This document shows positions 1 to 64,000 of a DNA stretch of 64,000 nucleotides, in pieces. A program made the position numbers and the translations under genes. The stretch lies in the NCBI GenBank assembly GCA_022729575.1, contig DZAL01000001.1, positions 24,755 through 88,754 of the forward strand, written 5' to 3'. This stretch comes from Thiomargarita sp. Its GTDB lineage: Bacteria; Pseudomonadota; Gammaproteobacteria; Beggiatoales; Beggiatoaceae. The notes under the pieces were generated by a model, which did not search any database, had not been told where the DNA came from, and worked only from the letters and a program-made list of their open reading frames with translations. Numbering within the stretch: the first letter of the stretch is position 1; the number at the start of each line of letters is the position of its first letter.

Positions 1-83
1 TCTCCATATCTCGCCTGCAAGGTGGCCCGATAAGTTTGCAACTGGGTGCGGGCTTACGATAATTTCGCTACCACAATTTCCAT
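1..83 (-). pseudogene. Partial, probably broken small ORF at the window edge
   Basis: Reading leftward from an ATG at 83, the frame gives MEIVVAKLS and then a stop. The same frame continues past the stop with helix-like sequence (ARTQLQTYRATLQARYG) to the window edge. The start region (75-105) matches the start region of the small gene at 1470 over 31 bp with one mismatch, including an AGGAG ribosome site. This suggests a paralogous small gene whose body has diverged or acquired a stop. Function is unknown and the rest lies outside the window. Confidence 0.3.
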
Positions 84-223
84 GAAAATTTCTCCTACTG
101 AGTTTCGAGTAGCACCACGAATTGGTGAACGCAACCATTATTCTAGTTATTTCCTTCACCGTTCGTTGTCTTCTCTAACCTGTTGTGCTAGTTTTTAGCG
201 CCACTGAGAAAATCAATGGTTGG

Positions 224-553
224 TCAACAAGTAGCGATGGAATCAACCGAAGTAAACGTGTAAGGTATAATCTCTTTAGACAAGTTCTCTTGGAGACGGT
301 CTTTCGCCATCTCCAGGTCATAATGAGTTTGTAGGTTCATCCAAACCTCTTCAGAAGTGCCAAAAAATTGTGCCAAGCGGAGTGCTAGGTCAGCCGTGAT
401 GGGTCGTTTGCCACGCACAATTTCGTTAATCTTTCGTGCTGGTACTTTGAGACTGTTAGCCAATTTAGCTTGACTAAGGTGCCTGGGTTTTAAGAAGTCT
501 TCCAGTAACACTTCGCCTGGATGAATGGGAGCAAATTGTTTCTTCATGGTCAC
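224..553 (-). CDS. higA: HigA-family antitoxin, HTH XRE type
   Basis: This 109-residue protein has the HigA/VapI layout: an N-terminal HPGEVLLEDFL motif, then a helix-turn-helix (roughly residues 28-70) with LSQAKLANSLKVP and IVRGKRPITADLALRLAQFFGTSEEVWMN split across the two halves. In the family such proteins bind the operator and neutralise a RelE-fold HigB mRNA interferase. The start is GTG at 553 with a GAGG box 8 nt upstream; ATG at 547 is an alternative. It lies 21 bp downstream of another HTH antitoxin-like gene and no HigB gene is next to it, so it appears to be an orphan or to work with an unlinked toxin. Confidence 0.85.
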   Translation of the reverse strand: MTMKKQFAPIHPGEVLLEDFLKPRHLSQAKLANSLKVPARKINEIVRGKRPITADLALRLAQFFGTSEEVWMNLQTHYDLEMAKDRLQENLSKEIIPYTFTSVDSIATC

Positions 554-574
554 ATTTCCAACCTCTCCAATCCC

Positions 575-853
575 TCACTTTCCTTGAAGAACAATTTCAT
601 TCCGAGTGACTTGGGCCGCTTTTAGCAACGTTTTCAACGTAACGGAAACCAATGGATTGAGGAGTCTATCCAAAGTCGTCGGACTGATTTGTAGTTTGGT
701 GGCCATAGCCGTTTTTGACAACTTTTCCGGTTGCATGAGTTGTTGAATTTGATAGGCCAGCACTCGTTTGATGGCAATTTTTTGACATTCTTCTAAAATT
801 CCCTCCTCGGCGAGGAAATCATCAAATCTTGAACCTAAATATTTGTTGGCCAT
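575..853 (-). CDS. HTH-domain antitoxin-like protein
   Basis: This 92-residue protein has a C-terminal helix-turn-helix (about residues 42-85: KLSKTAMATKLQISPTTLDR, then LLNP and a recognition-like helix). It resembles the XRE-type antitoxins paired with Gp49/RelE-like toxins. An AGGTGGG box precedes the ATG. Normally the toxin gene lies directly upstream, but the upstream DNA (892-1093) holds only a short broken ORF. With the downstream higA-like gene, two antitoxin-type regulators are in tandem without a toxin. Confidence 0.7.
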   Translation of the reverse strand: MANKYLGSRFDDFLAEEGILEECQKIAIKRVLAYQIQQLMQPEKLSKTAMATKLQISPTTLDRLLNPLVSVTLKTLLKAAQVTRNEIVLQGK

Positions 854-891
854 TGTTTGATTCCCACCTGGATAGGTGTTACTGGTTAAAT

Positions 892-1093
892 TTATTTCTT
901 AATCAGAATTTTAATTTCTTCAGGTAGAGGTTGGCCATTAAGGACCACGAAGTTAGGACCGCGAGTAGTACAACGAATTTAGAAATAAACGAATGGAGAA
1001 GCAGGAGTCAATTCGTTTATTTCTAAATTCGTTGTACTCGATATTAAAGTAAACACCATACTCCCACCTCTGTTAGGGCCTGACGAATCATCA
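892..1093 (-). pseudogene. Small ORF interrupted by a palindromic element
   Basis: The frame running leftward through NRGGSMVFTLISSTT is cut by a stop inside the palindrome at 971-1034. If the palindrome and one TA are removed, the frame continues without a stop into RGPNFVVLNGQPLPEEIKIL and ends at 892-894. This looks like one small gene split by the element. Its true start is unclear, because no ATG in frame is close to the preceding gene's stop, and its family was not recognised. Confidence 0.35.
971..1034. mobile_element. 64-bp palindromic element (MITE-like)
   Basis: Two perfect 24-bp inverted arms (971-994 and 1011-1034, starting CAACGAATTTAG) surround a 16-bp loop and are bounded on both sides by TA (969-970, 1035-1036). 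The symmetry runs a few bases past the TA (AGTACAAC...GTTGTACT), so the exact ends are ambiguous. Excision at TA restores an open frame in the host ORF. It encodes no protein. Confidence 0.6.
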
Positions 1094-1470
1094 TTAATAA
1101 GCTGGCTGGCTACGCAGTATCTCAGAAAAATCAGCCAATTGATTAATTTTCTGGTGATATGCTTGTTTACGTCGTTGCCAAATTTCATAAATGCCTTTCC
1201 AACGACTAAAATCCGCACGGGTTTCTTCATAAGTACTGAAGCAGAAATTCTACGGTATTTTCCCTCACCCCCGGCCCCTCTCCCAGAGGGAGAGGGGCGA
1301 AAGAAAATACCAGAAAATTTCTGCTTCAGTACTTACTCATCATAACGGGCGAGCTTACCAGACATCAGTGCGGCGTAAAAATCTTCACTGAGGACAGCAT
1401 ATTTTTCTTCCCACAGGGTCAACCGGCGTTCTAGTAATTTCATGTCAATGACCAATTCATAAATTTCCAT
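1094..1470 (-). pseudogene. 90-residue small conserved-type gene broken by a MITE
   Basis: The gene begins at ATG 1470 with an AGGAG ribosome site and codes for MEIYELVIDMKLLERR onward to ARYDE, where it runs into the element at 1232-1333. Deleting the element plus one TA (104 bp) restores exactly 91 codons (90 residues plus TAA), with the frame continuing YEETRADFSRWKGIYEIWQRRKQ and ending at 1094. The restored protein is charged and helical, consistent with a small antitoxin-like partner, but I cannot name its family. In the present sequence the product is cut at about 45 residues. Confidence 0.65.
1232..1333. mobile_element. 102-bp MITE with TA target duplication
   Basis: The element has terminal inverted repeats AGTACTGAAGCAGAAATT and its complement, and is flanked by TA at 1230-1231 and 1334-1335. 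Its centre is a CCTCACCCCCGGCCCC / GAGAGGGGC stem that resembles a separate repeat family (G) seen at 59.4 kb. TA duplication is typical of IS630/mariner-type transposition, but no such transposase is in the window, so mobility would be in trans. A degraded second copy is at 18097-18167. Confidence 0.75.
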
Positions 1471-1597
1471 GAGAATTTCTCCTACTGAGTTTTAAAAATG
1501 GTGAGTAGTACCCCACCACTTAGCGAATACCACCCATAAATCTTAGTTACTATTCTTGGTATTTGCTAAGTCGAGATACTTGTTTATCAGTAACCAC

Positions 1598-2014
1598 TTA
1601 CGGCACAATCTCAAAATACGAACAATGCCTAGGACGAAATAATTGAAAATCGCGGCGGTCCACCGTCAAAATGCGGCGAATCTTCAAACGTTCGGCCATG
1701 GCGGCAATCACGCAATCCACAAAATCAATTCGACTATCGGCATATTTCTGCAAAATTTCGGCGGCCCTAGCTAAATCTCCTAAAGTAGTTCTTTCAATGG
1801 TCAATTCTCCTGCCACTACCGAATGGAGAAAATCAGTTAAAATGGGATAGCTACGTTCACGCAAAATCATATAAGCTAGTTCAGGTACCACCATATCAGG
1901 TAACAGCGGTTTAGGAGATTCTGCTAGAAAGGCCGTAATACAGGCTTGATGGTATTCATCATCAGCATTTAACAAGGCTACCAAAAAACCAGTGTCTAGC
2001 AAAGCCCTTTTCAT
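1598..2014 (-). CDS. vapC: VapC-like PIN-domain ribonuclease toxin
   Basis: The protein (138 residues) begins MKRALLDTGFLVALLNADD, with the first acidic PIN residue in LLDTGF, and later has E in VPELAY, D in IDFVDCVIAA and D in TVDRRDF. That is the usual PIN metal site. VapC toxins cleave tRNA or other RNA when freed from their antitoxin. A TTG at 2029 would overlap the upstream gene, but the ATG at 2014 has a GGAG box 9 nt away and fits the family, so I chose it. It lies 5 bp after the antitoxin gene. Confidence 0.85.
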   Translation of the reverse strand: MKRALLDTGFLVALLNADDEYHQACITAFLAESPKPLLPDMVVPELAYMILRERSYPILTDFLHSVVAGELTIERTTLGDLARAAEILQKYADSRIDFVDCVIAAMAERLKIRRILTVDRRDFQLFRPRHCSYFEIVP

Positions 2015-2019
2015 ACCGG

Positions 2020-2301
2020 TTAACTCCAATGGCGGTCACGCCCCATCTCTTCCGCTAAAATCTCTTCCACTTGCGTGGACAAATTTCGTTTACCGCTATG
2101 CCAAATGCCCAGAAAAGAATATCGGTTTGACGAGGTAGCTTGGTCGACAGGTGCAGTAGAATTTGACGTGGTTGGGAAAGACTGTAAACGTTGTCGCAAC
2201 GTGTCTTTGATAACAGATTCTACTGTCGTCCTTTGGAGTTGTGCGATTTGCTCTAAAGCCACGAGTAGTTCGTCTTCGGCTTCAATAGTGAGGGTGGTCA
2301 T
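2020..2301 (-). CDS. vapB: VapB-like antitoxin (ribbon-helix-helix-like)
   Basis: This 93-residue protein opens with MTTLTIEAEDELLVALEQIA and IKDTLRQRLQSF, a strand-helix-helix pattern typical of RHH antitoxins. It continues with a flexible S/T-rich linker and a C-terminal tail (SFLGIWHSGKRNLSTQVEEI) of the kind that wraps a PIN toxin. Position directly upstream of the PIN gene supports a VapBC pair; the family assignment rests on pattern and context. Confidence 0.7.
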   Translation of the reverse strand: MTTLTIEAEDELLVALEQIAQLQRTTVESVIKDTLRQRLQSFPTTSNSTAPVDQATSSNRYSFLGIWHSGKRNLSTQVEEILAEEMGRDRHWS

Positions 2302-2406
2302 AGTAAGTTTAGCTTCCTAAATGAATAGTTATCTAGTGTAGAGATTTTTGATAGGATTAATTTTTCCATGAAGTTATCACCTTGTTTCATCGGGCAACAC
2401 GTTTGT

Positions 2407-2811
2407 TTACGTCGTTGCCAACTTTTTCATATCAATGTATTTCACAGGGACCAAGCGATGTCCTAACATATCTACAGCGACTTGGGCCTGTTCCAAAATG
2501 ACATATCCCAGTAGCGGCTCATAGTTTTCACCAGGTTGTTGTTCCATGTCCACGAAAATGACTTCATTGGAAACTGGGCGAAATCCATCAATTTTGATTT
2601 CAACCGGCCAGCAGGCTTCTCCTTTCACCACCTCGTGATTAGCCAGTAAGAGTTCTACTACTTCAGAACGTTTGAAATGACCCAATTTCTCTTTCCAAGA
2701 GTTAGGTAGAATTAACGCCCCTGCACCTGTGTCAACTAACATCCCACATTGAATGAATTTATCTTCCTCAAAAAGGTTCGTGATTTTCACTTGTGCTATA
2801 ATTCGTCCCAT
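2407..2811 (-). CDS. Retropepsin-like aspartic protease family protein
   Basis: This 134-residue protein contains one DTGA active-site motif (MLVDTGAGALILP, about residues 24-37) followed by a strand-rich body and EPLLGYVILEQAQVAVD near the end. That matches the small single-domain clan AA (retroviral-type) aspartic proteases of bacteria, which act as dimers. Its substrate is unknown. It follows the antitoxin-like gene at 2826 by 14 bp, so the two may be a cassette in which the protease-fold protein is the active partner. Confidence 0.7.
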   Translation of the reverse strand: MGRIIAQVKITNLFEEDKFIQCGMLVDTGAGALILPNSWKEKLGHFKRSEVVELLLANHEVVKGEACWPVEIKIDGFRPVSNEVIFVDMEQQPGENYEPLLGYVILEQAQVAVDMLGHRLVPVKYIDMKKLATT

Positions 2812-2825
2812 CTGATTTTCCCATT

Positions 2826-3110
2826 TTAAATTAAGTTGCTATTATCGGTCAGTTTAAAACCACATCTTTGCCAAATCCAATAGCTCCCCCTCAATTGACG
2901 AACATAAGAATCGACATCTTGACTCTCTTCATGGTCCCGCCAAATCCCAAATAAAGGAGTATGGGCAGTCTCAAGTTCCAGTGTATTTGACGATGGCGTG
3001 AATCGTTCCGGGACAATCATCATCGAAAAAGTATCTCCTGCTGGTAATTGCTTCGCCCACTCCATTGGCAACTCATTGCGGGTAAGATGCTCCAAAATTA
3101 AGTGAGACAT
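2826..3110 (-). CDS. Small antitoxin-like protein upstream of the protease gene
   Basis: This 94-residue protein has the segment TPLFGIWRDHEESQDVDSYV followed by RQLRGSYW, a pattern often seen in the C-terminal tail of small bacterial antitoxins (PLFGMW..RED...VEAYVRQLR). The N-terminal half (ILEHLTRNELPMEWAKQL) could be a short DNA-binding or dimerisation unit. The assignment as an antitoxin is inference from this pattern and from pairing with the following gene. Confidence 0.5.
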   Translation of the reverse strand: MSHLILEHLTRNELPMEWAKQLPAGDTFSMMIVPERFTPSSNTLELETAHTPLFGIWRDHEESQDVDSYVRQLRGSYWIWQRCGFKLTDNSNLI

Positions 3111-3164
3111 TGTTTAGATTCTTCAAAAATTTATATAAGGTGTAACGATAACTAAAATGATGAC

Positions 3165-3674
3165 TCAATCCTGTTTATCTTTTTCCGTTGCTTCAGAAGC
3201 CGGTAGCGGCCCCACTCGTCCACTAAAATCAATATATTCACTTTTGCCTACTTGTACTTTTTCAATATGATGTATAACAATGTTGACATTTGAAATGCTA
3301 AGTGCGGCTACAAGAGGAGGATATGATGATGAAAATTGATGAACTTGAGAAGAATCTTTTATTTTTCTATACCCGGCCTTTCCCAACCACTCGCGAAAAT
3401 TTCGCCAGTTACCAATTCCCTCATCGACCTTACCCACCACCTCTTCCAAATAGGGATACAAAGTTTTAGCTAAATCTACATACACCCCCTTCGGTTTTTT
3501 ATGCAGGATTTTAGCAATTTTGCTCGGACTATAACCACAAAGCAAACCGCGCAAATGAAGTTTTTCCATAGGACTGAGTGGTCTGCGTTTGGCTTTAGCG
3601 AGGTCTTGATAGAGACGGTCTAGGTCCCAGTCAGTTTCGGCGCGAGTGAATTGGGTGTCAAGGTTTTCGAGCAT
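3165..3674 (-). CDS. HTH protein like the N-terminal domain of vWA-MoxR-associated proteins
   Basis: Residues about 15-105 (DWDLDRLYQDLAKAKRRPLS, LRGLLCGYSPSKIAKILHKK, then VYVDLAKTLYPYLEE and FREWLGKAGYRK) match the helix-turn-helix domain found at the N-terminus of many cyanobacterial and Thiotrichales effector or signalling proteins, including those linked to vWA, MoxR, CHAT or caspase modules. The C-terminal 65 residues (NVNIVIHHIEKVQVGKSEYI onward) are strand-rich and unrecognised. It is divergent from the caspase-like gene unit starting at 4015 and shares the repeat-bearing intergenic region with it, so it is a candidate regulator of that unit. That link is inference. Confidence 0.55.
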   Translation of the reverse strand: MLENLDTQFTRAETDWDLDRLYQDLAKAKRRPLSPMEKLHLRGLLCGYSPSKIAKILHKKPKGVYVDLAKTLYPYLEEVVGKVDEGIGNWRNFREWLGKAGYRKIKDSSQVHQFSSSYPPLVAALSISNVNIVIHHIEKVQVGKSEYIDFSGRVGPLPASEATEKDKQD

Positions 3675-3686
3675 GAGTTATAAAGT

Positions 3687-3876
3687 TTCCTAGTCAAATC
3701 CTAGTGTAAAGTCGCTAGTGGGGGATAGTGGATTGTTAATTTCTTCTAGTTTAATCTGGGTGTGTAGTGGTTGTCAAGGCTTTCGATTAATACTACATTA
3801 ATTGGTATTAATGAAGGCCAGAATTAAGGGTTCCTAGTCAAATGCTAGTGTAAAGTCGCTAGTGGGGGATAGTGGA
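3687..3876. repeat. 46-bp direct repeat pair in a divergent promoter region
   Basis: Copies at 3687-3732 and 3831-3876 (starting TTCCTAGTCAAAT, containing GTGTAAAGTCGCTAGTGGGG) differ at one base and are 144 bp apart. The first copy lies 13 bp upstream of the start of the HTH gene on the minus strand, and both lie upstream of the unit at 4015. They could be operators or a partial duplication of one promoter. The remaining sequence to 4014 is AT-rich. Confidence 0.8.
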
Positions 3877-4014
3877 CTAATTGAAATTACACACTTTATA
3901 ATTGGGATTACGCTAAATTTAAATGTAAATGGGGATTATACTGCATTAAAAAATGCAAGTCAATCCGCCTGAGTATAGTTTAAGCGTTACTTTTACCATT
4001 CTAGGAGAAAATCA

Positions 4015-4806
4015 ATGCGAAGTAAACACTTCTTTTTAACTTTAGGCATGTCGTTATTCCTCATGTCTGCATGTAGTGCCCAATCGCTTAACCGTGATGA
4101 AGGCACATCCTCTTCTAATACTACGTCGCCACCACCGTTGATCAATCAACCATCGTCGGCAAACAAACCCTTACCACCAACACCTGATCCCTTGCCACCC
4201 GAAAACGAGAAAACTGCACCAGACCCGAAAGTAGAAAAATCAACCCCTCACGCGCCAATAGGGGAAGTTGCACCACGTCCACCTATTGGCGGAGAAGAAA
4301 CTCAACCTGCGAATCAAAAGCAACCCTGGCCTCAACCTTGTGACGGAATGGCTACTGATGCCGTGTCCCCCAGTGTTCAGAAGTTCCTCACTTGTGAAGT
4401 GATTCAAATATTGGCAAAACCTGACCGCGTACAAAGTTTTAAGGTTAAACCCGACCCCGATCCTTCTGTTCCAGAAGATCAGAGATTAGGAAATTATCCG
4501 ATAGAATCCAACGGTGAGGGGGCTAAACCAAGTGCTGAACAGCTAAAGAAACTTCAATCCCTAATTTTTTCTGAAGGGAGTTATGTCTTTGGCGCGGAAA
4601 AGCGCTGCCGATTCCGTCCAGAAATGGGGTTGCATTTTGTTAAGGGACGGGAAGCGGTAGATGTGTTGTTCTCTTTTGAATGTGATTTATGGTTGTTTAT
4701 CCACAAGGGCGAGGAAAAACTGGAAGATTTCGACCCAGTGCATAAGGAATTGACGCAACTGCGCAAATCTTTATTCTCTGCGGGTGATACACCCACTCAA
4801 AATTAA
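4015..4806 (+). CDS. Proline-rich lipoprotein of the caspase gene unit
   Basis: This 263-residue protein has a signal peptide ending in the lipobox LMSAC (Cys20), then a long S/T/P-rich linker (residues about 30-105) and a C-terminal domain from about 106. The C-terminal domain has CRFRPEMGLHFVKGREAVDV and FSFECDLWLFIHKGE, with paired Cys. I recognise it as a recurring small bacterial domain but cannot name it. An AGGAG box precedes the ATG. It is the first gene of a five-gene same-strand run with gaps of 28-88 bp and is probably membrane anchored. Confidence 0.8.
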   Translation: MRSKHFFLTLGMSLFLMSACSAQSLNRDEGTSSSNTTSPPPLINQPSSANKPLPPTPDPLPPENEKTAPDPKVEKSTPHAPIGEVAPRPPIGGEETQPANQKQPWPQPCDGMATDAVSPSVQKFLTCEVIQILAKPDRVQSFKVKPDPDPSVPEDQRLGNYPIESNGEGAKPSAEQLKKLQSLIFSEGSYVFGAEKRCRFRPEMGLHFVKGREAVDVLFSFECDLWLFIHKGEEKLEDFDPVHKELTQLRKSLFSAGDTPTQN

Positions 4807-4834
4807 CGTCATCAACTGTTAAGAGGTAATTATT

Positions 4835-5824
4835 ATGTGTCTTCCGACAAGAAAGGGTAGCCTTTTCTGGCTACTGGTATTGGTAGGGATGGTTGCTTTC
4901 CCTACTTTCTCTCTAGCTGCTACGCTTCACGCCATCATCGTTAGTGATACCAATGATGAGAGTGTTGGTGCAAGTGTCCAAATAGACCAGAGAAGGTTGC
5001 AAGGCTTGGTGAAAAGCATCTCTGAATATACAAAAATGGCCTTAATCCCTCATTATATCAGTGGTAATCAATTGAACCGTGCTAACGTAGAACGGGCAAT
5101 CAACAGTGTCTCTGATGTGAGTTCAGATGATGTGGTTTTCTTCTTCTGGAGTGGTCACGGATTCAATGATGAGAAGTCAAACTCAAAATATCCAACAGTG
5201 TATCTTAGTGATTGGCAAAATACACTGGGATTAGAATCAGTTGCAAACATGCTTAAACAGAAAAAACCACGTTTGTTGATTGTCATTGGGGACACTTGTA
5301 ACAAGCCGATGGGAGGTTCCAGAGGAGAGGAAATAACGAGAGGCGAAAAGGACGAAAACTACAAGACGCTTTTCTTAAGCTATCGGGGCACCATTCTGGC
5401 GTCCAGTTCCATAAAGGGGCAATATTCGTATGGAAACAACCAATCGGGTGGGCTTTACACCAATGCCTTTCTAAGCAGTTTAAGCAAAGAATTGGCTTCC
5501 AGTGGCACACCAAGTTGGAAAACACTGATGGACCGTGCTAACACACCTATTAACGTAGGATCTGGTGTAATTCAACAGCCCCAATTTGACGTAATTGATG
5601 GTGCTGGAACAACTGATGATAGTGGAACAACTGGTGGTCATAACGATTGTAAAGTAGCAGGAAATCAATGTGCTGCCCCACCATCACCAAAGCCTGAACC
5701 ACCAAAGCCACCAGATAACGGCATCTGTGTAAAAGACTCCTACTACAAGGAAAAAGCAACAAAACAAGAGTGTTGCCGAACGGAGAGTGGAGAAAAAAAG
5801 TGTTGGGCTGATTGGGAGTCCTAA
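4835..5824 (+). CDS. Secreted caspase-like (C14) protein, copy 1
   Basis: A signal peptide (residues 1-28) precedes a caspase p20-like domain (about 30-245). The catalytic pair is visible: His108 in FFWSGHG and Cys155 in IGDTCN. A Gly/Thr linker and a proline run (PPSPKPEPPKPPD) then lead to a C-terminal Cys-rich segment (Cys residues in CVKDSYYKE, QECCRTE and KKCW), probably disulphide-bonded in the periplasm or outside. Bacterial caspase homologues are usually intracellular signalling or defence proteases; the signal peptide here points to export. It shares its layout with the next gene, from which it probably arose by duplication. Confidence 0.85.
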   Translation: MCLPTRKGSLFWLLVLVGMVAFPTFSLAATLHAIIVSDTNDESVGASVQIDQRRLQGLVKSISEYTKMALIPHYISGNQLNRANVERAINSVSDVSSDDVVFFFWSGHGFNDEKSNSKYPTVYLSDWQNTLGLESVANMLKQKKPRLLIVIGDTCNKPMGGSRGEEITRGEKDENYKTLFLSYRGTILASSSIKGQYSYGNNQSGGLYTNAFLSSLSKELASSGTPSWKTLMDRANTPINVGSGVIQQPQFDVIDGAGTTDDSGTTGGHNDCKVAGNQCAAPPSPKPEPPKPPDNGICVKDSYYKEKATKQECCRTESGEKKCWADWES

Positions 5825-5850
5825 GTAACCAGGATTAGGAACTACGAAGG

Positions 5851-5883
5851 AGGGGGAATGTGTTCTGTAGATTCCCCCTTTTT
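5851..5883 (+). terminator. Hairpin with short T-run between the two caspase-like genes
   Basis: AGGGGGAAT (5851-5859) pairs with ATTCCCCCT (5871-5879) and is followed by TTTT. It would act as a partial terminator or a processing/stability element between the two caspase-like genes, and so could set their relative expression. Confidence 0.6.
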
Positions 5884-5912
5884 CCAGAATAGACTGAAGA
5901 GGATAAACACCA

Positions 5913-6881
5913 ATGTTTCGAAAAATGGCTTTTCTGTTCGTAACTTGCTCATTACTATGGGTGATTGTACCTTCACCGATGGCCGATACACTTCATGCTG
6001 TCGTCGTCGCAAATACAAATGATTGGCAAACTGGCGCGAGTTTCCGCAAAGATTTAAGCAGGATAAAGGAATTGGCTGGCACTATCTCGTCACACACGCA
6101 ATTGACACTAAGATTCTACGAAATCTCAGGTAATCATCTGACTCGTAATAAAGTCACTTCTACCTTAGAAAAACTCCCGATAGAATCAAACGATGTAGTC
6201 ATTTTTCATTATGCAGGTCACGGTGGACGTGCTTCAAATAAATCAAGTCCTTGGCCATCTATGGACATCGATGGTGGTGCTTTAGACCTAGACTGGGTTA
6301 AATCCACGCTAGAAGACAAGAAACCACGATTTCTTATCATTTTAGCAGACACCTGTAATAATTTTGATGATTCCCTTAGCCCCGTTTGGAGTAGAGGAGG
6401 TAGTTCAAGCGGAGGCACCTCCTCATCTGAAAGTTATCGCCAACTATTTTTAAATTATCGAGGTCATGTTTTTGCCTTTGGCTCCAAACCAGGGCAGTCT
6501 TCCTGGGGTAATTCTGAACATGGTGGCTTCTTCACAGATGCCTTTATAAAAAATCTAAACAATGAATTGGCTTCATCTAATCCCAATTGGCATTCTATTA
6601 TGAAACGCACTGAAGCCCCAATTGAAGTTGGTGGTAAAGTGCAAAATCCTCAATCTAAGGTGGACATCACTCCTGTACACGCAGGTATTGTTGAACCCAT
6701 TCCAGACCAATGTTATTACTTCTACAAACCCAATGGCGTTCTTTGCTGTCGCAATTCCAGTAGAACGACGTGTGATGATGAACAATCTCAACAAGAGGAT
6801 GCGTGTCTGGAAGGAGGATTGTTTATGAAGCCAGGTGGTATTACGTGTTGTCGGCGACCGACTGGAATCACCTGCAACTAA
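5913..6881 (+). CDS. Secreted caspase-like (C14) protein, copy 2
   Basis: This 322-residue protein has a signal peptide (1-24) and a caspase-type domain with His103 in HYAGHGG and Cys148 in ADTCNN. The C-terminal tail holds two Cys-rich motifs of similar form (CYYFYKPNGVLCC and LFMKPGGITCCRRPTGITC). Both end in a CC pair followed by a later Cys, like the CECC tail of the first copy. Shared order of domains and segments such as TLHA and TNDW/TNDE, ISGN and ELASS indicate an ancient duplication. Both active-site residues are kept in both copies, so both may be active. Confidence 0.85.
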   Translation: MFRKMAFLFVTCSLLWVIVPSPMADTLHAVVVANTNDWQTGASFRKDLSRIKELAGTISSHTQLTLRFYEISGNHLTRNKVTSTLEKLPIESNDVVIFHYAGHGGRASNKSSPWPSMDIDGGALDLDWVKSTLEDKKPRFLIILADTCNNFDDSLSPVWSRGGSSSGGTSSSESYRQLFLNYRGHVFAFGSKPGQSSWGNSEHGGFFTDAFIKNLNNELASSNPNWHSIMKRTEAPIEVGGKVQNPQSKVDITPVHAGIVEPIPDQCYYFYKPNGVLCCRNSSRTTCDDEQSQQEDACLEGGLFMKPGGITCCRRPTGITCN

Positions 6882-6908
6882 CAGCTCTTTTGAGAAGGAA
6901 TATTCATT

Positions 6909-7379
6909 ATGAACTCAAATTTTTTGCATGTTTTTATCATTTCTATTTGGTTATTGACCTTGGTGGCCTGTGCTACCAAACAAAAAATTGGAGCAATCAC
7001 GGGTGTTGTAGCAGGAGCCGCGGCTTGCAGTAAAATCGGAGAAGGAAAAGGCCGATTGGCTGCTATGTTTATTTGTGCTATTGGGGGAGGAATCATTGGA
7101 AGTTCCATTGGAAATTATATGGATGAAGCTGATGAACAGCGATTCAATGCCACGTTAGAACACGTTCCCACTGGTCAAATAGTCGAATGGCAAAATCCTG
7201 ATACGAACGTTGGGTGGCAACTAATGTCCACGCAAACGCTTCAAACCAGCAATGGACCGTGTCGTCAATATCAGGTAGGAATTATTATTGATGGAAACAA
7301 AGAAACCGGAGAAGGTACAGCGTGCCGTCGTCTTGATGGTTATTGGGATATAAAGGACGTAAAGGACACGCATATATGA
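6909..7379 (+). CDS. Glycine-zipper outer-membrane lipoprotein
   Basis: A lipobox LLTLVAC (Cys21) is followed by two small hydrophobic glycine-rich helices (residues about 26-75: IGAITGVVAGAAACSKIG and AIGGGIIGSSIGNYMD). This is the 2TM glycine-zipper pattern of the Rickettsia 17-kDa antigen/SlyB-like lipoproteins. The C-terminal half (VEWQNPDTNVGWQL, GPCRQYQVGIII, GTACRRLDGYWDI) matches the surface-antigen domain that follows the zipper in that family. It lies 27 bp after the second caspase-like gene and probably sits in the outer membrane. Confidence 0.8.
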   Translation: MNSNFLHVFIISIWLLTLVACATKQKIGAITGVVAGAAACSKIGEGKGRLAAMFICAIGGGIIGSSIGNYMDEADEQRFNATLEHVPTGQIVEWQNPDTNVGWQLMSTQTLQTSNGPCRQYQVGIIIDGNKETGEGTACRRLDGYWDIKDVKDTHI

Positions 7380-7444
7380 ATGACCAGAGGACAAAGTTTG
7401 CGTTAAAGCATTTTCCTTTATTGACAGTGGCAAGGAGTTTATCA

Positions 7445-8899
7445 ATGTTTAGAAGACTAACCTTATTACTAGGAATATTTTGGTGGTGTTGTGGCCCGTT
7501 GGCCATTGCTGATGATTTTGAGTTAGGTACCGTGACGGATAATGGTATTACCGTTGACTTGAACACCGTATTTGGTGCTACTTCCTCCTGTGAAAAGCGT
7601 CCTTCGGGTTCAACTTTATTCGGTGCGACAATTTGTGTCGTGACTCCCGGTGTTAAAGACAATTTTTTTGTTGAAGAACGTCCCGATTTAAGTATCTATA
7701 ATACTAACAAAGCTGAAGACCTGTTAAATCAGTTTAAACAGGAGGAGTTAGAAAGAAGATACGGTAAAGATGGAGGTAAACTGAAGCAGGAGTATGAAGC
7801 TAAATATGGTTCAGGTTCAATCGAAAATCTGTATGACAGAAATATATCTACGGGTGTATTTCGGCTAAATTTCCGTGGATTGCCGATAATAGCCTCTTTT
7901 CCATATTCAATGGGGGGAGACAAGGATGGCAGAATTTTGGCGTTTAGCGTTCCAAACCTGAAGATCAATAAAATTTTTATTGGTAAGGACCGTGAAGATA
8001 GTGTAGAACAATTGAAGAATTACTTTAAAAAAGACGGTAATACTATTCTCACAGAACTCACAAAAATATCACCTGACCCAATCACAAATTCGCAAAAAGA
8101 GACTGGAAAAAATGAATTTGAGATAGGTACTGGTTTCGGTGGCAATAAACCATTAAATGATTTAGGTGGCGACCTTCAAAGCCTTCTTGGTGTCGGTTTT
8201 CGTTGGGAAGAACGTACTTATAACGGGCAAGACTACAAATACTACTCATTTCCTCTTTCAACACGGATTCCACTAGGATCAGGTCGAGAACTTGTTCTAC
8301 GTTTGCCCTTGCAATATACTGAAATCAATGGAGATGCCAAGGTTTATCAGATAATCGGCGGAGTTAGTTATAAAACACCCGTTGCTTATACCAATAATCG
8401 TTGGTTTCTCACACCTTCTTTCAGTTATGGAATGGTTGGTTCTGAAGACGTGGCTTCCGTTGCCCAATTAGTTTCTACTTCTTTGACTAGCAATTTTCTA
8501 CTGGTAGAACGTCCGAATTATTCAGTCAGTATGGGTAATTTAATCGGCTATTCCAAAACACTCCCTTTCCAATACAAAGATTGGGATTTGCGGGCGGAAC
8601 GTGCCAATACGATTACGCGCAACGGTATACTCCTCTCACTACCATTCTCGTCATTAGGAATGAAACTGGTTAGTGAGTTGTTCATCATTGACACCCGTGC
8701 TTTTGGAGACCCCATGTATGAAGATCAATTTACTGAAATAGGTTTTTCTATTGGACCTAAAAGAGGAAAAATTGGTACCAAAAAGGCGGGAGAACAAGGT
8801 TTTGTTAATGTTTCTAGGCAAGAATTTGGTTTAGGCTTTAGATACTTTCATTCTGATGCTTCCAATGGGTTTGGTTTCAGTGTCGGCTATGAATTCTAA
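7445..8899 (+). CDS. Outer-membrane beta-barrel protein of the caspase gene unit
   Basis: The frame is open from 7343, but the ATG at 7445 is preceded by AAGGAG and begins a clear signal peptide (MFRRLTLLLGIFWWCCGPLAIADD), so it is the start (484 residues). The N-terminal third is soluble and charged. From about residue 240 the sequence alternates polar and hydrophobic residues in strands and ends in GFGFSVGYEF with a terminal Phe, the usual signature of BAM-inserted barrels. No family was recognised. As last gene of the unit it may form the pore or surface anchor for the exported caspase-like proteins; that role is inference. Confidence 0.7.
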   Translation: MFRRLTLLLGIFWWCCGPLAIADDFELGTVTDNGITVDLNTVFGATSSCEKRPSGSTLFGATICVVTPGVKDNFFVEERPDLSIYNTNKAEDLLNQFKQEELERRYGKDGGKLKQEYEAKYGSGSIENLYDRNISTGVFRLNFRGLPIIASFPYSMGGDKDGRILAFSVPNLKINKIFIGKDREDSVEQLKNYFKKDGNTILTELTKISPDPITNSQKETGKNEFEIGTGFGGNKPLNDLGGDLQSLLGVGFRWEERTYNGQDYKYYSFPLSTRIPLGSGRELVLRLPLQYTEINGDAKVYQIIGGVSYKTPVAYTNNRWFLTPSFSYGMVGSEDVASVAQLVSTSLTSNFLLVERPNYSVSMGNLIGYSKTLPFQYKDWDLRAERANTITRNGILLSLPFSSLGMKLVSELFIIDTRAFGDPMYEDQFTEIGFSIGPKRGKIGTKKAGEQGFVNVSRQEFGLGFRYFHSDASNGFGFSVGYEF

Positions 8900-9120
8900 G
8901 CCAAGTAGGTGGGCCACAGGTTTATCGTTGCCCACCACTGCCAGAATGCTCTGCATTCCGATACCTAAACCATCATGAGCAGACCAATGAATGGGAGAGA
9001 CCTGCCAGCGGTAGTCAATCCAAGCCAACATGGGATGCCGAGTGTAAGAATGACACGAGATTATCCAATCAAATTCCACCCCCAGATTTTCCAGACCTTC
9101 GCGGTCTTAACCCATCCTCT
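8893..9120 (-). pseudogene. Protein-like remnant of unknown family
   Basis: Reading leftward, the frame ENLGVEFDWIISCHSYTRHP, MLAWIDYRWQVSPIHWSAHD and GLGIGMQSILAVVGNDKPVA looks like genuine protein sequence (W/H/G-rich, low chance of arising at random). However, it has no start with a ribosome site and runs into the end of the barrel gene. I read it as a leftover internal piece of a gene. Family not recognised. Confidence 0.35.
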
Positions 9121-9121
9121 T

Positions 9122-9535
9122 TCATTCAAGGTTTATCATCTGATTAAATGCCGCCAGCAACCCCTTATCGAACGACTTCATTTGTACGACTCCACGTCGC
9201 CGACAACAAGCCAGATGCACCAAATCTCGCGCACTTAACTTTGGAAATTGGTTAAGCAAAATTCTGGCAAGACGAAGGTCTGCTTCCTCTAATGGCCAAA
9301 TTTCTATTTCACTTAAATTAACTAAGTTTAAAGCAGCATCAAGAGTTTCCAGACGACCTACAGGGAGGTAAGCATGAAACAATTCTTGTAACACTTCCAC
9401 CGAAGTACACAATTGCCAGTTAGAATTATCTGACGCTTGGAAAAATAAGTTCCGTGCTTCCGTTTGAAGTGAATGAGGTCGTCCAACGGCATACATGAAA
9501 ACCTTAGTATCTATAAAGATTCGAGTGAGTTCCAT
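9122..9535 (-). CDS. PIN-domain toxin with a broken antitoxin partner
   Basis: The protein begins MELTRIFIDTKVFMYAVGRP, followed by VLQELFHAYL and LSARDLVHLACC, giving the PIN acidic residues D, E and D. This predicts a metal-dependent ribonuclease toxin of VapC type. The ATG at 9535 has an AGGG box and gives 137 residues; the open frame to 9586 has no better start. It overlaps the 3' end of the upstream antitoxin gene by 25 bp, a normal arrangement, but that antitoxin gene is frameshifted. Confidence 0.8.
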   Translation of the reverse strand: MELTRIFIDTKVFMYAVGRPHSLQTEARNLFFQASDNSNWQLCTSVEVLQELFHAYLPVGRLETLDAALNLVNLSEIEIWPLEEADLRLARILLNQFPKLSARDLVHLACCRRRGVVQMKSFDKGLLAAFNQMINLE

Positions 9536-9794
9536 GATTGCCCTGTACTCTTGGACTGTTGAATAACCGCCAAAGGTTCTTGCCACTCAGGTTCGATCCC
9601 TAATTCGCGACTATCACACTGCTGGAAAAACTCTTTCAAGTTCATCCTTGATGGTTTGGGTTTGGCCGCTTGACTTCTGGCTAATTGCTGGCTAATGAGT
9701 GCCAGTAATTGCAATTGTTCTATTGCAATTGTTCTATAGCAGAAATCGGCTTAATATGTCTTTGATATAATTGTTCAACTGCGGTAACCATCAT
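9511..9794 (-). pseudogene. Antitoxin gene frameshifted by a 14-bp tandem duplication
   Basis: From ATG 9794 (AGGAG box upstream) the frame reads MMVTAVEQLYQRHIKPISAI and EQLQ, then stops. The unit ATTGCAATTGTTCT occurs twice in tandem (9708-9721 and 9722-9735). Removing one copy joins EQLQ to LLALISQQLARSQAAKPKPS and the frame runs on through WNSLESL to the stop at 9511, giving about 89 residues. The 14-bp duplication therefore breaks an otherwise intact antitoxin. An internal start in the remaining frame (9714) could still make the C-terminal toxin-binding part. Confidence 0.75.
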
Positions 9795-9818
9795 AAAAAA
9801 TTCTCCTAATTAAGAATT

Positions 9819-10481
9819 GTAGGGTGGATTAAGCGAAGCGTATCCACCATTTCAATTACCTACATTCACCATTCACCCTTAAATTTCACCCATTTCAATC
9901 TCCAATCCCAACACTTCTAAATTTCGCCAGGGTCTCTGCTGATACCACCCCTTAGCCACGGCCCGTGACCATGAACTATACGGCCACTCAGAAGGATCAC
10001 TGACATATCCATGTTTGACAGGATTATAATGAATATAATCTAAATGTTTTTCCCAATCTTCCTCATCACGAATCAGGTGTTCCCAAAAACGCCGTTGCCA
10101 AACTTGTTTCTCCTGCCGGTCATTAATTGGAGTGTCAATACCGACCGAAAAATATCTTTTCAACTGGTGCCAGCGTCCAGAAAAATCTAGATCACCGGCG
10201 GGTAGTTGCCAAAGGCAATGTAAATGGTCTGGGAGGACCACTATGGCATCTATAATGAAAGGTTTCTTAGACTTCGTATAACGAAACGCTTCCCGTAGCC
10301 GTGAGATATTAGCTACTAACAAGGGTCTTCGTTGATAAGTGACCACTGTGAAAAAATAACAACAACCAGGACAATAAAGTCGACGATATTGGCTCATAAA
10401 TTTGGTAACGATTATTGGTTCGTAAATTTAGTATCCACTATTATTAAGTTTGGTGGATACGCTTCGCTTAATCCACCCTAC
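9819..10481. mobile_element. RAYT transposase unit flanked by inverted REP sequences
   Basis: A 31-bp sequence GTAGGGTGGATTAAGCGAAG... (9819-9849) recurs in inverted orientation at 10451-10481. Each copy is itself a hairpin (GTGGAT...ATCCAC). Between them lies only a Y1-type transposase gene. This is the classic REP-associated tyrosine transposase arrangement, and its right end abuts a truncated PIN gene. Confidence 0.85.
9879..10397 (-). CDS. rayT: REP-associated tyrosine transposase (RAYT, Y1 type)
   Basis: This 172-residue protein has the Y1/HUH family motifs: FFTVVTYQRR at the N-terminus, VVLPDHLHCLWQLP (the HUH His pair) and LDYIHYNPVKHGYV with the catalytic Tyr. RAYT proteins nick single-stranded REP hairpins and are thought to spread REPs. 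The gene is full length with no visible inactivating change. The inverted REP copies on both sides (9819-9849, 10451-10481) are its likely substrates. Confidence 0.9.
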   Translation of the reverse strand: MSQYRRLYCPGCCYFFTVVTYQRRPLLVANISRLREAFRYTKSKKPFIIDAIVVLPDHLHCLWQLPAGDLDFSGRWHQLKRYFSVGIDTPINDRQEKQVWQRRFWEHLIRDEEDWEKHLDYIHYNPVKHGYVSDPSEWPYSSWSRAVAKGWYQQRPWRNLEVLGLEIEMGEI

Positions 10482-10581
10482 GAACTTTCTCACTAAGGTC
10501 ATCAAATTTTCCCGAAGCCATTCGAGTCACAATATGGGTATCTACATACACTATAGGTTTTTCATTTCGTTCCAGGTCCAC
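10468..10581 (-). pseudogene. PIN toxin fragment truncated by the RAYT/REP unit (copy 1)
   Basis: From GTG 10581 the frame reads MDLERNEKPIVYVDTHIVTR and MASGKFDDLSE, identical to the start of the copy at 12213. It then switches at about 10484 into REP sequence (KVRRVD, stop). Only the first quarter of the PIN domain is left. The upstream antitoxin gene is intact, so this pair has kept the antitoxin and lost the toxin. Confidence 0.8.
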
Positions 10582-10784
10582 TCCGTCGGGATTTCAAAGT
10601 CAATGGTTTGAGTAATGAGAGGGTGTGCGGCTAATCGTTCCGTGACGGATTGAGGTGGTTGCACCGCCACAATTTGCGCCACCCGGCCCTGATGTTCCAC
10701 GGCAACGGGAATGCCTGTTTGCAAGACCTTCTCAATAATCTGAAACAATTGGTCAGTAATATGAGTTAAAGCGAGAGTTTCCAT
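10551..10784 (-). CDS. Phd/AbrB-like antitoxin, intact copy of a duplicated pair
   Basis: This 77-residue protein (METLALTHITDQLFQIIEKV, then VAVEHQGRVAQIVAVQPP and TIDFEIPTEWTWNEMKNL) resembles Phd/YefM-type antitoxins, with a strand-helix N-terminus and an acidic C-terminal tail. I chose ATG 10784 because AAGGG lies 9 nt upstream; in-frame ATGs at 10790 and 10859 are less well placed. The stop overlaps the start of the truncated PIN gene. A decayed copy of the same gene is at 12183-12320. Confidence 0.65.
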   Translation of the reverse strand: METLALTHITDQLFQIIEKVLQTGIPVAVEHQGRVAQIVAVQPPQSVTERLAAHPLITQTIDFEIPTEWTWNEMKNL

Positions 10785-10938
10785 AATCATTAACCCTTCA
10801 ATTGAAAGAAAGTATATTAAGTTTATCAGTCTGTGATTGTCAAGTTGAATAAAAACCATTATACTTGGTGGTTACCCATTACTTTGGAGAAACCTTGGGA
10901 ATTATTCGAGGTAATCACTTTTTAGAGGAATTATCATC

Positions 10939-11376
10939 ATGTCTTATTTACCTCAAGCTACTCGGTTAGGACAACTTAAACTCATTGAAATCTATGAATT
11001 TTACGATTCACCACGATTATTTTTGTGTAACAATCGATCTGGGCAACACTATTTAGCCTTATCTGTAGAAGAGCATGAGGGTTTCCACCTTTGGTTATAT
11101 GTGGCGATGTCTAAATCACGGTTACACCGGCTACGTGTTGGTCAACTCGAATTACGAGATGCTTATGTGAAGGCTGAAGAGGGGATGGTGTTTAAAGTGT
11201 TCACCGCTTCTCCAACCCAACCTGATACGGTCGAAGGTATCCTTTGTCAAAATCTGCCCGCGGAATGGTTGCCTGTAGCGGGTGAATTTTTATCTTTGCT
11301 GCCATCCCAAAGGGATATTTTAGTTGATTACAACAGGATCGGGGTAGAGATAGCTGGCGTAGCATTACCGATTTAA
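10939..11376 (+). CDS. Hypothetical protein, accessory-region type
   Basis: This 145-residue protein has no signal peptide or membrane segment. Segments such as LIEIYEFYDSPRLFLCNNRS and GQHYLALSVEEHEGFHLWLY suggest a compact alpha/beta domain. I recall similar unnamed proteins from cyanobacteria and Beggiatoaceae but cannot assign a function. A GAGGAA box precedes the ATG. It is followed after 21 bp by the gene at 11398, so the two form a pair in a toxin-antitoxin-rich area. Confidence 0.6.
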   Translation: MSYLPQATRLGQLKLIEIYEFYDSPRLFLCNNRSGQHYLALSVEEHEGFHLWLYVAMSKSRLHRLRVGQLELRDAYVKAEEGMVFKVFTASPTQPDTVEGILCQNLPAEWLPVAGEFLSLLPSQRDILVDYNRIGVEIAGVALPI

Positions 11377-11397
11377 AGAAGGAAGAGAAAGTAATTC

Positions 11398-11703
11398 ATG
11401 CTAAACAACTATAGTCGTATACGTCTTACCACTCCTCACTATGAAAGTGAAGGAGTTCCTCTCGGTTCGATTGGTTACTTGATTGAAACCTACTCTGACG
11501 GTGGTGCTTATGAAGTGGAATTTTCAGCACCAGACGGCACTACGATAGCCCAATTGGTTTTGAACGATTCCGAGGTACCATTGGCCGAGTTGCCTGTTCC
11601 AGTAAAGGATGGCCGGGTACTCTTCACATCGGCAACCCAACGAATCGCAGAGGGTCAAGGTATCCCACATGAAGAGTTTTGGCGGGAGGCAAAGGTAAGT
11701 TGA
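11398..11703 (+). CDS. DUF4926-like small protein with antitoxin-like tail
   Basis: Residues 1-60 (YSRIRLTTPHYESEGVPLGS, IGYLIETYSDGGAYEVEFSA, TIAQLVLNDSEVPLAELP) fit the short beta-barrel DUF4926 pattern: a V/L-G-x-G-x-I turn followed by YEVEF. The C-terminal 30 residues (RVLFTSATQRIAEGQGIPHE, EFWREAK) resemble the helical tail of small antitoxins. Paired with the preceding gene. Confidence 0.6.
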   Translation: MLNNYSRIRLTTPHYESEGVPLGSIGYLIETYSDGGAYEVEFSAPDGTTIAQLVLNDSEVPLAELPVPVKDGRVLFTSATQRIAEGQGIPHEEFWREAKVS

Positions 11704-11739
11704 GGACCAGACCGCGAAGACTTCCCAAACCTTCGAGGT

Positions 11740-11905
11740 CTGTTCATTTCATACCCATCCCCCTTGCTTTCCAGCCGAAAATAGGCTAGACTATCACCAT
11801 GTATTTCGAAATAATTGGCAAAATAACTAACATTGAAACCATTGCCATCAGCCACTCCATCAGAGAATTATAGTAATATCCTTACCTATTTGTTCGGCAA
11901 TGAAT
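11740..11905 (-). other. Protein-like remnant between repeats
   Basis: Leftward frames contain LAKFIAEQIGKDITIIL and then SDGVADGNGFNVSYFANYFE, IHGDSLAYFRLESKGDGYEM in a neighbouring frame. Both look like real protein pieces but are short, in different frames and without ribosome sites. The rest of 11704-11979 holds repeat sequence, including the REP at 11915. Confidence 0.25.
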
Positions 11906-11914
11906 TTGGCCAGT

Positions 11915-11947
11915 AGGGATAACACCCCTTCGAGGGGTGTTATCCCT
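11915..11947. repeat. 33-bp perfect palindrome (REP type 2)
   Basis: AGGGATAACACCCCT and its complement are separated by TCG. The same palindrome (core CGA) is at 57022-57054, just upstream of the ftsI stop side. Here it sits about 30 bp past the stop of a truncated PIN ORF. Confidence 0.85.
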
Positions 11948-11979
11948 CAGAACTCAAGTACAATGGTGGATGAATATTA

Positions 11980-12213
11980 CTAATTGGCTTCTTTAGCGAG
12001 ATAAGACAACATTTCAACGGGTGTACATGATAAACGCTTTCGTTCATACAAATAATGTAACTCCAATCCAACTATCGGCGAATAGAACAACCGTCCGTGA
12101 TTAAGTAATTTAACCGCATTTTCACTGAGGTCGTCAAATTTTCCAGAAGCCATTCGAGTGACAATATGGGTATCTACATACACTATAGGTTTTTCATTTC
12201 GTTCCAGGTCCAC
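11980..12213 (-). pseudogene. PIN toxin fragment, copy 2 of the duplicated pair
   Basis: GTG 12213 starts MDLERNEKPIVYVDTHIVTR and the frame continues through HGRLFYSPIVGLELHYLYER to a stop after 77 residues (LAKEAN). PIN toxins of this kind are usually about 125-135 residues and need further acidic residues near the C-terminus that are absent here. Its upstream antitoxin is also broken. The C-terminal loss lies next to a REP palindrome. Confidence 0.7.
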
Positions 12214-12320
12214 TCCGTCGGGGTTTCAAAGTCGATGGTTTAAGTAATGAAAGGGTGTGCGGCCAGTCGTTCCGTGACTAATTGAGGTGGTTGCACCGCT
12301 ATAATTTGCTGGTGTTCCCA
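12183..12320 (-). pseudogene. Antitoxin remnant, copy 2
   Basis: The frame matches the last 45 residues of the antitoxin at 10551 (EHQ.. IIAVQPPQLVTERLAAHPFI) but has TAA where the intact copy has CAA, and it lacks the N-terminal half. It is a dead copy. Confidence 0.8.
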
Positions 12321-12362
12321 CATTTTAGCACTACCGAATTTTAACACCTCCGTTAGTTTGGA
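12305..12362. repeat. Family F repeat fragment forming the 3' end of the next gene
   Basis: The minus-strand text GGTAGTCCCTCCAAACTAAC followed by GGAGGTGTTAAAATTC matches the family F module seen at 22434, 36144, 39340 and 46620. It supplies the last codons (VVPPN) and the stop of the UPF0104 gene. Confidence 0.7.
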
Positions 12363-13333
12363 GGGACTACCTGATTTCGAAACCCAAGGAGGATAAAAAC
12401 TTTCAACCCGATGGCCCATAAACTCAAATCGGCGAGCAATGCCATAATTCTAAATCCTGCTATTAAGGCCGCTAACGTGCCAAGGGATAAACTGACGCTT
12501 AATAAGTGACTGGCAACTACTTCAAACACTCCAATTCCTTGCGGAGCGAATAAAGCAATGATGCCTATTCCCCAGGAAAATAGATAAACGCCAGCAATTT
12601 CCAGTTGAGACAGGTCCAGAGTAGTCAGGGTGAACGCCTTGAAATAGCAAGTAAATGCCAGTGCCAATAGTGACCACATAAATAAATCAATGATAATCGC
12701 TGGTAAATAAAAACGCCATTGGAAAGTGGAGAAGATTAAGATATATCGTTGAATAATAACCGGTGTTATTATGATTCCTAGACTGCTACCAATGACTAAG
12801 AGTATTGCAATTGCTCCCCACTGGTCAGTGAGTCCATGAAAGTGGACGACGATGATACCGCCTAAGATGAGAGGAATAGCCGCGGATAAAATATGTTCTA
12901 ATAAAAATAATGCGGTAAGATGAGCCGTGGTAATACCATAGGTGTGAAAATCGAGTAGTCGTCCCACGGTATGCCAAATGCCGCCGGGGAGATAACGTGC
13001 CGGTAAACGATTGATGATGGTGTATAAAACCATTGAGTAAGAAACTGTGGTAGCAGTAGAAATAGTAGCCGGGGCGCTGGTTTTTAATAATAGCGTGGTA
13101 GCCAGAGCCAATATTAGGTGGGGTATCATCAAGAGCGCGATGGTGAGTAGTAGGTAGGAGAGTTGTGCGGTAGCAAAGATGTTGGCTAACAGGTCCCATG
13201 ATTGCCAGCCAACATAAAGCAGAAATCCTAAAGCCAAAGGGGTGAAGAGTCGTTTGACCCAAGTTATCCAGCTCGAGGCGGAAAATAGGAAGGGCAGTTG
13301 AATAGATTTGGTGGAGCAGGAGCGGGAAGACAT
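12353..13333 (-). CDS. UPF0104/lysylphosphatidylglycerol synthase-like membrane protein
   Basis: This 326-residue protein has about eight hydrophobic segments and two motifs known from the UPF0104 (LPG synthase TM region, YbhN/AglD) family: RYLPGGIWHTVGR near residue 117 and FAPQGIGVFE near 265. Such proteins are implicated in handling lipid or lipid-linked sugar substrates in the inner membrane; the substrate here cannot be told. The last residues (QVVPPN) come from a family F repeat. The ribosome site before ATG 13333 is weak. Confidence 0.8.
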   Translation of the reverse strand: MSSRSCSTKSIQLPFLFSASSWITWVKRLFTPLALGFLLYVGWQSWDLLANIFATAQLSYLLLTIALLMIPHLILALATTLLLKTSAPATISTATTVSYSMVLYTIINRLPARYLPGGIWHTVGRLLDFHTYGITTAHLTALFLLEHILSAAIPLILGGIIVVHFHGLTDQWGAIAILLVIGSSLGIIITPVIIQRYILIFSTFQWRFYLPAIIIDLFMWSLLALAFTCYFKAFTLTTLDLSQLEIAGVYLFSWGIGIIALFAPQGIGVFEVVASHLLSVSLSLGTLAALIAGFRIMALLADLSLWAIGLKVFILLGFRNQVVPPN

Positions 13334-13345
13334 GCGTTAAGTTAG

Positions 13346-13440
13346 GCCGCGTTGGAGTCCAAATCTTCAGATTTGGACGAGATTAGTCGAGGTGAGACGG
13401 CGTTGCCAAATCTGAAGCTTTGGACTCCAACGCCGTGACC
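13346..13440. repeat. Family A inverted repeat
   Basis: GCGTTGGAGTCCAAATCTTC ... and, inverted, AAGCTTTGGACTCCAACGCC bound a segment with ACGAGATT and GACGGCGTTGCC. A second copy with nearly the same modules is inside the element at 38014-38147. It lies between the UPF0104 start and the NtrC-type gene; 13441-13543 contains only GGCGTAAGG-like short repeats. Confidence 0.75.
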
Positions 13441-13543
13441 TTGGTAAGACCGGAAATAGACACCACCTGAGTTGCCAGGGATACTCCACTTCTTACCAAA
13501 GAGGGACCCGGGGGCGTAAGGGGCGTAAGGGACGTAAGGTGAA

Positions 13544-14944
13544 TTAAGTATTATTTTTACTCAGTCGTTGCATTTTACTATATAAGGTAGTGCGGTTAAT
13601 ACCTAATAATCGTGCGGCTTGACTTAAATTACCCTGACTGAGTTTTAAAGCTACATTGATATAACTACGCTCCCGCTCTAATAACACTTCGTCTAAGCCA
13701 AAATCGCCTTGTTGCAAGTGTCGGGCGATAGCTTCGTTAGAATCAATTTCGTGCATATTTTCAGTCTCAATGCTGGCTTCCAATTCTGGCTCTAGTTGAA
13801 GTTGAGTGATTAACTGGCCGGGATATTTGGCACCTAGTCGTATTACAATATTTCGTAATTCTCGCACGTTACCAGGAAAACCGTAATTCATCCATGCTTC
13901 TTTGGCTTCGGTATCGAATTGAAATAACGTACCCATGTCCGCATAAAATTCTTGAAAATTCTTTAAGAGCAATAATTTATCTTCACTACGTTCATGTAGA
14001 GGAGGTACTTTGATAGTCAACACACTGAGACGGTGATATAAGTCGGTACGAAATTGTCCACTGCGGACTTCCTCGCGCAATTCACGATTGGTAGAAGCGA
14101 TGATTCGCGCCGAGGAGTTGCGTACTTTGGTTTCTCCTAAGCGATAATATTCGCCATTTTCTAGCACTCGTAATAATTTGGCCTGCAATGGTAATGGCAA
14201 CTCGCCAATTTCATCCAAAATGAGAGTGCCTTGATTCGCTTCTTCAAAAAAACCAGAGCGTGCGGTATTAGCACCCGTAAAAGCTCCTTTGGCATGTCCA
14301 AATAACTGAGCTTCCAACAATTCTATAGTAAATGCCGCGCAGTTAAGGGTAAGACATGGCAGATTGGCACGTTGGCTTTGAATATGTAAGCATTGAGCGA
14401 CTAATTCTTTGCCGGTACCTGACTCACCTTGAATGAGCACGGAAAATGGTGAGTTGGCAAATTGTTGGATTTGTGCTCGCAACGTTTCCATCGCCGGACT
14501 TTTGCCAATCAAACCACATTCTTTCTGCTTCACTTGAGGTTTATGTTGCTCGGCTTCAAAAATCATTAGCTGATGTTTGAGACGAGTTTTGAGTAATCCT
14601 ATATCACATGGTTTAGGAATAAAATCCACCGCGCCCAAGGTTAACGCATGTCGGACATTTTCCTGAGTATCTTGACCTGAGAGAATCAGGATTTTGATGG
14701 CAGGATTAAAAGTCAGTAACTCCGACACTAACATAAACCCTTCGGCCGGGCTATGCGGGCTTGGTGGTAAACCTAAGTCGATGAGGGCCAAATTGGGTAA
14801 TATCGGTAACGTATAAAGCAAGCGTTTAGCTTCCTCACGAGTAGCTACCACATGCACCAAAAAACTATCTTTTAATACAAAAGCTAATGATTCACTAATC
14901 AAAGGATCATCATCAACCAACAATAAGCTGGGTAGATCAGCCAT
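13544..14944 (-). CDS. NtrC-family sigma-54 response regulator
   Basis: A receiver domain (1-125) has Asp11-13 and phospho-acceptor Asp56 in ALIDLGLPP. The AAA+ domain has Walker A GESGTGKE (173-180) and the sigma-54 contact loop GAFTGA (220-225), followed by LILDEIGELPL. A Fis-type HTH closes the protein (NLSQAARLLGINRTTLYSKM). The receiver resembles that of the PEP-CTERM-associated regulators (SLAF-LKD, PHSPAEGF, GAVDFIPKP). It would activate RpoN promoters when phosphorylated by a kinase not adjacent here. Such promoters are seen in the small RNA array at 37.2-37.9 kb; a link is possible but unproven. Confidence 0.92.
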   Translation of the reverse strand: MADLPSLLLVDDDPLISESLAFVLKDSFLVHVVATREEAKRLLYTLPILPNLALIDLGLPPSPHSPAEGFMLVSELLTFNPAIKILILSGQDTQENVRHALTLGAVDFIPKPCDIGLLKTRLKHQLMIFEAEQHKPQVKQKECGLIGKSPAMETLRAQIQQFANSPFSVLIQGESGTGKELVAQCLHIQSQRANLPCLTLNCAAFTIELLEAQLFGHAKGAFTGANTARSGFFEEANQGTLILDEIGELPLPLQAKLLRVLENGEYYRLGETKVRNSSARIIASTNRELREEVRSGQFRTDLYHRLSVLTIKVPPLHERSEDKLLLLKNFQEFYADMGTLFQFDTEAKEAWMNYGFPGNVRELRNIVIRLGAKYPGQLITQLQLEPELEASIETENMHEIDSNEAIARHLQQGDFGLDEVLLERERSYINVALKLSQGNLSQAARLLGINRTTLYSKMQRLSKNNT

Positions 14945-15169
14945 AACTTTGTCATATCCTATAGGGCAGGGAGTAAAAGAATTAGGATTTATGCCTAATC
15001 CATCATCACTTCTCGACTGTTCAAAATGTTCTGAAAGTTGCCGGGAGCGTTAAGTTGATTAACCATAACTCACCGGTCTGAGTGCGTAACGCCTATTTTT
15101 TAGATTGAATTTAACTGGGCAAAGTAAAAATCGGTCGGTAAAGGGAGTCTTGTAAACTTAACATTCTCA

Positions 15170-15413
15170 CTCACCTTACGCACGGTTAACTCAACCACCC
15201 CCTACCCCTCCTTGGTAAGGAGGGGAGTAAGCACCCTCACCTTACGCACGGTTAACTCAACCACCCCCTACCCCTCCTTGGTAAGGAGGGGAGTAAGCGC
15301 CAACTGCGTTAGCCGGCTCGACTCCCCGCCTTAATAAGGAGGGGCTGGGGGTGGTCTCGACTCCCCGCCTTAGCCAGGAGGGGCGGGCTAGGGGTGGTTG
15401 TGCGTAAGGTGAG
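15170..15413. repeat. Family B element array with CTCACCTTACGCAC termini
   Basis: The 14-bp end CTCACCTTACGCAC is at 15170-15183, again in the same orientation at 15236-15249 (66-bp tandem unit), and inverted as GTGCGTAAGGTGAG at 15400-15413. Inside are several CCCCTCCTTGGTAAGGAGGGG-like hairpins. The array ends 3 bp before the metF stop. The rest of 14945-15169 shows no gene. Confidence 0.85.
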
Positions 15414-15416
15414 TTA

Positions 15417-16256
15417 TCATAATCCTAGACGTTTTGCAATCGACAAAATTAGGGTAGCTTGGTTAAGGGTGTAAAAATGCAGGCCCGGGGCTCCCCCTGC
15501 CAATAATTGTTCACACAATTTAGTCACCACGGCTAAACCAAACTCTTGCAAACCTTCTTTGTCGTTTTCTAGCTCCTTGAGCCGGAATCGTAACCACCGT
15601 GGAATTTCGGCGCCACAAGTATCTGAAAACCGAGCCAATTGTTCAAAATTACTAATCGGCATAATCCCTGGCACAATGGGAATTGTCACCTCACGTTGTG
15701 CACAACTATCGAGAAAGCGAAAATAGGCATCTGGGTTATAAAAATATTGAGTAATCGCACTATTGGCCCCCGCGTCCACCTTTTGTTTGAAATAGTCTAA
15801 GTCTTCTTTAGGACTACGGGCTTGAGGATGAAATTCGGGATAAGCGGCGACTTCAATCTGAAAATGTGTCCCCGTTTCTTCACGAATAAAGCTAACAAGT
15901 TGATTAGCATGCGAAAATTCACCTAAACTGCCCGCCCAACCGGAGGGTTTATCACCGCGTAAAGCAACTATTCTCTGTATTCCTTGCGCTTGATAATCGT
16001 GCAATAAATTGCGAATATTCTCCTTCGTACTACCAATACAGGATAAATGCGGTGCTGCCGCTACGCTAGAATGTTGCTGAATGTCAACCACCGTTTCAAT
16101 CGTTTTTTCTTGAGTGGAGCCACCTGCACCAAATGTCACAGAAAAAAAAGCGGGGTTTAATACTAATAACTGATTACGAGTTTGGCGTAACTTTATCATG
16201 CCTTGCTCAGTACGTGGGGGGAAAAATTCACAACTAATCGTTAAATGTGCTGTCAT
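15417..16256 (-). CDS. metF: 5,10-methylenetetrahydrofolate reductase MetF
   Basis: This cytosolic flavoenzyme reduces methylene-THF to methyl-THF for methionine synthesis. The protein shows the family TIM-barrel signatures: SCEFFPPRT at the start, FFSVTFGAGGST, HLSCIG, ALRGD, YPEFHP, GANSAITQYFYN and PGIMPI. Full length at 279 residues. I chose ATG 16256 rather than the upstream start at 16319 because the family begins with this short strand (MTAHLTISCEFFPP). No SAM-type riboswitch was recognised upstream. Confidence 0.95.
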   Translation of the reverse strand: MTAHLTISCEFFPPRTEQGMIKLRQTRNQLLVLNPAFFSVTFGAGGSTQEKTIETVVDIQQHSSVAAAPHLSCIGSTKENIRNLLHDYQAQGIQRIVALRGDKPSGWAGSLGEFSHANQLVSFIREETGTHFQIEVAAYPEFHPQARSPKEDLDYFKQKVDAGANSAITQYFYNPDAYFRFLDSCAQREVTIPIVPGIMPISNFEQLARFSDTCGAEIPRWLRFRLKELENDKEGLQEFGLAVVTKLCEQLLAGGAPGLHFYTLNQATLILSIAKRLGL

Positions 16257-16383
16257 AATAATTAATAGCGGATAGTGGATAGTTGTAGGTATTTTAAATA
16301 TTAGATAGACTAATAGCAATTAAGAATTACAAATTTTGGTAGTCCTGCATTCAGTAGTGATAACCCGCACAACTTGAAAAACC

Positions 16384-16482
16384 AAATAAATGGGGTTGGA
16401 GTCCGGAATTTATTCCGTGGTAGACTTGATAACTTTCCACCAATTGACAGATTTCTCGGAATAAATTCCGGACTCCAATTTC
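16384..16482. repeat. Long inverted repeat TTGGAGTCCGGAATTTATTC
   Basis: TTGGAGTCCGGAATTTATTC-CG and its inverted copy (CGGAATAAATTCCGGACTCC-AA) are about 50 bp apart. The outer GTTGGAGTCC is shared with family A, so this is a related mosaic element. The wider stretch 16257-16822 is AT-rich, holds TTAATTC repeated four times near 16760-16785, and shows no gene; an amiC promoter is likely within it. Confidence 0.75.
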
Positions 16483-16822
16483 ATCGAAGAATGGCTCGGT
16501 ATTATCACTAAAATTTTCTGTAGGATTCAAATTTTTAATTGTTAGTTTTTAATTTTTAAATGATAGCGCCCATAACAGCCATAAATATGAACTAAATTTA
16601 AATTTCAAATGATACTTTCTAGCGTCATCGCTTAAAATTTTCTTTCTAATATAACAATGGCTATTAATTATATCAATTTATATCAATTCATGTCATAGCT
16701 ACCTGGCTTAGTATTTGAAAGTACATGAAATGATGAAGAGTTTTTTAGCAACCATTAATTCTTAATTCTTAATTCTTAATTCTATTATTCATTGAATCCA
16801 TTATCAACTATCAACTACAAAT

Positions 16823-18085
16823 ATGCGATTACTATTCACTTTGGGTTTAATCATTTATTCTTGCAGTATATCGGCTAACTCAACTAAAATCAATGATATA
16901 CAATTTTCAGAATCTACTCCACAAAGTACCCGTTTAATTTTTGACCTATCGGCACCGATCACTCATAACGTGTTTACCCTTCCAACACCAGATCGATTAG
17001 TAATAGATTTAAAAAATGTCCTGTTGTCTAAGGACCTGGAAGTAATACCTCATCCTCAGTCGTTGATAAAAAAAATCCGTAGCGCAGTGCGTAATGACAA
17101 TGACTTACGGGTAGTGTTAGACTTAAACAAAACAATACATACTAAAAGTTTTTTACTGAAACCCACTGGTAAATACGGTTATCGCCTGGTAATAGAAATG
17201 AGCACTTCTCAATCTCCTCGTGCCACCACTGCTCTCTCTTCCTCCTTGAATAAAGCTTTGGTTAATTTATCGGCTTTCTCTTCTAACCTATTACCGGAGG
17301 CGATTCATACCGTTACCCCAGTCACGCCGCTAGAAAATAAACCTGTGGCTATGGAAACGCTGATTTCTACCAGAGAAATTTTGATAGCCATTGATGCCGG
17401 TCATGGCGGCATTGATTCGGGTACCGTGGGCCAAAATGGTACTTTAGAAAAAGCAGTGGTGTTAGGTATCGCCACCGACTTAGCGACACAGCTCGAAACG
17501 GAACCGGGAATGCGTCCCTTTTTGATTCGCAACGGTGATTATTTTTTAGAATTACGACGACGAGTAGAATTGGCGCGTGAATACCAGGCGGATTTATTTG
17601 TTTCCATTCACGCCGATGCGTACCCTGACAGTAGTCGTATCAACGGCTCTTCAGTTTATATGTTATCACAAAGTGGCGCCAGTAGTGAAGCCGCACAGTG
17701 GTTGGCCGATAAAGAAAATTCCGCCGATTTATTGGGAGGCATTACTCTCAATGACAAAGATGAATTATTAGCGTCGGTGTTGATTAATTTATCGCAAGCG
17801 GGTACTTTGGAAGCTAGTGCGTTGGTTGGTAACAGTGTGTTGAAAACGTTGAAGACCGTAGGGAATAACCATTTTACTTCGGTCCAACGAGCGAATTTTA
17901 TGGTTTTACGTTCCCCGGAAATTCCTTCCATTCTAATAGAGACCTCTTTTCTTTCAAATTCTGACGATGAAAAAAAATTGAACGATTCTGAGTATCGTTG
18001 GCAAATTGCGCAGGCGATTTTAGCAGGAATCCGTGAATACTTTGCGGTTCATCCTCCTCTCCATAAAGTGGTCGCGCATCGTTAA
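16823..18085 (+). CDS. amiC: N-acetylmuramoyl-L-alanine amidase, AmiC type
   Basis: A signal peptide (1-18) is followed by an AMIN domain (about 22-130), which localises the protein to septal peptidoglycan. A Ser/Pro-rich linker leads to an Amidase_3 domain (about 187-410). Zinc ligands are in DAGHGG, NGTLEKAV and SIHADA, with the catalytic Glu in ILIETSFLSN. The family cleaves the amide between MurNAc and L-Ala to separate daughter cells. At 420 residues it is full length. The usual neighbour mutL is not in the window. Confidence 0.93.
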   Translation: MRLLFTLGLIIYSCSISANSTKINDIQFSESTPQSTRLIFDLSAPITHNVFTLPTPDRLVIDLKNVLLSKDLEVIPHPQSLIKKIRSAVRNDNDLRVVLDLNKTIHTKSFLLKPTGKYGYRLVIEMSTSQSPRATTALSSSLNKALVNLSAFSSNLLPEAIHTVTPVTPLENKPVAMETLISTREILIAIDAGHGGIDSGTVGQNGTLEKAVVLGIATDLATQLETEPGMRPFLIRNGDYFLELRRRVELAREYQADLFVSIHADAYPDSSRINGSSVYMLSQSGASSEAAQWLADKENSADLLGGITLNDKDELLASVLINLSQAGTLEASALVGNSVLKTLKTVGNNHFTSVQRANFMVLRSPEIPSILIETSFLSNSDDEKKLNDSEYRWQIAQAILAGIREYFAVHPPLHKVVAHR

Positions 18086-18096
18086 ATCGATGATAA

Positions 18097-18167
18097 CTAC
18101 TGAAGCCGAAATTCGGCGGTATTTTCCCTCCCAGAGGGAGAAAGAATATACGAAAAAATTTCTGCTT
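18097..18167. mobile_element. Degraded copy of the 1232-1333 MITE
   Basis: ACTACTGAAGCCGAAATTC and AATTTCTGCTT arms with the GGTATTTTCCCTC...AGAGGGAG core match the element at 1232-1333. The core is shortened and the right end is cut at 18167 where the next repeat begins. It lies 11 bp after the amiC stop. Confidence 0.65.
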
Positions 18168-18169
18168 AT

Positions 18170-18285
18170 CTCGTTCCCACGCGCCAGCGTGGGAATGCCG
18201 TCGGGACGCGCCAGCGTCCCTTTCTCGCAACGCTGGCGCGTTGCTCACGGCATTCCCACGCTGGCGCGTTGCTCACGGCAACGAG
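18170..18285. repeat. Family C palindromic repeat (CTCGTTCCCACGCGCCAGCG)
   Basis: CTCGTTCCCACGC(GCCAGCGTGGGAATGCC) returns in inverted form as GGCATTCCCACGCTGGCGCG ... CAACGAG, with an inner GGGACGCGCCAGCGTCCC hairpin. It is GC-rich compared with its surroundings. An 18-bp tandem repeat, AAGGATACTTTATAAAAT twice, follows at about 18301-18336 and covers the stop of the channel gene. Confidence 0.8.
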
Positions 18286-18327
18286 AAGAAAACCGACGAT
18301 AAGGATACTTTATAAAATAAGGATACT

Positions 18328-21300
18328 TTATAAAATTTGGCTTGGAGAATCTTTGGTCAAGTCAACCATTAACTGTGATTGTGTTGGAATATGAATATTT
18401 TCCACCTTAAAGCGTTCCCAAATTTTCGACAATACATTGGATCCAACTTGGAGAAAATTAGTCGTTTTGAGATCGATAAAATAATCGAGGCGAAATTTCA
18501 TCGCCAACTCGGTAAACTCAGCTACGTACACCTTAAACGGGGGTTTAGTAAGTACCTGTGGGGTTTGTTCTAACACGCCAATCAAAATTTTAATCACGAC
18601 TTGAGGGTCCGCCTCGTAGCTGGCATTGATATTCAAAGTTATTCGCCGCAAAGTATTATGGCTGGTCCAATTGACAAAAATGCGCGAAATGACCTCAGAA
18701 TTAGGTATAACCACGGCCTGACTTTCGAAAGTCTCGACCGTTAAAGAACGAATGCCAATTCGCCCCACCGTGCCATAATAATTAGCTACATTGACCAGGT
18801 CGCCATGGCGTAAAGGACGTTCGACGAGGAGTAAAATACCACTGATGAAATTATTAATGAGGTCCCGCAAACCAAAACCGATACCAACCCCGATCGCCCC
18901 GGCAAATACGGTCAACGTAGTAAGATTGACACCAATAATCTTTAAAGCAATGAGCAGTCCAATTAGCATCACGGTATATTGAGTAAAGACGGATAAACTC
19001 TGTTTAACGCTGGTATCACTAACATTCTGATATACCCATTGATAAGAAATTTGGCGTGACCAGCCGCTAAGCCAAAAAACTACCCACAACACAAAAAACG
19101 AGAGCAAGACATTCCCGATGGTAATTGGTTGGTCACCCAAGTTCAATAAGGAATACTTGAGAAAAGCGGTGATACCCTGTTGCACGGCGACATCGGAATA
19201 CCAACCGTTGAGCCAAGCCAGCGTTAGTACAGCTAAGACGATCGTAGCCAATTCCACCAGTTTATGAACTAATGGAATTAGACTCTCGACCCATAAAATA
19301 GCCATGCGGTAATGCGCTGTAGCTATTCGTTTCCACCAATTCATCAAATCCGTGACTAAGCCTCTGACAATTAACCAACCCGTGAGTACCAATAACAACA
19401 AACTTAAATGTTTGGCCAGATTCCATCCTAGATTAATATAACCCACCAATCCTAACAGCGCTACCAAGGCCACTAGAAGAGGAATAAGGAAAGTAAACAG
19501 CGACAGCAAAAATCCGCCCGACGCTTCGCTTTCGCTATGGTGGGTCTGCCACTGTGTTAATAAGAGCTTACGAAATTGCCAGAACGGCCACACGATTAGC
19601 AATAACGCCAACATAAATAACGTATCAATCAAATCACGAGTAATCAAAGAGACTTTTAACGCATAACCTTCCTGTTCAACGTGTACCAGAGCGGTAATCA
19701 TTACTAACAGTCCTAAACCAATCACGCTCATTCGGATTAACCAGGGCCGTTTCACTTGAATCGAACTCGCTAACTCAGGATCCGCTACAAACATCAAAAT
19801 ACCATTGATAACTAATTTGATGCCCAAGCCTCCTAATACCAAAATGAGAATAAACATAACCGCTGCGCTGGCAGGTGCAACTAACCAGAGTAGGAGTAGA
19901 AACAGCCCAGTGAAGGCGATACTATTCACATTCAGTTGTAACAAACGCAATCCCAGCAAGCTACCATAGATGACAAAACTCCGGCGGGTCGCGGGGGCCT
20001 TCGCGGTTAAATTCTGACCACGCCATCTTAACACCCCCCACAATAACAGTAACCAGACCAACGCCAAGACACTGAAAATTTGCCAATTTTGCATGGTCGT
20101 TTGTTGCACTGCTTGTGTTAAACTTTGTTCGGTTAATTGCACTTGTTGCCAAAATAAACCGGGCAGGGGAGTGATTCCAGTGTTGAATAAAATTAGCCAT
20201 TCCGCAACGTCTTTAGGTAATTGGCGCACGCGAAACAGTGCTTGATGTAAAGTACTTTTATAAGTCTCCTCCAATTGTTTCTGTAATTCTTCGGCTTTAG
20301 TTTGCAATTTAGGAATTTCTGCTAATTCCTCACGTAAACTGGTGGTCAAAGTAGTTAGTACTTGCAAGGCTTGGGCACTATACTTAGCAGCTTCTTCATT
20401 ATTCAAAGTTTCACTGTTTTTCTTCAGCACGTCTAGTTGTTTGTCAAAGACTTGTATTTTGTCAGTCAATTCATTTTGTAACAGTGTTAATTCATCGGTT
20501 AAACTCCCCATACTGTTTAACAAATTTTGTAACACCGCGAGCGTTTGATAAATTTCGGCTGCTGCCGTTTTCTGCTGGCTAGTCGCTTGCCATTGTTGTA
20601 ACTGCTCACTCACATGCGCCATTTGTAAACGTCGTTTGACCTGTACCGCTCGCTCTTTAGCTTGTTGAATTTGAATTTTCAACAATCCACGTTGTGTGAT
20701 CGGGGCGGTGTCGGGAATAGCTTCTAATTGTTGCCGAAATTCTAAGGCTTGCGAAAAATATTGCTGTTGCTCTTGTTGCACTTGCGCTTCTAAAAATTGT
20801 TGCTGACGTTGTTGATACACCGCTTGCAGTTTTTGATTCCATTCCGTCAGAAGTTGCAATTGCTTTTCCGATTGTTCCAGTTTTTGCTTAGTTAGATTAA
20901 GATTTTGTTGATCCAATTCTAAATGTTGCGTTTGGAATTTAAGATCATTTTCAAAACCTGCAATAATCAACACCTGCACTTCCTTTTGCGCCGGGTCCGG
21001 CATCGCAGTTTTACGCAAAGTTTCTAATTTTTGTTGTTGCTCTTGTAGATTACGTTGTTGAGTCTCCAAAGTCGTGGCCATATTTTGAGTTTCTAACTTC
21101 GAATTTTCAATTTCAATGGCTGTGGTTTCGGCATTTAAAGCGGCTTGGTCGAGCATTTCGCGAAACGCTTCCGCGGTCACTTGAGTGGTTTCCAAACGGG
21201 CAATTTTATTAGGCAAGTCAGTTCGTTGCGATTTCAAGGCATCTTGAATATTCGCGATACTGGTTTGCATTTTTTGCAATCCCTGTTGTTGGTCTTGAAG

Positions 21301-22320
21301 TTGCTGTTGTTGCAGATGCGCGTTGATTTTATCATGCCATTGGATCGCAAATTTCAATCGATTAATGGCTGCTTGATAACGCTCTTCCAATACTTTAAGA
21401 TAAGCTGTTTGTACCGTGATGCCACTTTGCAATAAGCTAATTTGGCTTTTCACTTCCTCAATTTGGGCCGGTGTGGCCGGTGCAGTGGCATCAGCCGCCG
21501 GCACCGCGGTGTTTGGCGAGGTATCAGCAACTTGAGTAGCCGTGGCCACGGTACCTTTTTTCGACTCAGTTTTCGTGGCTACAGATTCGTCAGACAGTTG
21601 CTTAGATTTAGTCGAATTTGGAGTCGTGGCAGCCGGTGCGGTCTGCTCTTTCGCGGTGTCGGTTTGAGGTGCCGTGGTGGCAGTAGAACCTTTCTCGTCT
21701 TTATTTTTATCTGGGACCGTGGTTGCCGGTGACGGCTTCTGGTTTTTTTCAGGGGTGGCGGTCTTTGACTCCTTAACCTGGTCAACTATTGCTGACGTTT
21801 TAGATTCGGGCGTAGCAGGCGAATCTTTCTTGGTAGTTTTGGTCGTAGCAGATTTAGCTACTACTGCCTGGTCCGTGGTCTCGGGCGGCACCACGGGGAC
21901 GATCGCACTTAACCAACTGTTTAACAATTTTTGTTGTTCCGCTAAAGCCTGATTGAATTTTTCCAGTTGATTCTTGGTTTCTAGCCGTTCGGCTAGTGAG
22001 GCTTCAAGCGCCTTATTAGCAGTGTCCTTATCAGCGGCCGCTTGCTTTAAGGTTTCCTCAGTAAAAGTCGCTTTAGTTTCTTCCACGGTTTCCAATTGTT
22101 TCGCGAACTTGTCCCCTTCTAATTTCCAAACCTGACGTTCTTTGATTAAACTGGTTTGAGCTTGAGTGAGATTCTGCTGTTGTTTAGTCAACCACTCAGT
22201 AGTAAGGATAGTGGGCCAAGTTTCTGACGTTAAAGAATTATTTAACGTGGTATCGGCCCCTAGCAAAGAGTTAGGCCACAAATTTAGTCCTAACACAATA
22301 AGATAATAAGATAATCGCAT
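18328..22320 (-). CDS. Large mechanosensitive channel, MscK/KefA type
   Basis: This 1330-residue protein starts at ATG 22320 with a signal peptide (MRLSYYLIVLGLNLWPNS...). A very long periplasmic coiled-coil region (to about residue 720, Gln-rich) is followed by roughly ten hydrophobic segments. The final 270 residues are an MscS core: FAGAIGVGIGFGLRDLINNF, GDLVNV, VVIPNSEVIS and RRITLNINASYEADP. MscK-type channels release solutes on osmotic downshock. Odd feature: a low-complexity K/T/S/P/A-rich insert of about 130 residues (around 160-295) inside the coiled coil. Confidence 0.88.
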   Translation of the reverse strand: MRLSYYLIVLGLNLWPNSLLGADTTLNNSLTSETWPTILTTEWLTKQQQNLTQAQTSLIKERQVWKLEGDKFAKQLETVEETKATFTEETLKQAAADKDTANKALEASLAERLETKNQLEKFNQALAEQQKLLNSWLSAIVPVVPPETTDQAVVAKSATTKTTKKDSPATPESKTSAIVDQVKESKTATPEKNQKPSPATTVPDKNKDEKGSTATTAPQTDTAKEQTAPAATTPNSTKSKQLSDESVATKTESKKGTVATATQVADTSPNTAVPAADATAPATPAQIEEVKSQISLLQSGITVQTAYLKVLEERYQAAINRLKFAIQWHDKINAHLQQQQLQDQQQGLQKMQTSIANIQDALKSQRTDLPNKIARLETTQVTAEAFREMLDQAALNAETTAIEIENSKLETQNMATTLETQQRNLQEQQQKLETLRKTAMPDPAQKEVQVLIIAGFENDLKFQTQHLELDQQNLNLTKQKLEQSEKQLQLLTEWNQKLQAVYQQRQQQFLEAQVQQEQQQYFSQALEFRQQLEAIPDTAPITQRGLLKIQIQQAKERAVQVKRRLQMAHVSEQLQQWQATSQQKTAAAEIYQTLAVLQNLLNSMGSLTDELTLLQNELTDKIQVFDKQLDVLKKNSETLNNEEAAKYSAQALQVLTTLTTSLREELAEIPKLQTKAEELQKQLEETYKSTLHQALFRVRQLPKDVAEWLILFNTGITPLPGLFWQQVQLTEQSLTQAVQQTTMQNWQIFSVLALVWLLLLWGVLRWRGQNLTAKAPATRRSFVIYGSLLGLRLLQLNVNSIAFTGLFLLLLWLVAPASAAVMFILILVLGGLGIKLVINGILMFVADPELASSIQVKRPWLIRMSVIGLGLLVMITALVHVEQEGYALKVSLITRDLIDTLFMLALLLIVWPFWQFRKLLLTQWQTHHSESEASGGFLLSLFTFLIPLLVALVALLGLVGYINLGWNLAKHLSLLLLVLTGWLIVRGLVTDLMNWWKRIATAHYRMAILWVESLIPLVHKLVELATIVLAVLTLAWLNGWYSDVAVQQGITAFLKYSLLNLGDQPITIGNVLLSFFVLWVVFWLSGWSRQISYQWVYQNVSDTSVKQSLSVFTQYTVMLIGLLIALKIIGVNLTTLTVFAGAIGVGIGFGLRDLINNFISGILLLVERPLRHGDLVNVANYYGTVGRIGIRSLTVETFESQAVVIPNSEVISRIFVNWTSHNTLRRITLNINASYEADPQVVIKILIGVLEQTPQVLTKPPFKVYVAEFTELAMKFRLDYFIDLKTTNFLQVGSNVLSKIWERFKVENIHIPTQSQLMVDLTKDSPSQIL

Positions 22321-22433
22321 GGTGAATTTTTCCCTCAAAATGGTTAATAAAAGGAGTATGTTAGCAGTATTCTTAGTTAAACACAACTGTTTATCCAACT
22401 GGCTCAATAGCGTTGACTGCGGCTAATCAGTGG

Positions 22434-22545
22434 TAGTCCCTCTAAATTAATGGAGGTCTTAAAATTCAATGAGTTACCAAGGTTCAAAGTTTCCTAAACT
22501 TCAAAAGTTTAGGAAATTTAGCACTATTGGCTGGTAGGGTAATCA
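22434..22545. repeat. Family F repeat
   Basis: Modules GGTAGTCCCTC, TAATGGAGGTCTTAAAATTC, AATGAGTTACCAAGGTTCAA and the hairpin GTTTCCTAAAC...GTTTAGGAAA occur in the same order as at 36144 and 46620. From 22546 to 22963 no gene is visible: the sequence is AT-rich with TGCAC boxes near 22577-22605 and a probable promoter for the PAS protein. Confidence 0.75.
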
Positions 22546-22963
22546 GTTATCAACGCTAAAATTTATTATTCAGATTGCACATATTATTCATGTTGCACGT
22601 TAATTGCAAGTTAACTAATCATTAATCAATCAATATTGTGGCTACCAGTAAGCACACAGGTGATTTGCTGTTATAAGCAGGGCCGCTCAAGTTAAAAATA
22701 GTGCCTGTTGATTTGATGACAGTTGTTATTGTTATCAACAAACCGTCACTCTTGATTTAACCACAAACGTTAATTGGTCATTAATGATAACTTATTATAT
22801 TTACTAACTATCTTAGAGTAGATAATCTTGAGTAAAGCCGTTATGATGATTTCATCGATTTGGTTTAACCCATTATCATCTGAATTTTTTCAAATAGTTA
22901 CGATGAATGGTGAGTGACCCGGCTCACGAGAAAATGGAATCATTAATTGGTGAGGAGACTGTT

Positions 22964-25900
22964 ATGTTAATTGATAATCCGCAACATACTAATTTTTTTG
23001 CTACTTGTTTATCACTGTTTGGAGTGGTAGGTTTTGCTGGCAATTTTCGTCAAGTCAATCCTGCTTGGAAGAAGGTATTGGGCTACTCGACCAGTGATAT
23101 TTATAAAAGTTTATACCTTGAATTAGTCCACCCCAAGGATAAAAGCAAGACCGAGGCACATTTAGAACAACTAACCGCCAACCGAACTTTCGTTAATTTC
23201 ACGAATCGCTTTCGTCATAATGATGGCTCTTACCGTGATGTGTTATGGGAAGTCACTCGTTCTAATACCGAGCCGGTTTATTATGTAGTTGGGGTTGACA
23301 TCAGCATTTACAATGCCGAAGTCCAACAAGCCGTGCAGATGGCCCGAGAAGATTTTGAATTTATTATGGAAAATAAGCGCGAAGGAGTGCTGGATTGGAA
23401 TTTACATACCAACCAAGTTCATTATTCACCGCGCTGGAAGCACATCGTCGGTTGCTCGGAAAATGAGCTTAATTCACAGATTGAAACTTGGTACGCCCGG
23501 ATTCATCCGAATGATTATACCAAAGTAATCAAAGAAGTAGAAGCGTGTTTGAAAGAGCGAACTCACCCAGTCTACGATAAAACCCATCGTTTACAACATA
23601 AAGATGGCTCTTATCGCTGGGTCCATAGCCAAGGTACTGTCTTACGTGATAGTAGCGGTGAAGGCTATCGTTTTTTAATTTCTTTCATCGACATTACTGA
23701 ACGGAAACGTATGGAGGAGGCATTATACACCAGCGAAAAATTTGCTAAATTGTTCCTGTGTCAAGCCGATGCGGTGTTATTGGTGAATGCCCAAGGTCGC
23801 ATTTTAGATTTAAATTCCGCCGCCGCTAAATTATATGGCTATTTGCGTGAAGAGTTGTTAAATTTTAATCGGGCCCCGATGTTCACCGCAAATGAAAAAT
23901 TTGCGCTGAGTGATAATGTCGCGGTGCAAAATGGTTATCATCGTCGCAAAGACGGTACCATATTTCCAGTTGAAGTTATGATCGGTAGTTTCGAATGGCA
24001 AACGAAAAAGCTATTCATTTTGACCGTCCGCGATTTCACCGCTACCAAGAAGGTAATAGAAACTTTGGCCGACAGTGAGATGAAATATCGGCAGTGGTTT
24101 GAGGAACAACCAGACGCTTGTTTACTGATTGAACATAGCTCGCAACAAATTGTGGAGGCTAATCAGGTCGCTACCAGTTATTATGGTTATACGAAAGAAG
24201 AATGGTCACGACTCACCTTAGATAAACTGGTTGCAGAGTCCATGGACAGTTTGTTGGCCACGCGCCAATGGGAGAAAATTATTCAACAAGGCGGATATTT
24301 AGATTGGCATCTGAAGAAAGAAGGTACCCGTTTTCCCGTCGAATTGAATGTCAGTAACTATAAATTTAAAAATCGTTTGTTATGGTGTGTCACCATTCGG
24401 GATGTCACCATTCGCAAACAACAAGAGGAGCAATGGTATCAAGCACAAATGCTCAGTCATAAAATGGTTCAAACCTCGCCGCTACCCTGGCTAGTGTTTA
24501 CCCCGGAAGGCAATATTTTAACCGCTAATTCGGCTTTATTACAAATGACTGAGTATTCATTAGGAGAAATCCTCCAACAAGATTATTTCAAACTGTTAGT
24601 GCCCAGGGCCGAATTGCCGTTTGTGACTGATGCCGTTAAGGCCAGCATCAATAAATCCTCAGTAGTGATGTTAGAAAGTGCGATTAAACCAAAAACTAAA
24701 CCAGTCGTGCTCATTGAATGGCATTTCTATGCGCTCTGGCAGACCACTAATCAAGTGGAATCTATTGTGGCCATTGGTATCAATATCAGTGAGCGCAAGC
24801 AAACTTACCAGCAATTGCGTTTATTTAAGAAAATTGTGGAAAGTTCTCATGAAGCCATGGTGGTGCGGAAAGCGGATGGCAAATTGCTTTATTTTAACCA
24901 GGCTTATGAAAAATTGTTTAAATACACTCGTTCGCCTTTGCAAATGTTAGCGACGGAGGATTTTGCGCGGCAATGTCCAATCGACACTTTGCAAATTTTT
25001 GAACAAGAAATTACGCCATTATTGCAAGAAGGTAAAACTTGGGAAGGGGTGTTAGCGGTCTTGGATGCAGAAGGTCAACCTTTTTATACCTGGCAACGGT
25101 TTGATGCGATTAGAGATGAGCATGGTAGTTTGTTACTATTTTTCGTCGTCATGCACAATGTGACTGAACAACAGGCGTTAGAATTATGGTTACAACAGGA
25201 GCGAGAATGCTATGAAACTATTTTCCAAGCGGCCCCGTTGGCGATTACTTATACTGATACCGATAATCGGTTGCTGAAAATGAATCGTTATGCGGCGCAG
25301 TCTTGGAATGTCACGCCCGAAAAATTAATCGGTAAATCACTGGCCGAGTCAGCCTCACTGAGAGCCTCACCGTTTTTTACCGAGGACTTGGCGGTGGTGA
25401 GTACCGGGGAAGCTAAGTTAGGCCGACTGCATTCTTATCAGGGTCAACATTATCATACCTCTAAAGTGCCTTATGAAGATGCCGAAGGTCAAATTGTGGG
25501 GGTGATTACTTTCGCCTTGGACATTACGTCACACATACAGCAACAGATAACCTGGCGCGATAAAAGTATGCAGTATGAAACCTTGTTGCAAGCGGCCCCG
25601 TTGGCGATTATGTACAAAGATGTGCATAATCGTTTTGTATTTGTCAATCAATATGCCTCTCAACGGTGGAATGTGACACCGGATAAATTGATTGGCATGT
25701 CATTTTTCGAATTGGACCCCGATTATGCAGAAAAGTATCATTTGGATGATTTTGAAATTATCAAAACCGGGGAGCCTAAATTTGGGTTATTAGCTGAATA
25801 TGCGGAAGGTTTTTATTGGCAAATGGATAAAGTGCCTTATCGCGATGCCAGCGGTAATATTTCCGGTTTGATTATATTTGCGGTAGAAATGACGGAAAGA

Positions 25901-27532
25901 ACTCGGTTAGAACGGCAATTGCGTCATCAACGGCAACAGTATGAAACCATTTTTCATGCGGCCCCGTTTGCCATCTGGTATAAAGATTGGAATGATAAAT
26001 TAGTGCTAGTCAATCAATTGGTGGCTAAACTGTGGGATACTTATCCCGAAAAGTTGGTTGGGATGTCGTTTCATGATTTGGAGCCAGAATATGCTAATTT
26101 GTATCAGGCCACAGATTACCAGGTGATGACTTCGGGTAAACCGGCATTGGGAATTATTGAAGAGTATTTTCAAGTGGATTGGCTGATGTATAAAATTCCG
26201 TATCGCAATGAGACCGATTATGTGTGCGGGTTGATTGTGTTTGCGGTGGATTTGACTGAGCAATTACAAACGGAGGCGGCATTACGGCAAGAGTTGCAAG
26301 CAACGCAACGTCGGGAAGCGAGTTTACGTTGTGGTATTCAAAGTTTGCCGATGATGGTGTATGCACTGAATAATGAGGGCAACATCGCCTTGTGGAATCA
26401 AAAATGTGAACAGGTAACTGGTTATAAGGCTACGGAGATGGTTGATAATAGTCGAGCTTGGGAATTATTGTATCCGAATACCAATTATCGTGAACAAATG
26501 GGTAGTAGCGCGTTGGAATTGCTTAAGCATAATGAGAATTGGCAACAATGGCAATGGACTTTAAATTGTAAAAGTGGGGGACAAAAAACCATTGCGTGGT
26601 CGATGAATCAAACGCTATTGGAGAATAAGTCAGGGTTATCGGCGGAGAGCGATAATCATTCTATGGTGGTTGGTCGCCACTCGGAGTCGTCGTCAACTTT
26701 GGAGGATTGTTCACAAATTGCTGATTTAGAATGGGTAATTGGCGAAGATGTGACTGAACATGAGCAAACTTTGCAGGATTTATTGGCCAGTGAGCGACGT
26801 TTGCAACAGACCTTGGAGAATTTGCCGATGATGGTGGAAGCGTTGGATGAGGAAGGGAATATTGTGGTCTGGAATCATGAATGTGAACGGGTGACGGGTT
26901 ATGCGAAAGTTGACATTGTCGGTAATTCGAGAGCTTGGGAGTTATTGTATCCGGAACCGGGGTATCGAGAACAATTATTTCAAACTCAACGTGATATGTT
27001 AGCGCATTATGGAGAGATTCGGCAGTGGGAATTGAGCCTGACGTGTAAACAGGGAGAACAACGAAATATTGCTTGGTCGGTGTCGAAGGAAGTCAAGATG
27101 AGTGGATTTTCGCTGTGGTTTATTGGTCAAGATGTTACCGATCAGGAGCGGGTGATGGAGCGGTTATGCGATAGTGAGGAGCGGTTATGGTTATTGATTC
27201 AACACATGCCGGTGATGTTGAAGGCTTATGATGAGAGTGGTAAAGTAATTTTATGGAATCGTCATTGCGAGGAGGTAACGGGTTATGCGGCGACGGAAAT
27301 TGCGGATTGCCAACAAGAGCAAGAGAAGTTGTCTTTACCGGCAGAGATGAGTGAGTCAGCGATAACTGGGGAAATGGAGAATCCGTGGCGACGGGAAACG
27401 GCGATTATTTGTAAAGATGGTACGCATAAATTGATTGTGTGGTCTGATGTGTCTAAACAATTTCCGATTCCGGGTTGGTATCGTTGGTTAATTGGGGAAG
27501 ACATTACGGCATTTAAGCAGATGGCGAATTGA
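22964..27532 (+). CDS. Giant PAS-only sensor protein with no output domain
   Basis: By eye there are about 12 consecutive PAS/PAC units of 110-150 residues. Each has the N-W/Y-x-x-G-Y and W-x-x-x-D-I/V-T-E pattern, for example FRQVNPAWKKVLGYS, YSPRWKHIVGCS and VVWNHECERVTGYA. Units 7-9 share QAAPLAI-Y-D and WNVTP-KLIGMS-; units 10-12 share LPMMVEAL-EEGNI-WN-ECE-VTGY, showing internal duplication. No kinase, GGDEF, EAL, methyl-accepting or HTH domain follows; the protein ends with a PAC (EDITAFKQMAN). The ATG at 22964 has GAGGAG 8 nt upstream and is preferred to 22907. No signal peptide or membrane segment was seen, so it is probably cytosolic. Confidence 0.88.
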   Translation: MLIDNPQHTNFFATCLSLFGVVGFAGNFRQVNPAWKKVLGYSTSDIYKSLYLELVHPKDKSKTEAHLEQLTANRTFVNFTNRFRHNDGSYRDVLWEVTRSNTEPVYYVVGVDISIYNAEVQQAVQMAREDFEFIMENKREGVLDWNLHTNQVHYSPRWKHIVGCSENELNSQIETWYARIHPNDYTKVIKEVEACLKERTHPVYDKTHRLQHKDGSYRWVHSQGTVLRDSSGEGYRFLISFIDITERKRMEEALYTSEKFAKLFLCQADAVLLVNAQGRILDLNSAAAKLYGYLREELLNFNRAPMFTANEKFALSDNVAVQNGYHRRKDGTIFPVEVMIGSFEWQTKKLFILTVRDFTATKKVIETLADSEMKYRQWFEEQPDACLLIEHSSQQIVEANQVATSYYGYTKEEWSRLTLDKLVAESMDSLLATRQWEKIIQQGGYLDWHLKKEGTRFPVELNVSNYKFKNRLLWCVTIRDVTIRKQQEEQWYQAQMLSHKMVQTSPLPWLVFTPEGNILTANSALLQMTEYSLGEILQQDYFKLLVPRAELPFVTDAVKASINKSSVVMLESAIKPKTKPVVLIEWHFYALWQTTNQVESIVAIGINISERKQTYQQLRLFKKIVESSHEAMVVRKADGKLLYFNQAYEKLFKYTRSPLQMLATEDFARQCPIDTLQIFEQEITPLLQEGKTWEGVLAVLDAEGQPFYTWQRFDAIRDEHGSLLLFFVVMHNVTEQQALELWLQQERECYETIFQAAPLAITYTDTDNRLLKMNRYAAQSWNVTPEKLIGKSLAESASLRASPFFTEDLAVVSTGEAKLGRLHSYQGQHYHTSKVPYEDAEGQIVGVITFALDITSHIQQQITWRDKSMQYETLLQAAPLAIMYKDVHNRFVFVNQYASQRWNVTPDKLIGMSFFELDPDYAEKYHLDDFEIIKTGEPKFGLLAEYAEGFYWQMDKVPYRDASGNISGLIIFAVEMTERTRLERQLRHQRQQYETIFHAAPFAIWYKDWNDKLVLVNQLVAKLWDTYPEKLVGMSFHDLEPEYANLYQATDYQVMTSGKPALGIIEEYFQVDWLMYKIPYRNETDYVCGLIVFAVDLTEQLQTEAALRQELQATQRREASLRCGIQSLPMMVYALNNEGNIALWNQKCEQVTGYKATEMVDNSRAWELLYPNTNYREQMGSSALELLKHNENWQQWQWTLNCKSGGQKTIAWSMNQTLLENKSGLSAESDNHSMVVGRHSESSSTLEDCSQIADLEWVIGEDVTEHEQTLQDLLASERRLQQTLENLPMMVEALDEEGNIVVWNHECERVTGYAKVDIVGNSRAWELLYPEPGYREQLFQTQRDMLAHYGEIRQWELSLTCKQGEQRNIAWSVSKEVKMSGFSLWFIGQDVTDQERVMERLCDSEERLWLLIQHMPVMLKAYDESGKVILWNRHCEEVTGYAATEIADCQQEQEKLSLPAEMSESAITGEMENPWRRETAIICKDGTHKLIVWSDVSKQFPIPGWYRWLIGEDITAFKQMAN

Positions 27533-27544
27533 GGTAGGGGTAAA

Positions 27545-27577
27545 AGATTTGACAACTTTAAAAAAGTTGTCAAATCT
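27545..27577. repeat. Family D palindrome (AGATTTGACAACTTT)
   Basis: AGATTTGACAACTTT and its complement around an AAA centre, 12 bp past the PAS gene stop. It could serve as a transcription terminator hairpin on either strand. Sequence 27578-27767 has no gene. Confidence 0.85.
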
Positions 27578-27767
27578 AAGTGTGATTTTTCAATCAGTTA
27601 TGTGATTTAACCAAGATTTGAGCACCTAGCGTTTGTTATTGATTCCTTGACATTTTGGTAATAGATAAGTAATATTATCATAATGTCAATTTAATATTTT
27701 CAATCACTTATTAATTTTATTTTAATCTCATTATTCCACCACTTTTTTGACCAGAGGAGTTACGGCT

Positions 27768-30700
27768 ATGAGTGCTCATTATCTTTTTCGATTCACCCAC
27801 TTCACTGATTTTTTGATTAATTCGGTAAAATTTATTTTCTTCATAGGATTGTGTTTGGCTGTGAGTGTGGCCAGTCAGGCGGCTACTTGGACTGTCGCCA
27901 ATAATAGCGACAGCGGTGCAGGGTCGTTACGACAAGCCATTACTGATGCTACCACGGGAGATACTATTAACTTTAGCATTTCCAGTGCTACCATTACTTT
28001 GAACACACTCCTGAATATCACCAAAAATCTCACCATTGATGGGACGAGTCAAAATATTACCATCAGTGGCGGTGGTGTTGTGCAAGTGTTTTATGTGAAC
28101 TCTAGTCAAACTCTCTCTCTGAAGAATTTAACCATCACTGGAGGCAACAATAACAATACCGGGGGTGGTCTCCAAAATGTTGCTGGTGGCACAGTGAATA
28201 TTTTCAACTGTTCTTTCGTGAGTAATTCAGCAACGGGTTTCGGTCCATCGGGTGGCGGTATTCATAATGCTGGCACCGTAAATATCGCTAACAGCACTTT
28301 TTCAGGTAACTCGGCAACGAATGGAAATGGAGGGGGTATCTACAACAATAGCGGTACTGTGAATATCGCCAATAGCACTTTCACTGGTAATTCAGCAACC
28401 ACAGGAGGAGGTATCAACACCCAAGGAATAGGAAGTGCTGTGAACCTGGTTAATACCACGGTGGCTGGAAATACAGGAGGCGCGGGCATTAAGATCGTAA
28501 CTAGCACCGTGAACCTCGCTAACAGCCTCGTCTCAGGAAATACAGGAGGAGATATAAACAATACTGGTACTTATAATGACCAAGGCAACAACCTCATTGG
28601 CAGTATCCCTCCCCCTCGGTTGGGTGCCCTTGGCAACTACGGAGGAACTACCCAAACTTACGCCCTCTTACCCGGCAGTCCAGCAATTGATGCTGGCAAT
28701 TCAGGTGGCTGTACTTACAACTTTGATGCGGCCGGTTTGGGAATTATTTCGGGGGCTACAATTGCCACCGACCAACGTGGCAAATTCCGTGTGGGCAATT
28801 GCGATATTGGTGCCTTTGAATCACAAGGATTTAATCTGAGCGTTACTGGCAATAGCAAACCAAGTCCCAAAGTTGGAAAATCATTCCCAAGTGACCTCAT
28901 TGTTTCGGTAACGCCGGCCAACGCGGGTGAGCCTGTAAATGGAGGAATTATTACCTTTACCGATAACGGTACCACTGCCAAAATTGATTTCTTCTTTCCC
29001 AACAATCTTATCGCTAGTGGTCAAGCCACTCTTACAGCTCCCACCGCTAATAATGTGATAGGAGGATATACTATCACCGCTACTGCCAAAGGTGTACTCA
29101 CTTCTGCTGTCTTTGATGTTTATAACAGTCCTAATTTAATTATTACCGAGATTATGTATGACCCGCAAGGGGGTCCGACTGAACCTGATTGGGAATGGAT
29201 TGAAATTTATAATGCCGGCACCACCACGATAGACTTATCAAATTATGTGATAGATGACCAAAATGGCATCGCCCATGCTTCCGCAAATATTGCCAGTGGT
29301 AGTAGTATTTCAGCAGGACAGACGGCTATTCTATACAATGCCACCCCAACTGCAGGAATCGGAATCAGTGCCGAGGATTTTACGGAGGCCTGGGGAAAAG
29401 GTATCAATTTGATTGCCATCACAGATTGGGATACCAACTCCATGCAACTCAATAATGCAGGAGATAGCATTGGCTTATGGACCAGTTTTGCCAGATACAG
29501 TGGGGATCATGTTAATCATAAGAGTGCTTTTGAAAATGTGAACTATCCTAATACCAGTGGATGGCCCACTAATAATGATGCCGCTTCTATTTATCTCAAA
29601 AATCTTAGTGCTGATAATAACGTAGGTAACAATTGGGCATTAAGTACCGTCAATGGTACCACTCCCCTATTCACCGGCTACCAAAGCACCTCGTGTTGTT
29701 CTCGTCCTACCGCAGAAGATAGAGACATCGGTAGCCCTGGCCCCAACCCACAAATTGTTATCAATCCGACCACCTTAACCCTCGTAGAAGGACATATCGG
29801 CATGGTTTCTTTCACCCTAAGTGTGCCCCATATAGCCGATGTCACCATCGCTTTATCTCCTTCTAACACCCAATGCAGCGTCTCCCTCTCTTCCTTTACC
29901 CAGAGCTATATCGTTGGGGTTGGTATAGCAGTGTTTGTCACTGTAACGGGTACCAATGATGCCATTGACGATGGCGATTGGTCTTGTGACATTATCACTG
30001 CTGCCGCTACCAGTACCGATACCAATTACAACGGCACCGATCCCGCCAATGTCACCGTCACCGTTATTGACAACGACACCGCTGGCATTACGGTTTCCAC
30101 TCCAGTCTCTCCCACCATTAGCGAACCCAGTGGCACCACTACCTTCACCATTAAATTAAATAGTCAACCAGCCGCCAGTGCCGATGTTACCATTCCACTC
30201 AGCACTTCCAACACTCAATGCAACGTCTCTCCTGCGTCGGTGACGATTAACAATGCCACCTGGGACATACCCGTTCCGGTCACTATCACCGCCCAAAATG
30301 ATGACATTGCTGATGGCTCGCAAAATTGCACAGTGGTCACTGGCGTTTCCACCAGTGGAGATTCTAATTACAATGGTGTTGCCGCTAATCCTACTGATGT
30401 CACGGTTTCCGTCACCGATGATGACACCGCCGGCCTTATCGTTACCCCACTCACTTTAAACGTCAGTGAACCCAATGGCACGGCCAATTTTAACATCAAA
30501 CTGAACAGTCAACCGACGGCCAATGTCACTCTCAATCTTTCCGCTTCGCCAACTACGGAATGTACTGTGCCCGCCACTGCTACGCTACCAGTTGCCGCTT
30601 GGAATACCACCGGCGTGGATGTCACGGTCAGCGCAGTGGATGATAGCATTGCCGAAGATGATAAGACTTGCACGGTCTCCATTACGGCCTCTGCTTATAC

Positions 30701-33074
30701 CACAGACACTCCCACTGTCATCGTCACAGTCCATGATAATGACTCGCCAGGGGTTACTTTTATTGAATCCGGCGGTAGCACTGAAGTTATCGAAGGAGGT
30801 AGCACTGATACCTATACTTTGACTCTAAATACCACTCCCAGCAGTCCAGTGACCATCACTATCACCACCGATGGCCAAACGGAAGTCAGTTCAGATGGCA
30901 CTAATTTTAGTACCACTCGGTCTCTCACTTTAAACGACCTAACGGCGCAAACGATTACGGTGCGGGCTATCAATGACACGCTTCCTGAAGGACCATATAA
31001 CAGTATCCTTCATCACCAAGTCACCTCCGCTGACTCTAATTACCAAAGTGAACACATTCCTGACATTATTGCCAAAGTGACCGATAATGACGCTGGTGTG
31101 GTTATTACGCCCACCACGGTTACAGTTACCGAGGGCGGCTCGGCGACGACTTACACGGTGAAATTGGCTACCGTACCCGCTACGTCTATCACTTTGGCTA
31201 TTACCGGTGATACCCAAGTGACCATTTCCCCTAATACGCTAACTTTTGCCAATAACCTGACCGCTTTTAATCCGCAAACGGTCACTGTTACCGCTATTGA
31301 TGATAACCAAGTAGAAGGCAATCACACGGGTACTATCACCCATGCGCTTACGACCGGGGATGCGGCGGCTTATCCAACCTCTTTAACTATCGCGCCGGTT
31401 ACGGTCAATCTCACGGATAATGACATTGCGCCTTCCACGCCACCAACACCGCCGGCACCACCAACACCGCCGACACCGTTGCCGGAGACTCCAACTAGCC
31501 ATGGTAGTGGCACTCCTCCTTTACCCACGGTGAGATTATTTGTGGCAGTAGATGGCAGTGGCCAAGGACAAGTGTACACGGCTGGCGGCAAATTGTCTTG
31601 TGATAATAACGGTGGGACTTGTCAGGCTGTTTATGACGTGTTGACGACTGTTACATTGATACCAGTGGCTAAACCAGGTTCATTTTTCAGTAGTTGGGGT
31701 GGACATGAAAAATGTGTCTCCAGTAATGTATTGATGACCGATAACATTTTATGCGTGGCTTATTTTCGTAAAGTGCCTCCACCCACAGTAACGGTAGCCG
31801 ACCCTGATTCCACCGCGGTCATAGCACCAGTGCCAATACCAGCGGCCGATGCCGGGGCCGTACCTTACCATCGGCTCACGGTCATTAAAGTGGGTGCGGG
31901 AAATGGTCGCATTAGTAGTGATTCTGGTATTGATTGCGGTCATTCATGTAGTGATGATTTGGCGGTTGATTCTTTGGTCACGCTCACTGTTTTAGCCGAT
32001 GAATATTCTATGTTTAAAGGTTGGCAAGGTGATTGTGAAACTCTCGTCGCGCCAGTAACTTTGACCATGACTGCGGATAAAAATTGTATCGCGGTATTTG
32101 ACTTGATACCTGTCCAAAACTTGTTTTGGACTCCAATAACGCCAGTGGTAGAAATGGCCAGTTTGATGGTGCAACCACTGGGCACTGGTCTGGCGACTAT
32201 TCATAGTGACCCTGCGGGTATCGAAATTTCATTGCCTACGGCTGAAAATAATCAACTGGTTGCTGATTATCCAGTGGGGACGACGGTGACATTATCCGTG
32301 GTCCCAGATGTTAATACGACCTTTTTAGGGTGGTCTGGGGAGGAGGATTGTGCCGATGGTCAGGTGACTTTAACGCAGACCATGACTTGTGTGGCGAATT
32401 TGACCGATAATTCTTTATTGTCGTCAGTGCCTGAGCCGGTGCCCGCAGTGGAGGAGATAGCACCAGCGGTATCGGCTGAGAAAATTTCGCCTGTTGAACC
32501 TCAGCCGCCGTTAGTCACGCCAATTCCTCAGCCAGTGGCGCCAATTGCGGTCGCGCCAATACTTATTAACTATCCTTGTCCACCCACGGATAATTGGCTA
32601 AATTGGGTTTGCCATGCCCAGTGGCGCACTTTAACCATGGATTTAGTGCTGGGTAAGCAAGCCAGTCTGTCTCATGCCAAAATTGTGGGCACCATTGAAA
32701 GCCAAGGTTGGGTCTCAAATTTAGAAATTTTGCCTGGTAGCGTGGTACGTGGGGGCGTGGTCACTGGCTATATTACCAATGCTGGGCTATTGGAAAATAT
32801 TGAATTTCGTGGTATGCGGTTGGAGGGTGGAGTGCTAGGAGGGGTGATTCTAAATACCAGCAAAGTAGGCGGCACGATTAAAAATGTCTCTCTGGCGGCG
32901 GCTACTTATTTACGCGGCGGCAAATTAGCCGGTCGTATTATGGGCAACCCCCAAGCACCGGCTTGGTTAGAACAAGTGTCTATCCAAACGGGTAGTTATC
33001 TGGAGTATGTGAAAATTGGCCAAGGGGTAAAATTTGGCAAGCAGGTGACGTTGGGGGAGGGGGTAGTTAAGTAA
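27768..33074 (+). CDS. Very large secreted surface protein with beta-helix, lamin-tail, Calx-beta-like and InlB-B-like repeats
   Basis: ATG 27768 has GAGGAG 8 nt upstream (1768 residues). A signal peptide is followed by a parallel beta-helix region (about 40-350; NNSDSGAGSLRQAITDA, then repeated FSGNSAT/VNIANSTF). A lamin-tail-like domain (about 455-600: LIITEIMYDP...DWEWIEIYNAG) and several Calx-beta-like repeats (to about 1215) follow. A TPPTPPAP linker leads to three InlB-B-type repeats of about 75 residues (for example SMFKGWQGDCE, SFFSSWGGHEKC). A C-terminal second helix of GGV/GGxL turns (about 1585-1768) resembles bactofilin/T-antigen-like folds. There is no LPXTG or PEP-CTERM signal. 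Probably an adhesin or sheath component. Confidence 0.85.
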   Translation: MSAHYLFRFTHFTDFLINSVKFIFFIGLCLAVSVASQAATWTVANNSDSGAGSLRQAITDATTGDTINFSISSATITLNTLLNITKNLTIDGTSQNITISGGGVVQVFYVNSSQTLSLKNLTITGGNNNNTGGGLQNVAGGTVNIFNCSFVSNSATGFGPSGGGIHNAGTVNIANSTFSGNSATNGNGGGIYNNSGTVNIANSTFTGNSATTGGGINTQGIGSAVNLVNTTVAGNTGGAGIKIVTSTVNLANSLVSGNTGGDINNTGTYNDQGNNLIGSIPPPRLGALGNYGGTTQTYALLPGSPAIDAGNSGGCTYNFDAAGLGIISGATIATDQRGKFRVGNCDIGAFESQGFNLSVTGNSKPSPKVGKSFPSDLIVSVTPANAGEPVNGGIITFTDNGTTAKIDFFFPNNLIASGQATLTAPTANNVIGGYTITATAKGVLTSAVFDVYNSPNLIITEIMYDPQGGPTEPDWEWIEIYNAGTTTIDLSNYVIDDQNGIAHASANIASGSSISAGQTAILYNATPTAGIGISAEDFTEAWGKGINLIAITDWDTNSMQLNNAGDSIGLWTSFARYSGDHVNHKSAFENVNYPNTSGWPTNNDAASIYLKNLSADNNVGNNWALSTVNGTTPLFTGYQSTSCCSRPTAEDRDIGSPGPNPQIVINPTTLTLVEGHIGMVSFTLSVPHIADVTIALSPSNTQCSVSLSSFTQSYIVGVGIAVFVTVTGTNDAIDDGDWSCDIITAAATSTDTNYNGTDPANVTVTVIDNDTAGITVSTPVSPTISEPSGTTTFTIKLNSQPAASADVTIPLSTSNTQCNVSPASVTINNATWDIPVPVTITAQNDDIADGSQNCTVVTGVSTSGDSNYNGVAANPTDVTVSVTDDDTAGLIVTPLTLNVSEPNGTANFNIKLNSQPTANVTLNLSASPTTECTVPATATLPVAAWNTTGVDVTVSAVDDSIAEDDKTCTVSITASAYTTDTPTVIVTVHDNDSPGVTFIESGGSTEVIEGGSTDTYTLTLNTTPSSPVTITITTDGQTEVSSDGTNFSTTRSLTLNDLTAQTITVRAINDTLPEGPYNSILHHQVTSADSNYQSEHIPDIIAKVTDNDAGVVITPTTVTVTEGGSATTYTVKLATVPATSITLAITGDTQVTISPNTLTFANNLTAFNPQTVTVTAIDDNQVEGNHTGTITHALTTGDAAAYPTSLTIAPVTVNLTDNDIAPSTPPTPPAPPTPPTPLPETPTSHGSGTPPLPTVRLFVAVDGSGQGQVYTAGGKLSCDNNGGTCQAVYDVLTTVTLIPVAKPGSFFSSWGGHEKCVSSNVLMTDNILCVAYFRKVPPPTVTVADPDSTAVIAPVPIPAADAGAVPYHRLTVIKVGAGNGRISSDSGIDCGHSCSDDLAVDSLVTLTVLADEYSMFKGWQGDCETLVAPVTLTMTADKNCIAVFDLIPVQNLFWTPITPVVEMASLMVQPLGTGLATIHSDPAGIEISLPTAENNQLVADYPVGTTVTLSVVPDVNTTFLGWSGEEDCADGQVTLTQTMTCVANLTDNSLLSSVPEPVPAVEEIAPAVSAEKISPVEPQPPLVTPIPQPVAPIAVAPILINYPCPPTDNWLNWVCHAQWRTLTMDLVLGKQASLSHAKIVGTIESQGWVSNLEILPGSVVRGGVVTGYITNAGLLENIEFRGMRLEGGVLGGVILNTSKVGGTIKNVSLAAATYLRGGKLAGRIMGNPQAPAWLEQVSIQTGSYLEYVKIGQGVKFGKQVTLGEGVVK

Positions 33075-33075
33075 A

Positions 33076-33281
33076 ATAACCACCCCCAACCCCTCCTTGG
33101 TAAGGAGGGGAGTGAACCACCCCCAACCCCTCCTTGGTAAGGAGGGGAGTGAACCACCCCCAACCCCTCCTTGGTAAGGAGGGGAGTGAACCACCCTGCT
33201 TTTCTCCCCTCCTTACTAAGGAGGGGTTGGGGGTGGTTGGGGGTGGTTGGGGGTGGTTGGGGGTGGTTGGGGGTGGTTTCT
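33076..33281. repeat. Family B repeat array
   Basis: Three direct copies of ACCACCCCCAACCCCTCCTT... (37-bp period), then an inverted copy, then five copies of GGTTGGGGGT in tandem. The array fills the whole gap between the surface-protein gene and the kinase gene, leaving no room for an ordinary promoter. Confidence 0.9.
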
Positions 33282-33286
33282 ATACT

Positions 33287-35461
33287 ATGACATTACGTCA
33301 AAAAACTTTCATGGTGGTGGGCAGTGCGCTCATTGGATTATTACTGATGTTGTTGGTCGTTTCCTATCAAATTTTGCTAAAAGGTTTTTATGATCTGGAA
33401 ACGCAATCGGTAGAAAATAACATTACTCGTTTAGTAAATGTGTTAACCGATGAATTATATAGTCTGTATGTGGAAGCCGGTGATTATTCGGCTTGGGATG
33501 ATACTTACCGATATATGATTGATCATAATGAACCCTTCGTCACTTCTAATTTATCCAATTCGACGTTTTTGAATTTAAATCTAAATCTGATTATCATTTT
33601 AAATAAAACTGGTAAGATGGTGTTTGGTAAAATCTATAATTCTGAAACGGCGGAACTTCAGTTATTACCAACGCGGTTTCAAAGTCAGTTTGAACATAAT
33701 AAATTATTTACCTACAATGAGACGAATCAAGGCCAGGTCAGCGGTTTTCTGGTGCTAGAAGGACAGTTGATATTAGTCGCTTGTCGTCCTATCTTATCTA
33801 GTGAAGGACTAGGGCCTAGTCGTGGGACGTTATTGATGGGGCGTATCTTGGATCAAGCTGAAATTAAACGTTTTAGCCGGTTAACGAATTTGTCATTACA
33901 GGTGCGATTGTTAAACCATCAGCCATTATTGGATGATTTTGTGAGCGCTCGGCAGCAGTTATTGAATACTCGTAGTGTAATACAAATTTTGAGTAAAAAC
34001 CAGATTGCAGGGTACGTGTTGCTAAAAGATATATATCAACAGCCGGTGGCTTTAGTACGAATCGATTTACCCAGAAAAATTTATCATCAAGGATTAATCA
34101 GTTTACGCTCCTTAAGCCTGGTGGTGTTGATATTGGCGTTAGGTTTCGCGGTCTTAATTCTATGGTTGTTTGAACGTTTAGTGTTGGCTCGACTGGCTAT
34201 TTTAAGTGAAGAAGTTCGGCACATTCGAACCACTGAAGATTATTTGACCGTCACCGTGGTTGGACAAGATGAATTGGCCCATTTAGCGATAACGATTAAC
34301 GAGATGTTACACTCGATACAAGCATCTCATGCGCGTTTGCGTCGTAGTGAGGCCAGCCTGGCGGAAGCGCAACGAATTGCTCATGTGGGTAATTGGGAAT
34401 GGGATATTACTAATGACCATTTCGGTTGCTCTGACGAGATTTATCGAATTTTTGGCTTACCTCCTCAAAGTTGTGCTCCAGCAGTAGAAACTTTTCTGTC
34501 TTATGTTCATCCCGCCGACCGTCATTTAGTCAGTAATGCGATTCAGCAAGCGATGAGTCAATTGCAATCAATTAACTTGGAACATCGAATTGTCAGTCAT
34601 CAGGGTAATGAACGTTTTATTCATTTACAAGGTGAATTTTGGCAAAATAATCATGGGGAGGTGATTAACTTTATTGGCACCCTGCAAGATATTACTGAAC
34701 GTAAATTGGCACAAGCGGAAACTTTACGCTTGTTAGAAGAAAATCGTTTTTTGATTTATCGATCCTTGGCGATTCAGGAAGAAGAGCGACGACATTTGGC
34801 CCGTGAGTTGCACGATGAATTTGGGCAGTGTCTCACAGCGATTCAAGCGGATGCGGAGGCGATTTTAGAGTTGGCACAACAGTCACGAAAGATGAGTGAT
34901 TTAGGACGGTTAGAGCGAATTGAAGTGAGTGCGAATGCGATTCTTTCGGTGTCCACCCATATTTATGATGTCGTTCATACGTTGATGCGGCAGTTGCGTC
35001 CAAGTGGATTGGACGAGTTGGGTTTAGTCGAAATTTTACAGGAGTTGTTGAAAAATTGGCAACTTCGTCACTCTGAAATTAAATGTCAGTGTACGACTAA
35101 AGGGGAATTGGACCAATTGGGTGAAGCGATTAATATTACCATCTATCGTGTGATGCAAGAATGTTTAACTAATATTGCTAAATATGCCAATGCTTCGGTG
35201 GTTACCATCCATTTAGAAACTGACTCTCCGCCGCAATTTCTTACCTTCTCGGTCGAAGATAATGGTGGTGGCATATCGCCTATCATTTCCGCAGAGCAGA
35301 AGGAGAATAGAGGTGGTTTGGGATTGATCGGTATTCGTGAACGTGTTCAAGCCTTAGATGGTACGCTTCGAATCGACAGTGCGCCGGGTCAAGGGGTCAA
35401 AATTATTTTGACGATTCCAATTTCGGAAGAATATCAACAAAAACGTAGGAAGTGGCAATGA
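33287..35461 (+). CDS. Membrane histidine kinase, CHASE4-like/HAMP/PAS/HisKA_3
   Basis: The kinase (724 residues from ATG 33287) has a TM helix (10-30) and a periplasmic CHASE4-like domain (about 35-255; YSAWDDTYRYM, LNLNLIIILNKTGKMVFG). A second TM (about 270-292), HAMP, one PAS (about 360-475), a NarL-type HisKA_3 helix with His509 in RELHDEFGQ, and a HATPase (VQECLTNIAKYANAS, GLGLIGIRERV, GQGVKI) complete it. The frame is open upstream to 33134, but that part is repeat DNA. Its stop overlaps the response regulator start (ATGA), so the two are co-translated. Confidence 0.92.
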   Translation: MTLRQKTFMVVGSALIGLLLMLLVVSYQILLKGFYDLETQSVENNITRLVNVLTDELYSLYVEAGDYSAWDDTYRYMIDHNEPFVTSNLSNSTFLNLNLNLIIILNKTGKMVFGKIYNSETAELQLLPTRFQSQFEHNKLFTYNETNQGQVSGFLVLEGQLILVACRPILSSEGLGPSRGTLLMGRILDQAEIKRFSRLTNLSLQVRLLNHQPLLDDFVSARQQLLNTRSVIQILSKNQIAGYVLLKDIYQQPVALVRIDLPRKIYHQGLISLRSLSLVVLILALGFAVLILWLFERLVLARLAILSEEVRHIRTTEDYLTVTVVGQDELAHLAITINEMLHSIQASHARLRRSEASLAEAQRIAHVGNWEWDITNDHFGCSDEIYRIFGLPPQSCAPAVETFLSYVHPADRHLVSNAIQQAMSQLQSINLEHRIVSHQGNERFIHLQGEFWQNNHGEVINFIGTLQDITERKLAQAETLRLLEENRFLIYRSLAIQEEERRHLARELHDEFGQCLTAIQADAEAILELAQQSRKMSDLGRLERIEVSANAILSVSTHIYDVVHTLMRQLRPSGLDELGLVEILQELLKNWQLRHSEIKCQCTTKGELDQLGEAINITIYRVMQECLTNIAKYANASVVTIHLETDSPPQFLTFSVEDNGGGISPIISAEQKENRGGLGLIGIRERVQALDGTLRIDSAPGQGVKIILTIPISEEYQQKRRKWQ

Positions 35462-36093
35462 GTACCATTCGAGTATTATTGGTGGATGACCATGAAGTCG
35501 TGCGCTCTGGTTATCATCGTTTATTAGAAAATACCGCTGACATCAAAGTGGTGGCGGAGGCGAGTAGTGGTGAAGAGGCGTATTTGGCTTATACTAAATA
35601 TCAGCCAGAAGTGGTAATCATGGACTTATCGATGCCAGGCATCGGTGGTTTAGAAGCGATTAGAAAAATTAGAAGTTATGATAAGAATGCTAAAGTTTTA
35701 GTGTTTAGTGTGCATGAAAACGACATTTTTTTAAACCGTACTTTAGAGGAAGGCGTGTTAGGTTATATTACCAAGCGCAGTGCGGCTAAAGTGATGGTAG
35801 AAGCGGTGTCTCAAGTAGCTCAAGGAAAGATGTATATCGGGTCGGAAATGCAACCTTTATTGGTGAAAGAGCGTGGTAATAATAATCCCGTGCTGGCTAC
35901 CCTGTCACCGCGAGAATTCGAAGTATTTTTGCTGTTGGCCGAGGGCAAGAGTGTGATTGAGATTGCCGACATTCTCAACTTAAGTTCGAAGACGGTAGGT
36001 CATCACTACACCAGTGTTAAAAATAAGTTGAACGTGGGTAATGCGGCAGAATTAACTCGTCTAGCGATTCGAGAGAAGCTAGTGGAGCCATAA
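35458..36093 (+). CDS. LuxR/NarL-family response regulator
   Basis: The receiver domain (1-122) has Asp10/11 and phospho-Asp56 in VVIMDLSMPG; the LuxR-type HTH (about 145-205) has LSPREFEVFLLLAEGKSVIE and SSKTVGHHYTSVKNKLNV. Overall similar to UvrY/GacA-type regulators. The ATG overlaps the kinase stop by 4 bp, which identifies its partner kinase. A family D palindrome follows the stop by 17 bp and may terminate the unit. Targets are not visible here. Confidence 0.93.
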   Translation: MSTIRVLLVDDHEVVRSGYHRLLENTADIKVVAEASSGEEAYLAYTKYQPEVVIMDLSMPGIGGLEAIRKIRSYDKNAKVLVFSVHENDIFLNRTLEEGVLGYITKRSAAKVMVEAVSQVAQGKMYIGSEMQPLLVKERGNNNPVLATLSPREFEVFLLLAEGKSVIEIADILNLSSKTVGHHYTSVKNKLNVGNAAELTRLAIREKLVEP

Positions 36094-36110
36094 TGAATTA
36101 GATTGGCACT

Positions 36111-36262
36111 AGATTTGACAACTTTAAAAAAGTTGTCAAATCTTGGTAGCACCTCCAAATTAATGAAGGTCTTAACATTCAATGAGTTACCAATGAGTTA
36201 CCAAGGTTCAAAGTTTCCTAAACCTCAAAGGTTTAGGAAACTTAGCCTCCGTTAGCTGGCAT
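36111..36262. repeat. Family D palindrome followed by family F repeat
   Basis: AGATTTGACAACTTT/AAAGTTGTCAAATCT (36111-36143) is followed by the F modules GGTAGCACCTCC, ATTCAATGAGTTACC (the GAGTTACCAAT part duplicated) and the hairpin GTTTCCTAAACCTCAAAGGT. The remainder to 36342 holds a half copy of D at about 36271 and the M48 gene promoter region. Confidence 0.85.
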
Positions 36263-36342
36263 GGATTACCCAAATCTTAAAGATTTGACAAAACTTTATC
36301 TTTGAGTATAATGGGTTGGTCTATTTACTAAAAGAGTTGTTT

Positions 36343-37137
36343 ATGCTGAAACCATTTATAATTATCAATACGATTGTTTTGCTTTTAATGAGTTGTGTCA
36401 TGTCACCATCAGGGCGGTCACAATTGATGTTAATGCCAGATTCACAGTTAGATGAGATGGGGATACAAGCGTTTGATAATCTCAAACAAGAGACTGCTAT
36501 CGAGAAGGATTCACGATTGAATAATTATGTCAGTTGTATTACGAAACCCATTATTCAAGTGAGTGGGAGTCCAATTAAAAATTGGGAAGTCGTGGTATTT
36601 CGTGACCAAGCGGCTAATGCCTTTGCGTTGCCCGGTGGTAAAGTGGGGGTATATACGGGGATGTTGGAGGTGGCAAAAAATCAACATCAATTGGCGACGG
36701 TGATTGGGCATGAAATTGCTCATGTTACTTCTCATCATGGAAATGAGCGAGTATCTCAAGAATTTGCGATTCAACAGGGAATGGCACTGATTCAAGCCAT
36801 CGGTAATCCGCAAACGCAGAATGGTCAACTGTTGATGGGGTTATTAGGGGTAGGGCTACAAGTAGGTGTTTTGTTACCTTATAGCCGGGTACAAGAAAGT
36901 GAAGCGGATTTAGTGGGTTTGAAATTGATAGCCGAAGCGGGATTTGACCCTAGAGAGAGTGTTTCTTTGTGGCAAAATATGAGTAATGTCAGTGGTAAAG
37001 GAGAAACGATCGAATTTTTATCTACTCATCCTTCTAACACGACGCGAATTCGGGATTTAAGTAATACGATGGGGTCTGCATTGACCGTGCAACGGCAGGC
37101 TCAAGCCACCGGTAAAAGACCGCAATGTAATTACTAA
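36343..37137 (+). CDS. M48-family metalloprotease lipoprotein (LoiP/YggG-like)
   Basis: A short signal peptide ends in the lipobox LLMSC (Cys18). The M48 zinc motif HEIAH is at 123-127, preceded by ANAFALPGGKVGVYTG and followed by ESEADLVGL, which carries the third zinc ligand. STHPSNTTRI matches the family C-terminal motif. At 264 residues it is the length of the short periplasmic members such as LoiP, which degrade damaged outer-membrane proteins. I preferred ATG 36343 over 36316 because it gives a clean lipoprotein signal. The gene converges on the small RNA array. Confidence 0.9.
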   Translation: MLKPFIIINTIVLLLMSCVMSPSGRSQLMLMPDSQLDEMGIQAFDNLKQETAIEKDSRLNNYVSCITKPIIQVSGSPIKNWEVVVFRDQAANAFALPGGKVGVYTGMLEVAKNQHQLATVIGHEIAHVTSHHGNERVSQEFAIQQGMALIQAIGNPQTQNGQLLMGLLGVGLQVGVLLPYSRVQESEADLVGLKLIAEAGFDPRESVSLWQNMSNVSGKGETIEFLSTHPSNTTRIRDLSNTMGSALTVQRQAQATGKRPQCNY

Positions 37138-37180
37138 GAAATATTCTATTTGACGGTGACCAGGTTTTGTCTAAGCAAAC

Positions 37181-37261
37181 AAAAAAAGAAGCCTTTCTCT
37201 GGCAAATTGTTCAAAACTAGAGAAAGGCTTTTTAACCAACCACATTTTAAGGAGAATGTAC
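37181..37261 (-). ncRNA. Predicted sigma-54-dependent small RNA, array unit 1
   Basis: The predicted transcript starts at a G 12 nt after the -12 element and begins GUACAUUCUCCUUAAAA. It ends in an intrinsic terminator: a perfect 10-bp stem GCCTTTCTCT/AGAGAAAGGC (37191-37200 and 37219-37228 on the plus strand), with a T-rich tract (TTCTTTTTTT) on the minus strand. The 5' UCUCCUUA is complementary to a strong Shine-Dalgarno. About 80 nt, no ORF. Confidence 0.7.
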
Positions 37262-37272
37262 TATAGTATTAT

Positions 37273-37287
37273 ACAAAATACGTACCA
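37273..37287 (-). promoter_or_regulatory. Sigma-54-type promoter of unit 1
   Basis: TGGTACGTATTTTGT: GG and GT separated by 10 nt, close to the consensus TGGCAC-N5-TTGC. Confidence 0.65.
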
Positions 37288-37465
37288 CTTTTTATTAATG
37301 CGCTGGATTTCGTTTTATTATGAAAAATAAAAGAAAAATGTTTCAATGGAAAAATAAAAATTTAATTTTGGCTAGATTTTCGTTGTCGTTTGAATGACAG
37401 AAATGTAGTATTGGTGACAATCGGTGGTAGTCGATTTAGGGAATTTAGAATTAGAAACTCAGACT

Positions 37466-37540
37466 AAAAAAAAGCCTTTCTCTTAAGAAAATACCTCAAA
37501 AGAGAAAGGCTATCCAACCACACATTAAGGAGAAATGCAC
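37466..37540 (-). ncRNA. Predicted sigma-54-dependent small RNA, array unit 2
   Basis: Predicted 5' end GUGCAUUUCUCCUUAAUGUG; the run UGUGGUUGG is shared with unit 1. The terminator stem is GCCTTTCTCTT/AAGAGAAAGGC (37474-37484 and 37500-37510), and eight T follow on the minus strand (A-run 37466-37473). About 75 nt. This unit has the best promoter match and best stem of the four. Confidence 0.75.
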
Positions 37541-37550
37541 TTAGTATCTT

Positions 37551-37565
37551 GCATTTTCGATGCCA
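37551..37565 (-). promoter_or_regulatory. Sigma-54-type promoter of unit 2
   Basis: TGGCATCGAAAATGC: canonical GG-N10-GC spacing. Confidence 0.75.
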
Positions 37566-37606
37566 ACTTTTTATGGTAGTGTTGACGCTTCGAAGATGGA
37601 TATAAC

Positions 37607-37672
37607 AAAAAAAATGCCTTTCACTTTATCAATGATAAGGTGAAAGGCTAAAAATAACTAAGGGAGGAATGC
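37607..37672 (-). ncRNA. Predicted sigma-54-dependent small RNA, array unit 3
   Basis: Predicted 5' end GCAUUCCUCCCUUAGUU. The terminator is a 15-bp stem with one mismatch (GCCTTTCACTTTATC against GATAAGGTGAAAGGC, 37616-37630 and 37634-37648), followed by eight T on the minus strand. About 66 nt. The stem sequence differs from units 1 and 2 by compensating changes (CTC/GAG to CAC/GTG), which supports selection for structure. Confidence 0.7.
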
Positions 37673-37683
37673 CAAGAATTTGG

Positions 37684-37698
37684 ACAAAACACATACCA
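37684..37698 (-). promoter_or_regulatory. Sigma-54-type promoter of unit 3
   Basis: TGGTATGTGTTTTGT: GG-N10-GT, very similar to unit 1. Confidence 0.6.
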
Positions 37699-37824
37699 TA
37701 ATTCTCATATTATTAAGTATGGCAGAATTTTTCCCTAGTGCTGAATATTTAAGACTTAGCGGTAGCTTTTGTAAGATGAACGTTGAAAACCGTTGAAAAC
37801 TTGAAAACTGCTTAAAAACAGACG

Positions 37825-37880
37825 AAAAAAAACCCCTCTACTGAGTAGTAGAGAGGTAAAGCATACATAAGGAGGAATAC
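37825..37880 (-). ncRNA. Predicted sigma-54-dependent small RNA, array unit 4
   Basis: Predicted 5' end GUAUUCCUCCUUAUGUAUG with a full CCUCCUUA anti-Shine-Dalgarno. The terminator stem is ACC/GGT plus CTCTACT/AGTAGAG around a GAGT loop (37832-37857), followed by eight T on the minus strand. About 56 nt. Its stem is unrelated in sequence to units 1-3 although the 5' end is conserved. Confidence 0.7.
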
Positions 37881-37890
37881 TTAGTATTAT

Positions 37891-37905
37891 GCAGATTGTA
37901 TGCCA
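37891..37905 (-). promoter_or_regulatory. Sigma-54-type promoter of unit 4
   Basis: TGGCATACAATCTGC: canonical GG-N10-GC spacing. The AT-rich DNA upstream (37906-37990) could bind an activator. Confidence 0.75.
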
Positions 37906-38013
37906 GTTATTCAATGCTTTATTTTATATAGATATATGGATATAATGTTTTACACTTCTTCAGGATTTATACCGCAACTTTGATAATTATTTACATGACC
38001 CCCGGCCATCCCT

Positions 38014-38147
38014 CACTGCCATTAAGTTAAGCTAAAGTTACGGCGTTGGAGTCAAAATCTTCAGCTTTGGCAACGCCGTCTTACCTTAGCCAATCTCGTC
38101 CAAATCTGAAGGTTTGGACTCCAACGCGGCTTAACTTAATGGCAGTG
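38014..38147. mobile_element. Family E element 1 with a family A core
   Basis: Perfect 18-bp terminal inverted repeats CACTGCCATTAAGTTAAG (38014-38031) and CTTAACTTAATGGCAGTG (38130-38147) enclose a family A inverted repeat (GCGTTGGAGTC ... GACTCCAACGC). CGGCCATC lies outside both ends. Confidence 0.85.
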
Positions 38148-38158
38148 CGGCCATCCCT

Positions 38159-38259
38159 CACTGCCATTAAGTTAAGGAATCCCGCGGTCAGGTTTTAACC
38201 TTGAAGGTCTGGTTTTAGACCTTCAAGGTTTCTTTCGCAGGCTTAACTTAATGGCATTG
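38159..38259. mobile_element. Family E element 2 with a different core
   Basis: The same 18-bp ends as element 1 (38159-38176; 38242-38259 with one change) enclose a different core, a CCTTGAAGGTCTGG/AGACCTTCAAGG hairpin. It lies 11 bp after element 1. Confidence 0.85.
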
Positions 38260-38289
38260 CGGCCATCACTTACTAAGTGAGTTTCTATT

Positions 38290-38892
38290 ATGCAAGCAGC
38301 TGAAGTTCATCAACGAGATACCTATGCGTCTCGTTGGAATTTACCAGAATCATTAGCATCTGGTCACATTGATTTAGCCAAATTAAGTACGATTCAAAGA
38401 ATTTTGTTAATCACTGATGGCACCTTGACTAAAATTTTAGAAGCCTACCTGCATGAAAGACTGCATGTAGTTAAATTATCAGAACATAAGATGCCCGCGG
38501 CCTACGATATTCTTCCGTTATCTCTCAAAATTGGCCGAGAAGTCATTGAACGGAAAATTTTTTTACAAGGCCTCACCACTCAAAATTATTGGTTGTATGC
38601 CGAATCGATAATTGTACCAGACCGACTGGACGAAAAGTTTAGAGAACAGTTACTCCATTCACAACAGCCTATTGGGCGATTATGGATTGAACATAAAATG
38701 GAAACATACAAAGAAATCATTTCGTTAACTAGAGAAATCGCCGGTGATTTGGCCGAGTATTTTAATTTGAAACGGGAAGATCAACTCTTATGTCGAACTT
38801 ATCGAGTTTTTTCCAATCGTAAGCCCATTATGATGATTACGGAAAAATTTCCAGAAAATTACTTTAAGTTGGCTATTTACCCGATACCATGA
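38290..38892 (+). CDS. Chorismate pyruvate-lyase-like protein (DUF98)
   Basis: This 200-residue cytosolic protein has the DUF98/UbiC-like pattern: a long N-terminal helix, IGRLWIEHKMETYKEI with the conserved E-H, then CRTYRVFSNRKPIMMITEKF P. Relatives release pyruvate from chorismate to make 4-hydroxybenzoate for ubiquinone, but many DUF98 members have unknown substrates. Neighbours (repeats on both sides) give no pathway hint. I name the fold, not the reaction. Confidence 0.7.
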   Translation: MQAAEVHQRDTYASRWNLPESLASGHIDLAKLSTIQRILLITDGTLTKILEAYLHERLHVVKLSEHKMPAAYDILPLSLKIGREVIERKIFLQGLTTQNYWLYAESIIVPDRLDEKFREQLLHSQQPIGRLWIEHKMETYKEIISLTREIAGDLAEYFNLKREDQLLCRTYRVFSNRKPIMMITEKFPENYFKLAIYPIP

Positions 38893-38898
38893 GGACAT

Positions 38899-39011
38899 TA
38901 GTTGACCATGATTTGGCCGAATGAGTAGTTATAAATGACTGGGTCAACTAAAGTTTGTATCCTGCTTTATTATGATAATATATATAATAATTATGGAGTT
39001 ACAAACTTTAG
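38899..39011. repeat. Two overlapping inverted repeats after the DUF98 gene
   Basis: TAGTTGACC (38899-38907) pairs with GGTCAACTA (38942-38950), and CTAAAGTTTGTA (38948-38959) pairs with TACAAACTTTAG (39000-39011). The two stems share CTA, so only one can form at a time. The role could be termination or switching; nothing else is seen up to 39254. Confidence 0.6.
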
Positions 39012-39254
39012 ATTCGCGCAATTTGACCCACCAAGATATTTAGTTATTTCTCTTCTCGATAATTGTCCACACCATAATATTTTCTCAATTTAGAAGCTCC
39101 AGATTCACTCACTGACGATAATCCACCTAATCTTTCTTAAAGTTAACGCTCATTCCCTTCATTTCTCTTTTTTACTCTCTACCGTTTCCTTTATTGACCG
39201 CAAACCTAGGTAGTTCCTACACCAGTCAATGGAGATACTAACCGCCGGGGGCGA

Positions 39255-39397
39255 AGATTCCTAAACCTGGCAGGTACTAAGTTTCCTAAACCTTCGAGGT
39301 TTAGGAAACTTTGACGCTCGATAACTCATTGAATGTAAAGACCTCCATTAATTTGGAGGGGTTTAGATTTGACAACTTTCGAAAAGTTGTCAAATCT
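39255..39397. repeat. Family F repeat followed by a family D palindrome
   Basis: GATTCCTAAACCTGGCAGGT, the hairpin GTTTCCTAAACC...GGTTTAGGAAAC, AACTCATTGAATGT and CCTCCATTAATTTGGAGGGG, then the D palindrome at 39365-39397. This is the F module order in reverse orientation to 36144. Confidence 0.85.
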
Positions 39398-39575
39398 GGG
39401 TGGAACTACCCAAACCTAAGATTGCATTGAATATTATTGATGTTAAAAATAACTTAATTATTTAACAATTTGATTTTAAAAAACATTAAATGAATACCTT
39501 AAAATTTGATAAATTTTTAACTTGCACTCTTGGTCCCATCCTGTTAAAGTAAAATACACTACAAATTAGGTAGGT

Positions 39576-39696
39576 GTGTCCCAGACACCGTATGGACAAA
39601 CGCACCGTGCTAGAGTCGTACTATAAATTTGCTATTACTGTTAAGGTAATTAAGGTCGGCTGCGTCCCACGCACCGTATGGACCACCGCACTGTGC
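39576..39696. repeat. 35-bp direct repeat pair upstream of ppgK
   Basis: Copies at 39576-39610 and 39662-39696 (both with GTCCCA..CACCGTATGGAC and GCAC.GTGC) differ at about six positions. A further GGTGCCTGGGACGGCACGCA follows at about 39702. The rest of 39398-39766 is AT-rich and probably carries the ppgK-glgBA promoter. Confidence 0.7.
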
Positions 39697-39766
39697 ATCG
39701 AGTGGTGCCTGGGACGGCACGCACCGCCAATCAATTCAAATCAAGAATAACTGGAGTAAAATGACA

Positions 39767-40507
39767 ATGGAAATTCTAGGCATTGATATAGGTGCCTCAG
39801 GAATCAAAGGAGCACCGGTAAATGTGAAAACCGGCGAATTAGTCGCCGAGCATCACCGAATAGTTACTCCCCAACCTTCGACCCCTGAAGCCGTGGCGGA
39901 GGTAGTGGCAGAAATAACTGGATATTTTAATTGGAAAGGCCCCGTGGGTTGTACTTTTCCGGCAGTTATCAAAAAAGGGATTTCTTACACCGCGGCCAAC
40001 GTGGATAACGGATGGGTAAACCTGAATGTGGAAGAATTATTGGCAACGGCAACGGGTTATCCCGTCTTGGTCCTAAATGATGCCGATGCAGCAGGAATTG
40101 CCGAAATGGAATTTGGTGCTGGTCAAGGACGGGGTGGAGTAGTGATTATGCTGACGTTTGGTACTGGCATTGGCAGTGCCATTTTTATCGATGGCAAATT
40201 ATTGCCCAATACTGAATTTGGCCGTATGGAAATTCGTTGTCAAGAAGCGGAACATCAAGCCTCGGCAAAAACTCGTGAAGAAGAAGAGTTGACTTGGAAA
40301 GAATGGACCAAACGAGTCAATGAATTTTTAGCCACTATGGAAAAGCTCTTGTCGCCAGATTTATTCATTCTAGGAGGAGGTATTAGTAGCAAGCATCGTA
40401 AATTTCTACCCTTACTTAGCACCCACGCCGAAATTGTGCCCGCCCAGTTTCGCAATAAAGCGGGAATTATTGGCGCGGCCATTGCCGCCAGAAGACATTT
40501 TAGATAG
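39767..40507 (+). CDS. ppgK: Polyphosphate glucokinase (ROK family)
   Basis: The enzyme phosphorylates glucose to glucose-6-phosphate using polyphosphate or ATP. Motifs seen: MEILGIDIGASGIKGAPVN, GCTFPAVIKKG, VLNDADAAGIAEM, TFGTGIGSAIF and LFILGGGISSKH. The 246-residue length and TFPA/NDADAAG signatures fit PpgK rather than other ROK kinases. The start at 39767 (MEIL) is used; 39761 is an alternative two codons upstream. It lies just upstream of glgB-glgA, tying polyphosphate use to glycogen synthesis. Confidence 0.92.
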   Translation: MEILGIDIGASGIKGAPVNVKTGELVAEHHRIVTPQPSTPEAVAEVVAEITGYFNWKGPVGCTFPAVIKKGISYTAANVDNGWVNLNVEELLATATGYPVLVLNDADAAGIAEMEFGAGQGRGGVVIMLTFGTGIGSAIFIDGKLLPNTEFGRMEIRCQEAEHQASAKTREEEELTWKEWTKRVNEFLATMEKLLSPDLFILGGGISSKHRKFLPLLSTHAEIVPAQFRNKAGIIGAAIAARRHFR

Positions 40508-40518
40508 CCTTAATCAAC

Positions 40519-40550
40519 AGATTTGACAACTTTCGAAAATTGCCAAATCT
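40519..40550. repeat. Family D palindrome, imperfect
   Basis: AGATTTGACAACTTTCGAAA followed by a right arm with one base missing (ATTGCCAAATCT). It lies between ppgK and glgB. Confidence 0.75.
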
Positions 40551-40590
40551 AATTCCGAATTTTTTGTCATTTGTTAACTGAATCCTAATT

Positions 40591-42795
40591 ATGTTAATCA
40601 ACAAGATTGCTCCAGACCTCCAGCAAATCATAGAAGCTCGTCATCACGACCCCTTTGCGGTATTAGGACGACATCCATCTGGTGGAAATAACGTCGTAGT
40701 ACGCGCCTTCATCCCCGCCGCTCGACAAGTTAAAATCATACCAGCTAACTTAGTGTTAGAACGAATTCCTAATACCGACCTCTTTGAATGGTCCGGCGTT
40801 GCCTCTTTAGTACCCCTGCGTTATCAATTACAATGGGAAGAAGAAAATGGCCAACTGATCACGCGCTATGACCCTTATGTTTTGCCGCCACAATTAGGTG
40901 ACCTTGACTTACATCTCTTTGGCGAAGGCAAACACTGGCATATCTATCGCTTCTTGGGCGCACATTTACACACCGTCGAAGGCATCAGTGGCGTATTATT
41001 TTCAGTCTGGGCCCCCAATGCCGGACGAGTCAGTGTAGTGGGTGAATTTAATCATTGGGATGGACGTTTTCACCCCATGCGAGTATGTGGTGGCAGCGGC
41101 GTGTGGGAATTATTTATTCCTGGTATCGGCCCCCATACGCTATACAAATTTGAAATTCGCAACCGTGACACTGGACATATCTTTTCCAAAGTTGACCCCT
41201 ACGGCCAAGGTTTTGAATTACGTCCTAGTCACTCTTCATACGTAGTGGCCGCCCCAGGTCATCAATGGCAAGATGATTCTTGGTTACAAGCACGTAAACA
41301 GTCAAATTGGCTCCAAGCTCCCATGAGCATTTATGAAGTGCATTTAGGCTCCTGGCAACGGCAACCAGATGGAGGCTTTATGAGTTATCGGGAATTGGCC
41401 GCTAATTTAGTCGAATATGTCAAACGCTTGGGATTTACTCATATTGAATTGCTACCCGTCGCCGAGCATCCGTTAGACCAATCTTGGGGCTACCAAGTCA
41501 CCGGCTACTTTGCCCCCTCTAGTCGTTTTGGCTCCCCGGATGATTTTCGTTATTTGGTCGACCACTGTCATCGTCATGGCATTGGCGTTATTTTAGACTG
41601 GGTCCCAGGTCATTTTCCTAAAGATGCCCATGCCTTAGCTTGGTTTGACGGTACCGCTCTATATGAGTATGCTGATCCACGACAAGGAGAGCATCGAGAG
41701 TGGGGCACCTTGATTTTTAATTATTCCCGCAACGAAGTAAAAAACTTTTTAATCTCCAATGCGTTATATTGGCTAGAAGAATTTCATATTGACGGTTTAC
41801 GGGTCGATGCCGTGGCTTCCATGTTATATTTGGATTATTCTCGTAATCAAGATGAATGGGTCCCCAATATTTATGGTGGCAATGAAAACTTAGAAGCCAT
41901 TGCCTTTTTACGCGAACTAAATGCCGTGACTCATGCCGAACATCCTGGCATCTTAATCATTGCTGAAGAATCCACCAGTTGGCCGCAAGTCACTCGTCCT
42001 ACTTGGTTAGGCGGCCTGGGTTTTAGTATGAAATGGAATATGGGCTGGATGCACGATTCGTTAGAATACATCTCAAAGGAATCGATTCACCGTTTCTACC
42101 ACCATCAACATCTCACTTTCGGCATGTTATATGCGTTTACGGAAAATTTTGTGCTACCCTTCTCCCATGATGAAGTCGTACATGGCAAACGTTCGATGAT
42201 TGATAAAATGCCGGGGGATAGCTGGCAAAAATTCGCCAATTTGCGCGTACTTTACACCTATATGTGGACCTATCCAGGCAAAAAATTATTGTTTATGGGG
42301 AGTGAATTTGCGCATGGACGAGAATGGAATTGTGCCGAGAGTTTAGAATGGGAGTTATTAGATCGAGAAGTGCATTTAGGAATCCAAACCCTCGTTAAAG
42401 ATTTAAATCATTTGTACCGAAATACCTCGGCGCTCTCTCAATACGAATTTGAGTCTAAAAGTTTTTCCTGGATCGACTGTCATGATGCGGCTCAATCAGT
42501 GATTAGTTATGTGAGACACGGTGACGGCGAAAATGAAGTATTAGTGCTCTTGAATTTTACGCCAGTACCTAGATATGGTTATCGCATTGGAGTAAACTAT
42601 CCTGGCCATTATAAAGAAATTCTCAATTCCGATTCCCGGTTTTATGGCGGTACTGATGTAGGCAATTTAGACTTACAAACCGAACATCTACCCTGGATGG
42701 GCAAAGAATATTCTTTGAATCTAACTTTACCACCGTTAGCTGGAATTATTCTCCAACGCCAAGGTCAATCAACTATCACCGCGGCTCTAGCTTAA
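40591..42795 (+). CDS. glgB: 1,4-alpha-glucan branching enzyme GlgB
   Basis: This 734-residue protein has the usual layout: an N1 domain (about 1-110), CBM48 (about 115-225; [20 protein letters not shown]), GH13 barrel (about 245-610) and a C-terminal beta domain. Catalytic regions are visible as [17 protein letters not shown] (nucleophile Asp), [10 protein letters not shown] (Glu) and [11 protein letters not shown] (transition-state Asp). It adds alpha-1,6 branches to glycogen. Full length; the gap to glgA is 30 bp. Confidence 0.97.
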
Positions 42796-42825
42796 ACCGA
42801 TCGACCATCGAAAACAGAAACTCGT

Positions 42826-44328
42826 ATGTCAACCCTGCGTGTCTTATTCGCAACTTCGGAAGCCTATCCATTAGCCAAAACTGGTGGACTAGGCGACGTT
42901 AGTTATGCTTTACCTACAGCCTTACGGCAACTGGGTGTCGATGCCCGTTTATTACTGCCAGGCTATCCTTCAGTCATGCAACAACTACTGCTGATTGAAG
43001 TTCATGAAAACCTCACGCTCTTTCCAAGTGTAGAGCCAGTGCGGCTGTTAGCGGGATTTATGCCTGGCGGTGCCTATCCGGTGTATGTCATTGACGGTCC
43101 AAAATTATATGCCAGAGAAGGTGGCCCTTATCAAGATGCCGCCGGCAACGAATGGCCCGATAATGCAGTGCGGTTTGCCGTGTTATCTAAGATCGCCGCC
43201 ATGTTTGGCAGTCACCAATTTTTATTTAAACCTGACATCCTACACTGCAACGATTGGCAAACTGGGTTAGCCCCCGCTTTTTTAGCTTACTCTCAAGCTC
43301 GGCAGCGAGCGATGAGCGTGATGAGCGTTCATAATATGGCCTACCAAGGCGTGTTTGGACCTGAGCTGGCCGAGCTCTTTGGCCAATCTCGCACGGACAT
43401 GATTCGCGTGGTAAAACTACTAGGTTTACCAGAAAGCAGTTTTAGCATGAATGGCCTAGAATATCATGGCAAAATGTCTTTTTTGAAAGCGGGCCTACAT
43501 TATTCGGATTGGATTACCACCGTCAGCCCCACTTACGCCAAAGATATTCAAACGGAAGCCTTTGGTTATGGCTTACAAGGTTTACTGGCAACCCGCTCTC
43601 ATCAACTGTCAGGCATTCTCAATGGCATTGATATAGACGCTTGGAATCCTGTCACCGACCGCTATATTGTGAAAAATTACAGTATCGACATGTTAGCCGA
43701 TAAAGATGAAAATAAACGGATTTTACGCGGTAAATTAGGATTAGAACAAGCCCCGAATAAACCGCTACTGGGAATGATTACCCGTTTAACCTATCAAAAA
43801 GGAATCGATTTATTGGTTCCCGTCATTCCAGATATTATTCATGAAGGTGTGCAACTGGTCTTACTAGGTAGCGGCGATAAAGAGCTCGAAAACCGTCTGA
43901 AACAATATGCGCGATTATTACCTAGCCAAATCAGCGTGACTTTAGGCTACGATGAACAATTATCGCATCAAATTATTGCCGCCAGCGATATGTTTCTTAT
44001 GCCCTCCTTATTCGAACCTTGTGGACTCACTCAAATGTACAGTATGCGCTATGGCACCATTCCTCTGGTGCGCCGCACTGGTGGCCTGGCCGATACCGTC
44101 ATTGATGCCACCTTAGCGAATATTCAAAATCATTCCGCCACTGGTTTTGTCTTTGAAGAAGAAGATTCTCAACAACTACTCAGTTGCATACAACGTGCGT
44201 TAAAAGCCTTCCACCGTAAAGATTTATGGCCGGCTTTACAATCTAATGGCATGACTCATGATTTTAGTTGGCACCACAGTGCCAATGAGTACGTGGCACT
44301 GTACCAGCGATTACTGATAAAAAATTAG
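42826..44328 (+). CDS. glgA: Glycogen synthase GlgA (ADP-glucose type)
   Basis: This GT5 enzyme extends alpha-1,4-glucan from ADP-glucose. Motifs: FATSEAYPLAKTGGLGDVSY (ADP-glucose binding KTGGL), HCNDWQTGL, MSVHNMAYQG, ITRLTYQKGIDLL and MPSLFEPCGLTQMYSMRYGT. 500 residues, full length. The stop TAG overlaps the first base of a family D palindrome, so repeats begin immediately at the gene end. Confidence 0.97.
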   Translation: MSTLRVLFATSEAYPLAKTGGLGDVSYALPTALRQLGVDARLLLPGYPSVMQQLLLIEVHENLTLFPSVEPVRLLAGFMPGGAYPVYVIDGPKLYAREGGPYQDAAGNEWPDNAVRFAVLSKIAAMFGSHQFLFKPDILHCNDWQTGLAPAFLAYSQARQRAMSVMSVHNMAYQGVFGPELAELFGQSRTDMIRVVKLLGLPESSFSMNGLEYHGKMSFLKAGLHYSDWITTVSPTYAKDIQTEAFGYGLQGLLATRSHQLSGILNGIDIDAWNPVTDRYIVKNYSIDMLADKDENKRILRGKLGLEQAPNKPLLGMITRLTYQKGIDLLVPVIPDIIHEGVQLVLLGSGDKELENRLKQYARLLPSQISVTLGYDEQLSHQIIAASDMFLMPSLFEPCGLTQMYSMRYGTIPLVRRTGGLADTVIDATLANIQNHSATGFVFEEEDSQQLLSCIQRALKAFHRKDLWPALQSNGMTHDFSWHHSANEYVALYQRLLIKN

Positions 44329-44432
44329 ATTTGACCACTGGTCGAAAGTTGTCAAATCTCGATTTAGATTTGACAACTTTTCGAAAGTTGTCAAATCTGA
44401 GATTTGACAACTTTTCAAAAGTTGTCAAATCT
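44327..44432. repeat. Three tandem family D palindromes
   Basis: Copies at 44327-44359, 44366-44398 and 44400-44432, the first with changes in its left arm. They directly follow the glgA stop and precede ccoG by 30 bp. Confidence 0.9.
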
Positions 44433-44462
44433 GAGTTCAACTATTTTTAACCCCTTATTGAC

Positions 44463-45884
44463 ATGAAAAACTATCATACCCAACCTACTTCTGAGGAAGA
44501 CCAAAGTCTTTACGCCAAACGCCAAAAAATTTATTCGCGTCGCTCTTATGGTCTTTTTTCCAACTTAAAAACTCTTAGCGGTTTTTTCCTCTTAGGCATT
44601 TACTATCTCCTTCCCTGGTTACTCTGGGACGGTCGGCAAGCCATTTTATTTGACTTACCCGCCCGCAAATTTTACCTATTTGGTCTAGTCTTATGGCCCC
44701 AAGATTTAATCTACCTGGCTTTTCTGCTCATCATCGCCGCTTTAACCCTCTTCTTTTTCACCACTTTAGCCGGTCGACTTTGGTGTGGTTTTGCCTGTCC
44801 CCAAACCATCTGGACCGATGTCTTTATTTGGATGGAACGATTAGTCGAAGGAGACCGTACCCAACAGATAAAACTAGACAAAGCCCCCCTGTCTGGACGT
44901 AAGTTTCTCCGCAAAACGACCAAACATACGTTATGGCTCATCTTCTCTTTAGCAACAGGATTAGTCTTTGTTGGCTATTTCACACCCATTCGTGAGTTAA
45001 CCCTCGACGTAATCAAGATTAACCTCAGCGGCTGGGAAACCTTCTGGTTATTTTTCTATAGTTTCGCAGTTTACGGTAACGCCGGTTGGCTCCGCGAACA
45101 AGTATGTATTTACATGTGTCCTTACGCCCGTTTTCAAAGCGCCATGTTTGACAAAGACACCATGATTATTGCCTATGACGAAAAACGTGGAGAACTTAGA
45201 GGTGCCAGAAAAAGAGGAGAAAATTACCAAGCGAAAGGGTTAGGAGAATGTATTAATTGTACCTTATGTGTTCAAGTCTGTCCCACCGGCATTGATATTC
45301 GGGACGGACTGCAATACCAATGTATCAGTTGTTCAGCCTGTATTGATGCCTGTAACAGCATCATGGATAAAATGGGCTATCCCAGACAGCTAGTTCGCTA
45401 CACCACCGAAAATATGCTCGAAGGCAAACCGACGCAGGTCTTGAGACCACGGATCTTGGTTTATGCCAGTTTCATGTTGGCTATCTTGATTGGAATCGGT
45501 CAGGCCTTGAGTAATCGGATGCTAGTGCAATTGGATGTGATCCGAGACCGTAATAGTTTATTTCAGGAAACCGAAGCCGGTTTGATTGAAAATGTCTATA
45601 CCTTGAAAGTGATGAACATGGATAACCAGCCTCATACTTATGAAGTAAGTGCAACAGGCATTGAAGGGCTTAAAATAGTCAGTGAAGTTAAAATTACAGT
45701 AGAACCAGGCGACATGTTTGAAGCCCCTGTACGCTTGATAGTAGCCCCCAATCGCTTGCCACGATACAGTACCAAAGTGAAGTTTACCGTAACCGCCATA
45801 GAGAATCCTGAATTAACCATCACAGAGGAGGCACGATTGGTGGGACCTTTAGTGAATAATCCGTCCCCTCAACTAGGCCAATAG
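44463..45884 (+). CDS. ccoG: Cytochrome c oxidase accessory protein CcoG
   Basis: This 473-residue membrane protein has about five TM helices and two 4Fe-4S clusters: CINCTLCVQVCPTGIDIR and CISCSACIDACNSIMD (around residues 263-300), as in CcoG/RdxA/FixG. It has a C-terminal Ig-like domain (from about 360). CcoG reduces copper for assembly of cbb3 oxidase. It is followed by ccoH; the ccoNOQP structural genes are not in the window. Confidence 0.95.
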   Translation: MKNYHTQPTSEEDQSLYAKRQKIYSRRSYGLFSNLKTLSGFFLLGIYYLLPWLLWDGRQAILFDLPARKFYLFGLVLWPQDLIYLAFLLIIAALTLFFFTTLAGRLWCGFACPQTIWTDVFIWMERLVEGDRTQQIKLDKAPLSGRKFLRKTTKHTLWLIFSLATGLVFVGYFTPIRELTLDVIKINLSGWETFWLFFYSFAVYGNAGWLREQVCIYMCPYARFQSAMFDKDTMIIAYDEKRGELRGARKRGENYQAKGLGECINCTLCVQVCPTGIDIRDGLQYQCISCSACIDACNSIMDKMGYPRQLVRYTTENMLEGKPTQVLRPRILVYASFMLAILIGIGQALSNRMLVQLDVIRDRNSLFQETEAGLIENVYTLKVMNMDNQPHTYEVSATGIEGLKIVSEVKITVEPGDMFEAPVRLIVAPNRLPRYSTKVKFTVTAIENPELTITEEARLVGPLVNNPSPQLGQ

Positions 45885-45923
45885 GCTCAAATACCCAATA
45901 CCTTATTTTCACCGCAATTTTCA

Positions 45924-45970
45924 GCACCTAGGTGCCGCCAACTTCCCGAAGGCTTGAACTTTTCGGGAAG
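45924..45970 (+). terminator. Palindrome and hairpin between ccoG and ccoH
   Basis: GCACCTAGGTGC (45924-45935) is a perfect palindrome, and CTTCCCGAA/TTCGGGAAG (45942-45950, 45962-45970) forms a 9-bp stem without a T-run. Possible processing or repeat element in the 158-bp gap. Confidence 0.4.
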
Positions 45971-46042
45971 TGACCCGCCACCGCCATTCCAGAATCGATT
46001 TCAGAATATTTTATCCACTTCATCAACATTTTTAAGTATCCT

Positions 46043-46558
46043 ATGAATAACGTTAAACTCCCCTGGTACCAGGAACCCTACGTCTGGTTAATTATCCTCT
46101 TTCCCGCCACCGCGGTGATTGGTGGACTCATTACCTTAAATATCGCTATCATCTTCAAAGATGATTTAGTAGTAGATGATTACTACAAACAAGGCATCGA
46201 AATTAATCGCACCCTAGCTCGCGAGCAAACCGCCGCCCATTATGGTTTACAAGTCACGCTACAACTGGACCAGGACCGACAATTGATTGATCTGTATTTA
46301 ACCAGCAGTCAACCCAATTACCCCAAACCAGAGCAATTATTTCTCAATTTCCGTCATCGGGCCCATGCCAGTTTGGACCAACAATTAGTCTTACCACGAG
46401 TTGCCGACACGCTATATCAAAGCCGTTTACCAGAATTGGTGAAAGGTCATTGGGAGATCGAAGTAGCCACCCCAGAATGGCGACTGGTCAAATCGGTGTC
46501 GATACCGCTGGCCACGAAGGAGGTAACAATGGTACCCGTGCCTCAAACCTTTCGGTAA
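46043..46558 (+). CDS. ccoH: FixH/CcoH-family protein
   Basis: This 171-residue protein has one N-terminal TM helix (VWLIILFPATAVIGGLITLN), followed by DDLVVDDYYKQGIEINR, the family signature, and a periplasmic beta domain ending with LPELVKGHWEIEVATPEWRL. CcoH/FixH is needed for cbb3 oxidase assembly or stability. Position after ccoG supports this. Confidence 0.88.
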   Translation: MNNVKLPWYQEPYVWLIILFPATAVIGGLITLNIAIIFKDDLVVDDYYKQGIEINRTLAREQTAAHYGLQVTLQLDQDRQLIDLYLTSSQPNYPKPEQLFLNFRHRAHASLDQQLVLPRVADTLYQSRLPELVKGHWEIEVATPEWRLVKSVSIPLATKEVTMVPVPQTFR

Positions 46559-46565
46559 TGGTAAA

Positions 46566-47003
46566 TCCGCCATCTCCCCTCTCTCTCTGGAAAAGCGACC
46601 GGAGGTGAGGGCGACTACCAAGATTTGGTAGTCCCTCCAAGCTAATGGAGGTCTTAAAAATCAATGGGTTATTAAAGGTTAAGGTTTGCCTTCACTTCAA
46701 AGGCTTAGGAAACCTAGAAACCGCTAACGTGTTCTAAACTCGTCAAGTTTCCTAAACCTGACAGGTGCTAAGTTTCCTAAACCTTTGAGGTTTAGGAAAC
46801 TTGGAATCTGGGTAACTCATTGAAGGTTAAGACTTCCATCAATTTGAAGGGACTACCAGTTTCCTAAACCTGACAGGTGCTAAGTTTCTTAAACCTGACA
46901 GGTGCTAAGTTTCCTAAACCTTTGAGGTTTAGGAAACTTTGAACCTTGGTAATTCATTGAAGGTTAAGACCTCCATCAATTTGGAGGGACTACCAAGGTT
47001 TAG
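46566..47003. repeat. Dense family F repeats after ccoH
   Basis: After a short family G-like piece (46566-46613), two or more F units run head to tail: the TAATGGAGGTCTTAAAAATC module, then ACCTGACAGGTGCTAAGTTT three times, the GTTTCCTAAACC...GGTTTAGGAAAC hairpin twice, and CATCAATTTGGAGGGACTAC. To 47134 the sequence is AT-rich with more F fragments; no gene is seen. Confidence 0.85.
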
Positions 47004-47134
47004 AAAACCTAAAACCGATGAAGTGAAGGCAAACCTGATCTTGGCAGTCGGCTTGGATTGCTCACACCTTGAGTTTTAATATCTCCATTAGCGGGTAGGG
47101 ACTACCGCTGTGGTTAACCAGAAGACCCAATAAT

Positions 47135-50100
47135 ATGTCTCGTCTCGCCATTCAAAGTTACTATCAAGAATTATCAAAAATTATCCAATACGGTGGTTCC
47201 AGAAAAGAGACCGCCCTACGCGGTGCTTTTCAAAAGTTGTTGAATGAGTACTGTGAAGCCAAAAATTTCCTCCTCATTCCAGAGTTAGATTATCGCACTC
47301 GTTTCAATACCATCGTGCGTCCCGATGGCACCGTCAAAGATGCCTTGCGTTTGCCTTGGGGCTATTGGGAAGCTAAGGATGAGTTCGATGAGTTAGATAA
47401 AGAAATTTCAGCGAAACTCGCCAAGGGTTATCCGACCGATAACATCCTGTTTGAAGATTCCAAAACCGCCGTGTTGATTCAAAATGGGCAAGAGGTTCGG
47501 CGCGTCAATTTGTTGGAGGAGACTCAATTAGACCGCTTGTTACAGCAATTTATCAATTATCAACGGCCCGAGGTTCGGGATTTTCGCCTGGCCATTGCGA
47601 AATTTAAGGCCGACTTGCCGACGATTTTGCAAACCCTGCGGCAGATGTTAGAGACGCAACCCCGGACAAACCCTCCGTTTGTCGAAGCCTTTGACCAGTT
47701 TTTGGAACTCTGTACCCAAGCGATTAATCCGCAGATTACGGCGTTGGAAGTGCAGGAGATGTTGTTGCAGCATATCCTCACTGAAGACATTTTTCTGAAA
47801 ATTTTTGACGAGTCTCAATTTCACGGCGAGAATCCGATTGCCCAGAAATTGGGGGAAGTCGTCGCGACCTTTTTTACTCACGACGTGAAGCGCAATACGT
47901 TAGCGTCAATCAAGAGTTATTATGCGGTGATTCAACGGGAGGCCGCGGCGATTGTCAATCACCACGAGAAGCAGAAATTTCTCAAAGTGGTGTATGAGAA
48001 CTTTTATCAAATTTACAATCCGAAAGCGGCAGACCGGTTGGGCATTGTCTATACGCCAAATGAAATTGTGCGGTTTATGATTGAAAGTGTCGATTATCTG
48101 TTAGATAAACATTTTGGACGATTGTTGGCGGATAAAAATGTCGAGATTCTGGACCCGGCGACGGGCACGGGCACCTTTATTGCGGAGTTGATTGACTATT
48201 TGCCCACCCAAAAGCTGGAGTATAAGTATTTGCACGAGATTCATGCGAATGAGGTGGCAATTTTGCCCTATTACATTGCTAACTTGAATATTGAATATAC
48301 CTTCCAACAGAAGATGGGGAAATATTTGGAGTTTCCGAATCTCTGCTGGGTGGATACTCTCCACAATCTGGACTTCGCACACACTTATCAACATAAACAG
48401 GAGGACTTGCAGTTAGACCTGTTTGTCGAAAACGCCGTGCGGATTCGGCGGCAAAATGAGCGAAAAATTTCGGTTATCATTGGGAATCCACCGTATAATG
48501 CCAATCAGCAAAATGAGAATGACAATAACCCAAATTTGTCTTACCCGCATTTAGATGAGGCTATCAAGCGGACCTATATTGCCCAGAGTACAGCGCAGAA
48601 GACTAAACTGTATGATATGTACGCCCGGTTTTTGCGTTGGGCCTCCAATCGAATTGAGCGTAATGGAATTATCGCCTTCGTGTCAAACAATTCCTTTATC
48701 AACGCCCGCACGTTTGATGGCTTCCGAAAAGTTGTCGCGGAGGAGTTTAACGCCATTTATATTCTGGATTTGAAAGGAGATGCACGTACCAGTGGCGAGA
48801 GACGTAAACAGGAAGGTGGAAATGTGTTTGACGATGCGATTCGAGTTGGTATTGCGATTTACTTTTTAGTCAAACAAGAGGGTGCCACAGGGGGTAAAAT
48901 TTACTATTATCCGATTGCGGATTATGCAAAGGCCCTGGAGAAGAAGGAATTTTTGCAGGCGGTAAAGTTCAAAGAGATTGATTTTGAAAGGCTTCGACCC
49001 GACCAGAATCATAATTGGATCAACTTGGTTGACAATGATTTTGACCAGTTGTTGCCATTGGCGAGTAAGGCGACGAAGGCAACTAAACAGCAGCAGGAGG
49101 AACGGACGGTATTTAAATTGTTTTCCAATGGGGTCGTCACGGCCAGAGATGAATGGGTCTATGATTTCAGCGTTCCACAATTAACCAAGCGAATTAAATT
49201 TTTCATCAAAGTGTATCACCACAGCATCCGAAACGGAACTTTTGACCCATCCATCAAGTGGAGTGAAGCATTGAAAAATAATTCCAAACAAGGGAAACGG
49301 ATTAAATTCGACTCGGCCAAGATAATTCCTTGTTGTTACCGACCTTTCATTAAGATGAAGTTCTATTCGGAGAAAGTTTTAAATGACCGACTCACCGAAC
49401 ATCATTATAATATGTTTGGTGAACACTTGGAGCAAGAAAATCAAGTAATTACCACCATGGGCGATTCCACTGGCAAACCGTTTTTCGTTCTGGGCCTCAA
49501 TGCCATCATGGACTTAAATTTTGTCAGTCCCGCTTCGGGCGGTACACGTTGCTTCCCCCTCTACCGTTACGACCATGGCAACCGTCTTGACAACATTACC
49601 GATTGGGGGTTGGAACAGTTTCGGCAACATTATTCGGCGACCAATCTTTGCAAAGAGGACCTCTTCCATTACACTTACGCGGTCCTCCACCACCCTGCGT
49701 ATCGTCAGCAGTATGAACTCAACCTCCTGCGTGACTTTCCGCGCTTGCCCTTTTATCCCAACTTCGAACAATGGGTAGAATGGGGTCAACAATTGATGGA
49801 ATTACATCTGAATTATGAGACGGTGGAGCAATATCCACTCCCTCGACAAGACCAAAAACTGACGGCGACGGTCCGAAATAAAATCCGACTCCAAGCCGAC
49901 AAAGTGGCAGGTCACATTTTGGTAGATGACCAGACGACCCTAACCGGTGTGCCACCGATAGCTTGGGAATATCAACTCGGTAATCGCAGTGCGTTGGAAT
50001 GGATTTTAGACCAATATAAGGAGAAGAAACCAAAAGACCCGACGATGGTCGAGCAGTTTAATACTTATCGGTTTGCCGATTATAAGGAGGAGGCGATAGA

Positions 50101-50173
50101 GTTATTGCAACGGGTGTGTCTGGTGAGTGTGAAGACGGTGGAGATTATTCAGGCGATGCGGCACTGCCATTAA
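47135..50173 (+). CDS. Single-chain restriction-modification enzyme (type IIG/ISP-like)
   Basis: The N-terminus carries a likely PD-(D/E)xK nuclease: Asp69 in GTVKDAL, then Glu79-x-Lys81 in YWEAKD. A helical linker follows. An N6-adenine methyltransferase domain has SAM motif DPATGTGTF (340-348) and catalytic NPPY (451-454). From about 600 a target-recognition-type region follows, ending in LTGVPPIAWEYQLGNRSALE, WILDQYKEKKPKD, a pattern found at the C-terminus of type ISP enzymes. No helicase motifs were seen, unlike true ISP enzymes. 1012 residues. The last codons (CH and stop) lie in a family E repeat end. Confidence 0.85.
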   Translation: MSRLAIQSYYQELSKIIQYGGSRKETALRGAFQKLLNEYCEAKNFLLIPELDYRTRFNTIVRPDGTVKDALRLPWGYWEAKDEFDELDKEISAKLAKGYPTDNILFEDSKTAVLIQNGQEVRRVNLLEETQLDRLLQQFINYQRPEVRDFRLAIAKFKADLPTILQTLRQMLETQPRTNPPFVEAFDQFLELCTQAINPQITALEVQEMLLQHILTEDIFLKIFDESQFHGENPIAQKLGEVVATFFTHDVKRNTLASIKSYYAVIQREAAAIVNHHEKQKFLKVVYENFYQIYNPKAADRLGIVYTPNEIVRFMIESVDYLLDKHFGRLLADKNVEILDPATGTGTFIAELIDYLPTQKLEYKYLHEIHANEVAILPYYIANLNIEYTFQQKMGKYLEFPNLCWVDTLHNLDFAHTYQHKQEDLQLDLFVENAVRIRRQNERKISVIIGNPPYNANQQNENDNNPNLSYPHLDEAIKRTYIAQSTAQKTKLYDMYARFLRWASNRIERNGIIAFVSNNSFINARTFDGFRKVVAEEFNAIYILDLKGDARTSGERRKQEGGNVFDDAIRVGIAIYFLVKQEGATGGKIYYYPIADYAKALEKKEFLQAVKFKEIDFERLRPDQNHNWINLVDNDFDQLLPLASKATKATKQQQEERTVFKLFSNGVVTARDEWVYDFSVPQLTKRIKFFIKVYHHSIRNGTFDPSIKWSEALKNNSKQGKRIKFDSAKIIPCCYRPFIKMKFYSEKVLNDRLTEHHYNMFGEHLEQENQVITTMGDSTGKPFFVLGLNAIMDLNFVSPASGGTRCFPLYRYDHGNRLDNITDWGLEQFRQHYSATNLCKEDLFHYTYAVLHHPAYRQQYELNLLRDFPRLPFYPNFEQWVEWGQQLMELHLNYETVEQYPLPRQDQKLTATVRNKIRLQADKVAGHILVDDQTTLTGVPPIAWEYQLGNRSALEWILDQYKEKKPKDPTMVEQFNTYRFADYKEEAIELLQRVCLVSVKTVEIIQAMRHCH

Positions 50174-50251
50174 ATTAAGAAATTTATTGGTAGCGCGGAA
50201 GGTCAGGACTGGCAGTCCTAGCCAATCCCTTAACTTAACTTAATGGCATTG
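50162..50251. mobile_element. Family E element 3 overlapping the RM gene stop
   Basis: CACTGCCATTAAATTAAG (50162-50179) and CTTAACTTAATGGCATTG (50234-50251) are the E termini. The core contains GGCTAGGACTGCC-like hairpin sequence (AGGACTGGCAGTCCTAGCC). The left end provides His-Cys-His-stop to the upstream gene. Confidence 0.85.
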
Positions 50252-50284
50252 AGACTTCAGCCGGTGGTGGGCCAATCTCTATTC

Positions 50285-50415
50285 ACTTTACACACCACCA
50301 CCAGCCTCTTCTTGGGAAGGCGGGAAGTTTAGCCGGAGTCAGGATACCACCCCTCTTTCTCCTCTCCTTACTAAGGAGGGGCTAGGGTGGTTGAGTTAAC
50401 CGGATGTAAGATGAG
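50285..50415. repeat. Degenerate family B element
   Basis: ACCACCACCAGCCTCTTCTT ... CCTCTCCTTACTAAGGAGGG ... GGTTGAGTTAACCGGATGTA, with a worn GTAAGATGAG end at about 50406. It lies just before the ACR3 gene stop. Confidence 0.65.
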
Positions 50416-50425
50416 TTATCATTTA

Positions 50426-51493
50426 TCATTCGGGAAACCAGTGACGAGTCCGATTGACGACTTGCACTAAAAATAACATCACCGGCACCTCCACCAAGAC
50501 TCCCACGACCGTGGCTAAAGCGGCACCTGAATTTAGGCCAAACAAACTGATCGCGACCGCGACGGCTAATTCAAAAAAATTTGAGGAGCCAATTAAAGCC
50601 ACCGGGCCCGCGATGCTAAAAGGCACTTTCCAAGCCCAAGCCCATAAATAGGCCAGAGTGGCTACCCCCAAACTTTGAATAATCAGTGGCACCGCAATTA
50701 ACAAAATAATCAACGGTTGCTGAAGAATAGTGCTCCCCTGAAAACCAAACAATAAAACGACGGTTAACAGTAACCCAATGATAGTCCACGGTTTAAGGCG
50801 GTCAGTAAATTGCTGGACTCGTACTTCACCTCCTCTGAGTAACAACTGTCGCCGAGTCATATAACCAGCCGCTAACGGAATGACGACATAGAGCAGGACC
50901 GAGAGTAGTAGCGTTTCCCAAGGGACGACAATATCACTAATACCCAGCAATAAAGCCACGATAGGTGCGTAAGCAAAGATCATAATCAAATCATTGAGCG
51001 ACACTTGTACTAAAGTGTAAGTGGCATCTCCCTTAGTCAACTGACTCCAGACAAATACCATCGCAGTACAGGGGGCGGACCCTAGCAGAATCAAACCGGC
51101 GAGGTATTCTTTCGCTTCGTGTGGCTCGATCCAGGGGCGAAACCATACTTCAAAAAATAACAGACCCAGGACCGCCATCGTGAATGGCTTAACTAACCAA
51201 TTAGTTACCGAGGTGATAATTAATCCTTGCGGGCGGTCTCCCAGATGTCGTAGCGAACCAAGGTCGACGTTGACCATCATGGGATAAATCATTATCCAAA
51301 TTAACACGGCCATGATTAAATTAACGTGTCCTATTTCCAAACGGCTCAGAACAGCGAATTGGTTAGGAAATAGATTGCCTAACCCAATACCGAGGACGAT
51401 ACCTAAAGCGACCCAAACGGTTAAATAACGACCAAATAAACCTAACGGGTCCGACGTGGCCGGTCTAGCGGTGACTTCACATACTACGCTCAT
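50426..51493 (-). CDS. acr3: Arsenite efflux transporter, ACR3 family
   Basis: This 355-residue protein has about ten TM helices. Family motifs include [40 protein letters not shown] (the essential Cys), [13 protein letters not shown] and [18 protein letters not shown]. It exports arsenite across the inner membrane. I chose ATG 51493 (MSVVCEV), seven codons into the longer frame, as an AGAGAGA-rich box precedes it. It lies downstream of arsR on the same strand with 149 bp between them. Confidence 0.94.
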
Positions 51494-51642
51494 AATAGTT
51501 CTCTCTTTCAACAATGGTGGTTAATTCGTGTCAGTAGTGGCAAAAAGTTTTAGCCACCAGGTAATGCTGAATCTGACTGTAATAACTTTGGTGCTGAACC
51601 TTGCCGCGCTTCGAAACTGGACTACCTAAAACCGATAACTTT

Positions 51643-52002
51643 TTAAGCACAGGTCTTAGCCCCAGGACGATTGGGCATTTCACTCAATACTTGCTTATCC
51701 GTGCCAAACGGTGCCTGCGATTGAATACCTTTAATAGTTTCTTTTAAGACCTTCAACGCCCAAATCGGTAAATCTGGATGTAAATGATAATAAATCCACA
51801 CCCCTTCACGACGGTCTTGAAATAGATTAGCAGCTTTGAGAATGGCTAAATGCCGTGAAATCTTTGGCTGTGCTAACCCCAGCGCGTAGGATAATTCACA
51901 CACGCATAACTCGCCGTGTTGTTGTATCAAGGCCACACACCGTAAACGTGTTTCATCGGCTAAGGCGCGGAAAAAATACTCAGGTGAAATATTTTTATTC
52001 AT
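51643..52002 (-). CDS. arsR: Arsenic-responsive repressor ArsR
   Basis: This 119-residue winged-helix ArsR/SmtB protein has the arsenite-binding motif ELCVCEL (Cys33, Cys35) in the recognition helix, then LGLAQPKISRHLAILKAANL and REGVWIYYHLHP. Arsenite binding releases it from DNA. The C-terminal Cys-Ala end is additional. It lies upstream of acr3 and presumably represses the arsR-acr3 transcript. Confidence 0.95.
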   Translation of the reverse strand: MNKNISPEYFFRALADETRLRCVALIQQHGELCVCELSYALGLAQPKISRHLAILKAANLFQDRREGVWIYYHLHPDLPIWALKVLKETIKGIQSQAPFGTDKQVLSEMPNRPGAKTCA

Positions 52003-52025
52003 ATATTTGAATATCCGTATATATA

Positions 52026-52053
52026 ATTATATGCACAACTTTCGGTTTGTCAA
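52026..52053 (-). promoter_or_regulatory. arsR promoter with adjacent ArsR-type operator
   Basis: On the minus strand TTGACA (52048-52053) and TATAAT (52026-52031) are separated by 16 bp, both perfect matches to sigma-70 consensus. Just downstream (about 52003-52025) lies ATATACGGATATTCAAATAT, an AT-rich imperfect dyad like ArsR/SmtB operators. This supports autorepression. Confidence 0.8.
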
Positions 52054-52079
52054 TAGGTGTCGAGGGTTTTTTTTAGTAT

Positions 52080-52211
52080 CTCACCTTACGCACGGTTAAC
52101 ACTACCACCCCCAAGCCCTCCTTGGTAAGGCGGGGGTATCCTGACGGTGCCGGTAGTGCGTACCCCCCTCCTTACCAAGGAGGGGTTGGGGGTGGTGGTG
52201 CGTAAGGTGAG
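52080..52211. mobile_element. Complete family B element (132 bp)
   Basis: Perfect 14-bp terminal inverted repeats CTCACCTTACGCAC (52080-52093) and GTGCGTAAGGTGAG (52198-52211) enclose two inverted CCCCTCCTTGGTAAGG-type hairpins. This is the clearest single copy of family B and shows it to be a MITE-like unit. It lies between arsR and the Mth938-like gene. Confidence 0.85.
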
Positions 52212-52222
52212 TTAGATAAATA

Positions 52223-52591
52223 CTACCTCAATAATAAAGCGGCGGCGACGGCTCGACCTTCGGCCATTAACACGGAATAGGTACGACAAGCCGCGGCGGT
52301 GGTCATGACTTCTATACCAATGTGGTTATTGACCAATGGCACCAATAATTCGGTGGCCGGGAAACGTAATTGAGCGCCGGTGCCTAATAATACTACATCT
52401 GGTTTTAATTGTCGCAGTTGTTCAAAATGGGCGATGGTCAATTCTTCAAAACTGGGGACTGGCCATGGCGTTAATAATTCTGGCATCACTATCAAATTAC
52501 AGGTATAAATTTTCTGATTAATCGTCACACTGTGCTGGTCGTAGCCGCGAATTTGATAAGTGCTATTGCTGGTTTCTAGGTGTAATTTCAT
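52223..52591 (-). CDS. Mth938-like domain protein (DUF498)
   Basis: This 122-residue protein has the DUF498/Xcc1710 pattern: short N-terminal strands, YTCNLIVMPELLTPWPV, then LLGTGAQLRFPATELL and GIEVMTTAAACRTYSVLMAEG. The fold is known from structural genomics and is related to the mitochondrial complex I factor NDUFAF3, but bacterial function is not settled. It lies at the end of the cell-wall gene run. Confidence 0.85.
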   Translation of the reverse strand: MKLHLETSNSTYQIRGYDQHSVTINQKIYTCNLIVMPELLTPWPVPSFEELTIAHFEQLRQLKPDVVLLGTGAQLRFPATELLVPLVNNHIGIEVMTTAAACRTYSVLMAEGRAVAAALLLR

Positions 52592-52615
52592 GTTCTTTCT
52601 ATCAGATTGGTTTGA

Positions 52616-52648
52616 AGATTTGACAACTTTTTGAAAGTTGTCAAATCT
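52616..52648. repeat. Family D palindrome
   Basis: AGATTTGACAACTTTTTGAA with a matching right arm, between mraY and the Mth938-like gene. Confidence 0.85.
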
Positions 52649-52658
52649 GGTTAAATGG

Positions 52659-53744
52659 TTACCGAATTTTCAACGTAGCTAATCCCACCAGCACTAGGAC
52701 CACCGTGATAATCCAAAATCGTACAATCACTCGCGGCTCCGGCCAGCCATTTAACTCAAAATGATGATGCAATGGTGCCATTCGAAAAATTCGTCGCCCG
52801 GTCAATTTAAACGAGACTACTTGGAGAATGACGGAGATAGTTTCCATCACAAAGACTCCTCCCATAATCAAGAGGACTAACTCTTGACGTACCATTACCG
52901 CAATCACGCCTAGTGCCGCGCCTAACGCTAACGCGCCAACATCTCCCATAAACACTTGGGCGGGATAGGTATTGAACCAGAGAAAACCTAAACCGGCTCC
53001 CACTATCGCGCCGCAAAACACGACTAACTCGCCCACGCCGGCAATATAGGGAATGCTTAAATATTCCGCAAATTTAACATGACCTGTGACATAAGCAAAA
53101 ATGCCTAAAGCGCCGCCAACTAACACGGTGGGCATGATGGCGAGTCCATCTAGGCCATCGGTTAAATTGACGGCATTACTGGTCCCCACAATCACGACGT
53201 AGGCTATGAGCACAAACATGAGTGGCGATAAATTTAACATGATGTGTTTGAAAAAAGGCACGATTAATTGAGTCTCGACGGGGACTTGTGCGGTATTCCA
53301 TAAGCTGATGGCGGCGCCTAATCCCACTATTGATTGCCAAAGGTATTTTTCCTTGGCGGATAATCCTTTGGAGTTACGCTTGGTGATTTTTCGATAGTCA
53401 TCAGTCCAGCCAATTAAACCGAATAATAACATCACCACTAGCGTTATCAAAATGAAGCGATTGGCTAAATTCGCCCACAGTAAGGTGCTGACCGTAATTG
53501 CCGTCAAAATCAAGGCACCTCCCATCGTGGGGGTGCCTGCTTTGATGAGATGAGTTTGAGGTCCGTCATTGCGAACATGTTGGCCAATTTGATTAAGTTT
53601 AAAACTACGAATCATCAAAGGACCAACCATTAATGACAGTAATAAAGCGGTCAAGGACGCTAAAATTGCACGTAAGGTTAAATATTGAAATACGTTGAAA
53701 CCGCTGTAATAGTGGGTCAGGTGTTCACTAAGCCAAAATAACAT
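52659..53744 (-). CDS. mraY: Phospho-MurNAc-pentapeptide translocase MraY
   Basis: MraY transfers phospho-MurNAc-pentapeptide to undecaprenyl phosphate to form lipid I. About ten TM helices; motifs include [25 protein letters not shown] (the Asp pair), [34 protein letters not shown] and [14 protein letters not shown]. 361 residues, full length. It follows murF after 152 bp; the gap 53745-53896 contains no gene. Confidence 0.97.
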
Positions 53745-53896
53745 AGATAAATTGAAACCGGTAAATTAATGAGTGAGTGAAAAAGAGTGTATCACTTTTA
53801 AAGTGTTAAATGGTTAGGTAGAAATCTACCGCGGCCATAGGGATGACCTCGGTCATGATTTTTACCATACTACCAACTCGTTGAATGGTACTCTCT

Positions 53897-55261
53897 TCAG
53901 TGTGAGGTTAACGCTTTGACTACTTGTTCCATTTGCATCCCACGCGAGCCTTTAATTAAGACGGTAGCCCCGGCAGGAAGTTCTTGTTTTAAATAATCAA
54001 TAAGCTCTTCATGGTCGATAAAATGCTTGGCGCCTTCACCAAATCCTGCTACCGCATAACGAGTCATACTGCCGGTCGCACATAATCGTTGCACGCCGGT
54101 GGCACGGGCTACTTGGCCGGCTTGGTGGTGAAAATTTTCGCTCTGTACGCCCAATTCATTCATGTCTCCTAACACTAACCAGTACGGAGGAGAACTTTGT
54201 TTTAATACGGCAATGGCAGCATTAAGTGAAGTCGGATTAGCATTGTAAGTGTCATCTATTAGGACGGTGTGGTTAATGCCAGTAGTCCGTTGCAAACGTC
54301 CTTTTACTGGAGACATGGTGTGTAAACCGCGTTGAATCATTTCTAAGGTGCAACCACAGGCTAAAGCACAGGCGGTAGCGGCTAACGCATTCATTACATT
54401 ATGTCGTCCCAATAAGGGTAAATGAATTGGAATTTTACCGACCGGGGTTTGTAACATAAAATCGCTACCGGTGCTAGTTAATTCAATGTTAAGTGCAGTG
54501 ACGTTGGCAGGTTGAGTTAAGCCAAAAGTTTCAATTCGTAGTATTGAGGGTTGCCGTTGCAAAATTTCTAATTGGGAGTGCCAAAGCTCGGCATAATTAT
54601 CATCTTGATTAATGACCGCAGTCCCTCCCGCCGGTAAACCGGTGAAAATTTCACCTTTGGCATGGGCCACGCCATCCAGGTCCTTAAAACCATCTAAGTG
54701 GGCGGGCGCACATTGGGTAATCACCGCTATCGTTGGTTGCGCCAGATGGGTTAAATAGGCAATTTCACCGGCATGGTTAGCACCCATTTCAATCACGGCG
54801 TAACGGTGGTCGGCGTTTAAATTAAACAAGGTCAGCGGTACTCCAATGTCATTATTAAAGTTACCTTGACTGGCTAAAACATTACCTTGTTGCGCTAAAA
54901 TCGCGCGTAAAATTTCTTTAGTGGTGGTTTTACCATTACTGCCGGTGATTGCCACGACTGGCAAGGTGAAACGTTGTCGCCAAAATTGTGCAAGTTTGCC
55001 CAAGGCTTGATAGGTGTTGGGCACTTGTAATAGGGGTAAGTCACTTTCCACCGGATGTTCCACTATTGCGGCTACGGCACCTTGTTGTTGCGCCATTTTA
55101 ACAAAGTGATGACCATCAAAGAGTTTTCCTCGTAATGCCACATACAGTGACCCTGGGAGGAGTTTACGGGTGTCGGTGCTACATCCGCGAAAGGTGACAT
55201 TAGTGTTTGGTAATTCAGCCCCTAACCAGGGTGCTATTTCAGTTAAAGATAGTTCGATCAT
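53897..55261 (-). CDS. murF: UDP-MurNAc-tripeptide--D-Ala-D-Ala ligase MurF
   Basis: The ligase adds D-Ala-D-Ala to the UDP-MurNAc tripeptide. The three Mur ligase domains are seen, with ATP loop ITGSNGKTTTKE near residue 105, NFNNDIGVPLTLF, EMGANHAGEIAYL, LLGRHNVMNALAA and DDTYNANPTS. 454 residues, full length. It is separated from murE by a 224-bp gap filled by family B repeats, unlike the tight or overlapping dcw junctions usual elsewhere. Confidence 0.97.
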   Translation of the reverse strand: MIELSLTEIAPWLGAELPNTNVTFRGCSTDTRKLLPGSLYVALRGKLFDGHHFVKMAQQQGAVAAIVEHPVESDLPLLQVPNTYQALGKLAQFWRQRFTLPVVAITGSNGKTTTKEILRAILAQQGNVLASQGNFNNDIGVPLTLFNLNADHRYAVIEMGANHAGEIAYLTHLAQPTIAVITQCAPAHLDGFKDLDGVAHAKGEIFTGLPAGGTAVINQDDNYAELWHSQLEILQRQPSILRIETFGLTQPANVTALNIELTSTGSDFMLQTPVGKIPIHLPLLGRHNVMNALAATACALACGCTLEMIQRGLHTMSPVKGRLQRTTGINHTVLIDDTYNANPTSLNAAIAVLKQSSPPYWLVLGDMNELGVQSENFHHQAGQVARATGVQRLCATGSMTRYAVAGFGEGAKHFIDHEELIDYLKQELPAGATVLIKGSRGMQMEQVVKALTSH

Positions 55262-55292
55262 GGTATTGCCAAATTGAATTGAAGTTAGATAT

Positions 55293-55512
55293 TAACCACC
55301 CCCTACCCCTCCTTGATTAAGGAGGGGAGTTGGCACCGGTGTCAGTATGTTTTAACCATCCTCTACCTCTCTTTGATTAAGGAGGGGAGTTGGCACCGGT
55401 GTCAGTATGTTTTAACCATCCCTACCCCTTCTTAAGTAAGGAGGGGAGAAAGAGGGGCGGCCTGACTACGATTAAACTCCCCTCCTTACTTAAGGAGGGG
55501 CGGGGGTGGTTG
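55293..55512. repeat. Family B repeats running into murE
   Basis: Direct copies of ACCACCCCCTACCCCTCCTT / GGAGGGGAGTTGGCACCGGT (the unit GGCACCGGTGTCAGTATGTT occurs twice) are followed by an inverted CTCCTTACTTAAGGAGGGGC GGGGGTGGTTGAGTGG. The last part covers the final codons of murE. Confidence 0.85.
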
Positions 55513-56988
55513 AGTGGTCAAATCGTCTGGGCTTTGCTCATCCAACAAAGCTCTAACCACGGCCCTATCACTAAACGGGAACCGTTGGTTACCTATCTGT
55601 TGATAATTTTCATGTCCTTTACCTGCGACTAAGATTATATCACTATGGTTGGCATGTTGTATCGCATAATAAATCGCTTGTTTACGGTCTGGAATAATAG
55701 CGGCCGGTGGTTGTTGACAACCTTGCCTAATCTCCTCAATGATTGTCGCCGACTGCTCATGGCGAGGATTATCGTCAGTTAAAATTACGACTTCCGCATA
55801 CCGTTGTGCAATTTCTCCCATCAATGGACGTTTTCCGCGATCCCGGTCGCCACCGCAACCAAAGACGCACCATAATTTCCCGGTGCAATGTTTACGCAAG
55901 GCTAAGAGAGTTTGTTGCAACGCATCTGGAGTATGTGCGTAATCGATAATGACGGTTGGATAAGGTGGTTGCGCAAAACGTTCCATTCGTCCTGGCACCG
56001 CTTGTAAACTGCTGAATTGCTTCAACAATGAGGATAATGGCAGTTCTAAATTTAGTAATACCGCTAATGCGGCTAAGACATTGCTAATGTTAAATTGTCC
56101 CAATAATGGAATTTGTGTTTGACCAGTGCCCCAGGGGGTTTCCAGTTGCAACTCGTATCCTTGGTCATTAGTGTGCAGGATTTTGGCATAAATATCAGCC
56201 GTTGGCTGTTGAATACTATAAGTTAAGGCGGTGACGGTCGCCGGTAATTGTGTTAACAGTGATTGACCAAACGCATCATCTTGATTAATCACGGCGGTTT
56301 TTAGGCCTGGCCAGAAAAATAACTGTTTTTTGGCTTCGCTGTAGGCGGCCATGGTTTGATGATAATCTAAGTGGTCACGGCTTAAATTAGTCAACACAGC
56401 AGTGTCAAATTGGATTCCCTTCACTCGTCCTTGCGCTAACGCATGAGAAGAGACTTCCATTACTACCCATCGCGCATTTTGTGCTCGTAGTTGTGCCAAG
56501 AGGGCTTGCAAACGGATCGCATCCGGGGTGGTGTGAGGGCCTGGTTGTAGTGCCTGGTAGATGCCATATCCTAGGGTGCCAATCAAACCGCAAGGTGCTT
56601 GAGAGTTTAAAATTTGGGCAATAAAATGGGTGGTTGAAGTTTTACCGTTAGTGCCGGTAACTCCAATTAGGTTCATTTTTATTGGAGTGGCACATTGAGT
56701 TGACCCATAAAAACGAGCGGCCATTTCTCCTATGTGTTGTGATAAGTTGGGTACACTGATACAAGGAATGTCATCACGTAAAATTTCGAGTTGAGCCACA
56801 GCCGCTTCTTTCAAGATGGCGACTGCTCCTTTTTGCAAAGCGGCATCAATATACTTTTCGCCATGGGTATGATTGCCAGCCAGTGCCAAAAAGACTTCGC
56901 CTGGTACTACCGTGCGACTGTCTAAAGTCAACCCAGAGATGGTGCGGTCATACTCGGGGGGTAAGGGTAATAATTCACTTAGTTGCAT
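55486..56988 (-). CDS. murE: UDP-MurNAc-tripeptide synthetase MurE (meso-DAP adding)
   Basis: MurE adds meso-diaminopimelate to UDP-MurNAc-L-Ala-D-Glu. ATP loop GVTGTNGKTSTTHF; VMEVSSHAL; TNLSRDHLDYH; LLGQFNISNVLAALA; and DDNPRHE, the signature for meso-DAP specificity. 500 residues. The C-terminal tail TTQPPPPLLK and the stop are encoded by a family B repeat, so the native end has been replaced or extended. The active-site region is intact. Gene order ftsI-murE-murF is the standard dcw order. Confidence 0.96.
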   Translation of the reverse strand: MQLSELLPLPPEYDRTISGLTLDSRTVVPGEVFLALAGNHTHGEKYIDAALQKGAVAILKEAAVAQLEILRDDIPCISVPNLSQHIGEMAARFYGSTQCATPIKMNLIGVTGTNGKTSTTHFIAQILNSQAPCGLIGTLGYGIYQALQPGPHTTPDAIRLQALLAQLRAQNARWVVMEVSSHALAQGRVKGIQFDTAVLTNLSRDHLDYHQTMAAYSEAKKQLFFWPGLKTAVINQDDAFGQSLLTQLPATVTALTYSIQQPTADIYAKILHTNDQGYELQLETPWGTGQTQIPLLGQFNISNVLAALAVLLNLELPLSSLLKQFSSLQAVPGRMERFAQPPYPTVIIDYAHTPDALQQTLLALRKHCTGKLWCVFGCGGDRDRGKRPLMGEIAQRYAEVVILTDDNPRHEQSATIIEEIRQGCQQPPAAIIPDRKQAIYYAIQHANHSDIILVAGKGHENYQQIGNQRFPFSDRAVVRALLDEQSPDDLTTQPPPPLLK

Positions 56989-57021
56989 ATTAGGTTGTCA
57001 TTGGTTATTAATACTTCTGGT

Positions 57022-57054
57022 AGGGATAACACCCCTCGAAGGGGTGTTATCCCT
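57022..57054. repeat. 33-bp perfect palindrome (REP type 2)
   Basis: AGGGATAACACCCCT-CGA-AGGGGTGTTATCCCT between ftsI and murE, a second copy of the one at 11915-11947. Confidence 0.85.
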
Positions 57055-57071
57055 TTCTTTATTTCTGGCAC

Positions 57072-59072
57072 CTATTCGGTTTCACGGTTTAATAAGCGTA
57101 AAGCGTCACTCATTACTTTGGCAAATATCGGTGCTGCAATTTTTCCGCCATAGTAATTATCTCCTTGAGGTTCATCAATCACAACCGCCATCACTAATCG
57201 CGGCGCATCGGCTGGTACTAAACCGACGAACCAGGCTAAATATTGGGTTTCCGAATACTGGCCATCGATAAATTTTCGTGTAGTACCGGTTTTACCGGCC
57301 ACTCTTACGTTGGGCAGAAAGGCTAAATAACCGGTGCCACCCGGTTTGACTACGGTTTCTAACATGTTAAGTAATGATCGTGCATTTTCTGGTTGCATGA
57401 CCGTTGAATTTGGATTTAGATTTGGGTTTAGATTTGACAACTTTTCGAAAGTTGTCAAATCTGGGTTCAAATCTGAGTTCAAACCGGGGTTTAGATTTGA
57501 CAACTTTTCGAAAGTTGTCAAATCTGGGTTCAAATCTGGGTTTAGATTTGACAACTTTTTGAAAGTTGTCAAATCTGGGTTCAAACCGGGGTTTAGATTT
57601 GACAACTTTTTGAAAGTTGTCAAATCTGGGTTCAAATCTGGGTTCAAATCTGGATTCACCGGCAAAAATCGTATTAACGGTAATTGACCTTGTGTACCTA
57701 TCGCGGCATAAGCGCGAGCTAGTTGTAATAAGGTGACTCGGGCGCCATAGCCAAAAGCTAAACTGGCTTGGTCAATGGGTTGCCAGTTCGAAAAGGAGGT
57801 TAAAAGTCCTTTTTCTTCGCCCGGAAAACTACTACCTGGCCGGTGCCCAAATCCTAATTTATTTAACATTTCCCAAAGTGCCTTTGGCGGTAAAGATAAA
57901 GCAATTTTACTGGCCCCGACATTGCTAGATTTCTGTAATACGGTAGTGACATCGATGATGCCATAATTTTGTGGGTCGAGAATTTGATTCTCACCAACGA
58001 TTAATTTTCCTGGGCGGGTATCAATTCGGGTTTTAGCCGTATAACGACCACTTTCTAAGGCGGCGGCAATGGTAAATGGTTTAAACGTGGAACCTGGTTC
58101 CAAACTGTCAGTCACGGCACGGTTACGACATTGTTCACTGTGGCGGCGTTCGCGATTATTCGGATTACATACCGGTTGGTTGACCATGGCCAATACTTCG
58201 CCGCTTGGAATCCCCAAAATAATCGCCGCGCCGGCTTTCGCTTGAGAGTTTAATACCGCAGCTTTCAATTCGCGGTAAGCTAAATATTGCAAACGACGGT
58301 CTAGGCTTAAACGAATATTTTGACCTGGTTGTGGAGCTTGCAAATTGGCGATTTGTGCAATGATTTGACCCTGTTTGTCTTGCACGATCTGTTTGCTCCC
58401 TGGTTTGCCAGTCAAGGGTTCATTTAAGGCTAATTCCAATCCTTCCTGTCCAACCTCGTCTATATTGGTAAAACCTAAAACCTGAGCGGTGACTTCACCC
58501 AGGGGATAGTAACGACGATATTCGCGTTGCAAAAACACACCGGGTAATTTTAAGTCCTTCACTTGTTGCGCTACCGTTGGCGACAGGTGGCGTTTCAGAT
58601 AGACAAATTCGCGTTGCCACCGTCCGGCTAAGGCGGTGTCGAGGTCACTGAGTGACCAACCTAAAATTTGAGCTAACGTTTGCCATTGTGAGGAGATGGT
58701 GATAAATTGCGCCGGTTGTACCCAAACCGATCCTACCGGCGTACTGATAGCCAAAGGTTCCCCGGCCCGGTCCATTAACATCCCCCGGTGAGCCGGCACT
58801 GGCAATTTCCGTAAATGTCTAGCCTCCCATTGTTTCTGCAAAAAATCTTGTTGTATCACCTGTAAGAACACTGCTCGGCCGAGCAACACACTGAGAATGA
58901 CTACCAATAGACCTAGTAACCATTGCCGTCTGGCTCCAAATAATGCCGTTTGGGAGCGACGTAACCAGAGCCTGGTGGCTTGCCATAATTCAGGTGGTTG
59001 CGGTTTTTTGGTCAGCCGCCGGGGCGACGCGCCACGCCGAGAATGTTTTCGTTGCCACCATAAATGAATCAT
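57072..59072 (-). CDS. ftsI: Septal peptidoglycan transpeptidase FtsI (PBP3) with repeat-encoded insert
   Basis: The class B PBP has an N-terminal TM (about 48-70), a pedestal domain and a transpeptidase domain. Motifs are STFK in LEPGSTFKPF, SSN in KSSNVGASK and KTGT in VAGKTGTTRK. At 666 residues it is about 85 longer than usual. The excess lies between LPLIRFLPV and VMQPENARSLL, where four family D palindromes and linkers (57405-57660) encode repeats of NPDLNPDLTTFEKLSNLN in frame. The motifs on both sides are intact, so the protein may still work with this loop. It starts 15 bp after the ftsL stop. Confidence 0.95.
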   Translation of the reverse strand: MIHLWWQRKHSRRGASPRRLTKKPQPPELWQATRLWLRRSQTALFGARRQWLLGLLVVILSVLLGRAVFLQVIQQDFLQKQWEARHLRKLPVPAHRGMLMDRAGEPLAISTPVGSVWVQPAQFITISSQWQTLAQILGWSLSDLDTALAGRWQREFVYLKRHLSPTVAQQVKDLKLPGVFLQREYRRYYPLGEVTAQVLGFTNIDEVGQEGLELALNEPLTGKPGSKQIVQDKQGQIIAQIANLQAPQPGQNIRLSLDRRLQYLAYRELKAAVLNSQAKAGAAIILGIPSGEVLAMVNQPVCNPNNRERRHSEQCRNRAVTDSLEPGSTFKPFTIAAALESGRYTAKTRIDTRPGKLIVGENQILDPQNYGIIDVTTVLQKSSNVGASKIALSLPPKALWEMLNKLGFGHRPGSSFPGEEKGLLTSFSNWQPIDQASLAFGYGARVTLLQLARAYAAIGTQGQLPLIRFLPVNPDLNPDLNPDLTTFKKLSNLNPGLNPDLTTFKKLSNLNPDLNPDLTTFEKLSNLNPGLNSDLNPDLTTFEKLSNLNPNLNPNSTVMQPENARSLLNMLETVVKPGGTGYLAFLPNVRVAGKTGTTRKFIDGQYSETQYLAWFVGLVPADAPRLVMAVVIDEPQGDNYYGGKIAAPIFAKVMSDALRLLNRETE
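57430..57627. repeat. Four family D palindromes inside ftsI, in frame
   Basis: Perfect or near-perfect 33-bp copies at 57430-57462, 57493-57525, 57544-57576 and 57595-57627, spaced 63, 51 and 51 bp (all multiples of three). Each encodes DLTTF(E/K)KLSNL. The short linkers GGGTTCAAATC and GGGTTTAGATTT are also repeated. Confidence 0.95.
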
Positions 59073-59087
59073 CGTTGTTAAGAGAAA

Positions 59088-59348
59088 TTAGCGGTGAATA
59101 ATGATGGTGTTGATCTCCGTCGGCGGAAACATATTTAATCGGGTCCGGGCGGCGGCTTCAATCAGGTACGGTTGTGAGAGGGTGCTTTGTTCCAATTGCC
59201 ATTGTCCCCATTGTTCATTTAAAGTGTCTCGTTCTTGTTGTAAAGTTTGTAACTCGGTAAATAGCAGACGATGGTTATGACGGACCATGATTAATTCTAA
59301 AGCTGAGATAAATACGGCGGTGGTTAGTAGAATTAATAGGTATTTCAT
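59088..59348 (-). CDS. ftsL: Cell division protein FtsL
   Basis: This 86-residue bitopic protein has an N-terminal TM (YLLILLTTAVFISALELIMV), a coiled coil (RLLFTELQTLQQERDTLNEQ) and the family end EAAARTRLNMFPPTEINTII. It forms the FtsQLB complex that activates FtsWI. It lies directly upstream of ftsI. The usual upstream rsmH and mraZ are absent; dapD precedes instead. Confidence 0.9.
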   Translation of the reverse strand: MKYLLILLTTAVFISALELIMVRHNHRLLFTELQTLQQERDTLNEQWGQWQLEQSTLSQPYLIEAAARTRLNMFPPTEINTIIIHR

Positions 59349-59371
59349 AATTTTTCCTTGAAATTAGATTT

Positions 59372-59473
59372 TGCCCTCATCCCCAGCTCCTCTTCCAGGG
59401 AGAGAGAGGAGACGCGCGAAACACCCGGGGGTTCTCCCCTCTCCCTTTGGGAGAGGGACCGGGGGGTGAGGGG
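59372..59473. repeat. Family G inverted repeat (CCCTCACCCCCGGCCCCTCT type)
   Basis: CCCTCATCCCCAGCTCCTCT ... and, inverted, CTCCCTTTGGGAGAGGGACC GGGGGGTGAGGGG bound a short core. The same sequence type forms the centre of the MITE at 1232-1333. It fills the ftsL-dapD gap. Confidence 0.8.
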
Positions 59474-60295
59474 TTAAATATCTCGTAACAATTCGTTTAA
59501 TCCTACTTTACTGCGCGTTTTCTCATCGACGTGTTTAACAATAATGGCGCAATAGAGACTATATTTGCCGTCGGCAGAAGGTAAGTTACCAGAAACTACG
59601 ACCGAGCCGGGGGGGACGTAACCATAAGTCACGGCGCCGGTTTCGCGGTTATAAATTTTGGTACTTTGACCAATGTAAACCCCCATTGAAATGACTGAGC
59701 CTTCACCGATAATCACGCCTTCTACTACTTCGGAGCGGGCACCGATAAAGCAATTATCTTCAATGATAGTCGGTGCCGCTTGCACGGGTTCCAACACACC
59801 ACCGATGCCTACTCCACCAGATAAGTGGACATTTTTCCCGATTTGGGCGCAGGAGCCTACGGTGGCCCAGGTATCTACCATGGTGCCGCTATCCACATAA
59901 GCACCAATGTTGACAAAAGAGGGCATGAGAATAACGCCAGGGGCCAGATAAGCTCCTTTTCGAGCCGTGGCAGGGGGGACTATTCGTACTCCTTGCTGAC
60001 GAAAATCTTGGGTATTCACATCGGCAAATTTAGGCGCGACTTTGTCATAGTAATTGGTAAAACCGCCTTTTATCAAATAGTTATCTTCCAGACGAAAGGA
60101 AAGTAAGACCGCTTTCTTCAGCCATTGATGGACTATCCATTGACCTTGCAGTTTTTCAGCTACTCGAACTTTGCCGCTATCCAGCCAATGGAGAGTTTCA
60201 GTAATCGCTTCTTTGAGTTCTCGACTGGCATTTTGTATAGTTAAGTCGGCGCGATTATCAAAAGCTGTTTCAATAATACTTTTTAATTTTTCCAT
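59474..60295 (-). CDS. dapD: Tetrahydrodipicolinate N-succinyltransferase DapD
   Basis: DapD makes N-succinyl-2-amino-6-ketopimelate in the succinylase lysine/DAP pathway. The N-terminal helical domain is followed by the hexapeptide left-handed beta-helix (about 105-240; [36 protein letters not shown]) and the C-terminal [20 protein letters not shown]. 273 residues, full length. Together with dapC it supplies meso-DAP, the residue added by MurE downstream. Confidence 0.97.
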
Positions 60296-60324
60296 AGTTA
60301 TTTACCCAAAATTTAGACCTGTTT

Positions 60325-60402
60325 AGATTTGACAACTTTTCGAAAGTTGTCAAATCTTGGCACCTGTTTAGATTTGACAACTTTTTTCAAATTGTCAAAT
60401 CT
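60325..60402. repeat. Two family D palindromes between dapC and dapD
   Basis: Copies at 60325-60357 and 60370-60402. The second is imperfect and begins within the stop codon of dapC. Confidence 0.85.
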
Positions 60403-61610
60403 TAGAGCCTCTTTGACATAAAATACCGAATCCGTTGCGCGGCTTCCACACATTCTGGTAAGGAGGCGACTAACGCCAAACGAATCCGATGGTTACCGGG
60501 ATTGACCCCATGAGCAAATCGTGACAAATAAGACCCTGGCAACACGGTGACATGTTGTTGCGCAAATAAATCATGCGCCAAGGTTTCATCAGACCCTGGT
60601 AAGCTGGGCCATAAGTAAAAACCGGCAGGTGGACGAGTCACCGACATTACTGGTTGCAGAATATCTAAGACTGCGTCGAATTTTTGACGATAACTGTCAC
60701 GATTAGCCCGGACGTGAATTTCATCTTGCCAAGCCGCAATACTTGCCGCTTGGACCGCCAACGACATGGCACAACCATGATAAGTTCGATACAGCAAATA
60801 TTGTCGCAAAATATTTGCATCTCCTGCCACAAAACCAGAGCGCAAGCCGGGCGCATTAGAGCGTTTCGATAAGCTATGGAAGACCACACAGCGTTTAAAA
60901 TCCATTCGCCCTAGCGCCGCACAGGCTTGTAATAACCCCACCGGCGGTTGAATTTCCTCCGCATAAATTTCAGAATAACACTCATCCGCCGCAATAATAA
61001 AGTCATATTCATCAGCTTTTTCAATCAATTGTTGCAAACTGGAAAGATCAATCACGGTCCCACTGGGATTATTTGGTGAGCAGATATACAAAAGTTGACA
61101 CCGGGCCCAGACGGCTTCTGGAATACTGGCAAAATCCGGTTCATTTTGAGAATGCTCTAAGGGATTAATAAACCAAGGTTGTGCCCCGGCCAGTAGAGCG
61201 GCCCCTTCGTAGATTTGATAAAACGGATTAGGCATGAGCACTAATGGTTGTGTGGATATATCACGATTAACCACACATTGAGCAAATGAAAATAAGGCTT
61301 CACGAGTACCATTGACTGGTAAAATCTGTTGTTTCGGATCAAGACTATACGGCGGTAATTGAAACCGATTAATTAGCCATTGTGCTATACTAAGTCGTAA
61401 AGTTTCACTCCCTATAGTTGTAGGGTATTTTCCTAATTCCCGTTCTAAGGCAACTGTCATTGCTTGAATAATTAGACGGGGTGTAGGGTGTTGAGGTTCA
61501 CCAATAGAAAGGTTAATGTGATTGAGATGTGAGGGAGGGGCACAATCAGTTTTTAATTTAGCCAATTTTTCAAAAGGGTAGGGCTGTAGTAAATGTAGGT
61601 CTGGATTCAT
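60402..61610 (-). CDS. dapC: Succinyldiaminopimelate transaminase DapC
   Basis: This PLP aminotransferase of fold type I converts succinyl-amino-ketopimelate to succinyl-DAP. Motifs: HINLSIGEPQHPTP, LPVNGTREALF, SPNNPSGTVI, ADECYSEIY and the PLP lysine in FHSLSKRSNAPGLRSGFVAG. 402 residues, typical for DapC. It starts the minus-strand dapC-dapD-fts/mur run; its upstream region (61611-61865) is shared with the divergent rimP promoter. Confidence 0.93.
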   Translation of the reverse strand: MNPDLHLLQPYPFEKLAKLKTDCAPPSHLNHINLSIGEPQHPTPRLIIQAMTVALERELGKYPTTIGSETLRLSIAQWLINRFQLPPYSLDPKQQILPVNGTREALFSFAQCVVNRDISTQPLVLMPNPFYQIYEGAALLAGAQPWFINPLEHSQNEPDFASIPEAVWARCQLLYICSPNNPSGTVIDLSSLQQLIEKADEYDFIIAADECYSEIYAEEIQPPVGLLQACAALGRMDFKRCVVFHSLSKRSNAPGLRSGFVAGDANILRQYLLYRTYHGCAMSLAVQAASIAAWQDEIHVRANRDSYRQKFDAVLDILQPVMSVTRPPAGFYLWPSLPGSDETLAHDLFAQQHVTVLPGSYLSRFAHGVNPGNHRIRLALVASLPECVEAAQRIRYFMSKRL

Positions 61611-61814
61611 GGTTATTATGAGAGAGAAAAACTAAGTTTTTAAAACCTAAGTATCTATATAGAATGCTAATTTTACCAAATAATGGGTCGGCTATTAAAG
61701 TAAATTGTAGTTGCCACTTGCTTTAAGATATTCTACACTATGTTTAAACAACTCAGAATGGAATAAAATGTATCATATTTATATGGTTTATAGAATTAAA
61801 TCACACTAATTTTT

Positions 61815-61858
61815 TGGTATAATTGGATTTCAAGAAGTGGGCCTTGTGCCCATTTTTT
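61815..61858 (+). promoter_or_regulatory. rimP-nusA promoter and leader hairpin
   Basis: An extended -10 (TG at 61815-61816, TATAAT 61818-61823) precedes a leader in which TGGGC/GCCCA (61838-61842, 61848-61852) forms a stem followed by TTTTTT (61853-61858). The hairpin is an intrinsic terminator or attenuator just before the rimP ribosome site, consistent with feedback on nusA expression. Confidence 0.7.
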
Positions 61859-61883
61859 ATTTTAGTTGGAGGTAAAAATAACT

Positions 61884-62342
61884 TTGTTAAAAATAGATTT
61901 ACTACAATTACTAACCCCCGCAATTACGGCATTAGGTTATGAGCTATGGGGTATAGAAAATTTACCCCAAGGCCGTCAAAGTCGACTCTTACGTATATAT
62001 ATTGACAGTCCAACCGGGATTACTTTGGCCGACTGTGAGCGAGTCAGTTACCAAATCAGTGGTCTGTTAGAAGTAGAAGATCCGATACCAGGACCTTATA
62101 TCTTGGAAGTATCTTCGCCCGGCTTAGACCGACTGTTATTTACTTTGGCACATTTTGAGCGATTTGTCGGCCATAAATTAACTATTAAACTGACCCCTCC
62201 ACTGGCAACACGTCGCAATTTTACCGGAATTTTGCAACGAGTCGAGGATCATAACCTCATCATTCTGGCAGACGACATAGAATATAATTTGCGATTTGAA
62301 CAAATAGAGCGGGCAAGGTTAGTGCCAGACACACACTTATAA
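61884..62342 (+). CDS. rimP: Ribosome maturation factor RimP
   Basis: RimP assists 30S subunit maturation. Motifs: LGYELWGIENLPQGRQ, LLRIYIDSPTGITLADCERV, YILEVSSPGLDR and FERFVGHKLTIKL. The frame is open from a TTG at 61866, but the GGAGG box at 61868-61872 falls inside that version; the TTG at 61884 lies 11 nt after GGAGG and is my choice (152 residues). No ATG start is available, so initiation at TTG is likely. It precedes nusA by 60 bp. Confidence 0.93.
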   Translation: MLKIDLLQLLTPAITALGYELWGIENLPQGRQSRLLRIYIDSPTGITLADCERVSYQISGLLEVEDPIPGPYILEVSSPGLDRLLFTLAHFERFVGHKLTIKLTPPLATRRNFTGILQRVEDHNLIILADDIEYNLRFEQIERARLVPDTHL

Positions 62343-62402
62343 TTTAATTATAATTTCTTAGTGAATTATTGACGGTGGATAGTGGAAAATGGATAGTAGC
62401 TT

Positions 62403-63920
62403 ATGAATAAAAAAATTCTTGATGTGGTAGAAGCCGTTTCTAACGAAAAAGGAGTAAGTAAGCTAATTATTTTTGGGGCGTTAGAAGATGCGTTGGCCAG
62501 TGCCACTAAAAAACGTTATGGAAATGAGGTAGAAGTACGGGTTAGCATCAATCAACGTACTGGTGATTATGAAGCCTATCGCCGTTGGCAAGTAGTCGAA
62601 TCGAATCTAGTGGAATATCCACAATACCAAGTCAATTTGGCCCAAGCACAACAACTGAAATCAGATATACAAGTCAATGACTATCTGGAGGAACCAATTG
62701 AATCTGAAGGCTTTAATCGGATCGGGGCCCAAATGGCCAAACAAATCATTGTACAAAAAATCCGAGAAGCTGAACGTGCGCAAATTGTAGAAGCCTTCAA
62801 ACCTCGTCAAGGAGAATTAATTAGCGGTGTAATTAAACGCATCGAACGCGGTAATGTCATCCTGGACTTAGGCGGTAATGTCGAAGCCTTGATTGTCAAA
62901 GACGACATGATAGCGCGTGAATTAGTACGAGTAGGGGATCGGCTTCGTGGTTATTTAAAACAAGTGCGGTCAGAGTCACGTGGCCCACAACTATTTCTTA
63001 GTCGAGCCGCCCCCGAATTACTGATTGCTCTGTTCAAACTGGAGGTACCAGAAATTGGAGAAGGATTGATTGAAATTATGAAAGCCGCCCGAGACCCTGG
63101 CTTAAGGGCCAAAATTGCCGTTAACACTACCGATTCACGGATAGACCCCGTAGGGGCCTGTGTGGGGATGAGAGGCTCGCGAATTCTAGCTATTACCAAT
63201 GAGTTGGCGGGCGAAAAAATTGATATTATTGTCTGGGATGAGAATCCAGCACAATTTGTCATTAATGCCATGGCCCCGGCCGAAGTGGTTTCCATCGTGG
63301 TGGACGAAGAAGACCATAGTATGGATATTGCCGTGCGTGAAGACCAATTATCTCAAGCCATTGGTCGCAACGGCCAAAATGTACGTTTAGCCGCTCAATT
63401 AACCGGTTGGAGCTTGAATGTTATGAGCGAATCCCAAGCGCTACGTAAAACTCAAGCCGAGAGTGAAGCGATTAAACAGGTCTTTATCGAGACTTTACAA
63501 CTGGAAGAACAGATCGCAGAAATTCTAGTGCGTGAAGGTTTTTCCAGTATCGAAGAAGTCGCTTATGTGCCAGTCAATGAATTGCTGGAAGTGGCCGAAT
63601 TTGATGAATTAACCATCAAAGAATTACGACAACGCGCTAAAGATACCTTGTTGAATCGAGCGATTGCCAAAGAAGAGAAAATGGATGATTACCAAGACCG
63701 CTATAGCGCCGAACCAAAATCCGTGGTCGCGGATTTACACACGCTGACCGGCATGAATGACCAACTATTGCTGGTCTTAGCTAAACGTGGCATCTTTAGT
63801 CTCGATGAACTTGCGGAACAAGCCGTGGATGATTTAGTTGGCTTGGGAGGCTTAGATGAAGCCATGGTGGCCAAGTTAATTATGGATGCTCGTGAACATT
63901 GGTTTGCTAAAAGCCAATAA
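62403..63920 (+). CDS. nusA: Transcription termination/antitermination factor NusA
   Basis: NusA binds RNA polymerase and modulates pausing and termination. Domains in order: N-terminal (1-125), S1 (about 135-200; GELISGVIKRIERGNVILDL), KH1/KH2 (about 230-345; VGACVGMRGSRI, AIGRNGQNVRLA) and two C-terminal acidic repeats (about 360-500; REGFSSIEEVAYVPVNELLE, AKRGIFSLDELAEQAVDDLV). 505 residues, full length. The order rimP-nusA is standard and infB is expected beyond the window; 63921-64000 has no complete gene. Confidence 0.97.
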   Translation: MNKKILDVVEAVSNEKGVSKLIIFGALEDALASATKKRYGNEVEVRVSINQRTGDYEAYRRWQVVESNLVEYPQYQVNLAQAQQLKSDIQVNDYLEEPIESEGFNRIGAQMAKQIIVQKIREAERAQIVEAFKPRQGELISGVIKRIERGNVILDLGGNVEALIVKDDMIARELVRVGDRLRGYLKQVRSESRGPQLFLSRAAPELLIALFKLEVPEIGEGLIEIMKAARDPGLRAKIAVNTTDSRIDPVGACVGMRGSRILAITNELAGEKIDIIVWDENPAQFVINAMAPAEVVSIVVDEEDHSMDIAVREDQLSQAIGRNGQNVRLAAQLTGWSLNVMSESQALRKTQAESEAIKQVFIETLQLEEQIAEILVREGFSSIEEVAYVPVNELLEVAEFDELTIKELRQRAKDTLLNRAIAKEEKMDDYQDRYSAEPKSVVADLHTLTGMNDQLLLVLAKRGIFSLDELAEQAVDDLVGLGGLDEAMVAKLIMDAREHWFAKSQ

Positions 63921-64000
63921 TAACTTATCTGAAGTTAAGAAGGTACCTCCAATTCTTAATTATTTTGAACAGTAATTCAAACCGATTAAACGATTTTGGA

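Follow-up and report, generated by a model that had tools for sequence, protein, structure and literature searches.

A tandem array of four putative small RNA genes, each preceded by its own predicted sigma-54 promoter and each carrying a copy of the anti-Shine-Dalgarno (anti-SD) tail of 16S rRNA near the 5′ end, lies on the minus strand between positions 37905 and 37179 of the window (the whole stretch of DNA analysed, 64 kb in length). A preliminary description had placed at this site tandem sigma-54 small RNA genes belonging to no family it could recognise, a reading that the sequence comparisons presented here support through a conserved promoter, a covarying terminator, and the lack of an Rfam match. 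The present analysis supports the gene plan, promoter conservation, terminator, anti-SD motif, taxonomic range, and synteny. In Rfam, no family reached its cut-off at gathering or permissive thresholds, and a literature search of incomplete coverage retrieved no report of these RNAs in large sulfur-oxidising bacteria. The RNA family thus appears undescribed.

All four successive units follow one plan: TGG-N10-GC or GT, 10–13 nt, a C/U-rich segment, a stem, and then about eight T residues. They divide into types A and B and are listed below, in the direction of transcription, together with the adjacent protein-coding gene. Unit E-values, which are rough, derive from R3, the final model built from 46 sequences and applied at a cut-off of E <= 0.002.

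37824–37905, minus strand: u4, type B, the leading unit (R3 E 9.9e-9); promoter TGGCATACAATCTGC at 37905–37891, predicted start at ~37879, anti-SD CCTCCTTA at 37875–37868, terminator ACCTCTCTACT/AGTAGAGGGGT followed by T8.
37608–37698, minus strand: u3, type B (R3 E 3.8e-7); promoter TGGTATGTGTTTTGT at 37698–37684, predicted start at ~37672, anti-SD CCTCCCTTA at 37667–37659, terminator GCCTTTCAC/GTGAAAGGC followed by T8.
37466–37565, minus strand: u2, type A (R3 E 5.6e-10); promoter TGGCATCGAAAATGC at 37565–37551, predicted start at ~37539, anti-SD TCTCCTTAA at 37533–37525, linker TGTGGTTGG, terminator AGCCTTTCTCTT/AAGAGAAAGGCT followed by T8.
37179–37287, minus strand: u1, type A, last unit (R3 E 1.3e-7); promoter TGGTACGTATTTTGT at 37287–37273, predicted start at ~37261, anti-SD TCTCCTTAA at 37255–37247, linker TGTGGTTGG, terminator AGCCTTTCTCT/AGAGAAAGGCT followed by a T run.
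36316–37137, plus strand: M48 metallopeptidase, BepA/LoiP-like lipoprotein (Pfam PF01435, E 5e-41; NCBIfam below cut-off).

The presence of four same-plan units was confirmed with a strict full-plan pattern (TGGYA-N7-TGY, 8–26 nt, YCTCC, 15–85 nt, T6) that matches the window exactly four times, at u1–u4, whereas 200 shuffles averaged 0.02 matches and never gave more than one. The promoter pattern by itself is weakly informative, with 10 matches in the window versus 3.8 expected. The four promoters of the preliminary description were recovered at their minus-strand places. The interval from 37137 to 38290 contains no open reading frame of at least 60 amino acids. All four RNAs fold better than shuffled sequences (z -2.9 to -4.9). 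Several copies of a palindromic repeat (CTTAACTTAATGGCAGTG/CACTGCCATTAAGTTAAG), inverted relative to one another, lie just upstream of the array at 38011–38262. The 13-mer CCATTAAGTTAAG occurs five times in the window versus zero expected, and a similar string is found upstream of a homologous unit in G024.

Given the established 12-nt spacing between the GC element and the start site used by sigma-54 polymerase, each RNA would begin right at the C/U-rich segment. A conserved 5′ segment had been remarked on at the outset; it is now recognised as an anti-Shine-Dalgarno sequence because the 16S rRNA 3′ end, read in three genomes of the family, is GGATCACCTCCTTT. CUCCUU/CCUCCUU near the 5′ end is the sole invariant element of the RNA, with the CUCC core retained in 46 of 46 members. 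In type A the core reads (U)CUCCUUA followed by UGUGUGGUUGG or close variants, and in type B it takes the form UUCCUCCUU.

Two hairpins of differing strength accompany this motif. The terminator stem is certain from sequence covariation: its seven pairs are 99.1% paired, five of the seven show changes on both sides, and the covariation score was reached by none of 500 shuffles. The stem of u4 was originally thought to differ from those of the other three units, a distinction that did not survive the family-wide alignment, in which one helix with compensatory changes accommodates them all. The core can fall in the loop of a small 5′ stem (ACAU/AUGU, GUACAU/AUGUAC, or ACAUAUU/AAUAUGU). This hairpin is weak, mostly of 3–7 pairs with 64% of cells paired, and its covariation is no better than in a control in which the two halves are exchanged among genomes. 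Since the stem is short and the swap control does equally well, display of the anti-SD core in a hairpin loop is graded as plausible from the predicted fold.

The recurrence of AUGUGUGGUUGG in type A units raises the question of whether these encode a tiny peptide beginning AUG UGU GGU UGG. Such a product is extremely unlikely and was rejected because neither the frame nor the stops are kept: translation gives MCG and a stop in G48a, MCGWSLSSFS and a stop in G20, and in G18b a frame that stays open as far as the terminator. Moreover, u1 has a different frame, type B lacks AUGUGUGGUUGG, and the preceding sequence is an anti-SD rather than a Shine-Dalgarno (SD) sequence.

Homologues were retrieved with searches of increasing reach. 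DNA similarity, reliable for the sister species only, identified three homologues in the sole other genome of the genus, two of which possess cleaner promoters (TGGCATAGTAATTGC and TGGCATACTAATTGC); the weak matches L002, L010, and L013 were read and judged to be chance. R1, a model built from four sequences with the promoter included, yielded clear members in other genera of the family, often in tandem. Given that inclusion of the promoter biases R1 matches, R2 was built from the RNA part only. As with R3, E-values from both models are rough. The final model gave 53 matches in 23 of 43 family genomes and 13 of 25 genera (G006:C93 being counted uninspected). The preliminary description would have been refuted by a lack of conservation of GG-N10-GC plus terminator in relatives; both proved to be conserved across 13 genera.

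The family appears confined to this lineage in the genomes surveyed. No convincing match was found among 271 other genomes of the class, and in a draw of 274 class genomes the carriers were family members only. Two matches, L155 (G095:C9) and L156 (G232:C11), lack the motif, correspond to gene-internal or terminator-like hairpins, and were set aside as chance. The weak matches to R1, R2, or R3 that were read (L071, L073–L077, L080–L085, those in G007 and G010, and, outside the family, these two in G095 and G232) are without the anti-SD or without the promoter. A scan with one type A motif placed 11 of 13 matches within sulfur bacteria, namely Thioploca, Candidatus Parabeggiatoa, Candidatus Halobeggiatoa, Thiotrichales HSG1, and unnamed Thiotrichaceae, while matches in Streptomyces and Oscillospiraceae look like chance.

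Promoters compared across the family give the consensus TGGYA-N6-TTGC. Among the first 34 members, TGG is found in 32–33 and the G of the -12 element in 31, with the C mostly kept and the flanking positions variable; in four members (G11b, G6, G42c, and G3d) the promoter is absent or degenerate. A -24/-12 promoter of the kind that identifies sigma-54-dependent small RNAs is therefore conserved upstream. Independent evidence was sought in 20 R2 matches outside R2's own sequences, some of which are orthologues of modelled sequences, whereas G15, G19, G40, G4e, G43e, G18d, and G61a are, as judged by eye, not close copies. TGGYA-N7-TGY occurs within 55 nt upstream in 16 of these 20 loci, versus a mean of 0.2 and a maximum of 2 for shuffled upstream sequence. 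Two further loci display AGGCATAGAATTTGC and TGACACATATATTGT, respectively, and the remaining two (G007 and G010) look like false matches.

These counts also bear on the idea that the RNAs arise from vegetative sigma-70 promoters, GG-N10-GC being incidental. In u1 and u4, TATAAT- or CATAAT-like strings do lie 3′ of the -12 element, and a promoter scan gives a sigma-70-like site at u4. The scan, however, returns sigma-70 sites no more often than in shuffles, and the first 34 members conserve TGGYA-N6-TTGC but not the TATAAT-like string. Together with the recurrence of the sigma-54 pattern at independent loci, this makes sigma-70 control very improbable.

Sigma-54 itself (rpoN, PF04552) is encoded in 41 of 43 family genomes, among them the present one, and in 31 of the 31 good ones. 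The present genome has seven strong matches to the enhancer-binding-protein domain PF00158, one of which is a sigma-54 enhancer-binding response regulator at window positions 13544–14944 on the minus strand. Its closest NCBIfam models are NtrC and the PEP-CTERM response regulator, both below cut-off, and it is a possible candidate for the activator of the array. An enhancer motif search upstream of members produced no clear motif, with only a mild enrichment of TGACA before any correction for multiple testing.

The RNA or array is convergent with the M48 lipoprotein gene in the window, in the sister species, and in two genomes each of g4, g18, and g2, so that this neighbour is kept in four genera at a distance of ~5–260 bp (the M48 family search was run on the window copy, the others being assigned from sequence similarity). 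The neighbour of the array in Thioploca-type genomes (g3) is a DedA-like gene instead. Head-to-tail arrays in the window, G003, G042, G004, G043, G018, and G048 have, by eye, type B first and type A last. Recurrence of this order and of the M48 neighbour across genera suggests that the locus is old and has been inherited vertically, rather than being a recent repeat.

Location 3′ of the M48 gene, along with T residues on the opposite strand of the u1 terminator, could suggest that the units do no more than terminate or attenuate transcription, one after another, between convergent genes. That account is hard to credit, as every terminator has both a promoter and a 5′ motif ahead of it that are conserved, and many members reside elsewhere, for instance, in relatives, beside genes resembling those for DedA or PEP carboxylase.

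The explanation we favour, with moderate confidence, is that these are sigma-54-induced small RNAs that pair with SD sequences and thereby occlude the ribosome-binding sites of mRNAs. Transcription, the activating signal, SD base-pairing, and the purpose of the copies are what we infer beyond the sequence features. According to this proposal, trans-acting RNAs of ~55–80 nt, with one sigma-54 promoter each, would be transcribed when some enhancer-binding protein is active and would each end at their own intrinsic terminator. The 5′ end would display CUCCUU/CCUCCUU, the 16S tail sequence, unpaired in the loop of the small hairpin, from which the core could pair with the SD of target mRNAs and block ribosome binding. 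Several copies per genome would afford a higher dose and varied flanking sequence, and translation of many mRNAs would probably be switched off together. The little target specificity of a bare anti-SD core counts against this explanation. A more speculative extension, which we put forward tentatively, is a family-specific, sigma-54-triggered general translation damper, in which one signal would release a burst of 16S-tail mimics competing for strong SDs transcriptome-wide. Hfq, a possible partner, is encoded in 38 of 43 family genomes, the present one included. A second, more divergent Hfq copy (77–87 bits) was observed in G010, G044, G015, and G019.

Alternatively, titration of a protein or of a different RNA could be the main action of real sigma-54 small RNAs, the C/U-rich motif then being a binding site and not a seed. 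Sponge activity is frequent among multi-copy RNAs in which a short single-stranded motif is repeated, and the RpoN-linked multi-copy RNAs CrcZ and CrcY, which titrate Hfq/Crc, offer a precedent. Each short RNA here, however, possesses a single motif and not many, the 16S tail sequence is preserved exactly in that motif, and the loop lacks the GGA motif for CsrA, so we regard titration as rather unlikely. SD pairing and the mRNA targets in the preferred occlusion reading are drawn by analogy from RF02278/S17S and NfeR1. RF02278 double-hairpin RNAs bear reverse complements of ribosome-binding sites (PMC5688073), through which Bordetella S17S represses one target directly (PMC11722255), and alpha-r14 NfeR1 blocks translation initiation via CCUCCUCCC (PMC10746234).

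By plan, RF02278 (B. cenocepacia ncS03/05/27/62 and Bordetella S17S) is the nearest known kind as judged from sequence. Shared features are a short RNA with two predicted hairpins, a CU-rich anti-RBS segment that may fall in a loop, multiple copies, GGUU(U)GG ahead of the terminator stem, and relatives in the same family of sulfur bacteria. These 'toxic' RNAs are thought to be betaproteobacterial. RF02278-like RNAs were nevertheless observed in this gammaproteobacterial family (L028–L046, 30–43 bits, below the 50-bit cut-off), including L029 in the array's own genome (C28:20917–20975) and tandem copies in G019, G015, G024, and G010.

Descent of the new RNAs from divergent RF02278 members that gained sigma-54 promoters, an ancestry compatible with SD occlusion, is possible though doubtful. 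The common plan (anti-SD, plausibly in the first loop, GGUU(U)GG linker, terminator hairpin), the presence of RF02278-like RNAs in the same genomes, and end-to-end alignment of the model with u4 (16.3 bits) and with the homologous G004 sigma-54 unit (20 bits) speak for it. Yet these best scores are far under the 50-bit gathering score, the RF02278 model gave no match at E <= 1 on 10 relatives' loci, and none of 15 RF02278-like loci is matched significantly by R2. The anti-RBS core and terminator hairpin of the RF02278 architecture are present, whereas the first hairpin is weak and lacks covariation support. The second CU-rich 5′ site (CUCCUCC before the hairpin), present in nearly all RF02278-like loci, is absent from the members read, save for a CTCCTCC run in G24. 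Furthermore, a sigma-54 promoter lies beside the RNA in 0 of 22 RF02278-like loci, the single pattern match being 107 nt upstream. The low scores, the blindness of R2 to RF02278-like loci, the missing second site, and the different promoter are why the new RNAs were kept out of RF02278, from which they also differ in an AU-rich first stem and tandem arrays. For comparison, S17L has a sigma-A promoter and is processed to S17S (PMC11722255).

The parallel with CcsR-type anti-SD RNAs, drawn in the preliminary description, is apt as an analogy, while the closer architecture of RF02278 had been missed. CcsR1–4 (cuckoo) of Rhodobacter and other alphaproteobacteria likewise comprise four successive small RNAs, homologous to one another and controlled by an alternative sigma factor, with an anti-SD type motif. 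They form one RpoHI/RpoHII transcript with ccaF1 that is cut by RNase E (PMC10253847), whereas each new unit has its own promoter and terminator, is predicted to use sigma-54, and is not interleaved with a protein gene; the CcsR arrangement of a co-transcribed DUF1127 gene and a single precursor is not seen, with no such gene recognised by eye among the flanking genes. In alpha-r14 (NfeR1, rhizobia), an anti-SD motif in hairpin loops similarly represses mRNAs at translation initiation. NfeR1 carries three CCUCCUCCC motifs per RNA and a promoter without a sigma-54 signature (PMC10746234), as opposed to the two hairpins and one CUCCUU/CCUCCUU found here in place of three motif-bearing hairpins.

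The array thus adds a family unlisted in Rfam to the lineage of large sulfur-oxidising bacteria. Among small RNAs present in several copies, Qrr1–5, GlmY/GlmZ, and CrcZ/CrcY also have sigma-54 promoters, but they differ in sequence and targets, are not arrays of short same-plan units, and are not known to carry an anti-SD core. The combination of a sigma-54 promoter per unit, tandem arrays, and 16S-tail mimicry is new, and anti-SD small RNAs of different make (RF02278, alpha-r14, CcsR) recur in proteobacterial lineages. Clean individual sigma-54 promoters would provide a way to ask how anti-SD RNAs act on a defined signal and where their specificity comes from, with the RF02278-like RNAs of the same genomes, which have no sigma-54 promoters, as a natural comparison.
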